Below, in pieces: positions 1 through 64,000 of a stretch of 64,000 nucleotides of DNA (its first letter is position 1; each line of letters opens with the position of its first letter). The position numbers and the translations under genes are program-made. The notes beneath the pieces were generated by a model. That model ran no database searches, was not told the DNA's origin, and saw only the letters and a program-made list of their open reading frames with translations. The stretch lies in contig NZ_AP017560.1 in the NCBI RefSeq assembly GCF_003967015.1, positions 1,736,001-1,800,000 on the forward strand. The letters are read 5' to 3'. Origin of the DNA: Pseudanabaena sp. ABRG5-3 (GTDB lineage Bacteria; Cyanobacteriota; Cyanobacteriia; Pseudanabaenales; Pseudanabaenaceae).

Positions 1-985
1 ATATCTGTTTTCCTTCAGCCCAAAACTGTAAGTTCTGTTCGTTCTTGATCTTGGTTAAATCTCCAACCTGTTGATCTAGATGTTGAGCTGATGCCCGAAT
101 CATCAGTTGATTACTATTTTTAAAGGATAGCCTTTGGGGCTTGGTGGTATTGTTCGCGATTGCATAGGGATTTTCCGCAGTTGAGCTAGCCACTAATAAC
201 CCTGATGGTTCAATAATAAAAGCTTGACCCGACTTTCCTATGCGTAATTCCCTTAAAAATTGACTAATATTTTCCAAAGAGATGTCAGCACCTAAAATCC
301 CCATCCTTTCACCATTAGCAGCATAAACTGCCAAACTCGCAGTAATTACATGATCGGATAAAGTAGAGTCTGGATAGATTTGACTCCAAGTTGGTTTATT
401 TGTTTTTAAGGCAGCCTGATACCAAGGACGCTGACGCGCATCATAGAATTCTGGACTCCCTTTGAGCTTTAGACGATTACCTTGTTGATCAAGACTGTAA
501 TAGTAACGTTGGAAACCATTGATATTAATTGCGAGTTGGAGTGATCGCGATGGATCTGGATCTTTTTGAGATATGTTCTGATCAGCTTCTAAGCGAGTAA
601 TCCCCAAAAATTCGCCTACCTTTTCGCCGCCATAATAAATCCAACAAACCGTAGGAAAATTTTGAATTTGCTGCCAGAGATAGATTTCACTAGCCCGACC
701 TTGAGTTTTTAAAATGCCTTGCCTCACTGCATCAGCATTAAGTTTATTAACTAGGTGGGGAGTTTCGAGATAAGAGGTAAGTTTTTGCTCAATGCGATCG
801 CTAATTTCATTTTGGAGCTGTCCGACTAAATTCGCGATCGTTTCCTGTTCACTGCGCCAAGAGATCCATGCCATTACTCCTGATATGCCTGCAATCAAGA
901 TCACAAACTGACAAATCAGCATACATTGCAGAGATAATCTATGCTTTTTGTGAGCAATATCTGGAAATAGTAAGCGATCGCTCAT
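1..985 (-). CDS. Cache-domain sensor protein, 5' part only
   Basis: The minus-strand frame is open from an ATG at 985 to the window edge, about 328 codons, so the C-terminal output domain is not visible. A short cytoplasmic N-terminus (MSDRLLFPDIAHKK) is followed by a hydrophobic segment at about residues 17-38, then a long extracytoplasmic region. That region has the double-Cache signature DARQRPWYQAALK, then a segment reading GKSGQAFIIEPSGLLVAS, as in ligand-sensing dCache_1 domains. The same arrangement occurs in the giant kinases near 50.7 and 59.8 kb. By analogy the missing half may carry HAMP, PAS and a histidine kinase, cyclase or GGDEF domain. The domain call is firm; the output is unknown. 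Confidence 0.8.
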   Translation of the reverse strand, partial: MSDRLLFPDIAHKKHRLSLQCMLICQFVILIAGISGVMAWISWRSEQETIANLVGQLQNEISDRIEQKLTSYLETPHLVNKLNADAVRQGILKTQGRASEIYLWQQIQNFPTVCWIYYGGEKVGEFLGITRLEADQNISQKDPDPSRSLQLAININGFQRYYYSLDQQGNRLKLKGSPEFYDARQRPWYQAALKTNKPTWSQIYPDSTLSDHVITASLAVYAANGERMGILGADISLENISQFLRELRIGKSGQAFIIEPSGLLVASSTAENPYAIANNTTKPQRLSFKNSNQLMIRASAQHLDQQVGDLTKIKNEQNLQFWAEGKQI

Positions 986-1119
986 AAATAAAATAACTTT
1001 CTAGTTACGTATGGAGCCTAGGATATGATTACTATTCTAAGGTCGTATTATCCAGATCGAATTTAGCGCCCTGACTTTTTAATACCTTTTTAAAACCTTT
1101 TCGGTCCAATCTACGCTCT

Positions 1120-1560
1120 ATGCCTCGCATTAAACTCGAACCTCTAGGAATCACAATCAATGTCTCTGCCAAAAATGGATTGTGGCGATCGCTCAAACAT
1201 GCCAAGGTCGAACTAGCTGCAACCTGTGGCGGACAAGGAACCTGTGGTACTTGTGCCTTAAGGGTTTTTGATGGGGCAAGTAGCCTGAGTCCGATGAAAA
1301 CCTTAGAGCAAGTAACCCTGAAAAACACACGCAAAGATATCTCTCTATACCGTCTCACTTGCCAAGCCTCAGTAATAGAAGATGGAGTCGTTTTTCATTT
1401 AGATAATAAAGCTGATAAAAAGTTAGTGCAAATCTTTGCAAGATTAAAAAATCGACTTGCCCCGCGTAATATCTATCATCCCCTTACAGGAGAGTTACTA
1501 GTCCAAGAAGGGGCTTTGATTACCCAAGAAATTCTAGAAAGTTTGCTGAGTGATTCCTGA
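1120..1560 (+). CDS. 2Fe-2S ferredoxin-like protein with C-terminal extension
   Basis: 146 residues. The plant-type 2Fe-2S cluster ligands are visible as C36, C42, C45 and C81 (CGGQGTCGTC, then LTCQA). After the ferredoxin fold comes a tail of about 40 residues containing HPLTGELLVQEG, which is shared with the second ferredoxin of this cluster. Its likely role is one-electron transfer at the thylakoid. The neighbourhood (second ferredoxin, V4R proteins, phycobiliprotein-like protein) matches the Synechocystis slr0144-slr0152 PAP operon, tied to photosystem II assembly; this gene would correspond to slr0150 or slr0148. No clear Shine-Dalgarno precedes the ATG. A 373-bp gap with a hairpin separates it from the next gene, so it may be transcribed separately. 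Confidence 0.85.
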   Translation: MPRIKLEPLGITINVSAKNGLWRSLKHAKVELAATCGGQGTCGTCALRVFDGASSLSPMKTLEQVTLKNTRKDISLYRLTCQASVIEDGVVFHLDNKADKKLVQIFARLKNRLAPRNIYHPLTGELLVQEGALITQEILESLLSDS

Positions 1561-1570
1561 TTTGATCAGT

Positions 1571-1605
1571 AAAGCTAAAGGCTTACAAAGCAAGTCTTTA
1601 GCTTT
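1571..1605. terminator. Hairpin after the first ferredoxin gene
   Basis: Two 14-nt arms (1571-1584 and 1592-1605) pair with a single G-U, around a 7-nt loop, 10 bp past the stop codon. There is no strong U-tract, so it could be a terminator or a processing hairpin. Confidence 0.5.
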
Positions 1606-1933
1606 ACCGTCCTTAGTGTTAAAAATTACATATTTTTTTTAACTTTTTGCAGCCAATCTTTTAACGGATTATATATTTGTGACAAGATTACTATTAACTT
1701 TTATCTATAGCATTTCTCAACGTTAGTAAATTAACTACACACTGTTCTGCTGAACTTCAGGATAAGTCATTTTTTTGATTTGCTGTAACCGAAAGAAACT
1801 GTGTTGCAGATGAGGGGCTATTTTTTAATATTAAACGATTCCAATTTTTTATTTTTATCATCTTAATCATTTAACTAATCTAAATTCAAGCAAATATCAT
1901 TCAAAATTTAACAAAACATTATAAAAGCCGCAA
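1606..1933 (+). promoter_or_regulatory. AT-rich spacer upstream of the PAP-like gene set
   Basis: Some 330 bp without a plausible gene, very AT-rich, with runs of T near 1627-1640 and 1820-1860. It is the only long gap in the cluster and probably holds the promoter of the genes starting at 1934. I could not identify a specific operator or a convincing -35/-10 pair. Confidence 0.35.
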
Positions 1934-2800
1934 ATGCAGACGTTAACGATGAATAACTCAGATTCTTTTTTTGAAGAATTAGTTGATCAGCCTTATGCAA
2001 AAAGACCGCTTATTCACTTAGCTTTAGCTGAATCACAACCAAGTGTATCGCAGATACTTCTTCAAGAAATCAAAAAAGATAATCGTTGGGTTCCTGATCT
2101 ATGTTCTAACTATCAACAGCTAGAGCAGACGATCACCAGACAGTCTTCTGACCTAATTTTATTAGGTAAATTAGAAGATTTGAATTGGCTAGAGGTATGC
2201 CGACGCTGTCTCAAACAATGGCAAAATTTGCCGATAATTTTGCTAGTTGAACAGTCAGATGTTAGTGATTTTTTTCGGGAATGGGCGATTGCCCGTGGTG
2301 TTCATGATGTGGTGAGTATTCATCCTCAAAATCTCCACTTATTGCAGAAAGCTTTAGTTCACAATGCCTTAAAAAATCTTATCTATGCTTCTAACGCTAA
2401 AAAAGAGTCTGTTGATCACGCTTTTCCCTTGGCAGTTCAGACCAATCCTGACACCTTGACATGGGAAGCAACGCTAGTAGCCCTCAACCGTCTGACTAAA
2501 TATAGTTCTAGCTATCTAGGTCCTTTAGCGATCGGTAACTATTGGAGAAAAAGCCATGAGAGTCTTGTGAATCTGCATCCTTCTTTGGAATATTGGCAAG
2601 TTGATTATCAAGGTCAAGTCAGTTGCCCGTTTATCTCTGAGCAGATTGCTCCCTTGACTCCTGAACAATTGCAGGATGTCCAAACATGGGTCAGAGCTTT
2701 CTTAAAGGAATGTGAACGGGTTATTATTGATTTCTCTCAGGTATTGCAAGCTAAGGCGATATCTGTTGATGTTGCTAAGCTAATTTCCCCCGTTGAATGA
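1934..2800 (+). CDS. Degenerate receiver-like protein of the PAP-type cluster
   Basis: 288 residues. Residues ~25-150 look like a response-regulator receiver fold (alternating hydrophobic strands: LIHLALAES, DLILLG, NLPIILLVEQSD). The acidic pair after strand 1 is replaced (AESQ) and the strand-3 aspartate is absent (LILLGKLED). If it is a receiver, it should not be phosphorylated normally. The C-terminal half (~150-288) is unrecognised and ends in a helical region (VRAFLKECERVIIDFSQVL). It sits 7 bp upstream of the second ferredoxin, so the two are surely co-transcribed. By position it would correspond to slr0149 of Synechocystis. The ATG at 1934 is followed by an in-frame ATG at 1949. Confidence 0.75.
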   Translation: MQTLTMNNSDSFFEELVDQPYAKRPLIHLALAESQPSVSQILLQEIKKDNRWVPDLCSNYQQLEQTITRQSSDLILLGKLEDLNWLEVCRRCLKQWQNLPIILLVEQSDVSDFFREWAIARGVHDVVSIHPQNLHLLQKALVHNALKNLIYASNAKKESVDHAFPLAVQTNPDTLTWEATLVALNRLTKYSSSYLGPLAIGNYWRKSHESLVNLHPSLEYWQVDYQGQVSCPFISEQIAPLTPEQLQDVQTWVRAFLKECERVIIDFSQVLQAKAISVDVAKLISPVE

Positions 2801-2807
2801 GATCTAA

Positions 2808-3314
2808 GTGAAACAAATAAAATTACAACCATTAAATCAAGAGGTGGAGGTCGCAACAGAAAGTACTTTGCTTAGTGTTTTGCTGGAACAAGAAATGAAT
2901 GTACTTCAAGCCTGTGGTGGTCAGGGGCGATGTGCAACCTGTCATATATATGTTCAATCAGGCAAAGAGGCTCTAAGTCCCAAAAGTGAACAGGAAATAT
3001 TAACTCTGAGCTTTATCACTACCTCCAAGGAAAATTCGCGTTTGGCTTGTCAAGCAAGAGTTTTGCAGGATGGGTTGGTGATTGAAGTCCCTCAAGGCAT
3101 GTATATTGGCTCGCTTGGGGAATTAAAAAGCTTAATTGGGAAACGCGCTCAACAAAATTTAATCCATCCATTAACTGGTGAGGTTTTAGTTGAGGAAGGT
3201 AAGCTGATTTTGCGATCGGCTTTAGAAAAGATGACTGAAATTGATTCCACCTTTACGGCTGATTTAAGCCAAATGTTGTTGCCGTCAGAGAAATCTCAAG
3301 TTTTAAATAGGTAA
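2808..3314 (+). CDS. 2Fe-2S ferredoxin-like protein (second copy)
   Basis: 168 residues from a GTG start at 2808, right after the stop of the receiver-like gene. Cluster ligands are C36, C42, C45 and C81 (CGGQGRCATC; LACQA), exactly the numbering of the first ferredoxin. The extension repeats the same tail motif (HPLTGEVLVEEGKLI) and then adds about 30 further residues. The two proteins are clearly paralogues. Expected role: electron carrier in the photosystem II assembly cluster (compare slr0148/slr0150). Electron partners cannot be read from sequence. Confidence 0.87.
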   Translation: MKQIKLQPLNQEVEVATESTLLSVLLEQEMNVLQACGGQGRCATCHIYVQSGKEALSPKSEQEILTLSFITTSKENSRLACQARVLQDGLVIEVPQGMYIGSLGELKSLIGKRAQQNLIHPLTGEVLVEEGKLILRSALEKMTEIDSTFTADLSQMLLPSEKSQVLNR

Positions 3315-3381
3315 TGCAGTCACTGTTTAGATAAAACTTCAGGATTCACAATTCGTATCTATGCAAATGTAAGGAGCTCCA

Positions 3382-4113
3382 ATGCCAAAATTAAACACTA
3401 TACCTAACGGGGAAACGCTTATTTCGTTGACTTCTTTATCTCAAGTTTGTCATTTTAGTCGTCATACTTTTTTTAAATTTGATCAGTCTAGGGGACAAAT
3501 TCAGGACTGGAATCACCACAAATATGTATTAGCAAGTGATGATTTTATTGTGTCGTTGCTTAAGGGGCTAGAGCATGAAGTGGGGGAAGCTTCTGGTTGG
3601 TTGATGTATTTAATTGGTAAGGATTGGGGAACTGAGGATGCTAAAGATTTTAAAATTTGGTTCGAGAGGGATTATCACCTCAGTATTAACAAATCAAGTC
3701 TCAAATTTGCTTTGGAAACTTGGTGGTGGCCATTAACTTCCCAAGGTTGGGGAAAGTGGAATGTCGATCTCAGCTCTATTCGTGAAGGTTTTATTTTTAT
3801 CGATCTATTTGATTCTGCGGTAGCTAAGTCGATGGGGAATATTGGTAAGCCCGTATGTTTTCTCTATGCAGGACTACTGGCGGGTTTCTTTTCGGTAATG
3901 CTAAATCGTGGATTGAGTAGTACCGAAATTCAATGCTATTCCATGGGCAATAACTTTTGTCGGTTTTTGATCGGGTCTGAGACTCGTATTAAGGCAGCAG
4001 AGTTTTGGTTAAGCTCTGGTGCTACTGCCCAAGAGATTGAGCAAAGACTGTTAGATCAGGATATCTCCAATGGTAATGGTCTCAGCCAAGCCATGGAGAC
4101 AGGAGGTATTTAA
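3382..4113 (+). CDS. V4R-domain protein (first of two)
   Basis: 243 residues. The start is supported by AAGGAG at 3371-3376, five bases before the ATG. The C-terminal two thirds form a V4R (4-vinyl reductase-type) domain: a GWLMYLIG segment near 72-79, IFIDLFDSAVAKSMG near 138-152, YAGLLAGFFS near 162-171, and the closing motif GNNFCRFLIG at 189-198. Cysteines at 159, 185 and 193 lie in the region where V4R domains are thought to bind ligands or metals. In Synechocystis, Slr0144 and Slr0147 are V4R proteins of the PAP operon and have been suggested to handle tetrapyrroles or bilins; that role is inferred here. The next gene begins one base after its stop codon. Confidence 0.85.
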   Translation: MPKLNTIPNGETLISLTSLSQVCHFSRHTFFKFDQSRGQIQDWNHHKYVLASDDFIVSLLKGLEHEVGEASGWLMYLIGKDWGTEDAKDFKIWFERDYHLSINKSSLKFALETWWWPLTSQGWGKWNVDLSSIREGFIFIDLFDSAVAKSMGNIGKPVCFLYAGLLAGFFSVMLNRGLSSTEIQCYSMGNNFCRFLIGSETRIKAAEFWLSSGATAQEIEQRLLDQDISNGNGLSQAMETGGI

Positions 4114-4114
4114 G

Positions 4115-4492
4115 GTGAGGAAGCGTAATCGCAGTAGTAAGTTTTTTAAGAATGCGCTACAACGTTTGAATAGGTTGGGGCGATCAATTCTGAGATTGTT
4201 TAGAAACCTGTTCGCGCTCGATCTCCATCAGCCTAAACGATCGCCGCGATCGCAGAACAACGATGCCGAAATTGATGATCAATCCCATCTAAATAGTAAG
4301 CAAGTGAGCGCTATTTATCGTCCAGATCCTTTTTTGTTGGGTTTAGAAGATATGGAAGATTTGGAGTTTTTGACTACAAGGGAGTTTATTCAGAAAATTG
4401 AATGGAATGCGGAGAGTGAGGAAATTTTGCCTGCGAAGGAGGAGGATCTCACTTTATTAGAAGATTTACTGATTAACTTCCCTGAGGCTTAG
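4115..4492 (+). CDS. Small charged protein of the PAP-type cluster
   Basis: I start this at GTG 4115, because a strong AGGAGG (4101-4106) lies 8 bases upstream. A longer frame from ATG 4070 would overlap the V4R gene and leave that site unused. This gives about 125 residues. The N-terminus is strongly basic (VRKRNRSSKFFKNALQRLNR), and a hydrophobic-basic stretch (SILRLFRNLFALDLH) could lie along a membrane surface. The C-terminus is acidic (DPFLLGLEDMEDLEFL, then EEDLTLLEDLL). No known domain. The position suggests a counterpart of slr0145 or slr0146. The sharp basic/acidic split hints at a scaffold between membrane and protein partners, but that is inference. Confidence 0.7.
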   Translation: MRKRNRSSKFFKNALQRLNRLGRSILRLFRNLFALDLHQPKRSPRSQNNDAEIDDQSHLNSKQVSAIYRPDPFLLGLEDMEDLEFLTTREFIQKIEWNAESEEILPAKEEDLTLLEDLLINFPEA

Positions 4493-4638
4493 TTCTGGAG
4501 TTTGGCAAGGCTTGTTATCAAACTTTTGTAAATGCTGATAATAACTTGCGTTGTTTATGGCATTACCTAAAACCAAAACTCAAAATTCAACAATCACTAT
4601 ATTGATTTAATTGTTAATTTCGCAATAATTTTACAATC

Positions 4639-5109
4639 ATGCTTACTTTATTAGAAAATGTTTTAGACCGCGCCGATGGCTCATACATTGCACCTGAGGA
4701 TTTGCGAACTTTAGATCAGGCGATCGCTTCTTGGCAACTACGACGCAAAACCTACGATTTGATCCAAGTTAAGGAAAATGCCATCATTGCTCAAGTGATG
4801 CAGCAGATCCAAGTTACGGCTCCTGATGTGGCAGCCAAGGTGACTTTTGATGGTGGTAATAAGTGCAATCGGGATATGGCTTTGGTACTGCGCTACTGTG
4901 CCACGGCGATGTTGTTGCAGGATGAGGAACTCCTCAAAGATCGTTTGCTGTATTGGCTACAGAACATCATGATTGCTTTGAAAAATCAACGAGTTAATGA
5001 TTTTGTTTATCGCTCTTTGCAAAAATCCGTTCAGGAAAATCTGCCTAAAGAAAATGCGGATTTGCTACTGCCCTACATTGCGATCGCTCACCAATGGTTA
5101 AGCCAATGA
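4639..5109 (+). CDS. Phycobiliprotein-like subunit
   Basis: 156 residues, about the length of a phycobiliprotein subunit (~160). Residues 76-95 read CNRDMALVLRYCATAMLLQD, which matches the phycocyanin/allophycocyanin helix carrying the bilin-binding cysteine (family pattern C-x-R-D-x5-R-Y). Here that gives C76, R78, D79, R85 and Y86. The following LLKDRLLYWLQNIMIAL matches the family segment L-x-D-R-x-L-x-G-L-x-E-x-x-x-A-L, but the usual G-L-R-E-T-Y is replaced by W-L-Q-N-I-M. It is therefore a divergent, non-antenna member that may bind a bilin or act as an assembly factor. It lies between the small charged gene and the second V4R gene, whose ATG overlaps its stop codon. Confidence 0.8.
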   Translation: MLTLLENVLDRADGSYIAPEDLRTLDQAIASWQLRRKTYDLIQVKENAIIAQVMQQIQVTAPDVAAKVTFDGGNKCNRDMALVLRYCATAMLLQDEELLKDRLLYWLQNIMIALKNQRVNDFVYRSLQKSVQENLPKENADLLLPYIAIAHQWLSQ

Positions 5110-5804
5110 CAAATAATTCAATTCCCGGAAATTATTTCTCGCCTCGTTTTTATGTTAAGTCCGATCCTGCAACGGGTTTACTGTCTACTCGTCAAGGCGA
5201 TCGCCTCATTGCGATACCAGATTTTTTGTTACGAAGTATCCATCGCGCTTTGCAGTCTGAAGCAGGACAGGCAGGAACTTTGGCACTCTACACCTTTGGC
5301 TTTGGCTGGGGGGGATCTTTTTATGATCACATTCGTGGTGAGATCGAATCCTATAAAGGCGCAACGATTATGGCAACTAATGCTGTAGAGTTTCTTGCCA
5401 CGATGCGCCAACTTTGGACAGTGCATGGTATGGGAACTTTGACCTTGGACTTTAGCCATCGTCAACATGGCTTGATTGTAGTTACGACCGAAAATTCGGT
5501 ATTAACTACAGGTAGTGAAATTGGCTTGCAGTCAGGAAATTTGCCTTGGCATCAGCTACAGGCAGGATTTATTGCTGCATGGTTTTCACGCTGGGCAGGG
5601 AAAGATATTCGCGCCTGTGCTACGGATTGGTCAGCACAAGCTGAGGTAAGTACTACGCAGTCTCTAGATAGTTCTACTACTCCTAGTCAGGACAATTACA
5701 CACGCTTTATTGTAGGAATAAACAGCAAGATCCAACAGGTGGAGCCTTGGGTAAAGCAGGGATTACGCACGACGGAGATTTTGGATAAATTAACAGCCAA
5801 TTAA
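5106..5804 (+). CDS. V4R-domain protein (second of two)
   Basis: About 232 residues from ATG 5106, which overlaps the preceding stop as ATGA and implies translational coupling; an in-frame ATG at 5094 is the alternative. The domain resembles the other V4R protein: ALYTFGFGWGGSFYDHI near the start, a GTLTLDFSHRQHGLIVV strand pair, then LQAGFIAAWFSRWAGKDIRACATDW, where the GxxxxxWFSRWAG helix and the final C match the V4R end. A C-terminal helix (VEPWVKQGLRTTEILDKL) parallels LSSGATAQEIEQRL of the first copy. Probably the Slr0144/Slr0147-type partner in photosystem II assembly. Ligand unknown. Confidence 0.83.
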   Translation: MTNNSIPGNYFSPRFYVKSDPATGLLSTRQGDRLIAIPDFLLRSIHRALQSEAGQAGTLALYTFGFGWGGSFYDHIRGEIESYKGATIMATNAVEFLATMRQLWTVHGMGTLTLDFSHRQHGLIVVTTENSVLTTGSEIGLQSGNLPWHQLQAGFIAAWFSRWAGKDIRACATDWSAQAEVSTTQSLDSSTTPSQDNYTRFIVGINSKIQQVEPWVKQGLRTTEILDKLTAN

Positions 5805-5813
5805 ATAATGTCA

Positions 5814-5946
5814 GTTCGGGTTAAGCTCGCAAATTTTAAAAACCTAAAAGTAAAAGCCTTGCGTAGCAAGGCTTTTACTTTTAGGTTTTGAGAGAGGGTT
5901 TGCTACGCAAACCCTCTCTCAAAACCCGTTTCAAATTATCCCGAAC
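5814..5946. repeat. Three-way-junction palindromic element, copy 1
   Basis: A 133-bp element. The closing arms are GTTCGGGTTAA (5814-5824) and TTATCCCGAAC (5936-5946). Inside lie two abutting perfect hairpins: a 24-bp stem with 3-nt loop (5839-5862 / 5866-5889) and a 14-bp stem with 3-nt loop (5890-5903 / 5907-5920). Folded, it forms a three-way junction. A second 133-bp copy is at 27469-27601, with different but still paired stem sequences. It follows the PAP-like genes directly and may also terminate them. Confidence 0.85.
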
Positions 5947-5951
5947 TCACC

Positions 5952-5984
5952 AATGGGAAGAATTGCTTAGCGATTCTTCCCATT
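5952..5984. terminator. Hairpin between convergent V4R and cryptochrome genes
   Basis: Arms AATGGGAAGAAT (5952-5963) and ATTCTTCCCATT (5973-5984) pair perfectly and are followed by a CTCTCTTTT tract. It lies between convergent genes and probably terminates transcription from the left. An 18-bp sequence at 5992-6009 just beyond it recurs inverted at 10922-10939. Confidence 0.55.
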
Positions 5985-6010
5985 CTCTCTTTTCGTCGAA
6001 CTGACGTTAA

Positions 6011-7483
6011 TCAACGGACAGAGTTATAGATCTCTTCATTGGCTTTTGCAGAGGCAAATAAATCGACCACGGGATGGGGATAATCAACACCGAGATGCAC
6101 ATGAAAACGTTTTTGCTCAACCTTTAGTAGTTGCCAAGGTTGATGGATTTTACTAGTTGGTAGAGCCGCAAGTTCTGGTAGCCAATGTCTCACATATTCG
6201 CCCTGAGGATCATAGTCCTGTGATTGCTTATTGATATTGAAAAAACGGAAACCTCTAGCATCATTGCCAATACCTGAAGTGTAGTTCCAATTTCCCCAAT
6301 TGCTACAGGGATCATAGTCAATGAGAAGTGATTCAAACCATTCTGCCCCCATTCGCCAATCAATACCTAGATTTTTGGTAAGAAAACTAGCTACATTTTG
6401 ACGACCCCGATTAGACATAAAACCAGTAGCCTGAAGTTCACGCATATTCGCATCAACTAATGGAAAACCTGTCTGTCCTGTTTGCCATAGTTCAAATCTC
6501 TTCCAGTCTTGTTTCCAAGGAATATTCATACCGCGTAAACCTGTGCGATAGAATAATTTGTCTCCATGTTTTGCTGCCACAAATCGAAAATAATCGCGCC
6601 AGAGAAGTTCAAAAATTAGCCAATAAGTTGAGTCATTCGCAAGGCGATCGCGTTCATATTGCTTGACTTGAGCATAGATATAGCGCGGACTGATGCAGCC
6701 CAAAGCTAACCAAGGAGAAAATTTGGATGAATCATCGACATTTAACATGCCGTTGCGGGTTTGTTTATAAACCTGTAGGCGATCGCTTTGCCAAAAATAA
6801 TGGTCTAACCGCTTGAGAGCCTCAGTTTCACCACCAAGAAATTGTAAAACTGCGCGATCGCAAGGGACAGGTTCTACTAGTCCTAATATCGATAGAGTTG
6901 GGATTTCGCCAGTATCAAAGTTATTAGGTAGATGACTGAGGTGCGTTGGGGTAGGGAAAATATCCCGAACTGTAAAATCAACTTCTACTTGTTTACGAAA
7001 GTGGGTAAATAGTTCAGGCAGTTGTGCGATCTCGAATGGTAAATCGTCGGGATGTAATAGCGTATTTCCCCAAAAGCTTCTTATTGAAATATCTTGTGAA
7101 TTTAAAGCACCCAGAAGATGTGTTTCTACGGCTTTTTCTTCCGTTGTCACTTCTGCATGGTAATAGATAGAAGTAATTTTCCATTGCTGGGCTAATTGGG
7201 GTAAAACATCTTCGGGCTTACCAAGGCGAACAATAAGATCGGAATTAAGCGATCGCAAATTTTCCCGCAAATTAGCCACAGACTCAATTAAAAACTTGGT
7301 GCGAAATGTCCCTGTTTTCGCAAAACCAAAGGATGTTTCACCAAAGTGACGCGGATCAAAACAATAAATGGGAAATACTGTTGCCCCCGTTTGCTGAGCG
7401 GCTTGAGATGCTCGCCATAAAGTTTCGCAGTCATGCGATCGCAAGTCATTGCGGAACCAAACTAAGATATTTTGATTAGTCAT
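6011..7483 (-). CDS. Cryptochrome DASH family photolyase
   Basis: 490 residues. An N-terminal photolyase alpha/beta domain (ILVWFRNDLRSHD...) precedes the FAD-binding helical domain. DASH hallmarks are present: the KTGTFRTKFLIESV segment, WLIFELLWRDYFRFVAAKHG around the FAD site, the MRELQATGFMSNRGRQNVASFL motif, and DYDPCSNWGNWNYTSGIGNDAR near the C-terminal FAD region. DASH proteins bind FAD and an antenna cofactor, repair UV dimers mainly in single-stranded DNA, and may act as blue-light sensors. The gene is convergent with the PAP-like cluster and ends just inside a repeat zone. Confidence 0.93.
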   Translation of the reverse strand: MTNQNILVWFRNDLRSHDCETLWRASQAAQQTGATVFPIYCFDPRHFGETSFGFAKTGTFRTKFLIESVANLRENLRSLNSDLIVRLGKPEDVLPQLAQQWKITSIYYHAEVTTEEKAVETHLLGALNSQDISIRSFWGNTLLHPDDLPFEIAQLPELFTHFRKQVEVDFTVRDIFPTPTHLSHLPNNFDTGEIPTLSILGLVEPVPCDRAVLQFLGGETEALKRLDHYFWQSDRLQVYKQTRNGMLNVDDSSKFSPWLALGCISPRYIYAQVKQYERDRLANDSTYWLIFELLWRDYFRFVAAKHGDKLFYRTGLRGMNIPWKQDWKRFELWQTGQTGFPLVDANMRELQATGFMSNRGRQNVASFLTKNLGIDWRMGAEWFESLLIDYDPCSNWGNWNYTSGIGNDARGFRFFNINKQSQDYDPQGEYVRHWLPELAALPTSKIHQPWQLLKVEQKRFHVHLGVDYPHPVVDLFASAKANEEIYNSVR

Positions 7484-7497
7484 ATTTAACTATCAGC

Positions 7498-7596
7498 AAC
7501 AAGGGGCTGAAGCCCATTGACCTACTAAAATTTATCTTTCTACAATTCGGTAACAAGGGCTTCAGCCCCTTGTTCTACTAAAATTTATCTTTCTAC
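7498..7596. repeat. Composite repeat: inverted repeat plus duplicated 3' end of the permease gene
   Basis: 18-bp arms at 7498-7515 and 7557-7574 are perfect reverse complements (AACAAGGGGCTGAAGCCC and its complement). A 22-bp direct repeat occurs at 7522-7543 and 7575-7596. The second copy contains the stop and last codons of the ABC permease gene, so the gene end has been duplicated on the far side of the arm. The family core AAGGGGCTT-type palindrome recurs at 24325, 48038 and the window end. Confidence 0.7.
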
Positions 7597-8553
7597 GATT
7601 TGAAATCGGCGATTGAGTAAGTTCATACTGGCAGAGATAGTGAGGCTCATTGCAAGGTAAGTTCCCATGATAATTAAAATGACATTGACGGGTCTACCAG
7701 TTTGATTAATTGTTGTTGAGGCAATGCGATAGATGTCGGTATAACCGATCGCGATCGCTAGACTAGAGTTTTTGGCAATGTTTACATATTGACTAGTTAG
7801 TGATGGAATAATCACCCGTAATGCCTGTGGCAAGACGATCTTTCGCATAGTTTGGAAATCGCTTAATCCTAATGCTTTAGCTGCTTCTGACTGTCCCTTG
7901 GGGACTGAGAGAATCCCCCCTCGGACAATTTCGGCAATAAAAGCGCTAGAAAACATGGTCAAGCCTAAGACAAGGGCGCAAAACTCAGAGCTAATAGTCA
8001 TCTTTAGAGCTGCAATTGTTAGTCCATCTTTAGCAAGGGTGGCAAAGCCAAGGGAAATGCGATCGCTAGCTGAGGGAAGTGACAAAAAGATTGCCGAATA
8101 CCAGAAAAATAGTTGTAACAATAATGGTGTGTTGCGGAGGATTTCCACATAAACACGGGCAATTTGTTTGAGTAACCAATTATTCGAGAGGCGAGAAATT
8201 CCTACAGTAATACCAACTATGGTTGCGGAGATAATGCTGACGGAGATTGCCTTTAGTGAGTTAATCAAGCCCACCTGCAAAGCACGGGTATAGCTATCGG
8301 AAGCTTGGTATGGAAAAGGGGTATCGGCAATGTCAAAGGAAGCAGGATCACCAAGAAAGTCAAAACTAATCGCCAGCCCTGAACTTCGCATGTTTCTAGC
8401 TAGGGTATTCCAAGCCAAAATACTGCAAGTGATACCAACTACTAAAAAAATCAATTGAGCGATCGTGCGCCAATTCCAAAATTGATTGAAACGATCTGTG
8501 AGGCTGACGGTGAACTTCCCATTACTAGCGGACATTGCTTGTAGCGCTCCCAA
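7585..8553 (-). CDS. Polar amino-acid ABC transporter permease
   Basis: 322 residues with several membrane segments, the first at about 31-50. The polar amino-acid permease (His/Glu/Gln, HEAT) family pattern is clear: ALQVGLINSLKAISVSII, the ILRNTPLLLQLFFWYSAIFL motif, FIAEIVRGGILSVPKGQSEAAKALGLS (the EAA loop that docks the ATPase) and LPQALRVIIPSLTSQYVN. It resembles NatG/AapQ-type subunits. No binding protein, partner permease or ATPase lies nearby, so it must assemble with subunits encoded elsewhere. The last codons lie in a direct repeat. Confidence 0.9.
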   Translation of the reverse strand: MGALQAMSASNGKFTVSLTDRFNQFWNWRTIAQLIFLVVGITCSILAWNTLARNMRSSGLAISFDFLGDPASFDIADTPFPYQASDSYTRALQVGLINSLKAISVSIISATIVGITVGISRLSNNWLLKQIARVYVEILRNTPLLLQLFFWYSAIFLSLPSASDRISLGFATLAKDGLTIAALKMTISSEFCALVLGLTMFSSAFIAEIVRGGILSVPKGQSEAAKALGLSDFQTMRKIVLPQALRVIIPSLTSQYVNIAKNSSLAIAIGYTDIYRIASTTINQTGRPVNVILIIMGTYLAMSLTISASMNLLNRRFQIVER

Positions 8554-8590
8554 AATGGATTAAAGTTTTTGAGTGATGATGGATGGTAAT

Positions 8591-8705
8591 TATAGCTGTC
8601 TTCACTTGCATTAGGACAAATCACCCCCCAGAAGACGAATGGCGGCGCTTTGCGCCGCCACTCGTCTTCTGGTTTTGCGTCCTAACAAGACTGGCGACAG
8701 CTATA
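8591..8705. repeat. Palindromic element, family B copy 1
   Basis: Perfect 10-bp terminal arms TATAGCTGTC (8591-8600) and GACAGCTATA (8696-8705). Inner arms are TTAGGAC (8611-8617) and GTCCTAA (8679-8685). The central 21-bp stem (8628-8648 / 8652-8672) has one A/G difference and a TTT loop. Related elements with other stem sequences are at 27340, 35632, 45316 and 55329. Confidence 0.8.
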
Positions 8706-8783
8706 GTACTGCCCATCATTACTCTTTAGGATTTTAAGTCTAGTATACTTGGTGCATCAAGGTGAAAAGTATGTTCGGAAATT

Positions 8784-9695
8784 ATGCCCAAGTCATCCAT
8801 CAAAATAGCTGTAGTTGGCGATGTTCATGACCTGTGGCAACCCGTCGAAGATCGTTTAGCATTACATACATTGCAGGTTGACTTAACTCTATTTGTGGGC
8901 GATTTTGGCAATGAGTCCGTAGAAGTTGTGCAGGCGATCGCAAATTTAGATTTGCCAAAGGCAATTATTTTGGGCAATCATGACGCTTGGTATAGTGCCT
9001 CAGATCCTCATAGTAAAAATTCTCAAAAGAAGCAATGTCCCTATGATCGGACTAAAGAAGATCGCGTTCAACAGCAATTAGATATCTTAGGGAAACTCCA
9101 TGTCGGTTACAGTTGGCTTGATTTCCCTGAATTCAATCTCTCGGTAGTTGGTGCGCGACCCTTTAGTTGGGGAAGTTCTAAATGGAAGAAGGAAAATTTT
9201 TATCGTGATCGCTATCAAATCAATAGCTTTGCAGAATCAACTCAAAGGATTACGGAATCTGTCAGTAATACTAAGCATGACACCGTGATCTTTTTAGGTC
9301 ATAATGGACCCTCTGGACTGGGTAAGGAAGAATATTCAATCTGTGGTAAGGATTGGAAACCCATTGGCGGCGACTATGGCGATCCTGATTTTGCGGAGGC
9401 AATTACTAAAACCTATCAAATGGGTAAATCAGTTCCCTTTGCTACCTTTGGACATATGCACCATCATTTACGACTAAATAAAAATCGCAAACGTGAGGCG
9501 ATCGCTACTAACGATATCGGCACAATTTTCCTAAATTCAGCCTTGACTCCCAGAATTGTCCAAACCAATGATGGATATTATCGGAACTTCTCGATTGTCA
9601 CCTTAGAATCTGGACGAGTTAGCCAAATATCAATTGTCTGGCTTGATGCTCTCTTTAAAGTAATTAGCGAAGATATTCTATTTATCGCAAAGTAA
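8784..9695 (+). CDS. TIGR04168-type calcineurin-like phosphoesterase
   Basis: 303 residues. The metallophosphoesterase metal-binding motifs are in order: GDVHD (12-16), FVGDFGNE, LGNHDAW, a GHNGPSGLG segment and FGHMHHH. The combination, with a WGSSKWKKENFYRDRYQI stretch between motifs, matches the cyanobacterial/plant TIGR04168 family. The substrate is unknown to me. It probably hydrolyses a phosphoester with a dinuclear metal centre in the cytoplasm, since no signal peptide is seen. It is flanked by the family B repeat upstream and a bidirectional terminator downstream. Confidence 0.85.
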   Translation: MPKSSIKIAVVGDVHDLWQPVEDRLALHTLQVDLTLFVGDFGNESVEVVQAIANLDLPKAIILGNHDAWYSASDPHSKNSQKKQCPYDRTKEDRVQQQLDILGKLHVGYSWLDFPEFNLSVVGARPFSWGSSKWKKENFYRDRYQINSFAESTQRITESVSNTKHDTVIFLGHNGPSGLGKEEYSICGKDWKPIGGDYGDPDFAEAITKTYQMGKSVPFATFGHMHHHLRLNKNRKREAIATNDIGTIFLNSALTPRIVQTNDGYYRNFSIVTLESGRVSQISIVWLDALFKVISEDILFIAK

Positions 9696-9702
9696 TAATA
9701 AT

Positions 9703-9733
9703 AAAGAGTGGGGCGATTTGCGCCCCACTCTTT
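9703..9733. terminator. Bidirectional terminator
   Basis: Arms AAAGAGTGGGGCG (9703-9715) and CGCCCCACTCTTT (9721-9733) with a 5-nt loop. A and T tracts on either side serve both convergent genes. Confidence 0.8.
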
Positions 9734-9744
9734 TGGTTTAAGCA

Positions 9745-10803
9745 TTAAGGATAAATTACAGGCATATCCTGTACATACTTACCATCACATTCAAATTTTG
9801 CGCGGAATTCCTGTAAAACCATGCGATCGCCTTCTAGCTTATAAATCGCCGACGAGCCGCAATCCCCAACACCACGGAACTTAGTGAAATTGGTGAGAGT
9901 TTGTGATCGCACATTTACTCTAGGTGTGCCAGCGATTGAGCGATCAGTAGTACGTTTAGGCTTTACACCCTCCTTCGCTTCTTGGAAACTATCAAACTCT
10001 AAGGGAATTGCACGGGGTTTAGGAGCATCATCAATCCAGAGGACATATTCAAATGCACCTTGATAAGCCGCTAGAAAGCACTGAATTTGTACTAGATACT
10101 TCTTGTCAGAGATCTGGAAAGCTTTAGAACCCATACCTTTTTTTTCATCCTCAGCACGGAAATTATCTTTGCAAACTCCCAAACTTTCACGATTATCAAG
10201 AACATATTGCAGAGGCTCAACTTTAGAAGCATTAGCAGTCGTATTAGAGCTACCATTTCGAGACAAATATCGCAACAACTGCTCCTCACTCAACTTGCCA
10301 TTTGGGAAGGTTACACGCAAGACAGGCTCAGGATTTTGGGTTGTTGGCGCTTCGAGTGTATACAAATATCCGTCATTCTTAAATTCGATTGATCCAGATT
10401 TTTGAGGATTGTAATTCATTGCCTCCATATCGAGACCACCACTACCATCTTTGTTGCGACTGATGTAATAGCGGGGACGATCTGGTGCGCTAACATCCGC
10501 ACAAATATAAACTCGATAATTAGAAGTTTCACCATAGGCATAAGTAACCTTTGACTTACCACAGGTACTATTATCGTCAAGCTCTTTGATATCACCAACA
10601 GCGATCGCTTTTACAGCAGCATTTTTAGGCTCAGCAGTTGCTTTGGGCGATTCTGAAGTGGAAGTAGTGGGTGATGTGACGGCTTTTGTGGTCGTAGTAC
10701 TTGTGATCGGTGATGGCGATGAACTAGTCGCATCGGGATTAGCACATCCTAGAAATGTCAAACTTACCATCACAGCCATTAAACTGATTCGATTTGGCAA
10801 CAT
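9745..10803 (-). CDS. Putative lipoprotein of unknown function
   Basis: 352 residues. A hydrophobic N-terminus (ISLMAVMVSLTFLGC) ends in a lipobox-like FLGC at C20. A Ser/Thr/Pro-rich low-complexity linker follows (about 26-60). The remainder is a soluble domain with SRNKDGSGG and LSRNGSS segments and several paired cysteines (C81, C101, C212, C242 region), fitting an exported protein. No domain recognised. It is probably anchored to the cell envelope. Confidence 0.7.
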   Translation of the reverse strand: MLPNRISLMAVMVSLTFLGCANPDATSSSPSPITSTTTTKAVTSPTTSTSESPKATAEPKNAAVKAIAVGDIKELDDNSTCGKSKVTYAYGETSNYRVYICADVSAPDRPRYYISRNKDGSGGLDMEAMNYNPQKSGSIEFKNDGYLYTLEAPTTQNPEPVLRVTFPNGKLSEEQLLRYLSRNGSSNTTANASKVEPLQYVLDNRESLGVCKDNFRAEDEKKGMGSKAFQISDKKYLVQIQCFLAAYQGAFEYVLWIDDAPKPRAIPLEFDSFQEAKEGVKPKRTTDRSIAGTPRVNVRSQTLTNFTKFRGVGDCGSSAIYKLEGDRMVLQEFRAKFECDGKYVQDMPVIYP

Positions 10804-10921
10804 GCGTCCTGCTCCTTATGTCTTATGCTTCACTAAATAATAAATAGCCAAGCAAATATTCTTTAGATATTGTCTATGAATTATTCAATAATTGACATTT
10901 ATCTGAGGAAATAAGTTCCTA

Positions 10922-11018
10922 TAACGTCAGTTCGACGAATGCGAAAAGCATTAAGAATTGCCAAGCGATTCTTAATGCTTTTCGCCATTTGCGCCATGTG
11001 AAGCACGCCGCAAATGGC
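10922..11018. repeat. Hairpin pair with a shared 18-bp terminal sequence
   Basis: TAACGTCAGTTCGACGAA (10922-10939) is the exact inverse of 5992-6009. It is followed by a perfect 18-bp stem (10941-10958 / 10968-10985) and a 10-bp stem (10984-10993 / 11009-11018). Confidence 0.65.
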
Positions 11019-11068
11019 TATGTTTCTATAGCGTTTTCTAGTTTTATGATTACTTACTTCCATACCAA

Positions 11069-11107
11069 AACCCAGAAGAGAGTTGCGCCGCAACTCTCTT
11101 CTGGGTT
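11069..11107. repeat. Palindrome resembling the family B stem
   Basis: A 19-bp perfect stem with a single-base loop (11069-11087 / 11089-11107). The stem words (AACCCAGAAGAGAGTTGCG) are close to those of the copies at 27373 and 35658, but the family B terminal arms are missing. Confidence 0.6.
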
Positions 11108-11203
11108 CTTATTTGACTGTAGCTTGAGATTGGAATGACAAACAAGAAAGAGTTTTCCTATTGGAATGTAAAGATAATTTAGGATAAGTAGTTGAGCATA
11201 ATT

Positions 11204-11249
11204 AAAACCCAAAAACTTGTGGCGCACGCGCCACAAGTTTTTGGGTTTT
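11204..11249. repeat. 22-bp-stem palindrome
   Basis: Arms at 11204-11225 and 11228-11249 are exact complements around an AC centre. The centre GGCGCACGCGCC links it to the GCGCACGC-type palindromes at 20723 and 43886. It lies in the 836-bp gap before pstS, which otherwise shows no gene. Confidence 0.65.
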
Positions 11250-11440
11250 ATATGTAATTGTACTCAGTTACTTAGGTTATGCGATCGCGTAACCCATACT
11301 TGCTATTGGCTATTTATTTGGATGCACTTGAGTTTTAATACCCATCTTGCTAATTATGCTGAGTTGACTAGCTTTTTCTATAATTTTTCTTAGTAAAGCG
11401 ATCGGCAAAAACATGCGGGTTCAACAAAAAATCGGTCTCT

Positions 11441-11476
11441 TATTTTCCTGCATGACTTTAGGTATGCAGGAAAATA
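11441..11476. promoter_or_regulatory. 13-bp-stem hairpin upstream of pstS
   Basis: TATTTTCCTGCAT (11441-11453) and ATGCAGGAAAATA (11464-11476) pair perfectly over a 10-nt loop, about 165 bp before the pstS ATG. A further near-palindrome, TTGACA-C-AAAATATTTT-TGTCAA, sits at 11496-11518. Either could be an operator or a leader structure. Confidence 0.4.
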
Positions 11477-11525
11477 TACTTAAAGTTTCCAAGTCTTGAC
11501 ACAAAATATTTTTGTCAATCCAAAT

Positions 11526-11554
11526 TTAACTGCACCTTTAACAGTTCTTAACCT
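11526..11554 (+). promoter_or_regulatory. Possible degenerate Pho box
   Basis: TTAAC occurs at 11526, 11538 and 11548, roughly helically spaced (12 and 10 bp); the last is the consensus half-site CTTAACCT (11547-11554). Cyanobacterial PhoB (SphR) sites are direct repeats of this octamer with 3-bp spacers. The fit is imperfect, but it lies about 86 bp before pstS, the expected target. Confidence 0.4.
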
Positions 11555-11639
11555 TGGGTTGGCGGAAGCAGTTTAGTATCAATCTTGTGTAGTTTAAACG
11601 CTTAGTCAACCGTAACAGATTCAATCCCAACCAGATTTT

Positions 11640-12734
11640 ATGATGTCTAAAAAGAATATCAATCGTAGTGTTTTAACGTTTGTAGCAGGTGTTACATTAG
11701 CCACAACACTAGCATCCTGTAGCGGCGGCAACGACACCAAACCAAATGCAACCACTGCATCTAGCCCCGCAGCAACACAAACAACGGCGGCAAAAGATCC
11801 CGCAGCCGAAACATCTAAACTATCTGGCAACATCACTGTTGATGGTTCTAGCACAGTTGCCCCAATCAGCAAAGCTGTTGCTGAAGACTTTGCAAAATCA
11901 AATCCTGGTGTAAAAGTTCCTGTTGGTACAAGTGGCACTGGCGGAGGCTTTAAGAAGTTCTGTGCTGGTGATACTGACATCTCAAATGCATCACGTCCAA
12001 TCAAAGACAAAGAAGCTGAGAATTGCAAAAAAGCAGGTGTTGAGTTTATTGAATTACCTGTTGCAGTTGACGGTTTAACTGTAGTTGTTAACAAAGAAAA
12101 CACTTGGGCAAAGTGCTTGACGACCGCAGAACTCAAAACAATCTGGAGTCCTGAGTCAGAAGGTAAAGTCACAAGCTGGAATCAAGTTCGTCCTGACTTT
12201 CCTAATGAGCCTCTAGCTTTATTTGGTGCTGGTGCAGACTCTGGTACTTTTGACTACTTCACCGAAGCCATCAATAAAAAAGAGAAAGTCATTCGTAAAG
12301 ACTATCAACCTAGTGAAGATGACAACATCATCGTTAAGGGTGTTCAAGGTGGTAAAGGCGCAATGGGCTTCTTTGGTGTAGCCTATTTTGAAGAAAATGC
12401 CAAATCTTTGAATGCGGTTGAAGTTGATGGTGGCAAGGGCTGTGTTTCTCCTAGTATTGAAAATATCAATACTGGCAAATATTCTCCCTTGTCTCGACCT
12501 CTGTTTATTTATGTAAACAAGAAATCTCTAGCACGTCCTGAAGTTAAGGCTTTTGTTGATTTCTATCTTGCTAAAGATGAGAAATTGGTCAAGGAAGTCG
12601 GTTATGTTCCTCTTCCTGGTGATGCACTTGCCAAAGTCAAGGAGCGTCTCAAGTCTCAAACTGTGGGTACAACTTTTATGGGCGCTCCTACAGGCGTACC
12701 TATTGTTGAATTGATGTCCAAAGACTTGAAATAG
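11640..12734 (+). CDS. pstS: Phosphate ABC transporter substrate-binding protein
   Basis: 364 residues from ATG 11640 (a second in-frame ATG follows at once). The signal peptide ends in the lipobox LASC at C27, then a Thr/Ala-rich linker. The binding-protein core shows the phosphate-binding loops VDGSSTVAP, GTSGTGGGFKKFC, DISNASRPI and GADSGTFDYF. This is the SphX/PstS type of cyanobacteria. It delivers phosphate to the PstCAB pump encoded next. A stem-loop after the gene probably raises its transcript over the downstream permease genes. The possible Pho box upstream would make it phosphate-starvation induced. Confidence 0.94.
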   Translation: MMSKKNINRSVLTFVAGVTLATTLASCSGGNDTKPNATTASSPAATQTTAAKDPAAETSKLSGNITVDGSSTVAPISKAVAEDFAKSNPGVKVPVGTSGTGGGFKKFCAGDTDISNASRPIKDKEAENCKKAGVEFIELPVAVDGLTVVVNKENTWAKCLTTAELKTIWSPESEGKVTSWNQVRPDFPNEPLALFGAGADSGTFDYFTEAINKKEKVIRKDYQPSEDDNIIVKGVQGGKGAMGFFGVAYFEENAKSLNAVEVDGGKGCVSPSIENINTGKYSPLSRPLFIYVNKKSLARPEVKAFVDFYLAKDEKLVKEVGYVPLPGDALAKVKERLKSQTVGTTFMGAPTGVPIVELMSKDLK

Positions 12735-12746
12735 TCGGAATTTGAG

Positions 12747-12787
12747 ATAAGCCTTCCCCATGTTATTGGTGGGGGGCTTATTTTTTT
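12747..12787 (+). terminator. Stem-loop between pstS and pstC
   Basis: A GC-rich stem (AAGCC..CCCCA against TGG.GGGGGGCTTA) is followed by seven T residues, 13 bp after the pstS stop. It is likely a partial terminator that keeps binding-protein expression higher than that of the membrane genes. Confidence 0.75.
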
Positions 12788-12811
12788 GATTTACTTGATT
12801 GGAAAATTTTA

Positions 12812-13774
12812 ATGTCAAGTCCCTTGAATAATTCTGAACCAGATTCACTCGATCTCTATCAACGCCGTGATCGCAATATCCGCGAAAGTATGATCGGCTA
12901 TGTGTTGCTTTTTTGTACTTTCCTTTCTGTGCTGACAACCATTGCGATTGTTTATGTACTTGCCTCTGAAACCATTAGCTTTTTTGGCAAGGCTAGCATT
13001 GGTGAGTTTTTATTTGGTAAAACCTTAGAGAATGGTAGCTATAGCTGTAGCTGGACACCACAATTTGCTGAGAAAAGTTTTTGTGTATGGCCAACTGTTA
13101 ACGGCACATTGATGGTAGCGCTAATTGCCATGTTGGTAGCAACACCTTTAGGACTTGCTACGGCTATTTATCTATCAGAATATGCTTCCCCAAGGTTAGG
13201 TAAATTCCTTCGCCCAATTATTGAGCTGTTAGCAGGTGTCCCAACTGTTGTATATGGATACTTTGCGCTTACCTTTATTACCCCACTCCTCAGCAAAATT
13301 CTTCCTGGGGTGCAGGGCTTTAATGCCCTCAGTGCAGGTTTGATTATGGGGGTCATGATTATCCCTACGATCGCCTCAATTAGTACAGATGCAATGATTG
13401 CCGTACCCAGCTCGCTGCGTGAGGCAGCCTATGGAATTGGTTCCACGAAAAAAGAAGTTTCTACTAAGGTCGTGCTTCCAGCCGCATTGTCTGGCATTTG
13501 TGCTGCCATTATTTTAGGAATATCTCGTGCTGTCGGTGAGACAATGATTGTGGCGATCGCCGCAGGGCAACGTCCTATTCTGACCCTTGATCCGAGACAA
13601 ACCGTTGGTACGATGACCGCCTATATCGCGCAGGTTGCCAAAGGTGATTCGCGGGTTGGCAGCGTTGAATATGAAGCCCTATTTGCTGTGGGCATGACAC
13701 TCTTTTTGATCACGCTTCTTCTCAACATTATCAGTAAGCAAATTAGCAAACGTTTCCAAGAAACCTATGAGTAA
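12812..13774 (+). CDS. pstC: Phosphate ABC transporter permease PstC
   Basis: 320 residues with about six membrane segments; the first spans ~30-53. PstC features are the [16 protein letters not shown] helix-loop, [15 protein letters not shown], and the ATPase-docking loop [22 protein letters not shown] followed by [24 protein letters not shown]. It forms the phosphate channel with PstA. Its 3' end overlaps the pstA start by 8 bp. Confidence 0.95.
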
Positions 13775-14750
13775 AGGGTTTGATACATTCGATCCATTAG
13801 AAGATGCGATCGACGGACAATCTAGCGAGTCAAAATTTGAACCAAAACTAGCATCAAGGCAGTTATGGGGAAAAGTATTTGCAGCTTTTTGTATTTTTGC
13901 GACATCCCTTGGCTTGATCGTTTTGGCTTTCCTGCTTTACAAGGTGATTAGTGATGGTTCTAGTCGCTTGAACTGGGAGCTATTTAACTTATATCCATCA
14001 CGCCGTCCTCTAGACTCTGGATATAGAGCAGCAATTCTTGGATCGATTTGGATGTTGCTCTATGTGTTGCTCTTAGTAATTCCTTTGGGAGTTTGCTCCG
14101 CAATTTACTTAGAAGAATATGCTAAGAAAAACTGGTTTACGGAGATCATTGAGCTAAATATTTACAACTTAGCTGGTATTCCGTCGATTATTTATGGACT
14201 ATTGGGCTTAGGACTATTTGTGCGTGGTATGTACAGTGGCAGAGCCGTCTTAGTGACAGGGATTTTAACAATTACTTTACTGATTTTACCGCCAGTAATT
14301 GTGATTTCCAGAGAGGCAATCCGTGCTGTTCCCCAATCAATCAGGCAGGCTTCCTATGGAGTTGGCGCAACTAAGTGGCAAACGATCCGCCATCATGTTT
14401 TACCTTCGGCATTACCAGGGATTTTGACAGCGGTAATTATCTCTACCTCTAGAGGGATTGGTGAAACTGCGCCGATAGTTGTACTTGGTGCAGGTACGGT
14501 TCTCTTCGATCCTAAAGCTTCTCCTATTAATTTTGGGGCTTTATTCAGTGGTAAGATAGGAGATGTATTTACTGATACATTATGGTCAAACGATAACTTC
14601 TTTTCAGTACTGCCTTACCAAATCTATGAATGGGTTGGCGATCCTAAGGCAGACTTTCAGGTACTAGCTTCGGCGGGTATCGTTGTGCTTTTGCTATTAG
14701 TTTTAGGTATGAACTTGGTTGCGATCTTTCTACGCAGTCGGACAAGGTAA
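13767..14750 (+). CDS. pstA: Phosphate ABC transporter permease PstA
   Basis: 327 residues. After a ~38-residue cytoplasmic N-terminus come about six membrane segments. PstA motifs: [35 protein letters not shown], and the docking loop [23 protein letters not shown] followed by [26 protein letters not shown]. Translationally coupled to pstC through the 8-bp overlap. A 114-bp gap with a small hairpin separates it from pstB. Confidence 0.95.
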
Positions 14751-14768
14751 TTCAGATTATGGGGCGTT

Positions 14769-14801
14769 AGTTTGAAATTTGCCATAGGTAGATTTCAAAC
14801 T
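14769..14801. terminator. Weak hairpin between pstA and pstB
   Basis: Arms AGTTTGAAAT (14769-14778) and ATTTCAAACT (14792-14801) with a 13-nt loop containing TTTGCCATAGGTAG. It resembles the hairpin after ycf46 (47964-47996). There is no T-tract, so it may be a processing site rather than a terminator. Confidence 0.4.
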
Positions 14802-14864
14802 CAAAAATCAGCATTACCCAGAATATTGGACGAGAGATAAATCTAACGAATTTGGTTTTTTACA

Positions 14865-15680
14865 ATGAACTTAAGTAATAGCATTTCTGACAATCAGGCA
14901 GTTTTAAAAGTCGAAGATGTTAATGTTTTTTATAGCTCTAACTCACCCGCAGTTGCAGGTGTTAACTTAGAGATTTTTAAAAATCAAATTACAGCATTTA
15001 TTGGACCTTCAGGATGTGGAAAAAGCACAATTCTGAGATGCTTTAATCGTCTAAACGATCTGATTGAAGGGGCAAAAGTTAGAGGGAAAATTACCTTTAA
15101 TGGGCACAATCTTTATGATCCTAAAATCGACCCCGTTGCGGTGCGTCGTCATATTGGGATGGTGTTTCAGCGTCCTAATCCTTTCCCAAAATCAATTTAC
15201 GAAAATATTGCCTTTGGTCCCAGAATCAATGGATTTAAGGGTTCTAAAACTGATATGGATGACTTAGTTGAGAAGTCATTGCGCTCAGCCGCTATTTGGG
15301 ATGAAGTTAAAGACAAGCTCAAGGAAAGTGGTTTAGCGCTTTCTGGTGGTCAACAGCAACGTTTATGTATTGCTAGAGCGATCGCTGTCGAACCACAGGT
15401 GATCTTGATGGATGAGCCTTGCTCGGCACTTGACCCGATTTCCACTTTGCGGATCGAAGAATTGATGCAGGAACTCAAGCAAAAGTTTACGCTGGTGATT
15501 GTGACTCACAATATGCAGCAAGCATCGCGATCGGCAGATATGACTGCGTTCTTTAACACAGAAATTAATGAACATGGTAAGCGCACGGGCAAGCTAGTGG
15601 AAATGGATCGCACTTCTGTAATTTTTAGCAGTCCCAAGCAAGTCGCTACCGAAGAGTACATTAGCGGTAGATTTGGTTAA
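14865..15680 (+). CDS. pstB: Phosphate ABC transporter ATP-binding protein
   Basis: 271 residues. Walker [10 protein letters not shown], a Q-loop region with the Pst-specific [23 protein letters not shown], the ABC signature LSGGQQQRL, Walker [14 protein letters not shown] and the switch histidine in [12 protein letters not shown]. The RPNPFPxSI stretch is diagnostic for PstB. It powers phosphate import with PstC and PstA. No phoU is adjacent. Confidence 0.96.
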
Positions 15681-15695
15681 GATTCTGCAATTTGA

Positions 15696-15752
15696 TAAGG
15701 AGACAATTTTTTGTGGTGTAGCAAAGCCACACCATAAAAAATTGTCTCCTTA
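15696..15752. repeat. 24-bp-stem palindrome after pstB
   Basis: Arms at 15696-15719 and 15729-15752 pair with a single G/A difference. It begins 16 bp after the pstB stop and may end the pst transcript. Confidence 0.65.
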
Positions 15753-15759
15753 CTTAAAT

Positions 15760-15790
15760 AAAGAAAAGGACGCTTTGCGTCCTTTTCTTT
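15760..15790 (+). terminator. Intrinsic terminator
   Basis: Perfect 14-bp stem AAAGAAAAGGACGC / GCGTCCTTTTCTTT with a TTT loop, followed by further T residues. Confidence 0.8.
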
Positions 15791-15868
15791 TTGGCTTTTT
15801 TAGGAAATGTTTCTGAAAAAATGTTAGTTTTTTGTAGAGCTATCTTTCTTAAGCAGAAATAAATACCA

Positions 15869-16702
15869 ATGGAGCCAGTTAGATCTCTGACCAAAAATAG
15901 TAGCAATGTGGTTACACCTTTGCTAGAACTGCGTGAAATCCATAAATCCTTTGGGGATAACGCTGTACTGAATGGTGTTGATCTAACTGTCCATTCTGGA
16001 GAGGCGATCGCCATTATTGGTCCCTCTGGTACAGGTAAATCAACGATTTTGCGGGTGATTTGTGGATTGTTGGCTGCCGATGCTGGCGAAGTTTATATCA
16101 ATGGCAACCTTGTTGAGTCTGAAGAAGATATTCAAGAAGGTAACTATGGTCTCAACATTGGTATGGTATTTCAGAATGCAGCGTTATTTGACTCGCTGAC
16201 GGTGGCTGAAAATGTAGGTTTTTCCTTATTTGAACATTCACGATTATCCCGCCGTGAAATTTATCGACTGGTTGAACAAAAATTAGCTTTGGTGGGATTA
16301 GAAAATATTAGCGATCGCTATCCGAGCCAACTATCGGGAGGGATGCGAAAACGGGTGAGTTTTGCCCGTGCGATTATGGACGATCCCACGGCAAAGAATC
16401 AAGCGAAAAAAGTACTGCTCTACGATGAACCGACCGCAGGACTTGATCCTGTCGCTTCGACGATTATCGAAGACTTGATGCGATCGCTGAGGGAGCAGCA
16501 GGTTTGTGATAGTTACATCGTGGTGACGCATCAAGACAGCACGATCCGTCGTACTGCCGATCGCTTGATGGTTTTGTATCGCGGATCGGTGCGCTATGCA
16601 GGAAACGTGAGTACAATTGATACGACAGACAATCCGTATGTCAGGCAATTTTTTAGTGGCAGTACTGAAGGTCCAATTCAACTTTTGACAAAGGAGGTAT
16701 GA
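15869..16702 (+). CDS. MlaF/TGD3-type ABC transporter ATP-binding protein
   Basis: 277 residues. Walker A GPSGTGKST, Q-loop GMVFQNAALFDSLTVAENVGF, signature LSGGMRKRVSFARAI, Walker B VLLYDEPTAGLDP and H-loop VVTHQD. NAALFDSLTVxENV and LSGGMRKRV are typical of the Mla/TGD lipid-transport ATPases. It is coupled to the next gene (MlaD-type) by overlapping stop and start codons. Likely function: energising lipid movement between inner and outer membranes. The permease (MlaE type) is not in this window. Confidence 0.92.
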   Translation: MEPVRSLTKNSSNVVTPLLELREIHKSFGDNAVLNGVDLTVHSGEAIAIIGPSGTGKSTILRVICGLLAADAGEVYINGNLVESEEDIQEGNYGLNIGMVFQNAALFDSLTVAENVGFSLFEHSRLSRREIYRLVEQKLALVGLENISDRYPSQLSGGMRKRVSFARAIMDDPTAKNQAKKVLLYDEPTAGLDPVASTIIEDLMRSLREQQVCDSYIVVTHQDSTIRRTADRLMVLYRGSVRYAGNVSTIDTTDNPYVRQFFSGSTEGPIQLLTKEV

Positions 16703-18027
16703 GGCTCGTGCAGCGAAAAACTTTACGCGACGGTGCGCTTGGCTTATTTATCATCGGTGGAGTAGTTGCCTTTGGGGGCGCATTGCTCTGGTTGCGCGGG
16801 CTGCAACTAAATAGTTCTAAGTTTACATTTACGATTAAATTACCCGATGCGAGTGGTTTGAATACTGGCTCAGTGGTAAGGTTTCGTGGTGTAGAAGTGG
16901 GACGAGTTACGGCGCTAACGGCTCAAGCTGAGGGCGTTGATGTGCAGGTGGGGATTGAAAACCCCAAATTACTGATCCCTAAGCAGTCAATTGCCGAAAC
17001 TAATCAAAGTGGCTTTTTGGGCAATACCAACATTGATATTTTTCCACCTAAGGATAAGGTGGCGATCGATCCTAATCTCAATCCTCTTGCCAAAGATTGC
17101 AACAATGAGTTAATTGTTTGCCAAGGTGGACAAATTGAAGGCTCAAGGGGTGTGAGCTTTACCGTTTTGCTGAAAGACATGAGTGTGACCCTCCGCAAAA
17201 TCAATGATCAGAGCTTGATTGATAATCTCAATGACACTTTAGTCTCTGCCAAAGCGACTGCAAAAAGCATCCAGAAATTAACTGATTCTGCTAATCGGGT
17301 AGTCGGCACGTTTGAAAGTCAGATTGTCAAGTTTGGGGATACGGCTGATGCGATTAGTGGAGCGGCGACGAAGGTGGGCAATGTGGCAAATAGCGCCCAA
17401 GATTTGATCGAGGTCAATCGCGAGAAACTTGCCCAAACCCTAGATGGGATTGCGGCTACATCGAGAGAAGCGCGATCGCTACTAGCTAGTGCTAAACCCC
17501 TGTTAAACGATGGCAAATTGATTGCCAACTTGCAGAAACTTGCGGAAAATGCGGCTGAGACCTCGGCAAACCTGCGCAAGGTGACAGGTGAGTTAAATGA
17601 TCCTGCTACGATCGCTTCCTTACGGGAAACTTTGGACTCGGCGCGAGCTACCTTTGCTAATGCCAAGAAAATTACGGCGGATCTCGATGAACTAACGGGT
17701 GATCCTAAACTCCGTAGTAATATTCGCAATCTGATTAATGGTTTGGGGGGATTGCTCTCCACCGCACCGAACTTGGATAATTTGCCCACAGCAAACAAAT
17801 CGCAATCTAGTGAAACCGCTAGCGATCGCCCTAAATTACCGACCAGTGTCGAAGTTGCACGGAACAAAGTGATTAAGCCTGCAACGGACGATCAGCCCAA
17901 ACGTGAAAAGTCTCTTGATGCCGAAAAAGTAAAAATTAATAGTCCCACACCAAATACGACCATTAGCAAATCGACAACAAACTCAGTTACAGGAACTTCT
18001 AATTCCGCCAGCTCAAGTGATCAATGA
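16699..18027 (+). CDS. MCE-domain lipid transport protein (MlaD/TGD2 type)
   Basis: 442 residues from ATG 16699. The AGGAGG at 16692-16697 is better spaced for the in-frame GTG at 16708, which would give a start three codons later. One N-terminal membrane anchor (~13-32) is followed by the MCE domain (TIKLPDASGLNTGSVVRFRGVEVGRV). Beyond it is a long alpha-helical region (~150-345) with repeated leucine/alanine heptads. The tail from ~350 is Ser/Thr/Asn-rich and disordered. It probably forms the periplasmic lipid conduit of the Mla/TGD system. Its stop overlaps the next ATG. Confidence 0.9.
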   Translation: MRLVQRKTLRDGALGLFIIGGVVAFGGALLWLRGLQLNSSKFTFTIKLPDASGLNTGSVVRFRGVEVGRVTALTAQAEGVDVQVGIENPKLLIPKQSIAETNQSGFLGNTNIDIFPPKDKVAIDPNLNPLAKDCNNELIVCQGGQIEGSRGVSFTVLLKDMSVTLRKINDQSLIDNLNDTLVSAKATAKSIQKLTDSANRVVGTFESQIVKFGDTADAISGAATKVGNVANSAQDLIEVNREKLAQTLDGIAATSREARSLLASAKPLLNDGKLIANLQKLAENAAETSANLRKVTGELNDPATIASLRETLDSARATFANAKKITADLDELTGDPKLRSNIRNLINGLGGLLSTAPNLDNLPTANKSQSSETASDRPKLPTSVEVARNKVIKPATDDQPKREKSLDAEKVKINSPTPNTTISKSTTNSVTGTSNSASSSDQ

Positions 18028-18455
18028 ACTTTACACCTAGTCAAGTTTGGCTAATTATTGGTATCGCACTTTGGGTAATTGAGTTACTAGTGCCATTACC
18101 GACATTGTTGATTGCGGGTGCGATGGGACTAGCAGCCATATTGGTGGCGGCGATCGCACTGATCCTGCCCATTCCTGCCTTGCAAATAGTAGCTTGGATG
18201 CTAACTTCAGGAATATTGGTCGTGGTATCGCGCCGCTTCATTCCTAAAGATTCCCATCAGCTTAAGGAATCGAGTGAAGGGATTACGCTGACCGAAATTC
18301 CCGCAGGACAGACAGGTAGGGTGCAGCATGAGGGAGTCTCTTGGAAAGCAAGGTGTGATGATCCCCAAATAGCGATCGCTGCTCAGCAAAAAGTAATTGT
18401 TTTAAGACGACAAGGCACAACCCTGATCGTTGTTCCTGAAAATTGGCTGCAATAG
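18024..18455 (+). CDS. NfeD-like membrane protein
   Basis: 143 residues. Two or three membrane segments cover residues 8-70, and a C-terminal OB-like beta domain (ITLTEIPAGQTGRVQHEGVSWKARC...KVIVLRRQGTTLIVVPEN) matches NfeD C-terminal domains. NfeD proteins usually pair with stomatin-like proteins in membrane quality control; no partner is adjacent. The 4-bp overlap with the MCE gene points to a shared operon with lipid transport. Confidence 0.85.
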   Translation: MNFTPSQVWLIIGIALWVIELLVPLPTLLIAGAMGLAAILVAAIALILPIPALQIVAWMLTSGILVVVSRRFIPKDSHQLKESSEGITLTEIPAGQTGRVQHEGVSWKARCDDPQIAIAAQQKVIVLRRQGTTLIVVPENWLQ

Positions 18456-18456
18456 T

Positions 18457-18481
18457 AAAAGAGGGGCTTTGCCCCTCTTTT
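18457..18481 (+). terminator. Intrinsic terminator of the lipid-transport operon
   Basis: Stem AAAAGAGGGGC / GCCCCTCTTTT with a TTT loop and a following T-rich run. Confidence 0.85.
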
Positions 18482-18545
18482 ATTTTGTTAGTGGAGATGT
18501 CAGAAATATTAAAAATAAATAATTTTAAAGTTGGTAAATCAAAAG

Positions 18546-18608
18546 TTTTCCACAGAGTTTTCCACAGATATTGGGACTTTTTCCACAGATTAATAGGAGT
18601 TTTCCACA
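18546..18608 (+). other. DnaA-box cluster, candidate replication origin
   Basis: Four exact copies of TTTTCCACA on the same strand at 18546, 18558, 18579 and 18600. Spacings of 12, 21 and 21 bp keep them close to one helical face. TTTTCCACA is the usual cyanobacterial DnaA box. To the right lies an AT-rich gene-free stretch (about 18700-18800), a possible unwinding element. The 439-bp gap holds no gene apart from these boxes and the terminator at its left end. Cyanobacterial origins are often next to dnaN, which is not in this window, so a DnaA-regulated or DnaA-titrating site remains possible. Confidence 0.65.
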
Positions 18609-18894
18609 GGTTGTTTTAGAAATCAACATGCCTCAGCCTTACTGGTTAAGGATTCATTAATGAGGAGAGTGCCACACTTGGGAAAACTTTTCGAGATTGA
18701 TAGTTTATGAAGATATGTAAAAGAAAATAAATGATAATGCTGATTCTATCAATTTCTATTCATGTATTTATCCTTTACATTAATCTTTTCGTTACGTTGA
18801 CAAGATCTGCTAGTTGAACGCACAATTAAGTCCCGACCTCTGAAAAATGGTTGCGGCATTCCTATCAAACTTGTTTAAAAGTTGAGGTTTCAGC

Positions 18895-19122
18895 ATGAAT
18901 ACAACTGTCAGCATCCTTGCCGAAATTCCTGAAGAACTGCACGAAACCCTCAAGAATTATTTAGAGTCCCACCCCGATTGGGATCAAGATCGCGTATTTG
19001 CTGCTGCTTTGTCTTTGTTCCTATTGCAAAATGGTGGTAGCGATCGCCTTGGTGGTGCATCCCATAGCTATCGCAGCACTGCCAAAGTCTATTTGAATGC
19101 CTTATTTCAGCACTCGGTTTAG
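18895..19122 (+). CDS. DUF2811 small protein
   Basis: 75 residues: MNTTVSILAEIPEELHETLK followed by YLESHPDWDQDRVFAAALSL. This matches the cyanobacterial DUF2811 family, which looks like a ribbon-helix-type fold (short strand, then two helices). Function unknown. It follows the DnaA-box cluster and has its own terminator, so it is probably monocistronic. Confidence 0.85.
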   Translation: MNTTVSILAEIPEELHETLKNYLESHPDWDQDRVFAAALSLFLLQNGGSDRLGGASHSYRSTAKVYLNALFQHSV

Positions 19123-19130
19123 CTATATTT

Positions 19131-19167
19131 AAAGAGAGTTGGGGCGCGAAGTGCCCCAACTCTCTTT
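19131..19167 (+). terminator. Intrinsic terminator
   Basis: 15-bp perfect stem AAAGAGAGTTGGGGC / GCCCCAACTCTCTTT with a 7-nt loop, 8 bp after the DUF2811 stop. Confidence 0.82.
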
Positions 19168-19271
19168 TGGATTAAAACTAATTTAGGGCTTATACAAACC
19201 TATAAGCCTCAACAAGAAGAGCTTAGTGTATTAGACTGAGAGTTGCTCAATTGACTTAAAACTTCCCCGCT

Positions 19272-20720
19272 ATGACTTCTGCTCAACCCACCGAAGTTAA
19301 TCAACCCTTAGATGTTCTTGTCGTTGGTGCAGGAATTTCTGGCTTAGCGATCGCCCATGAACTAGCGATCGCCAAAAATTACCGTGTTTTAGTAGCAGAA
19401 GCTCAGGATCGCGTGGGTGGTGCAATTACCAGTAATCGCAATGATGAAGGCTATCTCTGGGAAGAGGGCCCTAATAGCTTTCAACCAGCACCAGAGTTAT
19501 TACGTCTCGCCGTACAGGTCGGTCTCAAGGATGAATTGGTACTTGCCGATGGGAAATTACCGCGATTTGTATTTCTCAATGGCAAGTTAAATGCTTTGCC
19601 GATGAGTCCACCTACAGCGATCGCCTCCAAAATCTTGACTTGGGGTGGCAAAATTCGTCTAGCGCTAGGTGCATTAGGTTTTGCACGTCCTGCGATGAGT
19701 GGTGAAGAATCCGTTGATCAATTCTTTTCGCGCCTACTAGGTAAGCAAGCCGTGGAGCGCTTAGTTGCGCCTTTTATCTCTGGAGTCTATGCAGGCGATC
19801 CTAAACGCCTCAGTGCTAGAGCCGCATTTTCTAAAATTTTCCGTCTAGAAAATGGCTATGGTGGATTGCTTGCAGGGGCGCTCCTGACAGCCAAAGAACG
19901 CAAAGCCCAAAAGCTGAATGATCCCAATATTCCCAAGGTGAAGTCTGGCGAACTGGGATCTTTCCGCCAAGGTATTAAAATGCTGCCCGAAGCGATCGCT
20001 ACCAAACTCAGAGATCAAGGTACGGCTGTCAAACAACAATGGACTTTGCGATCGCTAGAAAAGCAAGGCGACATCTATATTTCTCAGTTTGATACGCCTA
20101 CGGGTGCAGAAACTATTACATCGCGATCGGTAGTTCTGACCACACCTGCCTATGTGAGCGCTAAGTTATTGCAAGACTATTTACCCGCCGCTAGCCAAGC
20201 CCTGAGCGAGATTTTCTATCCGACAGTTGCCTGTGTCGTACTTGCCTATCCCAAAAGCGAATTTGCCTATGACATGAAGGGATTCGGCAATCTCATTCCT
20301 CGCACTCAAGGCGTAAGAACCCTCGGTACAATTTGGTCATCGAGTTTGTTTGCAGGACGCGCCCCTGATGGTTGGCAACTATTACTTAACTTTATCGGTG
20401 GCACACTCGATCCTGCTTTGGCAAAACTTTCAGAAGCCGAGATTGTTCAAGCGGTACACCAAGATCTCAAGAAAACAATTTTGCGCCCTGATACGAAAGC
20501 CGAACCTAAAGCGATCGCAGTCCATGTGTGGGACAAGGCAATTCCTCAGTACGAGATCGGACATTTAGAGCGTCTGGCGACGATAGAAGCCGAATTACAA
20601 AAATCACAGGGTCTGTATGTCAGCGCGAATTTTATTGGTGGTGTTTCGCTTGGTGATTGCATTAAGCGGGGTCTACAAGAAGCTAGTAAAATTGATGTCT
20701 TTTTAAGTAGCCAAGGATAA
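19272..20720 (+). CDS. hemY: HemY-type protoporphyrinogen IX oxidase
   Basis: 482 residues. The FAD-binding N-terminus VLVVGAGISGLAIAHELA has the GxGxxG dinucleotide motif, then AEAQDRVGGAITSNR and EEGPNSFQPAPELLRL, which are typical of oxygen-dependent protoporphyrinogen oxidase. Further family segments: FISGVYAGDPKRLSARAAF and, near the end, LYVSANFIGGVSLGDCIKRG, the second FAD contact. It oxidises protoporphyrinogen IX to protoporphyrin IX, the last shared step of heme and chlorophyll synthesis. Many cyanobacteria use HemJ instead, so finding HemY is notable. It stands alone with a terminator behind it. Confidence 0.93.
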   Translation: MTSAQPTEVNQPLDVLVVGAGISGLAIAHELAIAKNYRVLVAEAQDRVGGAITSNRNDEGYLWEEGPNSFQPAPELLRLAVQVGLKDELVLADGKLPRFVFLNGKLNALPMSPPTAIASKILTWGGKIRLALGALGFARPAMSGEESVDQFFSRLLGKQAVERLVAPFISGVYAGDPKRLSARAAFSKIFRLENGYGGLLAGALLTAKERKAQKLNDPNIPKVKSGELGSFRQGIKMLPEAIATKLRDQGTAVKQQWTLRSLEKQGDIYISQFDTPTGAETITSRSVVLTTPAYVSAKLLQDYLPAASQALSEIFYPTVACVVLAYPKSEFAYDMKGFGNLIPRTQGVRTLGTIWSSSLFAGRAPDGWQLLLNFIGGTLDPALAKLSEAEIVQAVHQDLKKTILRPDTKAEPKAIAVHVWDKAIPQYEIGHLERLATIEAELQKSQGLYVSANFIGGVSLGDCIKRGLQEASKIDVFLSSQG

Positions 20721-20722
20721 TC

Positions 20723-20763
20723 AAAAGCCTGTAGCGCACGCGCAGCGTGCGCTACAGGCTTTT
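20723..20763 (+). terminator. 19-bp-stem terminator palindrome after hemY
   Basis: Arms at 20723-20741 and 20745-20763 are perfect complements with a GCA loop, followed by a run of seven T at about 20770. The sequence TTGATTATGCCCCGCCACTTA after it resembles the flank of the 43859-43953 element. Confidence 0.8.
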
Positions 20764-20854
20764 AGACTGTTTTTTTGATTATGCCCCGCCACTTAGTAAA
20801 CTCCAACAAAATGTGCTAATTCTCGCCATATTTTGGATTGCAGTATAGCTCTGC

Positions 20855-20870
20855 TGTGATGCAAATCACA
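20855..20870 (+). promoter_or_regulatory. Perfect CRP-type (SyCRP1) binding site
   Basis: TGTGATGCAAATCACA: a perfect TGTGA-N6-TCACA site, the consensus bound by the cAMP receptor protein SyCRP1 of Synechocystis. It lies 211 bp upstream of a CpdA-like cyclic nucleotide phosphodiesterase gene. The distance is long, so an unseen promoter between them would be required. Confidence 0.65.
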
Positions 20871-20971
20871 TCGTCTTGGTTACGGCTATCATAAGTTAAT
20901 AAATAGATATAAGCTTTTTGACAATATTTCTCAAAATATTTATCAAAATCATCATAGAGTGAACATCTAGC

Positions 20972-20997
20972 TAACTATTCAATGGGCTGAATAGTTA
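20972..20997. promoter_or_regulatory. 10-bp inverted repeat, operator candidate
   Basis: TAACTATTCA and TGAATAGTTA are separated by 6 bp (ATGGGC), 84 bp before the phosphodiesterase ATG. The arms are perfect. No regulator is recognised for it. The rest of the 20764-21081 gap is AT-rich without a gene. Confidence 0.4.
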
Positions 20998-21081
20998 CTG
21001 CTTTTCTACGGCACAAGAAAAGTAAACATCATAGAAATAGATAGTTGCTACTTAAAGCTTATTTATACAGGCATAGGTAGT

Positions 21082-21906
21082 ATGAAAGGCATCATCAATT
21101 ACGGTAGTTTCGTTTCCATAGCACAATTAACTGATATCCATCTATTTGCAGATATTGAGCGCTCTTTGGTGGGCATTCCAACGGAATTCTCTTTCCAAGA
21201 AGTTCTGATGAAAATAAAAAGAACCTTGCCACAGATTGATTTACTCATGCTGACAGGGGACTTAACTCAAGATGGTAGTATCGCTTCCTATGAGCGGTTG
21301 AGCCAGTCCCTTAATAATTTTGGAATTCATTCCTATTGTTTAGCGGGTAATCATGATGATTTATCTGTTATGCAAACATATTTACCTAACGAATATGTTC
21401 ATCTCAGCCGATCGCTTGATGTTGGTAAATGGAGAATTTTGTTACTTAGCTCCGTAGTTGAGGGCGCGGTTCACGGATATCTTTCAGGTGCTGAATTATC
21501 CTATTTAGAAAACAATCTGAATGCCTATCCCGATCGCCCTACCTTAATTGCTTTTCATCATCCTGCTGTACCACTTGGCTCAGAATGGATTGATGGTATT
21601 TGTCTAGAAAATCAAGATGAATTTTGGGCGATCTGCGATCGCCATCCACAAGTAGAAGTTGTCCTCAATGGTCATGCCCATCAAGAGTTTGATGAAATCT
21701 ATGAAACTCCCCATAATTCGGTACGCTGTTTAGTAACACCATCAACTTGTATTCAGTTTCAGCCCCAAAATCCCAAGTTCCAAATTGATAGTCAACCTCC
21801 CGGCTTCCGCCATTTGCGCCTTTATCCTAACGGCACAATGGAAACTGAAGTCCATCGTCTCAAAGTGGGTAGCTTTCAGCCTGATCTGGCAGCAGTTGGT
21901 TATTAA
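21082..21906 (+). CDS. CpdA-like cyclic nucleotide phosphodiesterase
   Basis: 274 residues. Metallophosphoesterase class III signature: QLTDIHLF (metal pair D-x-H), MLTGDLTQDG, LAGNHDD, IAFHHPAVPLGSEWIDG and LNGHAHQEFDE. The layout and the HHPxxxxGSxWxD segment match CpdA (3',5'-cAMP phosphodiesterase). Probable reaction: hydrolysis of cAMP to AMP in the cytoplasm. A perfect CRP-type site upstream suggests feedback control by cAMP. Alternatives in the same fold include other cyclic nucleotide or phosphodiester substrates. Confidence 0.83.
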   Translation: MKGIINYGSFVSIAQLTDIHLFADIERSLVGIPTEFSFQEVLMKIKRTLPQIDLLMLTGDLTQDGSIASYERLSQSLNNFGIHSYCLAGNHDDLSVMQTYLPNEYVHLSRSLDVGKWRILLLSSVVEGAVHGYLSGAELSYLENNLNAYPDRPTLIAFHHPAVPLGSEWIDGICLENQDEFWAICDRHPQVEVVLNGHAHQEFDEIYETPHNSVRCLVTPSTCIQFQPQNPKFQIDSQPPGFRHLRLYPNGTMETEVHRLKVGSFQPDLAAVGY

Positions 21907-21959
21907 AGTGATAGTATAAAAAACCGCTTAGTGATTTTTTATACCCACCCTTAGAGCAA

Positions 21960-23093
21960 ATGCAGCCGCAGATTATTGTTATTAAAATTGGCACATCTAG
22001 CCTCAGTCATCCTGAATCAGGTGATCTTCAGCTAGCGACGATCGCCAAGTTAGTAGAAGCGATCGTCCATTTGCGTCGAGAAGGGCATAGTGTAGTTTTG
22101 GTATCGTCGGGCGCAGTGGGGATTGGCTGCGGTAGACTCGGATTGAAACAGCGTCCGCGCAAAATTTCTAAAAAGCAAGCAGTGGCTGCCGTTGGGCAAG
22201 GACGCTTAATTAGAATTTATGATGACTTCTTTGGATCTTTGCAACAACCCGTCGCACAGGTTCTCTTAACTCGTGGCAATCTGATTCAACGTCAGCATTA
22301 TATGAATGTTCATGCGACATTCCATGAGTTGCTGGAACTAGGAGTTGTGCCAATTGTGAATGAGAATGATACAGTTGCTGTCGATGAATTGAAATTTGGC
22401 GATAATGATACGCTGTCGGCTTTGGTAGCTAGTTTAATCGAAGCGGATTGGTTATTTCTCTTAACTGATGTCGATCGCCTTTATTCCGATGATCCACGCC
22501 AGAATCCCGATGCTCAGCCCATTGAGTTTGTGGAATATGAACAACTTCAAGGACTCCGTCAAGCGATCGGGGAGAAGCAAGCCTTGGGCGCACAGGGGGG
22601 CGGCACACAATGGGGAACTGGCGGAATGACAACCAAATTGGATGCGGCGAGAATTGCATCGGCGGCGGGAGTTCGCACAGTAATTACGAGAGGTGCTTTT
22701 CCCGATCGCATTGCGGCAATTCTCAAGGGAGAGAACTTTGGTACACAATTTGCTGCTCAGCCCAAAACTGTGAATGCCCGTAAACGCTGGATTGCCTATG
22801 GTATGGTTCCTGTCGGTAAGCTGTTTTTAGATGATGGCGCAGTCAATGCAGTGATTAGTAAAGGGCGATCGCTTTTGCCTGCGGGGATTACTCAAGTGGA
22901 AGGAAAGTTTGATGTCAATGAATCGGTGAGTTTATGCGATCGCGATGGTAGGGAAATTGCTAGGGGCATTTCTAATTACAGCAGTAACGATATTGTGCGT
23001 ATTCTCGGTTCGCAGTCGGAAGATATTCCTAAATTACTTGGCTTTGATGGCGAAGAAACCGTAATTCATCGGGATAATTTAGTTAGTCTCTAA
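21960..23093 (+). CDS. proB: Glutamate 5-kinase
   Basis: 377 residues. The amino-acid kinase domain shows [30 protein letters not shown], the [24 protein letters not shown] loop and a [19 protein letters not shown] nucleotide-binding stretch. A C-terminal PUA domain begins at about 285 ([18 protein letters not shown]). It phosphorylates glutamate in the first step of proline synthesis; the PUA-containing form is usual in bacteria. The next gene begins 10 bp later and is probably co-transcribed. Confidence 0.96.
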
Positions 23094-23103
23094 AACTAAC
23101 TGC

Positions 23104-24327
23104 ATGATGCTCTCAGGTAAATCCCGTACTTATCACGATCCAATTCACGGAGCGATTACCCTTGATGGTAGCGATCGCACTGAGGCTTTATTAATTCAAC
23201 TAATTGATACGCCTGAGTTTCAACGCTTAAGAAGAATTCATCAATTAGATATTGCCTACTTTACCTTTCATGGGGCTGAGGGTTCGAGATTTACGCATTC
23301 TTTGGGGGTAATGGCGTTAACTCGGCGTGCTTTTGAGGCGATCGTGATCAAATATCCTTATCTGGAAATCCATCGCACTGTGGTTTTAGTGTCGGCTCTA
23401 CTGCATGATCTCGGGCATGGGGCTTATAGTCATGCCTCTGAGGAAGTTTTTGGCAGTAACCATGAAATCTGGACTTTGCGATTAATTAAGTTTGGCAAAA
23501 TTGCGGAGGTTCTTAACAGTTTCTCTCCGAATTTAATAGAATATCTAGCAAAAGTATTTACGAAAAAATATCCAGTCCCATTTATTTATCAATTAATTTC
23601 TAGTCAAATAGATTGTGATCGCCTTGATTATCTAGAGCGTGATAGTTATTTCACGGGGGCAAAGTATGGACAGTTAGATTTAGATCGGATTTTGTTAGCG
23701 CTAAGATTTGATCCGATTTCCCAAAGTTTAGTGATTGGTCGTAAGGGGATTGTCGCGATCGAGCATTATTTAACGGTGCGCTACTTTATGTATTTACAGG
23801 TTTATAACCATGCAAAAAATTTAGCCGCCAGATTTGTTTTAGAAAAGATTTTTCATAGAGCCAAAGCCTTAATTTCTAAAAATCCAAATCAAATATTTGC
23901 CGATCGCACGATTACCGCTTGGCTCACTCAAGATCCGCAAACCCTGACCTGTGAGGAATATCTTGCCTCCGATGATATTGTCTTTGCTTATCACATTCAT
24001 CGCTGGCGCGATAGTGAGGATAAGATTCTCGCGGATTTATGCCGACGCTTTCTAGATCGTGATCTATTCCACGCTACTGAGATTTCGCACCTCGATGACA
24101 TTCAGCAACAGGAACAACTGGATATTTGGTATGCAAAATTGCAAGCTCAAGGACTAGAGCCAAAATACTATTGTGGCATCCGTGTATCGCGGACTAAGGG
24201 CTATAGCATTTACCGCCAAGGCATTAACATTCAAACGGAGCAAGGATTGCAGGATATCGCTCGACTTTCGCCATTAGTGCAAGCGATCGTGCATCCAATT
24301 CAAAGAGCTTGGTTGGTTCATCCATAA
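23104..24327 (+). CDS. HD-domain phosphohydrolase
   Basis: 407 residues. The start is YHDPIHGAITLD, typical of the dGTPase-like HD family. Metal ligands: H in SRFTHSLGV, HD in LLHDLGHGAYSH, and D in SQIDCDRLDYLERDSYFTG. The DCDRLDYLxRD signature matches proteins annotated as deoxynucleotide triphosphohydrolase-like (YdhJ/SAMHD1-like fold). Substrate unproven; nucleotide hydrolysis is the usual inference. Its stop codon lies inside the terminator palindrome. Confidence 0.88.
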   Translation: MMLSGKSRTYHDPIHGAITLDGSDRTEALLIQLIDTPEFQRLRRIHQLDIAYFTFHGAEGSRFTHSLGVMALTRRAFEAIVIKYPYLEIHRTVVLVSALLHDLGHGAYSHASEEVFGSNHEIWTLRLIKFGKIAEVLNSFSPNLIEYLAKVFTKKYPVPFIYQLISSQIDCDRLDYLERDSYFTGAKYGQLDLDRILLALRFDPISQSLVIGRKGIVAIEHYLTVRYFMYLQVYNHAKNLAARFVLEKIFHRAKALISKNPNQIFADRTITAWLTQDPQTLTCEEYLASDDIVFAYHIHRWRDSEDKILADLCRRFLDRDLFHATEISHLDDIQQQEQLDIWYAKLQAQGLEPKYYCGIRVSRTKGYSIYRQGINIQTEQGLQDIARLSPLVQAIVHPIQRAWLVHP

Positions 24328-24352
24328 ACAAGGGGCTTAAGCCCCTTGTTTA
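24325..24352. terminator. Bidirectional terminator palindrome
   Basis: A perfect 28-bp palindrome around GGGGCTTAAGCCCC, overlapping the HD gene's stop codon and ending 4 bp before the Old Yellow Enzyme stop. Same core as at 48038 and the window end. Confidence 0.8.
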
Positions 24353-24355
24353 TGA

Positions 24356-25444
24356 TTAGCCTTGCCAAGTGGGATAGTCGGTATAGCCTTTTTCATCGCC
24401 ACCGTAGAAGGTGTTGCGATCGGGCTTATTCAATGGTGCATTTGCTGCGAAACGCTCTACGAGATCGGGATTAGCGATGTAGAGACGACCAAAGGCAACG
24501 AGATCGACAGAACCTGAGGCGATCGCTTGATTGCCAGTCTCAAAGCTATAACCACCTGCGGTAATAATCGTACCGCTATAAATAGGTCTGAAGAAATCTG
24601 CACCGAGATCGGGTTGATCTTCAGCAGAGCCAAATCCTTCGACTCTAGGAGCAACCAAATGTAAATAGGCAAGATTAAAACGATTTAGTTCCTTCACAGC
24701 ATAGCCAAAGATCGCTGCACGATTGGAATCATACATACTATTGAATGTGCCACTAGGAGAGAGTCTCACCCCGACGCGATCACCGCCCCATACATCTACT
24801 ACTGCTGCGGTGACTTCCAATAATAGACGAGCGCGATTCTCGACTGAACCGCCATAGATATCGGTACGGTGATTGGTGTTGTCTTGCAAGAATTGATCGA
24901 GTAGATATCCATTAGCACTGTGAATCTCTACACCATCAAATCCAGCTTCTAGAGCATTCTTCGCCCCAATGCGATATTGCTCGATGATTTGGGGGATTTC
25001 CGATAATTCTAAAGCGCGAGGTGTGACATAGGGCTTCATCCCTGTATAGGTAGCAACTTCACCTTCTGGGGCGATCGCTGATGGGGCAACGGGCAATTTG
25101 CCATCGGGCTGTAAATCTGGATGCGAGATTCTACCCACATGCCAAAGTTGCAAGAAGATTTTGCCACCCTTGGCATGGACAGCATCCGTGACTACTTTCC
25201 AACCTGCAACCTGCTCAGGGGAATAAATGCCGGGGGTATTGGGATAGCCTAAGCCTTCAGGACAAACCTGTGTAGCTTCAGTAATTAATAATCCTGCTGA
25301 AGCACGTTGTTCGTAATGTAATGCGTTCAATGCTGTGGGCACGTTACCAGCAGCAGCCCGATTGCGCGTTAAGGGAGCCATCACAATCCGATTAGGCAAT
25401 GTATAACGACCTAGCTTAACTGAAGAGAGAAGAGGTGCGCTCAT
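24356..25444 (-). CDS. Old Yellow Enzyme family alkene reductase
   Basis: 362 residues. TIM-barrel flavoprotein: NRIVMAPLTRNRA at the FMN site, LLITEATQV, IFLQLWHVGRISHP, the substrate-binding pair in DGVEIHSANGYLLDQFLQD, and YGGSVENRARLLLEV. It is the NemA/XenA/OPR class, reducing activated C=C bonds (enones, maleimides, nitro compounds) with NAD(P)H. It is transcribed away from an ArsR-type regulator; a perfect inverted repeat sits between them just upstream of this gene, so it is probably repressed until an electrophile appears. Confidence 0.95.
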   Translation of the reverse strand: MSAPLLSSVKLGRYTLPNRIVMAPLTRNRAAAGNVPTALNALHYEQRASAGLLITEATQVCPEGLGYPNTPGIYSPEQVAGWKVVTDAVHAKGGKIFLQLWHVGRISHPDLQPDGKLPVAPSAIAPEGEVATYTGMKPYVTPRALELSEIPQIIEQYRIGAKNALEAGFDGVEIHSANGYLLDQFLQDNTNHRTDIYGGSVENRARLLLEVTAAVVDVWGGDRVGVRLSPSGTFNSMYDSNRAAIFGYAVKELNRFNLAYLHLVAPRVEGFGSAEDQPDLGADFFRPIYSGTIITAGGYSFETGNQAIASGSVDLVAFGRLYIANPDLVERFAANAPLNKPDRNTFYGGDEKGYTDYPTWQG

Positions 25445-25475
25445 GGGTTTAGTTGTTATGTAGGAAGGTTTGAAT

Positions 25476-25507
25476 TTCTATTGTTCGATTATATGCGAAC
25501 AATAGAA
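25476..25507. promoter_or_regulatory. Operator between the Old Yellow Enzyme and ArsR genes
   Basis: TTCTATTGTTCG and CGAACAATAGAA: perfect 12-bp arms around ATTATATG. It is centred 47 bp before the reductase ATG, in the promoter zone. Size and symmetry suit a dimeric winged-helix repressor such as the adjacent ArsR protein. Confidence 0.8.
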
Positions 25508-25635
25508 TAATATGCAATAATGTAATGGTATCCTCTCTAGAATTTATATCTTTTGAGATACTTAGCATGATGCACTGCGCCAAGCTTAGTTCGTCATCAA
25601 AATGATTTGGATAGATTTGTTTAAATTTGTCTGTG

Positions 25636-25938
25636 ATGCGTCAATATCAACATCCCGATCGCGAAAATATTTCTCTCACTGGAGTGCTTTATGCCCTCAG
25701 CGATCCCACACGCCTACAAATTGTGAAAATGCTAGCCACACAGGAAGAGATTACCTGCGGAGAATTCTGTTTAGAAATGAGTAAATCTACGCAGTCCCAT
25801 CATTTCAAGGTATTACGCGATATGGGAATTATGTATACGCGCTTAGAAGGAACGCAGCATTACAATTCCCTGCGTCGTGCTGATTTAGATGCCCGTTTCC
25901 CTAACTTATTAGATGCTGTGTTGAATGGCATAAATTAA
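25636..25938 (+). CDS. ArsR-family transcriptional regulator
   Basis: 100 residues from ATG 25636; an in-frame TTG at 25627 would add three residues. Winged helix: LYALSDPTRLQIVKMLATQ, recognition helix MSKSTQSHHFKVLRDMGIM, then the wing LEGTQHYNSLRR. Cysteines at about 46 and 50 (EITCGEFCLEM) lie just before the recognition helix and could sense thiol-reactive compounds, fitting control of the divergent alkene reductase. No classic ELCV metal motif is seen. Confidence 0.88.
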   Translation: MRQYQHPDRENISLTGVLYALSDPTRLQIVKMLATQEEITCGEFCLEMSKSTQSHHFKVLRDMGIMYTRLEGTQHYNSLRRADLDARFPNLLDAVLNGIN

Positions 25939-25966
25939 AAGCATTGCTAAGCAATGCTTTTAATTT
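25932..25966. terminator. Bidirectional terminator
   Basis: Perfect 16-bp stem AAATTAAAAGCATTGC / GCAATGCTTTTAATTT with a TAA loop, overlapping the stops of the converging arsR-type and ccaA genes. Confidence 0.85.
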
Positions 25967-26759
25967 ATCTGGCGGAACCACGATAAATGCGATCGGCTTG
26001 TTCGCGAGGCATCCATGAGGGTAAATCACCGGGGTTATTGGTTGGTGTTTGAGGTGCAGTCTTTTGGTATGCCGATGGAATTGGGGGCGCATCGGTATGC
26101 ACAAAATGTCCATTGTTGTCACTACTAGAATTAGCTAGCAGAGTTTGAGGTACTTCAAAATCATCGGTTTCAGGATTGTAGGCAAGGACTTCACCTGTCT
26201 CAATGTCATAGATCCAGCCATAAATTGCCATCTTGTTTTGATGCAACTTTGAGCGAATGACAGGGTAAGTTTTCAGATTCTCAATCTGGGTGACGACATT
26301 CTCTGCCATCGTAATTGCCAGCAATTCCTCACCCTTGGTATCAGCGTAATTTTCCTGAATTAGGCGACGGGTTGACTCAGCATGTTGTAACCATTCATAG
26401 ACTAGAGGCATCTCCGTTCTGAGTTTTTCTAGCTTCAGCAGACCCTTCATCGCGCCACAGTTAGAGTGCCCACAGATAATGACCTGCTCAATGCCGAGGG
26501 CATGAATGGCATATTCGATCGCAGCGCCTTCGCCACCATTAGCAGCACCAAAGGGCGGTACTAAGTTTCCTGCATTGCGGATTACAAATAGCTCCCCAAC
26601 ACCTGACTGGGTAATTAGATGTGGCACAATCCGCGAATCGGAGCAAGTAATAAACAATACGCGCGGTTTTTGTCCTTCGGCGAGTTGTTCAAAAATTTCT
26701 TGGTTGGCAGGGAAATAGGACGATTGAAACTTATGTAAACCCTTTAGTAGCTTTCTCAT
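25965..26759 (-). CDS. ccaA: Carboxysomal-type beta-carbonic anhydrase
   Basis: 264 residues from ATG 26759 (MRKLLKGLHKFQ); upstream in-frame codons are open but unlike the family. Zinc ligands C39, H98 and C101, with the CSDSR dyad D41/R43, have the same numbering as I recall for Synechocystis CcaA. The C-terminal extension (~205-264) is Pro/Asn/Ser-rich, as in CcaA enzymes that bind the carboxysome protein CcmM. Expected role: converting bicarbonate to CO2 inside carboxysomes for Rubisco. Confidence 0.93.
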   Translation of the reverse strand: MRKLLKGLHKFQSSYFPANQEIFEQLAEGQKPRVLFITCSDSRIVPHLITQSGVGELFVIRNAGNLVPPFGAANGGEGAAIEYAIHALGIEQVIICGHSNCGAMKGLLKLEKLRTEMPLVYEWLQHAESTRRLIQENYADTKGEELLAITMAENVVTQIENLKTYPVIRSKLHQNKMAIYGWIYDIETGEVLAYNPETDDFEVPQTLLANSSSDNNGHFVHTDAPPIPSAYQKTAPQTPTNNPGDLPSWMPREQADRIYRGSAR

Positions 26760-26888
26760 ATACCAGTGTTGACTCAGGATGCAGCAATTTATTGCTTGCT
26801 TATTGTTATTTAGTTTATAGCGCTTTGCGCTCTCCCTAAAACCAAGTCGGTAATTTGCAAAGTCTGACCAATTAGGGCATCTCAAATT

Positions 26889-27203
26889 TTAAACTTGAGG
26901 AATCGTACACCACATCGATCGCGTCAATTGAAATCCTAGTTTTACCGACAGGCGATCGCCATTTAGTAAGTGTTGACGGGTCTTTTTGAAGATCTCTGGA
27001 TTGGCACAATAGATTCTAGCTATTGCATACTTGCGGTTTGGTAATAGCACTCGCAAAAGTAAGAGCGTGCCACTTGACCATGCGATCGTCCGATATTTGG
27101 TATCTCTTTTGGGGGCAAGCCACTGAAATCTTCTACCGCTAGCTTTTAAATATGCGCCAAAATCACTTAATGCTACAGGTATATTTGTCAACTTCGATTT
27201 CAT
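26889..27203 (-). CDS. Small hypothetical protein
   Basis: 104 residues, basic, with a hydrophobic middle (TIAWSSGTLLLLRVLLP). The frame contains a HIP1 site and has ordinary codon use, but no ribosome-binding site or known domain is evident. It sits upstream of ccaA on the same strand with a gap of about 130 bp. It may be a real small gene or a chance frame. Confidence 0.4.
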   Translation of the reverse strand: MKSKLTNIPVALSDFGAYLKASGRRFQWLAPKRDTKYRTIAWSSGTLLLLRVLLPNRKYAIARIYCANPEIFKKTRQHLLNGDRLSVKLGFQLTRSMWCTIPQV

Positions 27204-27285
27204 TGCTTACTCTGAAAATTTGCATCTTGATCCTACAAAATATTTATTGATTTTGTCCTAAAAAACAATAGTTATTTAGCTGAGA

Positions 27286-27338
27286 AAACCTCAATAACGA
27301 AAGACGGAGACTTGCTTCGTCTTTCGTTATTGAGGTTT
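27286..27338. repeat. 21-bp-stem hairpin
   Basis: Arms 27286-27306 and 27318-27338 are perfect complements around an 11-nt loop. It directly precedes the family B element. The whole 27204-27703 gap is repeats without a gene. Confidence 0.65.
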
Positions 27339-27339
27339 A

Positions 27340-27454
27340 TATAGCCGTCGCCAGTCATGTTAGGACAAAATCAAAACCCAAAAGAGAGTTGCGGTGCTTC
27401 GCACCGCAACTCTCTTTTGGGTTTTACGTCCTGATACACTTGGCGGCAGCTATA
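27340..27454. repeat. Palindromic element, family B copy 2
   Basis: Ends TATAGCCGTC and GGCAGCTATA, inner TTAGGAC and a GTCCT match, and a perfect 25-bp stem (27373-27397 / 27401-27425) with a TTC loop. The stem sequence differs from copy 1 but is again self-complementary. Confidence 0.8.
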
Positions 27455-27468
27455 GATAGTCAACGTTA

Positions 27469-27601
27469 GTTCGGGTTAAGCTGGCAAATTTTAAAATACC
27501 CCAAGTAAAATCCTTGCGTAGTAAGGATTTTACTTGGGGTATTTGAGAGAGGGTTTGCGTAGCAAACTCTCTCTCAAATACCGTTTCAAGTTATCCCCAA
27601 C
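27469..27601. repeat. Three-way-junction palindromic element, copy 2
   Basis: 133 bp, as in copy 1. Closing arms are 27469-27479 / 27591-27601. Hairpin one is 24 bp (27494-27517 / 27521-27544, one G-U); hairpin two is 14 bp (27545-27558 / 27562-27575). Six stem-one positions differ from copy 1 and the opposite arm changes to match. Confidence 0.85.
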
Positions 27602-27656
27602 TCGCGTTAGTTAGTGGGGAAATTAGCAGTAACCATCTGGGCATAATTCCAGACTC

Positions 27657-27697
27657 AAAAAGCTATGACGCACGTGCAGCGTGCACCATAGCTTTTT
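27657..27697 (-). terminator. Terminator palindrome after the SIMPL gene
   Basis: AAAAAGCTATG..CGCACG pairs with CGTGC..CATAGCTTTTT, ending 7 bp from the SIMPL stop. The flank GGGCATAATT links it to the family at 43859-43953. Confidence 0.65.
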
Positions 27698-27703
27698 AGT
27701 TAC

Positions 27704-28435
27704 TTAGTAGGTGATTTGCAAAGTTACAGAAGCATCGACTTTCTGTTCACCACCTAAAATCGGTACGGAGTTAGCATCCTTCGCAAAGGCAGATAGGCGA
27801 GGTTGTGGCACTGGATAAGCGATCGCCGATTCCCCAACGTTAATTGTCTTGATCGTTTTGGCTGTAAAACCTAAAGCACTCAAAACCGTATTGGACTGAG
27901 TTTGAGCATCTTTTACCGCATCCTGAAGCGCGAGTTGTTTGGCAGCATTTAACTCTGCATCCGTAGCGATAAAGGTAATTTGCTCAATTTGATTTGCACC
28001 TGAGTTAACCGCCGCATCAAGGGTAGAACCTGCTTTATCTATGTCTACGACAAAGCTGACACTTGTTTGTCCCGTAAATCCATCTTGACGTTGGCGATTG
28101 TTTTCATAGACATATTTAGGATTAAGTTGAATGCTCGTAGTTTGGAGCTTCTCTACACCTAGTTGTTGGAGTCGTGAGACGATGCTATTGGCTTGGCGAC
28201 CAATCTCCTCTTGCACAGCGATCGCGGTTTTACCCTCGGCAGTTACTCCTAGTTGAATTCTCGCTTTGGTGGTTTTAACGGATCTTTCACCACGACCTGT
28301 AACGGTGATAACACGCTCATTTTTAATGGCTTGAATACTTGCCGAACTTTCTTGGGCTTTTGCGGAAGGGGCAATTATGGCGATCGAGGGAACGCAAAAG
28401 GCAAGACTAAGAACGAATGTAGTTAAGTGACGCAT
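27704..28435 (-). CDS. SIMPL-domain (DUF541) exported protein
   Basis: 243 residues. A signal peptide (LTTFVLSLAFCVPSIAIIAPSAKA) probably ends at AKA-QE. The SIMPL domain follows: VITVTGRGERSVKTTKARIQLGVTAEGKTA, then NPKYVYENNRQRQDGFTGQTSVSF and the closing PILGGEQKVDASVTLQITY strand. SIMPL proteins are periplasmic or outer-membrane associated oligomers of unclear function. It probably acts in the periplasm here. Confidence 0.9.
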   Translation of the reverse strand: MRHLTTFVLSLAFCVPSIAIIAPSAKAQESSASIQAIKNERVITVTGRGERSVKTTKARIQLGVTAEGKTAIAVQEEIGRQANSIVSRLQQLGVEKLQTTSIQLNPKYVYENNRQRQDGFTGQTSVSFVVDIDKAGSTLDAAVNSGANQIEQITFIATDAELNAAKQLALQDAVKDAQTQSNTVLSALGFTAKTIKTINVGESAIAYPVPQPRLSAFAKDANSVPILGGEQKVDASVTLQITY

Positions 28436-28587
28436 AGGATTAATTCTCTTTTATTTTTTGATATTTTCATTTCTACTGTCTTTACGATATCACTCAAATA
28501 AGTGAGAGTTCATCTGGTTGCACTTTCGGAAACAACAATATACAAGGTTCCCATTTCTAACCAAATAAGCACGAAGTGCTTATTTGG

Positions 28588-29718
28588 TTAGATTTTGATA
28601 TCACGGCGGGTAATGCGACCGTTAGGCGCATCAATGTAGCGAGGTAGAGTACTCTGATCGACTACTTTGAGTGTATCCATGTCGTAGGTTGTATAGATCG
28701 TTTCCGCAGTTTCCAACTTAATATCGATCACGGAAACAGTCCGATTCGGGGCGATGTCACCACTTAGCAATCGACGAGGACCATCGCCTAAAACACCTGC
28801 ATTCAGAAGTTCCAATTTCCCTTTATGGGCGGGATAGTAGGCGTGATCATGTCCGCTAATGTAAGTATGAACGTTATATTTCTCAAACAAAGCTCTCAAG
28901 CGATCAGCATCATCTAGATAATTACCTGCCGTCTCGCGCCCCTTGGCAACTGCGTAGAGGGGTAAATGCCCGATCGCAATCCGTAACTTTGCTTTCTGTG
29001 CTGCTTCACTCGCGAGACTTTTTTCTGCCCATTTCAACTGATCCGATGGAATCTCTGATGTGGAAGCATCCCAAGTCAAAAAGAAAATATCATTTTGGGC
29101 AAACGTATAGTAGAAGGGAAATCCTGCGCGATCGACAAAGTTCAAATTTGCATCATGTTTAGGATCTTTCCAATACTTCACCACCGCATTGCGATCGTTC
29201 TCAAAGGTTGGCTTCCCTCCAAAGGATGAACCTGATGCGTCATGATTCCCAATCGTAAATCCAAAGGGAAGTTTCGCTTTGCGGATTGGGGCAGCAATAT
29301 GTTTGTCAAAGCCTTGCCACATAGCTTCTATTTCCGAAGGCTTGAGACTATTATCTTGTCCTGCTACCATATCGCCGCCACACAGCACCAAATCTGGTTC
29401 CCAAGCTGGCACAAAGGCGATCGCCTGTTTGACTTGATCAATATAATCCGTTGAGCCATAGGCACTATTGAGATCGCTAATCACGACTATCCGTACATCA
29501 CCTCGCGCAGGGGCATATAGTCCTTTAGGTGCAGGATTTGGCGATCGCGCAACATTTGATTTGGCGGGTTGAGGACTATTCGCTGTGGTTGCTTTGGTAT
29601 CTGCGGGGGCGATCGCTTGACTGTTACGACTCAATATTCCTGAAACTGCCGCGCCACCAATCCCAGCACCAAGAGCCAATCCACCTAATATCAATAACTG
29701 CCGCCGTTTGATTGCCAT
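28588..29718 (-). CDS. Tat-exported calcineurin-like phosphoesterase
   Basis: 376 residues. The N-terminus has a twin-arginine-like signal (KRRQLLILGGLALGAGIGGAA), then a Pro/Ser linker to ~68. Metal motifs: VISDLNSAYGSTDY, LCGGDMVAG, TIGNHDASG, AIGHLPLYAV and ISGHDHAYY. It is likely a periplasmic phosphatase or phosphodiesterase. Tat export suits a metalloenzyme loaded before transport. Substrate unknown. A possible terminator (AACCAAATAAGCAC repeat near 28557-28590) follows it. Confidence 0.88.
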   Translation of the reverse strand: MAIKRRQLLILGGLALGAGIGGAAVSGILSRNSQAIAPADTKATTANSPQPAKSNVARSPNPAPKGLYAPARGDVRIVVISDLNSAYGSTDYIDQVKQAIAFVPAWEPDLVLCGGDMVAGQDNSLKPSEIEAMWQGFDKHIAAPIRKAKLPFGFTIGNHDASGSSFGGKPTFENDRNAVVKYWKDPKHDANLNFVDRAGFPFYYTFAQNDIFFLTWDASTSEIPSDQLKWAEKSLASEAAQKAKLRIAIGHLPLYAVAKGRETAGNYLDDADRLRALFEKYNVHTYISGHDHAYYPAHKGKLELLNAGVLGDGPRRLLSGDIAPNRTVSVIDIKLETAETIYTTYDMDTLKVVDQSTLPRYIDAPNGRITRRDIKI

Positions 29719-29884
29719 AGGAAATTAAATATCTAATCGATCTGATTGCTGCAATATTTTATAGCTTTTATAGCGATCGCTAGGTGTAATTGCGGTAGAT
29801 GCTGAAATGACTTGACAATGGTTTAACGAAAGTATTGATAGCAATCAGATGATGCAAAGCTTTACCTATGATTGTCTTTCTAAA

Positions 29885-30295
29885 TTACGGCAATAGCTCT
29901 AAGTAGTCGATGCCTTCAGGTCTAATAATATTAAAGTGGCGGCGATCTAGGGTCAAAATCCTATGAATATTATGGCTTTCAGCAAGGGCTACCAAACTGG
30001 CATCAACAAAGCCGATGGGAATATCAGCATAACGAGCCATAATTTCTGTGGTACGACGGATTTCTTCAATCTCTATCGGTAAATAGATAAATGCGCCTTC
30101 TGTCATCGCATCCAAGAATGATCTGACAACTGCTTCGCCGAGATATTTTGTAACTAAATAGTCTACTTCAGGTAGGACTGTAACAGGAATCAGTAGATCA
30201 AAGGATTGAGCTACTTCAACAACTGCGGCATGATGTTTATCATCTTCATCAAGTAGGGCAATAATTGCGCCAGTATCAGCAATAACTCTAATCAT
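29885..30295 (-). CDS. PIN-domain toxin (VapC type)
   Basis: 136 residues. PIN nuclease acids: VIADTGAIIALLDEDD (D7), an EVDYLV acidic region, VDASLVALAESH and LTLDRRHF. The VapC family cleaves RNA with a bound metal ion. It overlaps the antitoxin gene by 4 bp (ATGA), the normal TA arrangement. Confidence 0.9.
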   Translation of the reverse strand: MIRVIADTGAIIALLDEDDKHHAAVVEVAQSFDLLIPVTVLPEVDYLVTKYLGEAVVRSFLDAMTEGAFIYLPIEIEEIRRTTEIMARYADIPIGFVDASLVALAESHNIHRILTLDRRHFNIIRPEGIDYLELLP

Positions 30296-30507
30296 TCTTT
30301 CCAGAGCAGTTCGTCTACACGTTCAGAGAGATCGGAGATGCCGCTTTTGCCCATGCCAACACATTTAGGTAATGTCTTTTTCTTATTTACAACATAAAGT
30401 TGGATTGCTTCTTGAATAATTTCCGAAGGTGTTTTTCCTCCTTGTACTGAGAGTTGTTCAAGGACTTGTTCGGTTTCTTGGGGAAGATATATAACTGTGG
30501 GTTTCAT
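30292..30507 (-). CDS. VapB-like ribbon-helix-helix antitoxin
   Basis: 71 residues. VIYLPQETEQVLEQLSVQGGKTPSEIIQEAIQLYVV is a ribbon-helix-helix pattern (strand, helix, G-K-T-P-S-E turn, helix). The C-terminus would neutralise the toxin. Autoregulation of the pair is expected from the family. Confidence 0.85.
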   Translation of the reverse strand: MKPTVIYLPQETEQVLEQLSVQGGKTPSEIIQEAIQLYVVNKKKTLPKCVGMGKSGISDLSERVDELLWKE

Positions 30508-30615
30508 GAAATTAAGGGGTAGGTTACAAAGATTGATAGTCTAGGTTTGTTTGCGAAAAGTCCAGATTTTTATGCTGTGGTAGATACGCCCACTTACAAA
30601 CCAAAAGAGTTTCCT

Positions 30616-32238
30616 TTAAATTAAAGGAGTATTTGCACTTAGTGGTCGTCTCCATTCGAGGTAGAAGATTCCTTTATTACCACTACTACCGCTACTGTTT
30701 CGCTGGGATTCTAACGCTTTAGCTTGTTCCTCTCTTTGAAAGTTAATATGCTCTTTTGCATTGCTAGTAGTTCCATCATCAAAATTAATATTAATCGTGC
30801 TTATATCGTAACCAATCATTTCAAGTGCTTCTAAACCAGCTAGAAAAGCATCTTCATTATTCTCGTCTTTAAGTGTTTCGAGCAATACTGGGATTGCGTC
30901 TTTAGCTTCTAAGCCCATTTTTCCTAAAGACCATGCTGCGTAAGCTCGAATACCAGATTTTTTATCTCTGAGTCTTTTGATTAAAGAAGGAATTGCTTCT
31001 TTAGCTGGCAATCCTATTTTGCCTATTGCAATAGTGGCATACCAACAAACATCACCTTCTGGATCTGAATCTTCAAGAGCCAAAATCAACTGAGGAGTGG
31101 CGGCTGAAGCATTTGTTCCCAATTGTTCTAATGCACTAACCGCTTTCCTTCGTATTTCGACTCTTTTATCTTCAAGCAATTCTGTAAGAGGGATAACTGT
31201 CTCTGAGCCAATTTTCACTAAGGCATTCCAAGCACTTGAACTTATCTGATCATCTTGCGATTTTAGTAACTTAATAAGATCTGGGATAGCATTCTTGGAT
31301 TCTTGCCCAAAATCGGCTAGAGCATTAATTGCTTGAGACTTATAATGATTTACGGACGAAGATAGTAATGATGTTGAAAGTTCAATGTCATTTTTACGCC
31401 TGATATATTCAATAGATTCAAGTTCTTGGAGAGCATCTTCTGCTGATTGAAAACGATCTATTGCGTGGCTAGACAATAACTTTTTGATAAGTACATAGGT
31501 CGAATCTGAGATTTCCTCATCTGTGCAAGTTTGCCACTTATTGATCCATCGATCTCCAAAATTTATTTCGAGATCCTTTGGTGAATATCCAGTAAGAAGT
31601 TGCATACAAGTAGCGCCCAGAGAATAAAGATCGCTTGAGGGAGAAGAATGACTATCTGGAGCTTGAAAACCTATAGTTCCACTAGGAAAACTATATGGTT
31701 CATTCATTGCAATATTAAGGTTGTTTACATGAATTGGGCTTGTCTCATTTAGTCGCTTAGAAATACCAAAATCAAGTAAAACTAGTTTGCTATTAGATTC
31801 TTTTCGTATAACGTTAGATGGTTTTATATCTTTATGGATAATACCTTGCTCATGAACAAACTTAAGTACAGGTAACATTTCAGCAAGTAGTTCTAAAATT
31901 TTTTGTTCGCTAAATGTCCCTTGCTCTTCAAATTCTGCTTCAAGAGTCTGACCTTGTATGAATTCTTGAACTAAACAATCTTTTTCATGAACATAGGCAA
32001 ATAGATTCGGTGTCTGTGAATAATTTTCAAGATTTAAAAGGATTTTTGCTTCTTCCCGAAATAGCTCTCTTGCTTCTTGATTATTTTCTGAGCGTTCATA
32101 TATAAAATGCTTTACTACACAAGGAGCATCAAACCTTAAGCAATCTTCAGCAAGAAACGTTTTTCCAAATCCACCTTTCCCCAATTCTTCTACAACTTTG
32201 TAGCGACTGTTTATTACTTCTCCAATTTCTAGATGCAT
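30616..32238 (-). CDS. Ser/Thr protein kinase with C-terminal HEAT repeats
   Basis: 540 residues. Kinase domain (~12-275): glycine loop LGKGGFGKT, catalytic lysine K43, HKD at 135-137 (HRD with R to K), IKPSNV and DFG at 156-158. From ~300 to 470 come HEAT/PBS-type repeats (DLIKLLKSQDDQISSSAWNA, IPLTELLEDKRVEIRRKAVSAL, and so on) that usually bind proteins. The cyanobacterial kinase type is confident; its targets are unknown. It is divergent from the EcsC-like gene, sharing a 262-bp AT-rich promoter region. Confidence 0.92.
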   Translation of the reverse strand: MHLEIGEVINSRYKVVEELGKGGFGKTFLAEDCLRFDAPCVVKHFIYERSENNQEARELFREEAKILLNLENYSQTPNLFAYVHEKDCLVQEFIQGQTLEAEFEEQGTFSEQKILELLAEMLPVLKFVHEQGIIHKDIKPSNVIRKESNSKLVLLDFGISKRLNETSPIHVNNLNIAMNEPYSFPSGTIGFQAPDSHSSPSSDLYSLGATCMQLLTGYSPKDLEINFGDRWINKWQTCTDEEISDSTYVLIKKLLSSHAIDRFQSAEDALQELESIEYIRRKNDIELSTSLLSSSVNHYKSQAINALADFGQESKNAIPDLIKLLKSQDDQISSSAWNALVKIGSETVIPLTELLEDKRVEIRRKAVSALEQLGTNASAATPQLILALEDSDPEGDVCWYATIAIGKIGLPAKEAIPSLIKRLRDKKSGIRAYAAWSLGKMGLEAKDAIPVLLETLKDENNEDAFLAGLEALEMIGYDISTININFDDGTTSNAKEHINFQREEQAKALESQRNSSGSSGNKGIFYLEWRRPLSANTPLI

Positions 32239-32500
32239 GAGGTTAGATTCTTAATTTCACCATTGTCTGTAATTATACTTTTTTCCCACAGACAATCTAC
32301 AATACACACAATAAAGTCTTTAAATATTTAGATTTTTATTGGCAATATTGATCGCTATGCTTACTAGTCGAGTAAAGATCGCCCAGTAACATTACTATCA
32401 TCAACCAAGTTGCTAAATTACTTACTCCTACTATCTGGTGCATTATCATTTAAGATAAATAGCTAAAAAATCCTAGAAAAAATAGAATGAGGCAATCAAG

Positions 32501-33721
32501 ATGACAACTGAGCCTATTGATAACTCTGAACCTATAGAAGAAGTTCCCAACGTAGATTCTGCAATTACTATACCTATAGCCAATCAGAAGCAGGGAAGAT
32601 GGGGAAAAGTATTTGGAGCAGTCTCTGGAGTAGCAGGATCAGTAGGTAATGCAGTTGGTGGTGCAGCCAGTGCGGTTAGTGGATCTATGGTTGTGGCGGG
32701 AGATTCCATTGGTAATGCCGCAGGAGCAGTTGGTGGTGCGGTTGGAGCATTGTCTAAAACCGTTGGTGGTGCAGTAGTTGGCGGCATCTCGACAGCAACC
32801 AGTAGCACAGGACAGGCGATCGACGCGATCGGGAATAACTTTTTAATTAAAAAAGTTGCTCAAACCTTCAAGGCTGATTGGTTGCTGCAAATACTAGATC
32901 AAGTTGATGTTAGCAAAGCAGAAACTGAGGTCAAGCGACTCCAAAAAAAGTATCCTAATGATTCTGCCAATCAAATCGCCCAAAGGATTATCAAACAAAA
33001 GGCAGTATTTGCAGGTGCGACTGGACTTGCGACCTCGATGGTTCCTGGGGCAGCAGCTATATTTTTTGCGGGTGATCTCATTGCTACAACTACACTTCAA
33101 GCCGAAATGGTCTATCAAATTGCTAGTGCCTATGGAATGGATCTTCAGGATTCGACTAGAAAAGGTGAAGTTGCCGCAGTATTTGGCTTGGCTTTTGGTG
33201 GCAAAATGGCAATCAAAGCAGGGTTAGGAATGCTTAGAAACATTCCCATTGCAGGCTCGGTGATTGCGGTAAGTTCTAATGCAGTGATGCTTTATACATT
33301 GGGGCAGGCAAGTTGTGCGTTTTACGAAGCTAAACTCAATCCTGTCAATTTTGAGGAGAAATTAGAAGCAATTCAGAAAGACAGTGAGGAGATTTTAAAA
33401 AGTGCCCTTCCACAGGAAGAAATCATCGATCAGATTCTTGTCCATATAGTCTTGGCTGGCAATCAAGGCAAAAACAAGGAAGAGATTTTAAATGATTTGA
33501 GAGCAGCTAATCTCAAAGCTGAGTCGATTAATGCGATCGCTAGTTACATTGATGCGCCGATACCCCTTGAAATTTTACTCAACGATATCAAACCAGAGTT
33601 TGCGCTATTTTTGTGCGCCCAATGTCAGAAATTCGCCATGCTAGATGGGATTGTCACGCCTGAAGAAGCTGAACTAATTAAAATGATCGAGCAAAAATTT
33701 AGTAAAAATGCTGAAAAGTAG
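32501..33721 (+). CDS. EcsC-like membrane-associated protein with Gly/Ala repeats
   Basis: 406 residues. Residues ~38-105 are built of imperfect repeats rich in G, A, V and S (VGNAVGGAASAVSG, IGNAAGAVGGAVGAL, VGGAVVGG). Residues ~165-270 match the EcsC/DUF697-like hydrophobic region (GATGLATSMVPGAAAIFFAGDLIATTTLQAEMV, then AAVFGLAFGGKMAIKAG). The end is an acidic TerB-like helix pair (KFAMLDGIVTPEEAELIKMIEQKF). Membrane association is likely; the function is unknown. Its terminator begins at the stop. Confidence 0.72.
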   Translation: MTTEPIDNSEPIEEVPNVDSAITIPIANQKQGRWGKVFGAVSGVAGSVGNAVGGAASAVSGSMVVAGDSIGNAAGAVGGAVGALSKTVGGAVVGGISTATSSTGQAIDAIGNNFLIKKVAQTFKADWLLQILDQVDVSKAETEVKRLQKKYPNDSANQIAQRIIKQKAVFAGATGLATSMVPGAAAIFFAGDLIATTTLQAEMVYQIASAYGMDLQDSTRKGEVAAVFGLAFGGKMAIKAGLGMLRNIPIAGSVIAVSSNAVMLYTLGQASCAFYEAKLNPVNFEEKLEAIQKDSEEILKSALPQEEIIDQILVHIVLAGNQGKNKEEILNDLRAANLKAESINAIASYIDAPIPLEILLNDIKPEFALFLCAQCQKFAMLDGIVTPEEAELIKMIEQKFSKNAEK

Positions 33722-33756
33722 CAGTGCGTGGCGAAGCCAAGCACTACTCTTTTTTC
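33718..33756 (+). terminator. Terminator of the EcsC-like gene
   Basis: Imperfect stem AGTAG-CAGTGC-TGGC / GCCA-GCACT-ACT with a GAA loop and a six-T tail. Confidence 0.75.
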
Positions 33757-33780
33757 AAGGAATAAAATTTTTAAGCAGGT

Positions 33781-34962
33781 TTAAGCAGGTGTTGAGAAGC
33801 GAATCTTGAGATAATCATCTTCCATTTTTGCACCAGAGGTTTGGAGAACCGATAGAGCTTGAGGTAACACTAAATTGCGGCGATGATTGCCAATACGAAT
33901 ATTTAGCTCATCACCAGTCTTCGTTAACTCAATCTTTTCTTTCGGTACACCTGGTAAATACAATTCCAAGCGATACTGCTTGTTCTCTTCTACCACCCGC
34001 ATTGTATTTTCTTTGTAATAGACTTGTGATGGATCTTCATTGCCGTATAGAGTCTCTTTTAAGCGTTCTAGGGCAGCAATTCCACACATTTCTTCTGCAT
34101 AGAGAGGAATTTGCTTGATGGGCAGAGGATGAAAATCACGATGAATTTGTTCGCAATATTGCTTCTGATTATCTTTCCATGCCTTAAAGAATGGATCTTG
34201 CACTTCTTCAGGGATAATCCGATTAGCGATCACCATGTCGGTGGCGACATTGTAAAGACTGAGGTAAGAATGCGCTCTCAAAGACTCATTAATTACCATC
34301 TTTTCAGGATTTGTCACCAATCTTACGGTGGTAGTGGTGTTGTCTGTGAGGATTTTTTCGAGCGATTCTAACTCTTCGTAAAACTCATAGGGGGCATCCA
34401 TTACCTCTTTATTGGGCAAAGAGAATCCAGTCACCCGTTTAAAGATTGGCTCAAATACAGGATTTAAAACTTGAGCCATTCCTTGCAATGGTTTATAAAA
34501 CTTACGCATATACCAACCTGCGACTTCTGGCAGTGAAAGTAGTCGTAGAGCTGTCCCTGTTGGTGCAGAGTCAATTACCAATACATCAAATTCCTTTTCA
34601 TCATAGTGACGTTTAACGCGCACCAATCCAAAAATTTCATCCATCCCAGGCAAAATTGCTAATTCTTCTGCTTGAACTCCTTCTAAGCCCCTAGCTTGCA
34701 GAACTTCGCTGATGTAACGCTTAACTGCTCCCCAATTCCCTTCTAGTTCCCTTAAAGCATCTAGTTCCGCTCCCCAAAGATTTGGACGGACTTCTTTAGG
34801 ATCATGACCTAACTCGACCATAAAGCTATCAGCAAGGGAGTGAGCAGGATCGGTACTCAAAACTAATGTTTTATAACCTAATTCAGCACAGCGTAGACCT
34901 GTGGCTGCTGCTACGGAAGTTTTACCAACTCCGCCTTTTCCTGTCATTAAAATGATACGCAT
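33781..34962 (-). CDS. GET3/ArsA-type ATPase with HSP20-like C-terminal domain
   Basis: 393 residues. The P-loop is [15 protein letters not shown], then [12 protein letters not shown] (switch I), [18 protein letters not shown] (switch II) and [12 protein letters not shown]. From ~325 a small alpha-crystallin/HSP20-like domain follows ([29 protein letters not shown]...YLKIRFS). The fusion of a tail-anchored-protein ATPase with an HSP20-like fold is known in cyanobacteria and chloroplasts. The canonical arsenic-binding cysteines are not evident, so membrane-protein targeting is more likely than arsenite export. Confidence 0.9.
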
Positions 34963-35244
34963 GGTCGATATGACTCGTCTTGTTTAATTTTAATTATTTA
35001 GAACCTAGAACCAAAAACGCATAGCGCGATTAATCCTAGTTTGATTTTGAATAAATGGGTTGCTTAGCAAATCTTTACATTTGTTATCCATTCTAACATC
35101 GATATCGCGATCGCCAGTATGAAAAACTTAAGGATTTATGAAGCCTATTCTCTATTTTCTGTTTTTTAGGCTACATATATAGCTTAGCGACGTGTAAAAG
35201 CTATACCATTAGATTAGTATAAGTGCCGTAAAGCGTTAATCTGT

Positions 35245-35607
35245 ATGAATCAGAAATCAAACCTTCCTATAAATTTAGAGCAACTTCACCAAATATCAGA
35301 GGGAGATATAGAGTTTGAGATTGAGGTTTTGCAAGTTTATGTGGAAGATGTTCTTCAGAGAATAGAAATAATTCGTCAAGCGATCGCTAGTAATGATCAT
35401 ACTCAAATTATGAAAGAAGCCCATCATATCAAGGGTTCGAGTAGTAATGTAGGCGCTTTACAAATGCGTGATTTGGCGGTACAACTTGAAGATTTGAATC
35501 TAGATCAAGAGCTAGTAAAAGCACCAAATATTCTTGAGGATATGCTAGTAAAGATACAGGCAGTTGAGAATTTTATTGCTGAAAAGTCAGCTACCCTCCC
35601 ATCTTGA
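35245..35607 (+). CDS. Stand-alone Hpt phosphotransfer protein
   Basis: 120 residues, one four-helix Hpt domain. The phospho-accepting histidine is H60 in EAHHIKGSSSNVGA. Such proteins carry phosphate between a hybrid kinase receiver and a response regulator. No kinase is adjacent; the nearest are the hybrid kinases at 38.9 kb and beyond, several of which lack their own Hpt. Which one uses it is unknown. Confidence 0.92.
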   Translation: MNQKSNLPINLEQLHQISEGDIEFEIEVLQVYVEDVLQRIEIIRQAIASNDHTQIMKEAHHIKGSSSNVGALQMRDLAVQLEDLNLDQELVKAPNILEDMLVKIQAVENFIAEKSATLPS

Positions 35608-35631
35608 GTGGTTTAAAAGCAATGTATATGC

Positions 35632-35735
35632 GTAGTCAGTTATGTTGGGATAAAACCAAAAACTAGAAGAGAGTTGCGGCGCTTTGCGCCGCAACTCTCT
35701 TCTAGTTTTTATGTCTTAACTGACTTGGCTACGAC
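35632..35735. repeat. Palindromic element, family B copy 3 (divergent ends)
   Basis: The central perfect 25-bp stem (35658-35682 / 35686-35710) has a TTT loop. The ends are GTAGTCAGT and ACTGACTTGGCTAC. The stem differs from the other copies but is fully paired. Confidence 0.75.
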
Positions 35736-35846
35736 CATAAAAAACTAGTTTTTTATGGCTGGGCTTTGTAAAAATAATTGTGAGACTATAAGACTCTAAA
35801 TACGACTATACTGGACATAGCGATTTTCTTCTATAGATATTTAGTT

Positions 35847-36224
35847 ATGAGTCTTCCATTTTCTGTATCTGATCTAAAATCTGATAGTACCTATGAACTA
35901 ATGGATGTGGAAGCAATCCAAAGGGCGTTGGGGCGATCGCGGGCTTCGGTATATCGCTATGCTAATACTGACCCCAATCAAAGTGAGCTAAATCTGCCCT
36001 ATGACCCTCAAAAGCTTAATCCAGAGTTGCGCCAAAGCGATCGCGAACCGTTGTTATTTCACCCCACTGAGGTATCTAGATTTGCGCGGGATGTCTTGAA
36101 AATGAAGCAGGTAACGATTCAGGTACAAGAGCCGACTCAGAATGAGACTAATCGGCTTTTGCGAGAAATTTTGCAAGAATTAAAAATGCTTAATCAATCG
36201 ATGAATTCCCTTCGCAATCCATAA
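35847..36224 (+). CDS. Putative DNA-binding protein (HTH-like)
   Basis: 125 residues. MDVEAIQRALGRSRASVYRYA reads as a MerR/excisionase-like helix-turn-helix. The C-terminus (~88-122) is a heptad-rich helix (NRLLREILQELKMLNQSMN), probably a coiled coil for dimerisation. Similar small proteins occur in cyanobacteria but I cannot name the family. The gene is followed by a strong terminator. Confidence 0.7.
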   Translation: MSLPFSVSDLKSDSTYELMDVEAIQRALGRSRASVYRYANTDPNQSELNLPYDPQKLNPELRQSDREPLLFHPTEVSRFARDVLKMKQVTIQVQEPTQNETNRLLREILQELKMLNQSMNSLRNP

Positions 36225-36264
36225 AAGAGAAGATGCACCTTGTGCGTATTCTCTTTTATGGATT
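36216..36264 (+). terminator. Long terminator stem
   Basis: 23-bp near-perfect stem (36216-36238 / 36242-36264) with a CTT loop, overlapping the stop of the preceding gene. Confidence 0.78.
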
Positions 36265-36282
36265 AGAGTGTGTTTGTGACGT

Positions 36283-36363
36283 TTTTACCCCCTTTAACTC
36301 CCCCTTGTAAGGGGGAGGATTTAAGTTTCCCTCCTGTGCAAGGGGGCATTAAGGGGGGTAAAA
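36283..36363. repeat. Cytosine/guanine-run repeat, copy 1
   Basis: TTTTACCCCC and GGGGGGTAAAA close the element; an inner CTCCCCCTTGTAAGGGGGAG hairpin forms the centre. This TTTACCCCC..GGGGGGTAAA type is frequent in cyanobacterial intergenic DNA. A second copy is at 45498-45575. Confidence 0.75.
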
Positions 36364-36402
36364 GGCAGAAATTTATGCTAAGGAAACTTCTCAAACATGC
36401 TC

Positions 36403-38328
36403 TTAGCTTAGATAAGTGTATCCATTTAAGCAATGCTCATATTTTTGTAAGAATAGCCTTGCTTCATCAAGGGTGATTTGCTTTTCTTGGAGAGCGCGTT
36501 CCGTTTCTTGGCGAATATTCTCTAGCATTGCATCGCGATTGTACTGCACATATTCGAGAACCTCGGTCATAGAATCGCCCTTGATCACATGCTCAACCTT
36601 ATAGCCTGTAGGCGTTGCGTGAATATGCACCGCATCGGTATCGCCAAAGAGATTATGCAAATCACCAAGGATTTCCTGATAGGCTCCGCCGAGGAATAGG
36701 GCTAAGAAGTAAGGTTCTTCGGCAATGAAGGGATGTAACTCCAGAGTTGACTTGACATCACGCAAATCGATGAAGCGATCAATTTTGCCATCGCTATCAC
36801 AGGTGAGATCGGCGATCGTGCCGCGACATGTGGGTTCTTCATTGAGGCGATGGATGGGCATGATTGGGAAGAGTTGATCGATCGCCCAACTATCGGGTGC
36901 AGATTGAAATACCGAGAAATTGCAATAGTAGGTCAGTGCCATTGCTCTTTCTAGATCTTCAAGATCATCGGGTACATAATTTAGTTTGCGAGTCACCTTG
37001 AGAATGCGATCGCAACATTCCCAAAAGAGTCGCTCAACTCTGGCGCGTTGTTTCAGGGTGAGATAGCCAAAAGTGAATAAACTAATTGCCTCCTGATTGA
37101 ACTGGACAGCATCATGATAGATCTCTTGATAGTTATTCTCATTGATGTTTTCCAAAGCTTCAAAAAGATTACGAACAATTAGATGCTCATCTTCTTTTAA
37201 TGGTTCAATGGGTTGGTTGGGAGTACCACTGATGCCCACGACATCAAATACCAAGACCGATTGATGAGAAGCGATCGCCCGACCACTTTCACTAGTTAAT
37301 GTAGGTACAGGGATTCCCTTTTCAGTACAAGCATCCTTAATCGCCGCGACGATATCGTAGGCATAGTTCTGCATACTGTAGTTTTTGGAAGCGTAGAAAT
37401 TAGTTTTGGAACCATCGTAATCCACACCCAAACCACCACCCACATCCAGATGTCCCATCGGTGCGCCCATTGTCGCAAGCTGCACATAGATTTGACCTGC
37501 TTCGCGCAAAGCATCTTTAATTGTGCTGATATTGCTAATTTGGGAACCGATATGAAAATGCAACAATTTAAGGGAATCCAGCATATTTGCTGCTTCTAAT
37601 TGTTCAACGGTTTCCAAGATTTCCCACATACTTAGCCCAAACTTAGCGCGATCGCCTGTGGAATCTTCCCAGTGTCCTAACCCTTTCGCACTGAGTTTAG
37701 CGCGAACACCAACGACAGGCGCGATTCCCAGCTTAGTAGCGGCACGAATGATCATCTCCACTTCTTCCAACTGCTCGATCACAATGATCGTGTTCTGTCC
37801 CAATTTTCGCGCTAACAGAGCCGTCTCAATATATTCAGCATCTTTGTATCCGTTACAAATCAGCAAAGAACCGGGGGTGCGTAATGTAGCAAGGGCAATG
37901 AGTAATTCGGGTTTAGAACCTGCTTCCAAACCAAATTGGAATGGCTTCCCATATTTGGCAATTTCTTCCACCAATTGCCTTTGCTGATTGACTTTGACGG
38001 GAAAAACGCCCCGATAAACGCCATTGTAGTTATAGCGGGCGATCGCCTTAGCAAAGGTGGAGTTCAGTCGCTCAATGCGATCGGCGAGAATATCCGAAAA
38101 TCTGACTAGGATCGGCGATCTCAATCCCCTTTGCTTGAGATCATTCACCAGTTCAAACAGGTCAATACAGCCACCGCGATCGCCTTTGGGAGAGACAGTT
38201 ACGTGACCAGCCTCGTTAATACTAAAATAAGGTTCACCCCAGCCATTGATGCGATAAAGGGTCTCACTATCTTGAATTGTCCACTTTTTCGCATCGGCAA
38301 CGACAGGTAACTGAATCTCTTGCAACAT
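36403..38328 (-). CDS. speA: Biosynthetic arginine decarboxylase
   Basis: 641 residues, the usual length. The PLP-dependent barrel has the lysine in FPVKVNQQRQLVEEI, followed by GLEAGSKPELLIAL, HFHIGSQISNI, LDVGGGLGVDYDGS and SESGRAI. C-terminal family segments include HIHATPTGYKVEHVIKGDSMTEVL. It makes agmatine, the start of polyamine synthesis. It is alone on the minus strand, with a repeat at its 3' end. Confidence 0.96.
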   Translation of the reverse strand: MLQEIQLPVVADAKKWTIQDSETLYRINGWGEPYFSINEAGHVTVSPKGDRGGCIDLFELVNDLKQRGLRSPILVRFSDILADRIERLNSTFAKAIARYNYNGVYRGVFPVKVNQQRQLVEEIAKYGKPFQFGLEAGSKPELLIALATLRTPGSLLICNGYKDAEYIETALLARKLGQNTIIVIEQLEEVEMIIRAATKLGIAPVVGVRAKLSAKGLGHWEDSTGDRAKFGLSMWEILETVEQLEAANMLDSLKLLHFHIGSQISNISTIKDALREAGQIYVQLATMGAPMGHLDVGGGLGVDYDGSKTNFYASKNYSMQNYAYDIVAAIKDACTEKGIPVPTLTSESGRAIASHQSVLVFDVVGISGTPNQPIEPLKEDEHLIVRNLFEALENINENNYQEIYHDAVQFNQEAISLFTFGYLTLKQRARVERLFWECCDRILKVTRKLNYVPDDLEDLERAMALTYYCNFSVFQSAPDSWAIDQLFPIMPIHRLNEEPTCRGTIADLTCDSDGKIDRFIDLRDVKSTLELHPFIAEEPYFLALFLGGAYQEILGDLHNLFGDTDAVHIHATPTGYKVEHVIKGDSMTEVLEYVQYNRDAMLENIRQETERALQEKQITLDEARLFLQKYEHCLNGYTYLS

Positions 38329-38498
38329 TTGTTAATAAACCTTTGATAAACCCTACAAATCTTGATCTACATAGTGGAGAATGGTTAGTGTTTTACGCTG
38401 ACCGTATCAACTTTAGCACTTTCAAATAAATCTAGTGGCTAAGCCAGAAAATAGTCTAGATCTTTTTGAACAATTCATAATTTGTAGCGATCTCTATA

Positions 38499-38605
38499 TA
38501 ATACCAAAACTCAAAATGGCTTAGCCATTTTGAGTTTTGAAAACCCTTACTGAGTTTGGTTTTTAATCCACAAAAGTGTTGTCACACTTTCGTGGATTGG
38601 TATTA
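38499..38605. repeat. Two-hairpin palindromic element, family E copy 1
   Basis: TAATACCAA (38499-38507) and TTGGTATTA (38597-38605) close two hairpins: a 15-bp perfect stem (38506-38520 / 38524-38538) and a 14-bp stem (38565-38578 / 38585-38598). A partly truncated inverted copy is at 46164-46236. Confidence 0.75.
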
Positions 38606-38688
38606 AGCATAAGTAAACTTACAGCAAATTCCGATCAAACCCGCCACCCGAAGAAGAATCTAGAAGTATCACGAAATAGAAATAAAAT

Positions 38689-38856
38689 ATGGCAGCATAT
38701 TCGCTTGATTTACGGCAAAAGATATTAAGTGAATGGCAAAACAAAGAAAATACGCAGAGAGAATTGGCTAAACGATTTAAATTAAGTTTATCTTTTGTGC
38801 GAGATTTGTTGCGGAAGATCAACGCTCCAAAATCAAAGGAAAGAATGAAGAATTAG
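38689..38856 (+). pseudogene. IS630-type transposase fragment (N-terminal part)
   Basis: A 55-residue frame, MAAYSLDLRQKILSEWQNKE then NTQRELAKRFKLSLSFVRDL, which is the N-terminal helix-turn-helix of IS630-family transposases. It ends with a stop before any DDE catalytic region, so it is a relic, either truncated by deletion or frameshifted. It lies between the family E repeat and the MHYT kinase gene. Confidence 0.75.
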
Positions 38857-38914
38857 TGAAGACAATGTACTGTATGCACAAGTACCAATTTAAACTCAAC
38901 ATGGGGATCAGAAA

Positions 38915-41900
38915 ATGTTTGATAACTATTTAAATGATTACTCATATTTCCTTAACCAGATTCCTGAAAACATTGGTATCTATAAGGGGGAATATAATCT
39001 CGGTTTAGTGCTGCTATCGATCGCGATCGCCATTTTTACATCCTACATGGCATTTTTGATGGGGCAGTTTGCGGAACCCGTCACCAGCAAGAAATTGCGA
39101 TCGCTACTGCTTTCCCTCAGTGGTTTAGCGATGGGCGTAGGCATTTGGTCGATGCACTTCATTGGGATGTTGGGTTTTAACTTGCCCTGTGGCATTAGCT
39201 ATAAACCTTGGATAACCATTCTCTCAATGCTCCCTGCTGTTGCCGCTAGTGTCTATGCCATGCATTTCATTAGTCGTCCCCAACCGAGTTTCCAGATTTT
39301 GCTAGGGGGAGGCACATTATTTGGGCTAGGCATTGGTGCAATGCATTACGCAGGCATGGCAGCGATGCAACTGGATGGGGTAATTCGCTACGAGCCTCGG
39401 TTGTTCATTCTATCGGTGATGGTGGCGATTTCCTTCGCAACACTGGCTCTATGGGTAAGATTTTATATCGATCGCCTACTTACCGTCGCCAGTGGCTATG
39501 CGCTGATGATTTCGGCGATCGCGATGGGACTTGCGACATCGGCAATGCATTATCTCGGCATGACATCGGCACGTTTTTTGCACAATGGCGCGATGACTAT
39601 GACTGGGGCTGGCGTTGATTCTTATATCATTGCGATCGCTGTGACTCTCGCGACGATTCTTTTGACGGGTATCGTGATGTTAGTGGTTTTACGCGAGACA
39701 ACTTTACAACGCGATCAAAATAGAATTCTCAGCGAAACTGAAGCTTGGTATCGCGGCATTATTGAATATGCACCCGATGGAATGTTAGTGATGGATCGAG
39801 ATGGCTATATTATTCTCTCCAATCCGTCCTTAGAATCTATTTTTGGTTATGAACCTAATGAACTCATCGGTCAATCGATCAAAATCTTAGGCTTACATTC
39901 TTTGTTTGGTTCTGAAGTAGATTTGCGCGATCGCTTTCAAAACTTAGGCGAATCCTGTCTCATTGACGATCACAATCGCTCTATTTTAGGTGTTCACAAA
40001 GATGGTTCGGAATTTCCGATTGAAATTAGCCTAGCCAGTTTACCTTCCCTTGGCGAAAAGGGGATTAGCATATTTGCCTCGGTGCGCGATGTGACGGCAA
40101 GGCAAGAAGCAGAAAATGAAATCAACCGCCAGCGCGAACAATTACAAACAATCCTCGATCGAGCGCCCATCGGTGTTGCGATCACGGTGAATGGGATTAC
40201 CCGTTTCGCCAATCCCGCAATTAACAATCTAATCGATCTTAAGGTTGGTGATTCCCCCATCAAAATCTATGTCAATCCCTTCGATCGCGGAAAGATGTTG
40301 GCAGAACTAGCCGAGCACGGTGTCTATGAGGGTGGATTTTATCAGATGTATAGTCCACAAGGCGAAATCCGTGATGTGATGGCGACCTTTATGACAATGG
40401 AATATGAAGGCGAGCAAGGTGTACTCGGATGGTTAACAGATATTAGCAAGATCAAGGCGGCGGAAGCGGAGATGCGAAAGGCTAAGGAACTCGCAGAGGA
40501 AACAACAAGGGTCAAATCCGACTTTTTAGCCAATATGAGTCATGAAATTCGCACACCGATGAACGCAATCATTGGCATGACCCATTTGGCGCTCAAAACC
40601 GAATTGACCCCACGCCAGCATGAATATCTCAAAAAGATTCAGGTATCGAGTCAGCATTTACTCGGTGTGATTAATGACATTCTCGATTTCTCCAAAATTG
40701 AAGCAGGCAAGTTGGTAATCGAGAATATTGATTTTGATTTGGAAAAAGTTCTGGATAATGTTTCCACCCTAATTTCCGAAAAAGCGGCTTTGAAAGGATT
40801 GGAATTGCTCTTTGATATCGATCGCAATTTACCGCGCAACTTTATCGGTGATCCTCTGCGACTGGGGCAAATTCTGATCAACTATGCCAATAATGCCGTT
40901 AAGTTCACCGATCATGGCGAAATTTCGATCATTGTCAGGCTCAAAGAATATCGCGAGCAAGATGTTGTTCTCTATCTTGCTGTTAAGGATACAGGCATTG
41001 GCTTAACTGAAGAGCAGATGCGTAACCTGTTCAACAGTTTCCAGCAAGCTGATACTTCTACAACGCGCAAATTTGGTGGTACGGGTTTAGGCTTAGCGAT
41101 CTGTAAACGCATTGCTCAACTCATGGGTGGAGAAGTAGGGGTTGATAGTGAATATGGCAAAGGCAGCACTTTTTGGAGCACCGTCTGTTTGGCTAAGAGT
41201 AATGTGCCATCGCGGCGGTTGGTATTGAGCCAAGACCTACAGGGTAAGAGGGTGTTAGTGGTTGATGACAATGACAATGCCAGACAGGTCATGAAAGACT
41301 TGTTGGAATATATGAAGTTTAATGTTGATCTCGCTAAGTCAGGCGATGATGCTCTGACCTTAGTAGCTGATGCAGATCAGGGCCAGCATCCTTACGAAAT
41401 TATCTTCCTTGATTGGCAAATGCCGCATATGGATGGCTTAGAAGTGGCAAGGAGAATCAACGAGATGTCCTTAAATCACAAACCACACAATTTGATGGTG
41501 ACGGCCTATGGCAGAGAAGAAGTATTTAAGAGTGCCAAAGAAATCGGGATTGCTGATATCTTAGTCAAACCTTTAAATATATCTGTCTTGTTCGATAGTT
41601 TAGTGAATTTGCTAGGTGATATTGAGCAAACGACAAGCAAAGCCTATGACGATGAGAGTGAACTTTTTGATCGCTTGCAATCGATTAAAGGGGCGCGGAT
41701 CTTGTTGGTTGAAGATAATGAGTTAAATCAGGAAGTGGCGATGGAACTGCTGCAAGATGCAGGTTTTGCGGTGGAACTTGCCGAAAATGGACGAGTTGCC
41801 TTAGAGAAGGTGACAACCGCTAAATATGATTTGGTGTTGATGGATATGCAAATGCCAGAAATGGATGGAGTGGAGGCAACCTTAGCCATTCGCGAAGATC

Positions 41901-42757
41901 CTAATTATCAGAATTTGCCCATTGTGGCGATGACCGCAAATGTGATGCAGAAAGATCGCGATCGCTGTATGGATGCTGGCATGAATGATCATGTCGCTAA
42001 ACCCATTGAACCCGATGAACTCTGGGCAATGTTGCTGAAATGGATTCCGCCGCAGGTAACAAGACAGGCAATAGAGGAAATTAGCCCTGTGTTGCCGACT
42101 CAGCCAGAACAGCAACCCGAAAATGCGATCGCCATGCCTGCGATTCCTGTAATTGCAGGACTAGACACTGTCGAAGGATTGCGGCGAGTCATGGGTAAAC
42201 CCTCTCTGTATATCTCAATCCTGCGTAAATTTGTGGCGGGACAACAAGACTTTGCAACCCAGTTTAAACAAGCACTCCAAAACAACGATCATCAGCTTGC
42301 CGAACGCCTTGCCCATACCCTCAAGGGCGTGTCAGGAAATATCGGTGCAGGGGAAATTCAGCAATTGGCGGCAGCCCTAGAATCGGCAATTAAAAATCAA
42401 TTTTCGCCGCATCAGATCGATCATCTATTGAAAAGCGTGCAGCAGCCTCTGGCGATGCTCATTGAGCAACTGGTTGCCCAACTAGAACCTGAAGCGGCAT
42501 TACTGAAAGTGGAGATTGATTTCCCCAAACTAGAAGAGATTTGTAACAAATTGTCAGCATTGCTTACCGAGGATGATGCGGAAGCGTTAGATCTATTACA
42601 GGAAAATGCTGATTTATTAGGAACCGCCTTTCCCAATCAATATCAGGCGATCGCCAATGCCATCAATTCCTTTGATTTTGATACTGCCAAAACTGCTCTA
42701 GGAGTGGCTATGGCAAATCTACAACCACAATCTCAAAAAAGTGGAGTGAAAGAATAG
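38915..42757 (+). CDS. MHYT-domain hybrid histidine kinase with two receivers and Hpt
   Basis: 1280 residues. An N-terminal MHYT sensor of seven membrane helices (~30-265) contains MHFIGM, MHYAGM and MHYLGM, proposed to bind copper and sense O2, CO or NO. Two PAS domains follow (~275-400, ~410-510). The kinase has H543 ([13 protein letters not shown]), N-box [11 protein letters not shown] and G-box [10 protein letters not shown]. Two receivers carry D833 (FLDWQMP) and D977 ([11 protein letters not shown]); an Hpt domain has H1134 ([12 protein letters not shown]). It starts a unit with the REC-kinase gene 3 bp downstream, its likely partner. Confidence 0.95.
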
Positions 42758-42760
42758 TTT

Positions 42761-43861
42761 ATGGATGGCTTACAGGACTCAAATAAACGCTCAACCATAC
42801 TTGTTGTAGACGATACGCCAGATAGTCTGACGGTGATTGCTGACATTCTCAAGAGTAAGTATCGAGTGAAGATTGCTAATAGTGGGGCAAAAGCTTTGTC
42901 TATTATGCAGTCTGGAGCACCTCCAGACTTGATTTTGTTAGACATTATCATGCCAGAAATGGATGGCTATGAGGTCTGTCAACAGATCAAGGCAAATCCC
43001 CATACCCAAGGTGTGCCGATCATCTTTTTGACGGCAAAGTCAGATATCGAAGACGAACGCAAGGGGCTAGAGTTGGGAGCCTTGGACTATATCACCAAGC
43101 CTGTGAGTCCGCCCATTCTTTTGGCTAGGGTCAACACCCAACTAAATCTGAAGGCATCCTACGATGATTTACGGAAGCTACTCGCCTTTCGTGAAGACAT
43201 GGTGAATATGATCGTCCATGATTTACGCAATCCCCTTTCCAATGTCTTGCTGATGGCAGAGATGTTACAAGACAATCCCCATCTCTCTCCTGAAAAAATT
43301 TTTAAGAATTCATCAATGATCTTGAGAAGTGGGAAGCAATTGCGATTTCTGGTTGATGATTTATTGATCAAAGCAAAACTAGAAGCGAATAGGTTAGTTC
43401 TCGATCGCCAAGATACGAATATATGGGAACTATGCGAAGCCGCGATCGCCGATTTGAAAGAGATCGCCGATCGCAAACAATTACTCCTACGCTTAACTAG
43501 CACAGAACCTAATCATCAGCTTTTCTTCCTTGACCCAGTTCTCTTTCGTCGTGCCGTAGACAATTTGCTCTCCAATTCGATCAAATTTGCGCCTCCAGAT
43601 AGTGAAATTACCCTCACAGTTGAATATCCTAACGAAAAGGGCTTGCGCGTAATGGTTGCGGATTTAGGACAAGGGGTAAGCGAAGAACTGCGGCAAAGTA
43701 TTTTTGAAAAATATGAAATCGGTACTTTTATGAAAGGCGTAAAACAAACGGGTTTGGGGTTAGCATTTTGCAAAATTGCGATCGAAGGACATGGCGGTAC
43801 AATTACGGTAACTGACAATCAACCTCAAGGTTCAATTTTCACGATTGAAATCAATAAGTAG
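42761..43861 (+). CDS. Response regulator-histidine kinase fusion
   Basis: 366 residues. N-terminal receiver with D61 (LLDIIMPEMDG) and conserved K in YITKPVSP. Then a short linker and kinase domain: H153 in IVHDLRNPLSNVL, N-box NLLSNSIKFAPP, G-loops VADLGQGV and QTGLGLAFCKIA. It begins 3 bp after the MHYT kinase and probably receives phosphate from its Hpt domain. The receiver is a close paralogue of that in the next gene. The stop codon falls within a repeat arm. Confidence 0.93.
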   Translation: MDGLQDSNKRSTILVVDDTPDSLTVIADILKSKYRVKIANSGAKALSIMQSGAPPDLILLDIIMPEMDGYEVCQQIKANPHTQGVPIIFLTAKSDIEDERKGLELGALDYITKPVSPPILLARVNTQLNLKASYDDLRKLLAFREDMVNMIVHDLRNPLSNVLLMAEMLQDNPHLSPEKIFKNSSMILRSGKQLRFLVDDLLIKAKLEANRLVLDRQDTNIWELCEAAIADLKEIADRKQLLLRLTSTEPNHQLFFLDPVLFRRAVDNLLSNSIKFAPPDSEITLTVEYPNEKGLRVMVADLGQGVSEELRQSIFEKYEIGTFMKGVKQTGLGLAFCKIAIEGHGGTITVTDNQPQGSIFTIEINK

Positions 43862-43953
43862 GTGGGCGCAATTAAATATAAAACCCCAAAACCTGTGGCG
43901 CACGCTGCGCGTGCGCCACAGGTTTTGGCTCTGGTTTTAATTATGCCCACCTA
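43859..43953. repeat. Palindromic element overlapping the kinase stop codon
   Basis: 18-bp outer arms (43859-43876 / 43936-43953) and a perfect 20-bp core stem (43886-43905 / 43909-43928) with a TGC loop. The outer-left arm contributes the TAG stop of the preceding gene. Similar flanks (ATTATGCCC) occur at 20775 and, inverted, at 27636. Confidence 0.8.
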
Positions 43954-44035
43954 CTTAATTCATAGTTAAGTGCCGCACAGAGCATGACTTTAATTAATGA
44001 AAAAACTACTGGCAAACATAGACTAGGGGCGTTTT

Positions 44036-45151
44036 ATGAATACGGCACAGGATAAAAGCACTAGAGCAACGATTTTAGTTGTGGATGATACGCCAGACAA
44101 TCTCACCTTTATGAGTGGTCTGCTCAAGGATACTTTTCGTGTCAAGGTGGCAAATCATGGCGAAAAAGCCTTAAATATTGTTCAATCTAGCCCCAAACCT
44201 GACTTGATTTTGCTGGATATCATGATGCCAGATCTTGATGGTTATCAGGTTTGCGAACGTCTTAAGGCAGACCCACAAACTAAGGATATTCCGATTATTT
44301 TTTTGACAGCTAAATCAGAAATAGAAGATGAACGTAAAGGACTAGAGCTAGGAGCCGCCGACTATATCACCAAGCCCGTCAGTCCTGCGATTTTGATGGC
44401 GAGAGTGAATACCCAACTAATGCTCAAGGCTTCAGCAGATTTTCTGCGGGATCAGAATGCTTTTTTGGAACAAGAAGTTGCGAAAAGAACCCGTGAAGTC
44501 CAAGCGATTCAGGATGTGACGATTGTGATGATGGCATCTCTTGCCGAAACCCGTGATAACGAAACAGGCAACCACATTCGCCGCACTCAGAATTACGTTA
44601 GAGCGTTAGCGCAACATCTCAAAAATCATCCACGTTTTCAGCACTTTTTGACTGAGCATAATATCAATATGCTCTATAAGTCCGCACCACTCCATGACAT
44701 CGGTAAGGTGGGCATCCCCGATCGCATTTTGCTAAAGCCAGATAAGTTGACCGCCGAAGAATTTGAGATTATGAAAACCCATACGACTTTGGGGCGCGAT
44801 GCGATCGCCACGGCGGAAAAAATGTTAGGGGTGCAGGCTGCTTTTCTGCAAATCGCTAAGGAAATTGCCTATTCCCACCAAGAGAAATGGAACGGTACGG
44901 GCTATCCCGAAGGATTGGCAGGAGATGCGATTCCTATTGCCGCAAGACTGATGGCTGTGGCAGATGTCTATGATGCCTTGATCAGTCGTCGCGTTTACAA
45001 AGCCCCAATGTCTCACGAACAGGCGGTATCAATCATTATGGATGGCAAGAATTCGCACTTTGATCCTGATATTGTCGATGCTTTTATGGAGATTAATCAG
45101 GAGTTTAATGCGATCGCCCAGCAATTTATTGATCCTGATATTGATGTGTAA
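44036..45151 (+). CDS. Response regulator with HD-GYP c-di-GMP phosphodiesterase domain
   Basis: 371 residues. Receiver with D61 (LLDIMMPDLDG), a coiled linker (~125-155), then HD-GYP. It has the metal-binding HD at H220-D221 in HDIGKVGIPDRIL, the THTTLGRDAI segment, SHQEKWNGTGYP with GYP at 289-291, and VADVYDALISRRVYK. RpfG-type; it would degrade cyclic di-GMP when phosphorylated. The MHYT kinase two genes upstream is the likely input. The diguanylate cyclase at 57.4 kb may oppose it. Confidence 0.94.
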   Translation: MNTAQDKSTRATILVVDDTPDNLTFMSGLLKDTFRVKVANHGEKALNIVQSSPKPDLILLDIMMPDLDGYQVCERLKADPQTKDIPIIFLTAKSEIEDERKGLELGAADYITKPVSPAILMARVNTQLMLKASADFLRDQNAFLEQEVAKRTREVQAIQDVTIVMMASLAETRDNETGNHIRRTQNYVRALAQHLKNHPRFQHFLTEHNINMLYKSAPLHDIGKVGIPDRILLKPDKLTAEEFEIMKTHTTLGRDAIATAEKMLGVQAAFLQIAKEIAYSHQEKWNGTGYPEGLAGDAIPIAARLMAVADVYDALISRRVYKAPMSHEQAVSIIMDGKNSHFDPDIVDAFMEINQEFNAIAQQFIDPDIDV

Positions 45152-45199
45152 TTTCGATCACACTGGCTATTCAATCTTTCAGATTGTTTCACTGTTTGC

Positions 45200-45230
45200 T
45201 TAAAAAAGGTCGCTAAGCGACCTTTTTTAA
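45200..45230 (+). terminator. Intrinsic terminator of the HD-GYP gene
   Basis: 14-bp perfect stem TTAAAAAAGGTCGC / GCGACCTTTTTTAA with a TAA loop and a further T-run. Confidence 0.83.
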
Positions 45231-45315
45231 TTTTTAGGGCTTACGCAAGAATCACAGGGAAGTAATCCCTTCAGAACTTTTCTGCACCACTAAGCTTCCT
45301 AAGATACCAAATGGT

Positions 45316-45424
45316 TTCTATAGTCTTGGACAGTAACTCAAAACCCAAGAATTGATTGGCGGCGCGGAGCGCCGCCAATCAATTCTTGGGTTTTATGTCC
45401 TAGTAATCTTGGCGATAGCTATAC
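45316..45424. repeat. Palindromic element, family B copy 4
   Basis: 26-bp perfect stem (45340-45365 / 45369-45394) with a GGA loop. The right end reads GCGATAGCTATA. The 55-bp core is identical to copy 5 at 55361-55415. Confidence 0.83.
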
Positions 45425-45497
45425 TATGTCTATTCAGGCTATTACTGATGAAGATGCTCTTAATGGCATTAATATACTTGATGCACCCAATTTCTAG

Positions 45498-45575
45498 AAC
45501 CCCCTCTAACTCCCCCCTTGGAAGGGGGAGAACTTAGACTTCCCCCCTTCCAAGGGGGATTGAGGGGGGTAAAAA
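45498..45575. repeat. Cytosine/guanine-run repeat, copy 2
   Basis: AACCCCCTCTAACTCCCCC opens and GGGGGGTAAAAA closes; an inner CCCCTTGGAAGGGG hairpin forms the centre. Same family as 36283-36363. With the terminator and family B copy 4 it fills the 45152-45668 gap; no gene is seen. Confidence 0.75.
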
Positions 45576-45668
45576 TTTGCATGGTGTGTCAAGTATATGA
45601 ACGCCCTCTTAATTGGTTCCATCTATGCTGAGCTACTTACAAAGCTTTACGCTCAATGAAATATCACG

Positions 45669-46103
45669 TTAGTCTTCTATATCAGATTTTCTAGACAACA
45701 TTAGTTGAAGTGCCTGAATCGTGGAGATAACAAAAAGAATAAATAGAGCGAATGTGACACTTACAAGCCATAGCCAATGCCATCCCATATATGGTGGTGA
45801 ATGCATCAAAACCATGCCAAATAAGAGAACCATCAAGATGGCTATCATAAGCGCGATTAAAGCTCTTCCCCAAGAACGTCTGTAGGTTATTGGTCGGATT
45901 ACAACATAGAATAGTAAGACCTCGATTGACATGACACCTATTATGGTGAGGATATCTTGTAATGGGTAATCATGAGGAAGTGGAACTTTAAGAACTCCCA
46001 GCTTATATGAGTCAAGTTGAAAACCTGACATTCCTAAGACGATAACTCCAACTCCCCAGAAAGTGACAAAGAACCATAAACCTCGAAAGATAGGCTTATT
46101 CAT
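45669..46103 (-). CDS. Four-helix membrane protein, unknown
   Basis: 144 residues with about four membrane helices (~7-25, ~48-70, ~78-98, ~108-132) and few charges except a basic RPITYRRSWGR loop. No domain recognised. It is alone on the minus strand between repeats. Confidence 0.65.
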   Translation of the reverse strand: MNKPIFRGLWFFVTFWGVGVIVLGMSGFQLDSYKLGVLKVPLPHDYPLQDILTIIGVMSIEVLLFYVVIRPITYRRSWGRALIALMIAILMVLLFGMVLMHSPPYMGWHWLWLVSVTFALFILFVISTIQALQLMLSRKSDIED

Positions 46104-46163
46104 TGGTAATTGCTAGTTAAAAGACTCCATCAAACAACTTTAGTTTACAGGGCAAAGCTCTTT

Positions 46164-46236
46164 TGTGAATTAAAAAACAAACCCAGTAAGGGTTTTCAAA
46201 GCACAAAATGGCTTAGCCATTTTGTGCTTCGGTATT
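46164..46236. repeat. Two-hairpin element, family E copy 2 (inverted, truncated)
   Basis: Perfect 14-bp stem 46199-46212 / 46216-46229 with TTA loop and closing GGTATT. Stem bases differ from the 38506-38538 hairpin at matched positions on both arms. The second hairpin has lost its distal arm. Confidence 0.65.
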
Positions 46237-46253
46237 ACGGGTATATTCCATAG

Positions 46254-46376
46254 CTATATTTCCAACCATCTAAACAATTGCCCAACGGTAAGTTGCAGTC
46301 CTTCTGCAAAATCTGGGACAGGCAAAACTGCACTTTGATCTTCAAATATAGCTAAGGTGCGATCGCGAAAATAGAC
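46254..46376 (-). pseudogene. Possible C-terminal remnant of a Uma2-family gene
   Basis: The minus-strand frame reads VYFRDRTLAIFEDQS, VLPVPDFAEGLQLTVGQLF and RWLEI, then stop. This looks like the end of Uma2/DUF820 putative nucleases (final LTVxQLFxWL). Upstream codons become repetitive and no start is found, so it is probably a decayed fragment. The rest of the 46104-46460 gap is the family E copy. Confidence 0.45.
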
Positions 46377-46460
46377 TATTGCTGTTGCCACTATTGCTAT
46401 AGTTTGCTGTAGATTATAGGCTGTAGATATTCTAGCGTTTTACTCACGGCTTGCTGATCA

Positions 46461-47954
46461 ATGAATTTTGAAGCTGAATTAAATCTAACCCTCCGCGCCC
46501 GTTATCCCTTGATTTATATACCCTCCGCCGAAGAGGAACGGGTCGAAGCCGTGATTACCAATGTGGCAAAATCCCTTGGTCGTAGTGTATTTATTTGGGA
46601 TTTTGTCGATGGCTATCAGTCCAATCCCACCGATGCAGGGGCAGGTAAGCGCAATCCCCTCCAAGCCTTAGAATTTGTGGATAAAATCCCCAAGGGAGCA
46701 GTATTTGTATTGCGCGATTTCGATCGCTTTCTCGATGATGTGGCGATCGCCCGTAAGCTGAAAAATCTTGCCCGTAAGCTCAAAAGTGAAGCGCAAAATA
46801 TCATTGTGCTTGCCTCACAGATTAGTATTCCCGATAGCCTCAGTGAGTTTTTCTCAATTCTCGAATTTCCACTTCCCAATCCTAGCGAACTAAAAATCGA
46901 AATTGAACAGATTGCCAATTCCACAAATTCGGCTAACGATCTGCAATTAAATAAACAGGCGATCGATGATTTAGTCCGTGCTAGTCAAGGCTTGTCTCTA
47001 GAGCGCATCCGACGAGTATTAGCAAAGGCGATCGCTGAAAATAACTGCTTGCGCCCCGAAGATGTCGAACTAATTCTCGAAGAAAAGCGCCAAAGTATTC
47101 GTCAAACCCAGATTTTAGAATTCTATCCATCGACTACAGAAATTAGCGATATCGGAGGTTTGGATAATCTCAAGGAATGGTTATTAAGACGCGGTGGAGC
47201 CTTTAGCGATCGCGCCCGTAAGTACGGCTTGCCCCATCCCAGAGGCTTGCTATTAGCTGGTATTCAAGGCACTGGCAAATCCCTCACCGCGAAGGCGATT
47301 TCGCACCATTGGCATTTGCCCCTATTACGCCTCGATGTCGGTCGTCTGTTTGCGGGACTAGTTGGTGAGAGTGAATCCCGCACCAGACAAATGATTCAAC
47401 TAGCGGAAGCTCTTTCTCCCTGCGTGCTGTGGATTGATGAGATTGATAAGGCATTTTCAGGCATTGAAGGTCGCGGTGATTCAGGAACGACGAATCGTGT
47501 TTTTGGCACTTTCTTAACATGGATGGCGGAAAAGACTTCGCCTGTGTTTGTGGTGGCAACTGCAAATAATATTCGCGCTTTGCCTCCCGAACTCTTGCGG
47601 AAAGGTCGATTCGATGAAGTATTTTTTGTAGGTTTGCCTAACCAAGAAGAGCGATCGCAGATTTTCTCCGTGCACCTAGGCAAATATCGACCCCACAATA
47701 CTCGTGCCTACGACATCGATCGCCTTGCCTATGAAACGCCAGATTTTTCAGGTGCAGAAATTGAACAGGGGATCATCGAAGCAATGCACATTGGCTTCAG
47801 TCAAAATCGTGACTTTACCACCGATGACATCCTTGAAGCCGCCAGTCAAATTGTGCCATTGGCGCAAACGGCTCAGCAAGAAATTCAAGTTCTCCAAGAA
47901 TGGGCTGCGTCAGGTAAGGCTAGATTAGCTTCACGACAGAATGTATTTAGATAG
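46461..47954 (+). CDS. ycf46: Ycf46-type AAA ATPase
   Basis: 497 residues. An N-terminal domain (~1-215) with LTLRARYPLIYIPSAEEERV opens as in Ycf46. The AAA module has Walker A GIQGTGKSLTAKAI, Walker B VLWIDEIDKAFSG, sensor ATANN and arginine-finger region LRKGRFDEVFFVGLP. Ycf46 is conserved in cyanobacteria and red-algal plastids. It has been linked to CO2 response in Synechocystis, which I state from recall. A hairpin (47964-47996) lies just after the stop. Confidence 0.95.
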   Translation: MNFEAELNLTLRARYPLIYIPSAEEERVEAVITNVAKSLGRSVFIWDFVDGYQSNPTDAGAGKRNPLQALEFVDKIPKGAVFVLRDFDRFLDDVAIARKLKNLARKLKSEAQNIIVLASQISIPDSLSEFFSILEFPLPNPSELKIEIEQIANSTNSANDLQLNKQAIDDLVRASQGLSLERIRRVLAKAIAENNCLRPEDVELILEEKRQSIRQTQILEFYPSTTEISDIGGLDNLKEWLLRRGGAFSDRARKYGLPHPRGLLLAGIQGTGKSLTAKAISHHWHLPLLRLDVGRLFAGLVGESESRTRQMIQLAEALSPCVLWIDEIDKAFSGIEGRGDSGTTNRVFGTFLTWMAEKTSPVFVVATANNIRALPPELLRKGRFDEVFFVGLPNQEERSQIFSVHLGKYRPHNTRAYDIDRLAYETPDFSGAEIEQGIIEAMHIGFSQNRDFTTDDILEAASQIVPLAQTAQQEIQVLQEWAASGKARLASRQNVFR

Positions 47955-47963
47955 TCATATAGC

Positions 47964-47996
47964 GATTTGCATTTTGCCGTAGGCAAGATGCAAATC
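47964..47996 (+). terminator. Hairpin after ycf46
   Basis: GATTTGCATTTTGCC (47964-47978) and GGCAAGATGCAAATC (47982-47996), 15-bp stem with one mismatch and a GTA loop; no long T-tract. Similar to the hairpin between pstA and pstB. Confidence 0.6.
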
Positions 47997-48037
47997 CAAA
48001 ACTCTTATGGAGAGGCGCAGTCCTATCAAGCCTAGAA

Positions 48038-48057
48038 CAAGGGGCTTAAGCCCCTTG
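48038..48057. repeat. CAAGGGGCTTAAGCCCCTTG palindrome
   Basis: A 20-bp perfect palindrome followed by CTTTT, probably terminator-active. Same core as at 24325 and the window end. Confidence 0.7.
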
Positions 48058-48101
48058 CTTTTATCAAATGTTCTAAAGTGATCTGTTCTCCTCATTATGA
48101 A

Positions 48102-48154
48102 AACCACACAAATAAAGTCTTAGAGCAACGCTCCGAGACTTTATTTGTGTGGTT
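48102..48154. repeat. 19-bp-stem hairpin upstream of pfkA
   Basis: Arms 48102-48120 and 48136-48154 are exact complements around a 15-nt partly paired loop. Lies in the 392-bp gap with no gene. Confidence 0.6.
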
Positions 48155-48255
48155 AAGAATTGTTATGTTAGGAAATCTAGGCAATGCTAAGGGAAGTTCA
48201 CAAATATTCAAAAATCCAAACCATATCTTGTTGCGATAAGTCGTGATAATAGATA

Positions 48256-48307
48256 GGCTTACGCAATTCATGAATTGTCCCTACATTTGGTGATTGATGC
48301 GTAAGTC
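48256..48307. promoter_or_regulatory. Inverted GGCTTACGCA repeat before pfkA
   Basis: GGCTTACGCA (48256-48265) and TGCGTAAGTC (48298-48307) face each other 32 bp apart, 40 bp before the pfkA ATG. CTTACGCA words recur at 45240 and 63947, so it may be a repeat end rather than an operator. Confidence 0.4.
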
Positions 48308-48346
48308 CTAAAGAGGTCATTTTGGAAATTGAGAATCTGAAGATTT

Positions 48347-49441
48347 ATGACAAAGCCTAAGCGTGTTGGTATTTTGACCAGTGGTGGAGACTGTGGTGGA
48401 CTCAATGCTGTCATTCGGGCTGTCGTGCGCCGCGCTCGCGACTATGATATAGAAATTTATGGAATTAAAGGCGCAACTCAAGGATTGATGAACCGTCCAG
48501 TGGAAGCAGAATTACTGGATATGAAACGGGTCTCAGGGATTTTACGCTATGGTGGCACAATTTTGGGAACAGTGAATAAAGGGAATCCTTTTGCCTATCC
48601 GATGACTGATGGCACTTTAGTCGATCGCTCTGAGGAAGTGATTGATGGCTACCATAAACTGGGACTCGATGCCCTGATTGGAATCGGAGGCGATGGGAGC
48701 TTGGCGATTTTGCGTCGTCTAGCGCAGCAGGGCAATATGAATCTGGTCGCAGTTCCTAAAACCATTGATAACGATTTGGGGGCAACAGAGAATTCGATTG
48801 GCTTTAATACGGCGGTGAGTGTGGCTGTGGAAGCGCTCGATCGCCTAACTTATACCGCCATCAGTCACAGTCGTGTGATGATCCTAGAAGTAATGGGACG
48901 TGATGCAGGACATATTGCGGTGAGTGCAGGGATTGCGGGAGGCGCTCATGTGGTCTTGATTCCCGAGATTCCCTACGATCTTGACGAAGTATGCGATCGC
49001 TTAATGAATCGTGCTTTGCGGGGATTCCCTTTCAGTACGATGGTCGTTGCCGAAGCTGTGAAAACGCCAACGGGTGAACCTGTGAAATATACCAATAGCC
49101 TTGGTCAAACCCTCTATGGAGGCATTGGTCAGTATCTCGGCGATCAGATCAGTACCCGCACAGGTTTAGAAAGCCGCGTCACGATCTTGGGACATGTGCA
49201 GAGAGGCAGTACGCCATCGCCACTGGATCGCATCTTAGGTGCAGCTTTTGGTGTGGCGGCTGTGGATTTGATTGCGGAGAAGAAATACGATCGCATGGTG
49301 GCATGGGTAAACCGCGAAGTGATCGATGTACCGATTGCCGATGCGATCGCCAAATATAGCGCCGTGGATGTGCATGGGACATTGGTTCGCACGGCTGTCG
49401 GTTTAGGCACTTATGTGGGCGAAATTGAACAACTTCTGTAA
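48347..49441 (+). CDS. pfkA: 6-phosphofructokinase
   Basis: 364 residues. TSGGDCGGLNAVIRA at the nucleotide site, IGGDGSLAI with G117 (ATP-type position; PPi enzymes have D), then PKTIDND with K138 where E. coli PfkA has G. This glycine/lysine mixture is the so-called group III type. Active-site TIDND and the MGRDAGHIA region are intact. It phosphorylates fructose 6-phosphate in glycolysis; ATP is the expected donor. A terminator stem follows. Confidence 0.94.
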   Translation: MTKPKRVGILTSGGDCGGLNAVIRAVVRRARDYDIEIYGIKGATQGLMNRPVEAELLDMKRVSGILRYGGTILGTVNKGNPFAYPMTDGTLVDRSEEVIDGYHKLGLDALIGIGGDGSLAILRRLAQQGNMNLVAVPKTIDNDLGATENSIGFNTAVSVAVEALDRLTYTAISHSRVMILEVMGRDAGHIAVSAGIAGGAHVVLIPEIPYDLDEVCDRLMNRALRGFPFSTMVVAEAVKTPTGEPVKYTNSLGQTLYGGIGQYLGDQISTRTGLESRVTILGHVQRGSTPSPLDRILGAAFGVAAVDLIAEKKYDRMVAWVNREVIDVPIADAIAKYSAVDVHGTLVRTAVGLGTYVGEIEQLL

Positions 49442-49452
49442 AAACCGCATTT

Positions 49453-49487
49453 TTTTGGGTATCACGGCTTTGCCGTGATACCCAAAA
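49453..49487 (+). terminator. Terminator of pfkA
   Basis: 16-bp perfect stem TTTTGGGTATCACGGC / GCCGTGATACCCAAAA with a TTT loop. Confidence 0.75.
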
Positions 49488-49563
49488 TATCTTCTAGAAG
49501 GCGGTGCAAAGCGCTATAGTTAAGAAATTTGTTTAGTCCAGTAAGAACCTAGTAAACCTGTCT

Positions 49564-50592
49564 ATGTCTAGTCGCCTCAAAGCTCTGTTCTACTACATTA
49601 CGGCGCGATTACTGCTTGCACCGATTATGCTATGGGCGATCGCCTCAGTCGTATTTCTGTTAATGCGGGCGACCCCCGGTGATCCCATCGACGCAATTTT
49701 AGGACCTCGCGCTCCTGAGGAGGTCAAAGTTGCCTTACGTGAGCAAGTAGGACTGACAGGTTCTCTATTTTCGCAATATTGGGGTTATATGCAGGACTTG
49801 CTGCACTTCAACCTTGGCAAATCGATTAGCACCCGTGAGCAAACTGTTTGGCAAATTATTAAAAACTTTTTCCCCGCAACCGCAGAATTGGCAATTTATG
49901 CCCTGATTGTGGCTTTAGTAGTGGGGTTGACCGTGGGGATTATTGCGGCTCTGCGCCCAAATAGCAAATGGGATGTGGGTGGTAGGTTGTTTGGCATTAT
50001 TACTTATTCCTTGCCACTGTTTTGGGTTGGGATGATCCTGCAATTAGTCTTCTCGGTGCAATTGGGATGGCTGCCCATTGGTACAAGATTTCCCGCCAGT
50101 GCTGAGCCACCCGTGCAGGTGTTTGGGCTATACACAATTGATGCTTTGCTCAAGTCTGATTGGAAAAGCTTTTGGACAAGCATTCAATATCTGATCTTGC
50201 CAGCTACGAGTTTAGGAATTGTAATTAGCGGTATTTTTGAGCGAATTGTGCGCGTCAATTTGCGTCAAACCTTGCAGTCTGACTATGTGGAAGCAGCTAA
50301 GGCAAGGGGGATTAAACCGAGTGCAATTTTGTTTAACCATGCGTTAAAAAATGCCATGATTCCTGTAATTACCATTCTTGGCTTGACCCTCGCTTCGATG
50401 CTTGGTGGTGCGGTGCTAACTGAAGTTACATTCTCTTGGCCGGGGCTAGCCAATCGTCTATTTGAAGCGATCGTTGGGCGGGACTATCCCGTAGTTCAAG
50501 GCATTGTCGTATTTTTCGCCATCATCGTCACGATCGCTAGTATTCTCGTAGATATTGTAAATGCTTGGATTGATCCGAGAATTCGTTATTAA
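49564..50592 (+). CDS. DppB-type peptide/nickel ABC transporter permease
   Basis: 342 residues, six membrane helices. Family N-terminus LMRATPGDPIDAILGPRAP, RVNLRQTLQSDYVEAAKARGIK as the ATPase-docking EAA loop, and HALKNAMIPVITILGLTLASMLGGAVLTE. This is the DppB/OppB class, importing oligopeptides or nickel. No binding protein or ATPase is adjacent, so it must work with components encoded elsewhere. Confidence 0.93.
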   Translation: MSSRLKALFYYITARLLLAPIMLWAIASVVFLLMRATPGDPIDAILGPRAPEEVKVALREQVGLTGSLFSQYWGYMQDLLHFNLGKSISTREQTVWQIIKNFFPATAELAIYALIVALVVGLTVGIIAALRPNSKWDVGGRLFGIITYSLPLFWVGMILQLVFSVQLGWLPIGTRFPASAEPPVQVFGLYTIDALLKSDWKSFWTSIQYLILPATSLGIVISGIFERIVRVNLRQTLQSDYVEAAKARGIKPSAILFNHALKNAMIPVITILGLTLASMLGGAVLTEVTFSWPGLANRLFEAIVGRDYPVVQGIVVFFAIIVTIASILVDIVNAWIDPRIRY

Positions 50593-50654
50593 ATAATGAT
50601 GTATCGCGCTAATCGCAGCACATCATTATATCTCTTGATATAGTCAGTCAATTC

Positions 50655-53600
50655 ATGACGGAACATCAGCAACCAAAGCGATCGCCATTTTTTAACATCT
50701 CTTTGCAATGGGTGGTGGTAGTCCCGTTTGTGGTGCAAACCTTGGGGATTGTTGGTCTGGTAGGATATTTGTCCTATAACAGTGGACAGCAGGCAGTAGA
50801 AACCCTCGCTAATCATTTGTTGCGACAGACATCAGAACGGGTAAGTGATCAACTCAATAACTACTTACAGCTATCGCAGCAGGTTGTGTCAGTCAATCGT
50901 CTTAGTGTAGAGCAGGGAATGCTTGATTTGACCAACCGTGAACAATTGCGGCTCCAACTTTGGCAACAAATTTTCTCTAATCCCTCACTCCCCACAATTG
51001 GCTACTGGAGTGAGGATGGTAGTGTCCTTGGTTATGTCCGTATCACCTCAGAAAAGGAGCGTCTGCTGGTGAGTAAAGTTTCTGGGGAAGTTATTCCCTC
51101 AGGTTCATTTCTATTACAGGAAGCCTCTGTAGTTAAGAAATCTAGTTTAGGACAACGCCGATATTACTTAACTGATACCCAAGGAAAGCCGCGTAAACTG
51201 GTCTTTCAATTTGCGGTTGACCATCGAGATGTTCCTTGGTATCGTCAGGCAAAAAGCATTGGCAAAAAACATTGGACTGACGTATTTGTCGCTCGTGATA
51301 GCGCAATGTTACTTGAATCATCGGTCGATCCAGTCTATGACTCCACTGGAAATTTGCAAGGCTTTTTCGTTGCTCACTATTTCTTATTCCAGATTGGTGA
51401 ATTTCTCAACAAACTAAAGTTCTCTCCTACTGGACAGGCTTTTATTATTGAGCGCTCAGGTGATTTGGTGGCAACATCTGTATTAGCAGAATCATCGGCA
51501 ATGAGAGAAGTTGATGGCAAGCTGGTACGCATACCCGCTTTGCAGAGTCAGAATTTGGTGACGCGGGAAATCTCTAATCAGCTAATCCAGCAATTTGGTG
51601 ATTTTAATAGCCTCAAAGGTTCGACGCAAATGAGTTTGACTGTTGCGGGGCAGAGACAATTTGTGCAGGTCACACCCTATGAAGATAACTATGGTTTGGA
51701 CTGGCATGTGGTGACGGCGATTCCTGAATCTGACTTCATATCAGAAATTCAGGCAAATTTATACCGCACGTTATGGTTATGTGGATTAGCCCTAGTTGGT
51801 TCCGTTAGTATTGGGATTTGGACATCTCAACGCATTATGAGATCGCTGTCTCATCTCACTCAAGCTACTAAGTCTTTTTCTGAAAATCGGCTTGAGCAAA
51901 CCATCCCAGATACGTGCATTACTGAAGTTCAGGTTTTGAAAAAAGCCTTACATCAGATGATGATTGATCTCCATGATGCCGATCAAATGCGCTTAAATTA
52001 TGCGCGAGATTTGGAACAACAGGTTGCCAAAAAAACAGCAGATCTCACTGAAGCCCAGCGCATTGGGCGGATAGGTAGTTGGGAAATTGATGTCACAACT
52101 GGTGTAATTACTTGGTCAGATGAACTGTTTCGGATTTTAGGAGTTGATTCCACAGTTCCGTTACCGAGATATCCCTATATTTTTGACCGCATCCTTCCTG
52201 ATGATCAGCAAAAACTGCGTACAGCCGTAGATGGTGCGATCGCTCATGGGAAAACCTACAGCGTGGAATATGGCAACTTTCGTCCTGATGGCTCTATTTG
52301 CTATCTACTTAGCCGTGGTGAAGCGTTATTTGATGAACAGGGTAAGGTTATCAAGCTTCGTGGTACGGCTCAAGATATTAGCGATCGCAAGCAAGCCGAG
52401 ATTGCTCTAAAGGAAAACGAAACTCAACTACTCAATCTTTTCTCTAGCATGAAGGATTATATCTTTGTGTTAAATGCTGAGGGTAGATATCTTAAGGTTG
52501 CGCCGACTCAAGCCAATATTGAAAGTAATGCTAGCGTTAAATTAAATCAAACTATCCACCAACACTTACCACAGCAAGCTGTTGATCTCTTTCTAGGTGC
52601 CATTCAAAAAGTTCTCACGACCCAAAAAAGTGTCGAACTAGAATACAGTTTGGAAATTATGGGTAAAGAACAATGGTTCTCAACCATCGTGTCACTGCTA
52701 GATCAAGAATCAGTCCTCTGGGTTGCTCGTAATGTTAGCGATAAGAAGCAAGCAGAAATAGCATTGCAGCAAAGTGAAGAACGTAGACAATTAGCCCTGA
52801 GCTTGACTAATACAGGTAGTTGGGAATTTGATGTTGCGACAGGTGAAGCGATTTGGAGTGGTACTCACTATCGGTTGATGGGACTGAATCCCTATGAACT
52901 ATCTAGCAATTACCAAACATGGCGCGATCGCGTTCATCCTGAAGATCTGGAATGGGTTGAGGCAGCCTTCAAGCAAGCTTTAGAGACGCATTCCTTGCTA
53001 GATGTCGAATATCGAGTTATATATCCTGATGGGACTGTCCGATGGGTTCTCACTAAGGGACAGGGGATTTATAATCAAGATGGGCAGGCGGAGAAAATGA
53101 TCGGTGTAATGCTGGATATTAGCGATCGCAAAGCATTAGAAATTGCCTTAAAAGATTCAGAAACAAATCTGAGCGATATTTTAAATAGCGCTACCGCAAT
53201 AATTACAAGGGTGGAGATTAAGAGAGATGGCACATGGGATATCAAATATGTTTCTAAAGCATGTGAGGCAGTTTCTGGTTATAGTCCCAAGGAATTAGTT
53301 GATGATCAAGCCCTTTGGGTCAGTTCAATTTATCCTGAAGATTGGCAAAGTCTGGGAGATCAAATTTACGCAGATATTTTTAATGAGCTTGGTGGAAGTT
53401 ATACCTATAGATTTCGACATAAAGATGGATCTCTCCGTTGGCTTTCGCAAACAAACCATTCGCGTTGGGACATATTCCTAAATGCTTATGTTGTCACGAT
53501 GCTAACTTCAGATGTGAGCGATCGCAAGCGTTTAGAACAGGAACTAACCTACAGCCTCGATTTACGAGAACTGCTTTTTAATGAATCCACTGATGCACTG

Positions 53601-55160
53601 TTCTTAGTCGATAGTGAGACTTCACTCATATTTGACTGCAATCAGCAAGCCATAAAACTATTTGAAGTAGATAGTAAAAATCAATTACTTAACATTGTGG
53701 GGCGTATTCTGCACAAAAATGATCTAACTGTTGAGGAACTTGCTTGGATTAATCAAGAAATGGATGAAAAAGGCTTCTGTAACTTAGAAGTAGAATATGC
53801 CACTTTCAAAGGAAATTACTTTTGGGGAGATCTTTTGCTTAAGAGAATTACTTTTGGTGAACGCCATTTTAGTCTAGCTCGCATAGCGGATATTAGCATT
53901 CGCAAGCAAGCAGAATTTGCCTTAGCTGCATCCAAGGTAGCCGCAGAAGAAGCTACGAGAGCCAAAAGTGCATTTTTAGCGAATATGAGTCACGAAATCC
54001 GCACACCAATGAATGGGGTGATTGGCATGACACAACTGCTGCAAACTACTGAACTGACCGAAGAACAACAGGATTTTGTGCAAACTATTGCCGATAGTGG
54101 TGAAGCGCTTTTGGCGGTGATCAATGACATTCTTGATTTCTCGAAAATCGAATCAGGGATGCTCACCATTGAGTCAAAGGATTTTGTGCTGCAAGATTTG
54201 ATCAAATCAGTTTGTGACATCTTCCGTAGTCAAGCGATCGCCAAGCAAATTGATCTCAAATACATCATTGCTCCTGAGGTTCCCATTACTGTCGTTAGCG
54301 ATCGCGATCGGCTGCGGCAAATCCTCTTAAATCTAGTGGGAAATGCGATTAAATTTACGCCTCAAGGTCAGGTTGTTATTTCCGTAGATAGCCGATTTGC
54401 AGAAGCCAATAAATATGAACTTAAATTTGCGATCGCCGATACAGGTATTGGCATTAAAAGTGAGCGAATTGACCAACTATTTCAGCCATTTACCCAAGTA
54501 GATGCTTCCATTAGTCGTCAGTATGGTGGTACTGGTCTAGGATTAGCCATTAGTAAACGCCTTGTCGAGTTGATGGGTGGCACAATTTGGGTTGAGAGTT
54601 TACAGCATATTGGTGGTAATCCTCCCTACGATTGGCAGTCAGAACTCATAACTCAAGGCTCAACTTTCCATTTCACGCTCGAAGTTTTGACAAACTCAGA
54701 TTTCAGTCAAACTCAGGAAACTTTGATTAGAAAAATTAGTAAGACTCTAATCGATAACACCATATCTCAAAAATTTCCTTTACGCATTTTGCTAGCTGAA
54801 GATAATTTGGTTAATCAAATGGTGGCTAGTTCATTACTTAAAAAACTTGGCTATCAGGTTCATATTGCTAATAATGGATTGGAAGCTGTAGAGGTAGTCA
54901 AAAAACATCCCTATGATTTAATCATCATGGATGTGCAGATGCCTGAAATGGATGGATTGATGGCAACTAAGTTAATTCGTGCATACTTAAGTAATCATGG
55001 CAATGCTGAACTCAATGTAAATCCAGTAAAAATTGTGGCAATGACTGCGAATGCTATGCCCGAAGACCGTCAAGCTTGTCTAGATGCGGGAATGGATGAT
55101 TACATCAGTAAGCCGATTAACTTGCAAGAAATCATTCGCATCGTCAGTATTAATCAATAG
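50655..55160 (+). CDS. Cache/HAMP/five-PAS hybrid histidine kinase with receiver
   Basis: 1501 residues. A first membrane helix (~18-40) and a second (~370-390) flank a periplasmic double-Cache domain (~45-365). Then HAMP (~392-440), coiled coil, and five PAS domains between ~470 and ~1090, the last being the module shared with the 57.4 and 59.8 kb proteins. Kinase: H1113 ([13 protein letters not shown]), [27 protein letters not shown]-terminal receiver with D1426 (MDVQMPEMDG). No Hpt domain. A large environmental sensor, ligand unknown. Confidence 0.95.
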   Translation: MTEHQQPKRSPFFNISLQWVVVVPFVVQTLGIVGLVGYLSYNSGQQAVETLANHLLRQTSERVSDQLNNYLQLSQQVVSVNRLSVEQGMLDLTNREQLRLQLWQQIFSNPSLPTIGYWSEDGSVLGYVRITSEKERLLVSKVSGEVIPSGSFLLQEASVVKKSSLGQRRYYLTDTQGKPRKLVFQFAVDHRDVPWYRQAKSIGKKHWTDVFVARDSAMLLESSVDPVYDSTGNLQGFFVAHYFLFQIGEFLNKLKFSPTGQAFIIERSGDLVATSVLAESSAMREVDGKLVRIPALQSQNLVTREISNQLIQQFGDFNSLKGSTQMSLTVAGQRQFVQVTPYEDNYGLDWHVVTAIPESDFISEIQANLYRTLWLCGLALVGSVSIGIWTSQRIMRSLSHLTQATKSFSENRLEQTIPDTCITEVQVLKKALHQMMIDLHDADQMRLNYARDLEQQVAKKTADLTEAQRIGRIGSWEIDVTTGVITWSDELFRILGVDSTVPLPRYPYIFDRILPDDQQKLRTAVDGAIAHGKTYSVEYGNFRPDGSICYLLSRGEALFDEQGKVIKLRGTAQDISDRKQAEIALKENETQLLNLFSSMKDYIFVLNAEGRYLKVAPTQANIESNASVKLNQTIHQHLPQQAVDLFLGAIQKVLTTQKSVELEYSLEIMGKEQWFSTIVSLLDQESVLWVARNVSDKKQAEIALQQSEERRQLALSLTNTGSWEFDVATGEAIWSGTHYRLMGLNPYELSSNYQTWRDRVHPEDLEWVEAAFKQALETHSLLDVEYRVIYPDGTVRWVLTKGQGIYNQDGQAEKMIGVMLDISDRKALEIALKDSETNLSDILNSATAIITRVEIKRDGTWDIKYVSKACEAVSGYSPKELVDDQALWVSSIYPEDWQSLGDQIYADIFNELGGSYTYRFRHKDGSLRWLSQTNHSRWDIFLNAYVVTMLTSDVSDRKRLEQELTYSLDLRELLFNESTDALFLVDSETSLIFDCNQQAIKLFEVDSKNQLLNIVGRILHKNDLTVEELAWINQEMDEKGFCNLEVEYATFKGNYFWGDLLLKRITFGERHFSLARIADISIRKQAEFALAASKVAAEEATRAKSAFLANMSHEIRTPMNGVIGMTQLLQTTELTEEQQDFVQTIADSGEALLAVINDILDFSKIESGMLTIESKDFVLQDLIKSVCDIFRSQAIAKQIDLKYIIAPEVPITVVSDRDRLRQILLNLVGNAIKFTPQGQVVISVDSRFAEANKYELKFAIADTGIGIKSERIDQLFQPFTQVDASISRQYGGTGLGLAISKRLVELMGGTIWVESLQHIGGNPPYDWQSELITQGSTFHFTLEVLTNSDFSQTQETLIRKISKTLIDNTISQKFPLRILLAEDNLVNQMVASSLLKKLGYQVHIANNGLEAVEVVKKHPYDLIIMDVQMPEMDGLMATKLIRAYLSNHGNAELNVNPVKIVAMTANAMPEDRQACLDAGMDDYISKPINLQEIIRIVSINQ

Positions 55161-55180
55161 TTGCCATGCATTGAAATGGG

Positions 55181-55192
55181 GCGACAGCTATA
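55181..55192. repeat. Lone family B end sequence
   Basis: GCGACAGCTATA equals the right end of family B copy 1, without the remainder of the element. Probably a truncated relic. Confidence 0.4.
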
Positions 55193-55248
55193 CATCTCAT
55201 CTATACATTATATTTGGGGTTGCCTTACAGTCATTTTTGATCAAAAGA

Positions 55249-55307
55249 ACCACAAAGAAATTTTTAAAAGCGTTGCAAAGCAATGCTTTTAAAAATTTCT
55301 TTGGTTT
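55249..55307. repeat. Long imperfect palindrome
   Basis: AAAGAAATTTTTAAAAGC..TTGC pairs with GCAA..GCTTTTAAAAATTTCTTT; a few bases in the stem are unpaired. It lies between the giant kinase and family B copy 5 in a 402-bp gene-free gap. Confidence 0.6.
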
Positions 55308-55328
55308 AGGTTTGAGTGCAAAGCGATG

Positions 55329-55444
55329 TATAGCTACAGTCACTTGTCTTAGGACAAATCAAAACCCAAGAATTGATTGGCGGCGCGGAGCGCCGCCAAT
55401 CAATTCTTGGGTTTTATGTCCTAGTACACTTGGCGATAGCTATA
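55329..55444. repeat. Palindromic element, family B copy 5
   Basis: Ends TATAGCTA and TAGCTATA. Inner TTAGGAC and a GTCCTA match. Perfect 26-bp stem (55361-55386 / 55390-55415) with a GGA loop, identical to copy 4. Confidence 0.85.
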
Positions 55445-55562
55445 AATCGCGAAGTTTTACTAAAAAAGATAAATTAGTAGACCCGTTGATTATAAATTTA
55501 GATCCGATGTCTAAACAGACTGGCAAAATACAGACTGGCAGAATAGTGAACTTAAAGATTTT

Positions 55563-57290
55563 ATGAAAATCAAACCTGTTTTTGTTGGAATTGCGGTGCT
55601 AGGAGTTTTACTACTGGTGCTGAGCCTAAGTACGATCGCGAAGGTGTTTGCGGCAAATCCAAGGGATCTGTTGGTAGGGGTAAAAACTCAGCCTCAAGCG
55701 GTGCAACTATTGCCAAAGCGATCGCCTTTATTCCTATCTTTTTTAGTCGATCCTGAGAAATTAGGATTATTCGCGCAGTTGGCAGCGCAACCAAGCGATC
55801 GCGGCGATGTGCGCCATGAATTAGCAAGCCTCAAACAGCAATTACGACAAAACTGGTTATTAGACTACGAACGCGATATTCAGCCTTGGCTCGCTCAAGA
55901 AATCACCTTAGCCGTCACCGATGTGGATTTAGACGATCAGCCTGCTAATGGCTTGCAAACAGGCTATTTATTGGCTTTAGCTGCTAAAGATGTGGATCTG
56001 GCGAAGACGACAATCGATGCCTTTTGGCAGAAACTTGCGGTGAATGGCTCCGATCTTGGCTTTGAGCAATATCAAGGCGTATCGATCTTGAATACTAGTT
56101 TTAGTGCAGATAAACCTGCGATCGCAGGGACAACCTTAGATAAATTTGTGCTGTTTGCCAATGATGTGAGGGTTTTGCGCCAAGCGATCGATGCTTTAAA
56201 ATCGCCTAATTTAGCGCTAGCAAGTGTGGACAATTATCGCGATCGCCTTGCCAAAATTAATACAGGTAAAGTGGGTATTGCCTATGCGAATCTCGCAGAG
56301 CTAGGAGAAGATTTACCCAAGGCGAGTTTGCTATCGAGCCTTAGTTTTGACAAGTTAGGAATTAGAGCAAAAACGCTTGTGACTTCAGAAAAAGTGAATT
56401 CAGAAAAAGCAAATGGAGAAAAGCAGTCCCAATCTCTAGAAACTGTGGCACAGTCAGGTAGTTCTCTATCTGCTCAAACATCTCGTCCCAAATCTAAATC
56501 TAATCTCAATATTGCTACAGCTATCCCTTCAGGAAGTTCAGTAATTATTGGCAATAATCTCGGTGAAACTTTACAAGCTTTAAAAACTTCCCTTCCAACG
56601 GAATGGCAAAAGGTGTTAGCAAAAGCGATCGCCCCCATTCCCCTCGATAGTAATGCTTGGGCATGGGCGCAGGATGACTTTGCGATCGCTCTATTACCAA
56701 ATTCAAAGAGTCCAATTTCCAATAGCCAGCCAGATTGGTTACTCGTAAGTAAGATCAATGATCCTAAAACTTCAGCTACAGCGATCGCGACTCTAGATGA
56801 TATTGCTAGAAAGAATCTCACTGTTGGTGAAATCTCCCTTAAAGCACAACCTGTGACAGTCTGGACAAACCTGAGTGCCAATGTCAATAACTCGTCTGCT
56901 AGCGCAAATTTGAGTGTGTCAGGACAGGTTGTCGCCGCCCATGCCCAAACCCCCAATTATATTTACCTATCCAATTCGTTGACGGGTTTAGAATCTGCCC
57001 TAACACTGAAAAATAATCAAGCGATCACCGCATCCAAGAATTTTAAAACCATCACTGCTAAACTACCAAGCGATCGGCAAACCTATGGATATCTTGATCA
57101 GAACTTTGATTTAACTTGGTTAAATGGTGCAGAGGCAAATTTCTCTGGTCTTCAGACTAGCGAAATCTTGCAAAAGATCAGTAATTCTCCGCTTGTCTCG
57201 ATCTTCAATCATCTGAATATATTTAGCTTTGCTAGTACTGGTAGCCAGAGCAATATAGAAAATGGTGAATTTTTTATCTTTCTCAAGTAA
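55563..57290 (+). CDS. DUF3352 exported or membrane-anchored protein
   Basis: 575 residues. One N-terminal hydrophobic segment (VFVGIAVLGVLLLVLSLSTIAKVFAA) is a signal or anchor. The DUF3352 pattern follows: AVQLLPKRSPLFLSFLVDPEKL, DYERDIQPWLAQEITLAVTD, then TLDKFVLFANDVRVLRQAID. A Ser/Lys-rich linker (~275-320) separates two similar halves. Function unknown; common in cyanobacteria. It lies between two signalling genes with no obvious link. Confidence 0.85.
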   Translation: MKIKPVFVGIAVLGVLLLVLSLSTIAKVFAANPRDLLVGVKTQPQAVQLLPKRSPLFLSFLVDPEKLGLFAQLAAQPSDRGDVRHELASLKQQLRQNWLLDYERDIQPWLAQEITLAVTDVDLDDQPANGLQTGYLLALAAKDVDLAKTTIDAFWQKLAVNGSDLGFEQYQGVSILNTSFSADKPAIAGTTLDKFVLFANDVRVLRQAIDALKSPNLALASVDNYRDRLAKINTGKVGIAYANLAELGEDLPKASLLSSLSFDKLGIRAKTLVTSEKVNSEKANGEKQSQSLETVAQSGSSLSAQTSRPKSKSNLNIATAIPSGSSVIIGNNLGETLQALKTSLPTEWQKVLAKAIAPIPLDSNAWAWAQDDFAIALLPNSKSPISNSQPDWLLVSKINDPKTSATAIATLDDIARKNLTVGEISLKAQPVTVWTNLSANVNNSSASANLSVSGQVVAAHAQTPNYIYLSNSLTGLESALTLKNNQAITASKNFKTITAKLPSDRQTYGYLDQNFDLTWLNGAEANFSGLQTSEILQKISNSPLVSIFNHLNIFSFASTGSQSNIENGEFFIFLK

Positions 57291-57407
57291 TTTCCGAAGT
57301 ACTGTGGGTACATTGGGAGTAATGTAGAGATTTTGAATATTTCTTAGCCAGATTCAGAATTATACATTTTTCTAATATTTAGGCGATCTGCTTTAAGGCT
57401 TTCATCT

Positions 57408-59744
57408 ATGTCAGTCAATCGTCAACCACAGCGATATTATTTTCGTAACATCCCTTTGCAATGGGTAATGTTGCTAACGTTTATAGTGCAGGTGATTGCC
57501 ACTATTGGACTGATTAAAACTCTGTCCAATCAGTCTTGGACAGGGTTGATTTATGGAATAGTTATAGTGCTATCTATAGCTTTTAGTTTCTTATTAACCC
57601 GTTCGCTCAATCAATCCATTGTTGATTGTACAAGAGCAGAATCTCAGTCTGAACTTGCTTTGAAGCAGGCTCTGAGTCAGTTAAACTATCTAATTGAAAA
57701 TTCGCCCTTGGCAACCATTCGCTGGAATCAAGAATTTCGAGTTGAATACTGGTCAAAGCAAGCGGAAGAAATATTTGGCTGGAAAGCTGAAGAAGTCTTG
57801 GGTAAGACCATGTATGAATGGCGATTTATCTTTGAAAAGGATCTCGAACTCGTCAATCGGGCTGTGGATAAATCCTTGGGTGGCAACTATACTACCTGCG
57901 AGAATCGCAACTATCACAAAGATGGCTCAGTCATCTATTGTGTGTGGTATAACTCAACGCTGATTGATGAATCAGGAAACTTGATCTCTATGCTATCTCT
58001 GGCTCAGGATGTCAGCGATCGCAAGCGAACAGAACAAGCACTACGCTATAGTGAAAACCAACTGCGTACTTTTTTAGATAATGCGCCAACCCCAATGACT
58101 ATTAAGGATTTGGAAGGAAAGTATTTATCAGTCAATCAAGAATTTGCCTATTCGCTACAGATTTCTGAAGCAGAAATATTGGGAAAAAAAGACTATGACC
58201 TATTTCCTGCTGAAAATGTCAAAAATATACACACTTGGGAGATGCAGGCGATTTTTGAAGGAATTGCAGTTAATTTTGAAGAAACAGTAGAATTACTTGA
58301 TGGCTTGCATACTTTTCTTGTTACTAAGTTTCCGCTCATGGATGCTCAAGAAAAGCCCTATGCAGTAGCGGGAATTTATCTTGATATTAGCGATCGCAAA
58401 CGTGCGGAGATGATGTTGGTTTATCAGAGAGATCTCCAAGATGGCATTTATAACGGCTCGGCAGATGCCATCTTTTTAGTTGATCCGCTCAGTATATTAA
58501 CTTTTGATTGCAATCAACGTGCTGTGGCTATGTTTGAAGCAAGTAGCAAACAGGAACTAATTGGTATTGAAGGTCGTACTCTCCAAAAAAGAGCCTTTAC
58601 TGAAGAGGAACTAGATGTAATTAGTGATCAAATTGAGACCTTTGGCATATGGAGTCTAGAAGTTGAATACATTACTAAAAAGGGAAAGGTCTTTTGGGGG
58701 AATTTAGCGGTTAAACGGATTACCGTTGCTGGTAAAAAGATAAACCTAGTGCGAGTTACAGATATTAGCGATCGCAAAAAGATGGAAGCAATCCTTAAAG
58801 AGAGTGAAGCGAGATTCCAAAAAATTGCAATCGCTTCCCCTGAAGTAATTTATATTACGGTGCGTCAGCCTGACGGGACAACAATATTTGAGTACGCTAA
58901 TGTGGCGATCGAAGAGCTATTGGGGATTAGCCTTGATGACTTGATGTCTACACCAAATATCCATTATGAAATGTTCCATCCTGATGATCTGCATACTTTT
59001 GAGCAAGAATTAGCACATAGTATGGCAACCCTGCAAATTTTTCGCCACGAATGGAGAATTATTACACCTCAAGGGATCAAATGGGTCAAATCCCAAGCGC
59101 GTCCTGAACGTAGAGAAAATGGTGATGTGGCTTGGTATGGATTTGCCATTGATATAAGTGAACGCAAACAGACAGAAATCGCTCTGGTGGAAGCTGAAGC
59201 GAATCTGAGGAAAATCAATCAAGAACTGGAAAGATTAATTAACCTTGATGGTTTGACCCAGATCGCTAATCGTCGATGCTTTAATGATCGGATCGTACTC
59301 GAATGGCAAAGGCTCCACCGTGAGCAGCAACCATTATCCTTACTGATGTTTGATGTTGACTATTTCAAGCGCTATAACGATCTTTATGGACATCAGATTG
59401 GCGATGAATGTCTAATTAAAATTGCTCAAGCCGTTAATCATTTAATGCGACGACCTGCGGATTTGGTAGCTCGTTATGGAGGAGAAGAATTTATCGTGAT
59501 TTTACCTAATACTCATATTAGCGGAGCGATCGCAGTAGCAGATCGAATTCATGAAGCAATTAAAAATCTGCAAATTCCTCACCAAGATTCAATCGTGAGT
59601 AATATTGTTAGTATCAGTATGGGGATCGCTTGCGATATTCCTAATCTTGAGCGATCGCCCTATGTTCTGATCAATCAAGTCGATCATGCCCTTTATGAAG
59701 CAAAACAGCAAGGTCGTAATCGGTCAGTACTTTTTGCTGCATAG
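57408..59744 (+). CDS. Multi-PAS diguanylate cyclase
   Basis: 778 residues. Two membrane helices at ~18-36 and ~45-65 with almost no periplasmic loop. Four PAS domains follow (~85-205, ~215-340, ~345-465 as the shared module, ~475-590). A GGDEF domain closes the protein: LTQIANRRCFNDRI, FDVDYFKRYNDLYGHQIGD and the active-site RYGGEEFIVILPN (GGEEF at 691-695). It should make cyclic di-GMP from GTP. No RxxD inhibitory site is evident just before GGEEF. Confidence 0.94.
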   Translation: MSVNRQPQRYYFRNIPLQWVMLLTFIVQVIATIGLIKTLSNQSWTGLIYGIVIVLSIAFSFLLTRSLNQSIVDCTRAESQSELALKQALSQLNYLIENSPLATIRWNQEFRVEYWSKQAEEIFGWKAEEVLGKTMYEWRFIFEKDLELVNRAVDKSLGGNYTTCENRNYHKDGSVIYCVWYNSTLIDESGNLISMLSLAQDVSDRKRTEQALRYSENQLRTFLDNAPTPMTIKDLEGKYLSVNQEFAYSLQISEAEILGKKDYDLFPAENVKNIHTWEMQAIFEGIAVNFEETVELLDGLHTFLVTKFPLMDAQEKPYAVAGIYLDISDRKRAEMMLVYQRDLQDGIYNGSADAIFLVDPLSILTFDCNQRAVAMFEASSKQELIGIEGRTLQKRAFTEEELDVISDQIETFGIWSLEVEYITKKGKVFWGNLAVKRITVAGKKINLVRVTDISDRKKMEAILKESEARFQKIAIASPEVIYITVRQPDGTTIFEYANVAIEELLGISLDDLMSTPNIHYEMFHPDDLHTFEQELAHSMATLQIFRHEWRIITPQGIKWVKSQARPERRENGDVAWYGFAIDISERKQTEIALVEAEANLRKINQELERLINLDGLTQIANRRCFNDRIVLEWQRLHREQQPLSLLMFDVDYFKRYNDLYGHQIGDECLIKIAQAVNHLMRRPADLVARYGGEEFIVILPNTHISGAIAVADRIHEAIKNLQIPHQDSIVSNIVSISMGIACDIPNLERSPYVLINQVDHALYEAKQQGRNRSVLFAA

Positions 59745-59794
59745 CAATATTCTCAAAATGATGCAAATATATTACTGATTTCTCTCTCCCTCCA

Positions 59795-62700
59795 ATGACT
59801 ATTTTCAGCAAAGGCTTTCGTCTGCGTAGCATCCCTCTACAGGGGCTAATGCTATTGGCTTTTGTAGTGCAGATTTTTGGGGCTGTGGGATTGGTCGCTT
59901 ATCTATCCTATCGGAGTGGGCAAGAGTCGGTTACTAAGCTAGCAAGTAGATTGAATAAGGAAATCAGTACCCGTGTAACGGAAAAAACAACAACTTATCT
60001 ACAAGCCCTTGATCAAGTTAATAAAAATAATATCAGCGCGTTTAGGCGAGGAATGTGGAGTTTTGATGATTTCTCTAGCCAAGAGCGACAGGCTTGGGAA
60101 CAGATGCAGCTTAATTCTTTATCGCCAATTACGATTATTGGATTTGGAACTCCTTCGGGGGGACATCGGGCTGTAGAACTTTTGCATGATGGATCATTTA
60201 GTATTCGGGCCGCCCCCAATGGTGGTGGTAAATACCAAACTTTCACCACTAATCCTGATGGTTCACCTGCTCAAGCGACCCAAACAGATACTTACTTTGA
60301 TTCCCGTCAGCGTCCTTGGTTCCAAGTAGCGGTAAAACAGAAAAAAGCTGCTTGGACAGATGTATATCCGCATATCTACACTGGTGAATTATTAGTTGCC
60401 TTTGCTGAACCCATCTATGACCTCAAAAATGGTGATTTGTTGGGTGTTACCTATGGTATTCGTAGTCTTGAAGAAATTAGTCGTTTTTTGCGCAGCATTG
60501 ATCTGAAATCAGGATCAGTTTTTATCATGGAACGGGATCAAACTTTGGTGGCGACCTCATCAATGTCCCAGAAGCCATACCAATCTTTGCAAAATATCAA
60601 AGATCAGAAACTACTCAAAGCTATTGATAGTAATAATCTTCAGATTCGTGTTGCTGCGAAATATCTACACGATCGCTTTGGCGACTTGGCAAATATTCGC
60701 CAGTTAGAACAATTGGATTTTGAAATTAATGGCGATCGCCAAATTGCCCAAGCTGTACCTATTCGCGATCGCAATGGACTGGAATGGGTCATTGTGGTTG
60801 TCATCCCTGAATCTGAATTTATGGCAGATATCCAAGCCAATCGATTATGGACAATTCTGTTATGTGGAATTACTTTAATCGTTGCTACAGGGATTAGCCT
60901 GATCACCACCCATTGGATTACTGCTCCGATTTTGCGACTTAGTCAGGCTAGTAAAGCGATCGCTAGTGGAAATTGGCAAGAAATTTTGTCAGAGCATAAT
61001 GTCATTAACGAGATCGGCATATTGTCCAGAGCTTTTAGCCAAATGGCGGAGCAGGTGAAACAATCCTTTGATCTGGTAGAAATTGCGCTCAAAGAATCAC
61101 AGGAAAGGTATAAGGTGCTTTTCCAAACTGCCCCGATCGGCATTTCGATTACTGATAAACATGGTCGCATCCTTGAGAGTAATATCGTTACTGAAGGTTG
61201 GTTGGGCGAACCTCTAGAATTACCACAAGAATGTGAAGTTGCATCGGAGCCTAATCCTAATGTGATTCGTCCTGATGGTTCACCGATGCCCGTCGAGGAA
61301 TATGCTTGCATTAGAGCTTTGAGAAGTAATTCTGTTGTTTGTGATGTAGAAACGGGAATTGTCTGTACTGATGGAGTTTTGCGTTGGTTTAGTGTCAGTG
61401 CTGCTCCCCTCTCTATCGAGCAGCATGGGGTGGTGTTGATCCATGTCGATATTAGCGATCGCAAACGCACCGAGTTAGCCCTTCGGCAAAGTGAAGCAAA
61501 ACTGCAAAAGATATCCTTGTCTATCCCTGGGGTCATTTACATCGTCGTTCAGAGACCAGATGGTTCTAGTTATTTTGAATATGTTAGTTCAGGAGTAGAA
61601 GCTCTCAATGAACTTAGTGTCGAACAGGTAATGCAAAATCCTAGCCTCATTTATCAACAGTATCTACCAGAAGATCGTGATGGCTTGAACCAAGCAATTA
61701 ATCATAGTTTCCAGACGATGACACCCTTGCAGCATGAATGGCGGATTGTGACTCCCTCAGGAAAATTGAAGTGGGTGCAAGTTAATTCTCGTCCAGAACA
61801 AGATGAAAATATTGATTATGAGGATCGCCAAAATGGAGAAATTGCTCGTTATGGCATCGTTCTAGATGTCACTGCCCGCAAACAAGCCGAAATTGCCCTT
61901 GCTGAAGAAAGCTTTCGACGTAAAGCTTTATTTGATGCTTCTACGGATGGCATTGTGATTCTAGATCAATCATGTAATGTCATTGAAGCTAATGCTAGTT
62001 TTGCGAGAATGCTTGGCTATTCTTTAGAAGAAGTGACTGCTTTAAATGTTAAAGATTTTGATGCTAATTTTACAGAGGAGGAACTTGACCAAAAAATCGA
62101 AACCCATGACTTATGTATCAATACTTTTGAAACCCGTCATCGCCGTAAAGATGGCTCGGTTTATGATGTAGAAATTAGCACAAACTTAGTAGATTGGCAT
62201 GGTCAAGCTCTTAGTTTTTGTATTTGTCGAGATATTAGCGATCGCAAGCTTCTAGAACAGCAGTTAACTCAAAGCCGAGATTTGAGAGAAATCATTTTCA
62301 ATGAGTCGAGTGATGCGTTGTTTTTGGTCGATGGCGAGACTATTCGCACCTTAGACTGTAATCAGCAAGCTGTGCAACTGTTTGAAGCAGAGAGTAAAGC
62401 TGATTTAATTGATATCGAAGGTCATACTCTGCAAAAGCGCCAATTTACGCCTGAAGAACTATCACAGATCTCTCAAGAAGTTAATCAAAAAGGATTTTGG
62501 AGTTTAGAAGTAGAATATGTCACTCTTAAAGGGAATGAATTTTGGGGAGATCTTTCTGCTAAGCCAATTACCTTTGGGGATAAATATTTTCAACTAGTGC
62601 GTGTAGTAGATATCACTACACGCAAACAAACGGAGATTGCTCTAGCAAAAGCAAAAGCTGCTGCCGAAGAAGCCACTAGAGCAAAGAGTGAATTTCTAGC

Positions 62701-63934
62701 AAGCATGAGTCATGAGATTCGTACGCCAATGAATGGGGTAATTGGCATGACTCAAATGCTTGCAACTACACAGCTCACCACTGAACAAAATAATTTTGTA
62801 AAAATTATCAAAGATAGTGGCGAAGCTCTCTTGACGATTATCAATGATATTTTGGACTTCTCGAAAATTGAATCAGGACTGTTAGAAATAGAAGCAAAGG
62901 ACTTTGTGTTGGAAGATGTGGTCAAAGGAGTGTGTACGTTATTAGAAAGTCAAGTGATCGAGAAGCAGATCGATCTCCAGTATACGATCGCTCCTGATAT
63001 CCCTAAGGTTTTACGCGGCGATCGCTCTCGCCTACGGCAAATCCTCCTAAATCTAGTGGGTAATGCGGTTAAATTTACTCAAAATGGTCAGGTTTCCATC
63101 TCAGTAAGTGGTAGATGGAAGATGCTTATCTCCCATAAAGAAGAAGATCAAGTGCAAGATGCGGCTTTGCTTAAATCAGACTCTCCATGGTCAGGGACAA
63201 AGGAAAGCTATGAGCTACGATTTGCGATCGCCGATACAGGGATTGGCATACAGAGCGATCGCCTTGAGCGACTATTTCAGCCCTTCACCCAAGCCGATGC
63301 TTCCATTAGTCGCAAGTATGGTGGGACTGGACTAGGCTTAGCAATTAGTAAAAGGCTAGTAGAGTTAATGGATGGCACAATTTGGCTGGAGAGCCTCGGT
63401 TCCATTGCAGGTAATCCTCCCAAAAATTGGATCTTACAGCCTCGAAATTCTATAACACCTCAAGGATCAACCTTCTATTTTGAGATTGATTTGGCTCTCA
63501 GCAACACGAGCCAGCAACCTCAACTCTCTGCGAAAACAGAAGCTCCTATTGATAGCAAAATGGCAGAGAAAATTCCTTTACGAATTTTACTAGCCGAAGA
63601 TAATCAAGTTAATCAAATAGTTGCTAGCGCAATGTTAAAACGACTGGGCTATCAAATTGAGGCGATCGCCAATAATGGCTTAGAAGTGATCCAAGCTGTC
63701 CAAAACCATGACTATGATTTGATCTTGATGGATGTACACATGCCGCAAATGGATGGTATAACCGCCACAAAGATAATTCGCAATGATTTAAAAAGTCAGG
63801 TATGGATTGTTGCTATGACTGCCGATGCTATGCCTGAAGATCGTCAGGCTTGCTTGGATGCAGGGATGAATGACTACGCCAGCAAACCGATCAGTATCCA
63901 AGACATAATGCGTATAGTTTCCTCGATAAACTAG
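59795..63934 (+). CDS. Cache/HAMP/four-PAS hybrid histidine kinase with receiver
   Basis: 1379 residues. Membrane helices at ~13-38 and ~348-372 enclose a double-Cache domain with YFDSRQRPWFQVAVKQKKAAW. HAMP at ~373-425; four PAS domains between ~435 and ~950, the last being the shared module. Kinase: H973 ([13 protein letters not shown]), [21 protein letters not shown]. Receiver with D1313 (LMDVHMPQMDG). Strongly paralogous to the 50.7 kb kinase over the Cache, shared PAS, kinase and receiver parts. No Hpt domain. Confidence 0.95.
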   Translation: MTIFSKGFRLRSIPLQGLMLLAFVVQIFGAVGLVAYLSYRSGQESVTKLASRLNKEISTRVTEKTTTYLQALDQVNKNNISAFRRGMWSFDDFSSQERQAWEQMQLNSLSPITIIGFGTPSGGHRAVELLHDGSFSIRAAPNGGGKYQTFTTNPDGSPAQATQTDTYFDSRQRPWFQVAVKQKKAAWTDVYPHIYTGELLVAFAEPIYDLKNGDLLGVTYGIRSLEEISRFLRSIDLKSGSVFIMERDQTLVATSSMSQKPYQSLQNIKDQKLLKAIDSNNLQIRVAAKYLHDRFGDLANIRQLEQLDFEINGDRQIAQAVPIRDRNGLEWVIVVVIPESEFMADIQANRLWTILLCGITLIVATGISLITTHWITAPILRLSQASKAIASGNWQEILSEHNVINEIGILSRAFSQMAEQVKQSFDLVEIALKESQERYKVLFQTAPIGISITDKHGRILESNIVTEGWLGEPLELPQECEVASEPNPNVIRPDGSPMPVEEYACIRALRSNSVVCDVETGIVCTDGVLRWFSVSAAPLSIEQHGVVLIHVDISDRKRTELALRQSEAKLQKISLSIPGVIYIVVQRPDGSSYFEYVSSGVEALNELSVEQVMQNPSLIYQQYLPEDRDGLNQAINHSFQTMTPLQHEWRIVTPSGKLKWVQVNSRPEQDENIDYEDRQNGEIARYGIVLDVTARKQAEIALAEESFRRKALFDASTDGIVILDQSCNVIEANASFARMLGYSLEEVTALNVKDFDANFTEEELDQKIETHDLCINTFETRHRRKDGSVYDVEISTNLVDWHGQALSFCICRDISDRKLLEQQLTQSRDLREIIFNESSDALFLVDGETIRTLDCNQQAVQLFEAESKADLIDIEGHTLQKRQFTPEELSQISQEVNQKGFWSLEVEYVTLKGNEFWGDLSAKPITFGDKYFQLVRVVDITTRKQTEIALAKAKAAAEEATRAKSEFLASMSHEIRTPMNGVIGMTQMLATTQLTTEQNNFVKIIKDSGEALLTIINDILDFSKIESGLLEIEAKDFVLEDVVKGVCTLLESQVIEKQIDLQYTIAPDIPKVLRGDRSRLRQILLNLVGNAVKFTQNGQVSISVSGRWKMLISHKEEDQVQDAALLKSDSPWSGTKESYELRFAIADTGIGIQSDRLERLFQPFTQADASISRKYGGTGLGLAISKRLVELMDGTIWLESLGSIAGNPPKNWILQPRNSITPQGSTFYFEIDLALSNTSQQPQLSAKTEAPIDSKMAEKIPLRILLAEDNQVNQIVASAMLKRLGYQIEAIANNGLEVIQAVQNHDYDLILMDVHMPQMDGITATKIIRNDLKSQVWIVAMTADAMPEDRQACLDAGMNDYASKPISIQDIMRIVSSIN

Positions 63935-63975
63935 TTAAGACTTACGCAGGGAGCATTTCACTTTGGAACATTTGG

Positions 63976-64000
63976 CAAAGACAAGGGGCTTAAGCCCCTT
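63976..64000. repeat. AAGGGGCTTAAGCCCCTT palindrome at the window edge
   Basis: Same core palindrome as at 24325 and 48038, cut by the window end. It is preceded by GACTTACGCA (63945-63954), a repeated word also seen before pfkA. Confidence 0.6.

Follow-up and report, generated by a model that had tools for sequence, protein, structure and literature searches.

A globin with a conserved bilin-attachment motif in a V4R/ferredoxin gene cluster of Pseudanabaena sp. ABRG5-3

The gene cluster and its globin

The window analysed here is a stretch of 64,000 nucleotides from Pseudanabaena sp. ABRG5-3 (contig NZ_AP017560.1, positions 1,736,001 to 1,800,000), near the beginning of which lie seven genes on the forward strand. 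In order, with their first positions, they encode a ferredoxin (1120), a protein with a receiver fold (1934), another ferredoxin (2808), the V4R protein V4R-A (3382), a small charged protein (4070), a phycobiliprotein-like globin (4639), and a second V4R-type protein, V4R-B (5106). The open reading frame that follows is on the minus strand and reads as photolyase-like. Both ferredoxins (1120–1560 and 2808–3314, the latter with a GTG start) are [2Fe-2S] proteins of the Cx5CxxC...C type, each with cysteines at positions 36, 42, 45 and 81 and with PF00111 matches of 29.1 bits (cut-off 21) and 46.8 bits, respectively; all 75 Fe-S proteins annotated across the loci compared below are of this type. 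The receiver-fold protein (1934–2800) also has a conserved C-terminal domain of unnamed type. Its Response_reg match is weak (20.2 bits, below the cut-off of 30.2), and receiver domains match its model (pLDDT 72.9) at VIA Z 19.0, rmsd 2.0, over 127 residues. Gly78, invariant in 11 aligned rows, appears from a reading of the alignment to occupy the position expected of the phosphoacceptor aspartate.

V4R-A (3382–4113) is recognised by PF02830 at 60.9 bits, against a cut-off of 31. V4R-B (5106–5804; a longer frame, from 5094, is also open) has no Pfam match at an E-value of 1, and a search with its relatives against solved structures gave a single match at E 0.41 and nothing better; it is considered a V4R homologue because its family alignment matches that of the V4R-A family in a profile-profile comparison (hhalign) with 99.7% probability. 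Its ATG overlaps the stop codon of the globin gene as ATGA, an arrangement found in 10 of 10 close relatives and in none of the seven other T clusters (see below) that were read, in which the globin gene ends in TAA. The first-pass annotation had two V4R genes adjoining the globin gene; this is right for V4R-B, with its 4-nt overlap, while V4R-A lies one gene away. The intervening gene, for the small charged protein (4070–4492), has no Pfam match, and its likelier start is the GTG at 4115, behind AGGAGG at 4101–4106. The protein bears one FFxxxxW-type motif (TTREFIQKIEW), which is recurrent at the same position elsewhere: small charged proteins encoded between V4R-A and the globin contain a [ST]VxxFFxxxNW-like motif, either once or twice. 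The FFxxxxW type is present in 53 of 61 distinct small frames at this place (0.8 expected after shuffling), a count that is descriptive, since the expression was written after several of the small proteins had been viewed, and that leaves eight loci without a small frame outside the 61.

The globin gene runs on the forward strand from its ATG at 4639 to a TGA at 5109 and encodes 156 amino acids. The first-pass annotation had recognised it as phycobiliprotein-like from C76-x-R78-D79, R85-Y86 and an L-x-D-R-x-L stretch, and all of these are present, the CxRD bilin-attachment motif as C76-N77-R78-D79 (codons 4864–4875) and the last as LKDRLL. PF00502 (Phycobilisome), for which the curated cut-off is 22.2 bits, matches it at 50.3 bits (E 3.3e-13), and the resemblance to that family is therefore not a matter of chance. 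A globin-like fold had been set as a test of this assignment. The AlphaFold2 model, built on a 16-sequence alignment (mean pLDDT 86.3, pTM 0.79), is all helix and phycobiliprotein-like, and its best solved matches are phycobiliproteins, with 8uhe chain I at VIA-align Z 17.8, rmsd 3.8, over 153 residues; allophycocyanin-type chains match along the whole length in VIA-align, and the best solved match in Foldseek is likewise a phycobiliprotein (E 3.0e-05). The biliverdin-bound smURFP mutant 6fzn matches the globin part of the model (Z 16.8, rmsd 2.0, 125 residues). At the level of sequence, phmmer gives weak matches in the PDB, of which the best is a phycocyanin beta chain (E 8.7e-05), and with a profile of 16 relatives the best match improves to E 1.6e-11; among the 60 listed of 130 PDB profile matches, all are phycobiliproteins or phycobilisome components by name, save one 'bacterial fluorescent protein' (8u0f). 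For 10 close orthologues, from Pseudanabaena and one record named Phormidium tenue, the median pairwise dN/dS of the globin is 0.071 (range 0.041–0.189; 41 of 45 pairs usable), so the gene is under strong purifying selection, and the open reading frame, family match, fold and dN/dS together establish it as real and constrained.

Relation to published globin clusters and to antenna subunits

Gene clusters of this kind are already known. A 2023 paper (PMC10151467) describes bilin biosynthesis-associated globins (BBAGs), reports that the genes of cyanobacterial BBAGs lie together with those for two V4R proteins and one 2Fe-2S protein, and names slr0144–slr0149 of Synechocystis as an example; some cyanobacterial BBAGs have the CXRD motif, and BBAGs and their clusters are duplicated in places. 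The window cluster resembles these slr0144–slr0149-type systems in its PF00502 globin, two V4R proteins and 2Fe-2S proteins, and in a CXRD motif that part of the family has, and the globin almost certainly belongs to the cyanobacterial BBAG family. As cyanobacterial BBAG clusters have been described, the cluster type is not new; what is added here is a lineage, T, with one globin. In the same paper, bilin uptake without lyases is reported for BBAG-3 and, poorly, for BBAG-1, with quantum yields of 3–7% for one BBAG-3 and two BBAG-2 proteins; none of four proteins for which spectra are reported there is a cyanobacterial BBAG. The clusters of heterotrophic BBAG-1 and BBAG-3 are described there as containing pre-PcyA and usually a heme oxygenase. 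They share with the window cluster a CXRD globin with a V4R pair and an Fe-S protein but, by that published description, differ from it in their pre-PcyA and heme oxygenase genes, which the window cluster lacks; the nearest sequence stand-in for them here is the locus L126, described below.

Further published work concerns Synechocystis. There, slr0144 and slr0147 encode V4R proteins, V4R domains being said to bind small hydrophobic molecules such as chlorophyll precursors (PMC13326532); slr0148 and slr0150 encode ferredoxins, and deleted alleles of slr0148 failed to segregate (PMC8887894); slr0149 is, by published description, phycobiliprotein-related. Affinity purification with GFP-tagged Slr0149 supported interactions among Slr0144–Slr0149, which are described as thylakoid-located and mainly active in photosynthetic repair (PMC9880817). 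The slr0144–slr0152 operon was reported to be down-regulated under iron depletion and oxidative stress and was tied first to PSI assembly, and its products were reported to stabilise PSII intermediates, with the TPR protein Slr0151 most directly linked to PSII (PMC4853703); in a review, slr0144–0152 is listed with slower growth and reduced PSII activity (PMC9145668).

This pap operon and the window cluster have in common a core of V4R, small protein, globin, V4R and Fe-S genes. The last gene of the operon, slr0152, we take to be that of a Ser/Thr kinase. Unlike the pap operon, the window cluster has no plant-type ferredoxin, TPR protein or Ser/Thr kinase behind it; these are present in another locus read here, L121, whose order is V4R, small protein, PF00502, V4R, Fe-S, PF00502, plant-type ferredoxin, TPR protein and kinase, the second to fourth names resting partly on profiles built here. 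As judged from sequence, the L121 order matches the published descriptions of slr0144, slr0147, slr0148, slr0149, slr0150 and Slr0151. The first-pass label of a 'PSII-assembly-type cluster' thus holds for the slr0144–0149-like core, and is too broad otherwise, as the window cluster belongs to a separate lineage and no counterparts of slr0150–slr0152, which include the gene most directly linked to PSII (PMC4853703), lie beside it.

In the literature, a V4R tree from 2026 contains 311 Slr0144/Slr0147 sequences from a genome set that includes dereplicated Pseudanabaenales, and may hold the V4R genes of T clusters; it places V4R duplications at the base of thylakoid-bearing cyanobacteria and within the Thermostichales, and the main text makes no mention of slr0146, slr0149 or phycobiliproteins (PMC13326532). 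The words Pseudanabaena, pentapeptide, receiver and slr0145 are absent from the main text of PMC10151467, whose remark on duplication may cover T-type clusters in its supplement. Judged by title and abstract, no treatment of a one-globin BBAG lineage was found in the open-access literature.

The phycobiliprotein fold, the CxRD motif and the fact that the best PDB sequence matches are antenna beta chains would all fit a diverged allophycocyanin-like light-harvesting subunit encoded outside the antenna operons, and the likeness to allophycocyanin and phycocyanin subunits extends to the N-terminal helices and to R35 and R85. Against this, the five NCBIfam antenna equivalog families that match the globin do so far below their cut-offs (best 29.4 bits, with 279.3 required). 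The globin differs from four antenna subunits of its own genome in a loop before the Cys helix that is four residues shorter, in W106 (codon 4954–4956) for Gly and Y39 for Val/Ser, and in the absence of antenna neighbours, and Pfam finds no phycobilisome linker or lyase among the seven cluster genes scanned. Of the 108 BBAG-type rows in the set compared here, 106 have Trp106 and 107 have Tyr39, so that the two residues can be read as marks of the BBAG-type group. The genome already has eight strong antenna-type PF00502 places and an ApcE-like frame of 922 amino acids (subunit names by reading), and in the globin tree a 100/100 branch, at which long branches meet, parts the four antenna subunits from the 108 BBAG-like rows. 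On the equivalog cut-offs, the gene context and the tree, the antenna subunit was rejected and is considered extremely improbable; the neighbours are ferredoxin, V4R, small-protein and receiver-fold genes, and the earlier view that the gene is not among antenna genes and may not encode an antenna subunit is borne out.

Three further PF00502 places in the same genome are of other kinds. An orphan globin at L010 1450–1938 (C1:1004609), with a relative in L040, has CKYD for CxRD and lies beside a frame that reads as phycobilisome-linker-like, and distant matches of 48.1 and 23 bits lie within longer proteins at L013 1330–2046 and L016 1453–2592, respectively.

Two cluster designs and the one-globin lineage

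Of 386 genomes sampled from the phylum, 56 have the cluster as detected by a V4R-B profile (E 1e-10). Sixty stretches were read, from 52 of these 56 (all except G091, G139, G287 and G293) and from G027, together with 14 named loci; they were annotated with profiles built here, and the repeats L057, L059 and L088 were left out of the counts. In the common design, V4R-A, the small protein, a globin in what is here called slot 1, and V4R-B follow one another, with a ferredoxin and a second, slot-2 globin before or behind them. Two globins lie within the stretch in 39 of 55 common-type loci and one in the other 16, whose slot-2 globin may lie elsewhere, as in the window's own genome. That genome contains, besides its T cluster, one common-type cluster (L069) with a Cys-less slot-1 globin and, at L011 1471–1956 (C1:3686359), a slot-2-type globin that stands alone, with Trp in place of the Cys and no V4R gene seen in the 3.4-kb locus; comparable Trp forms are found within clusters elsewhere. 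In L121 the slot-1 globin has no Cys (PF00502 20.4 bits), and the Cys-bearing globin comes after the ferredoxin.

In the T design, that of the window, all 17 clusters have a single globin, placed between the V4R genes; 15 of the 17 have a receiver-fold-type gene and 11, as read, have two ferredoxins. The receiver-fold gene belongs to a family in which one conserved C-terminal domain, with no Pfam name, is joined to differing N-terminal parts: in T clusters (in the window, 1934–2800) a receiver fold in which Gly occupies the expected phosphoacceptor position, at L105 3077–3910 and L111 3443–4279 pentapeptide repeats (PF00805), and at L069 8776–9756 and in L060 an N-terminus unnamed by Pfam. Matches above 100 bits to the profile of this family occur in 19 of 55 common-type loci, those below about 60 bits being pentapeptide proteins that may have been drawn in by the repeat alone.

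Several loci depart from both designs. Between V4R-A and V4R-B, L058, L076 and L078 have tandem slot-1 globins, one with CRRD and one very divergent and without Cys, and L076 and L078 come from genomes that also contain another cluster (L077, L079), with CRRH. Two clusters were found outside the cyanobacterial class, in G066 (L126) and in G088 (L125, which ends at a contig end). L126 (2116–9288; same phylum, other class) has the order Fe-S, V4R-A, motif-bearing small protein, globin and V4R-B, with a gene for heme oxygenase (PF01126, 51.2 bits) directly behind; a second globin, of 268 amino acids, lies nearby, and both globins lack the Cys.

The marker residues differ between the groups. Position 76 is Cys in all 17 T globins, in 26 of 37 slot-2 globins (with Trp in ten and Phe in one) and in 11 of 54 globins of the slot-1 clade, which also includes two orphan globins and L126; Asp79 is found in 17/17, 36/37 and 8/54, respectively, and R78 in 16 of 17 T globins, in which the lowest pairwise identity is 36%. 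The clades were taken from the tree, and the rows are related, so that these are counts and not probabilities. Conservation of C76, R78 and D79 among orthologues, on which the first-pass annotation had staked its reading, is therefore seen within the T lineage; in the same position of other clusters, which it had proposed to survey, the Cys is mostly absent (11/54), and the Cys-bearing globin there is mostly the one beside the ferredoxin (26/37). With the Cys gone from most slot-1 and some slot-2 globins, one or both globins of many common clusters must do without a covalently bound bilin. The raw table, in which 47 rows have both Cys and Asp, 40 neither, 14 Asp only and 7 Cys only, looks suggestive of linked loss; on independent pairs of the tree the two losses showed no association, and linked loss as a sign of pocket decay is not supported.

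The globin tree, computed without the motif columns, comprises 112 of 123 sequences; the fragments L110 5381 and L125, five rows of the repeats L057, L059 and L088, L126 2116 and the divergent tandem globins of L058, L076 and L078 were left out. Three clades join at an open fork: T, with 17 rows and support of 94/95 (not starred); slot 2, with 37 rows and 98/100 (starred); and the slot-1 globins together with their relatives, with 54 rows and 96/83 (starred). A tree of the neighbours V4R-A, V4R-B and Fe-S (68 rows; a quick tree with no mixture model, which skipped the three repeats and also L081, L110, L125 and L127, as not having one V4R-A and one V4R-B) sets the same 17 T clusters apart from the other 51 with an SH-aLRT of 100, the root position of T resting on one distant long row, L126. 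Since the same 17-member group appears in both trees, the T globin has probably travelled with its neighbours for a long time. Separation in both trees, a single globin (17/17), Cys with Asp in 17 of 17, two ferredoxins (11/17) and a receiver-fold protein (15/17) are what distinguish T from the clusters of slr0144–slr0149 type, and the 17 T clusters likewise group apart from the common, slr0144–0149-like clusters when these are taken as pap-type.

By best hits, the T globin is present in 11 of 26 genomes of the window's Pseudanabaena-type genus, and of nine other genomes in the family five have it as well (E 1.5e-33 or lower); named near neighbours of the window globin are mostly Pseudanabaena records. 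T clusters also occur in G243 and G110, which belong to two further families, and in L054, from an uncultured cyanobacterium. No T cluster was found in 15 of the 26 Pseudanabaena genomes, two of them less than 90% complete, nor in 5 of the 52 cluster-bearing genomes read (of 56), and the absence of the cluster from these genomes marks it as dispensable. A tie to phycoerythrin was considered and rejected (4 of 11 genomes with the T cluster against 8 of 15 without it, p = 0.45), as was a viral origin: a scan of viral contigs gave 83 pattern-matching stretches, none confirmed as a relative, and at E-values up to 0.001 there was no match to a viral fold. In G020, PF05996 (PcyA) found no match; the genome has a full antenna set, given which true absence of PcyA was rejected and an assembly gap is likelier.

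G243 and G110 are informative in that each has one V4R pair and, at E 0.01, nine PF00502 places: six strong antenna-type, two in an ApcE-like frame, and the T globin (subunit names by reading). No other BBAG was found in either genome with PF00502 at E 0.01, a search that might miss a globin as diverged as the slot-1 globin of L121. From these two genomes it appears that the T globin needs no second BBAG in order to serve.

Proposed role and alternatives

The reading favoured on balance is that the globin carries a covalent bilin as a non-antenna subunit of a V4R/ferredoxin complex, and that this complex handles tetrapyrroles in photosystem assembly or repair. A linear tetrapyrrole, most likely phycocyanobilin, would be attached to C76 and held by R78 and D79, and covalent binding at C76 in vivo is quite probable. 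The globin would be one subunit of a small complex with the two V4R proteins, the 2Fe-2S ferredoxins and the motif-bearing small linker, and physical association with its V4R and Fe-S neighbours seems rather likely. The bound bilin would be weakly fluorescent, feed no antenna, and make the complex responsive to bilin supply; the V4R pair would hold chlorophyll-type tetrapyrroles and the ferredoxin supply electrons, so that tetrapyrrole handling would be matched to photosystem assembly or repair. Such bilin gating of tetrapyrrole handling is put forward as a tentative and somewhat doubtful suggestion. A bilin-binding role outside the antenna fits the published behaviour of BBAG-1 and BBAG-3 and the low fluorescence reported for BBAGs (PMC10151467).

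Two other roles deserve consideration. The globin might be an apo-scaffold that carries no bilin and serves the V4R/Fe-S complex as a dimerising subunit, with CxRD kept for structure, metal or redox. Most slot-1 relatives have lost the Cys and many the Asp, so that bilin is not needed there in common clusters, and W106 and Y39 are kept in Cys-plus and Cys-minus members alike; on the other hand, C76 and D79 are invariant in T down to the lowest pairwise identity, and BBAG-1 and BBAG-3, which bear CXRD, do bind bilin (PMC10151467). With this evidence a bilin-free scaffold is judged unlikely. Alternatively, the protein could be a carrier or store that passes phycocyanobilin from PcyA to lyases or to phytochrome-type receptors. 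The heme oxygenase gene in the cluster of a relative (G066) and the pre-PcyA of published clusters (PMC10151467) point in this direction, and ferredoxins could feed both enzymes. But a covalent thioether to Cys would, it can be reasoned, make a poor temporary store; Pfam finds neither a heme oxygenase nor an FDBR among the seven genes of the window cluster; and antenna genes are present both in genomes with T clusters (G003, G018, G020) and in one without any V4R cluster (G010). A carrier is accordingly thought improbable.

Returning to the covalent bilin subunit, it is tempting to suggest that BBAG clusters come in two designs. The common one would divide labour in an alpha/beta-like manner between a bilin-bearing or Trp-substituted globin by the ferredoxin and another, without bilin, that lies between the V4R genes, while in T one bilin-bearing globin, as a homo-oligomer, would do both jobs; in both, the FFxxxxW linker would tie the globin to V4R, and a protein with interchangeable input (receiver, pentapeptide or unassigned N-terminus) would connect the cluster to cell signals. 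It is doubtful that all parts of this proposal hold together. If they do, these clusters would encode a bilin- and redox-linked tetrapyrrole-handling machine for photosystem biogenesis. The window's genome allows a Cys-plus and a Cys-minus cluster to be compared inside one organism, and with one globin, an intact site and no other BBAG found in two genomes, the T lineage removes the redundancy of two-globin clusters and reduces the question to one gene and one cysteine.
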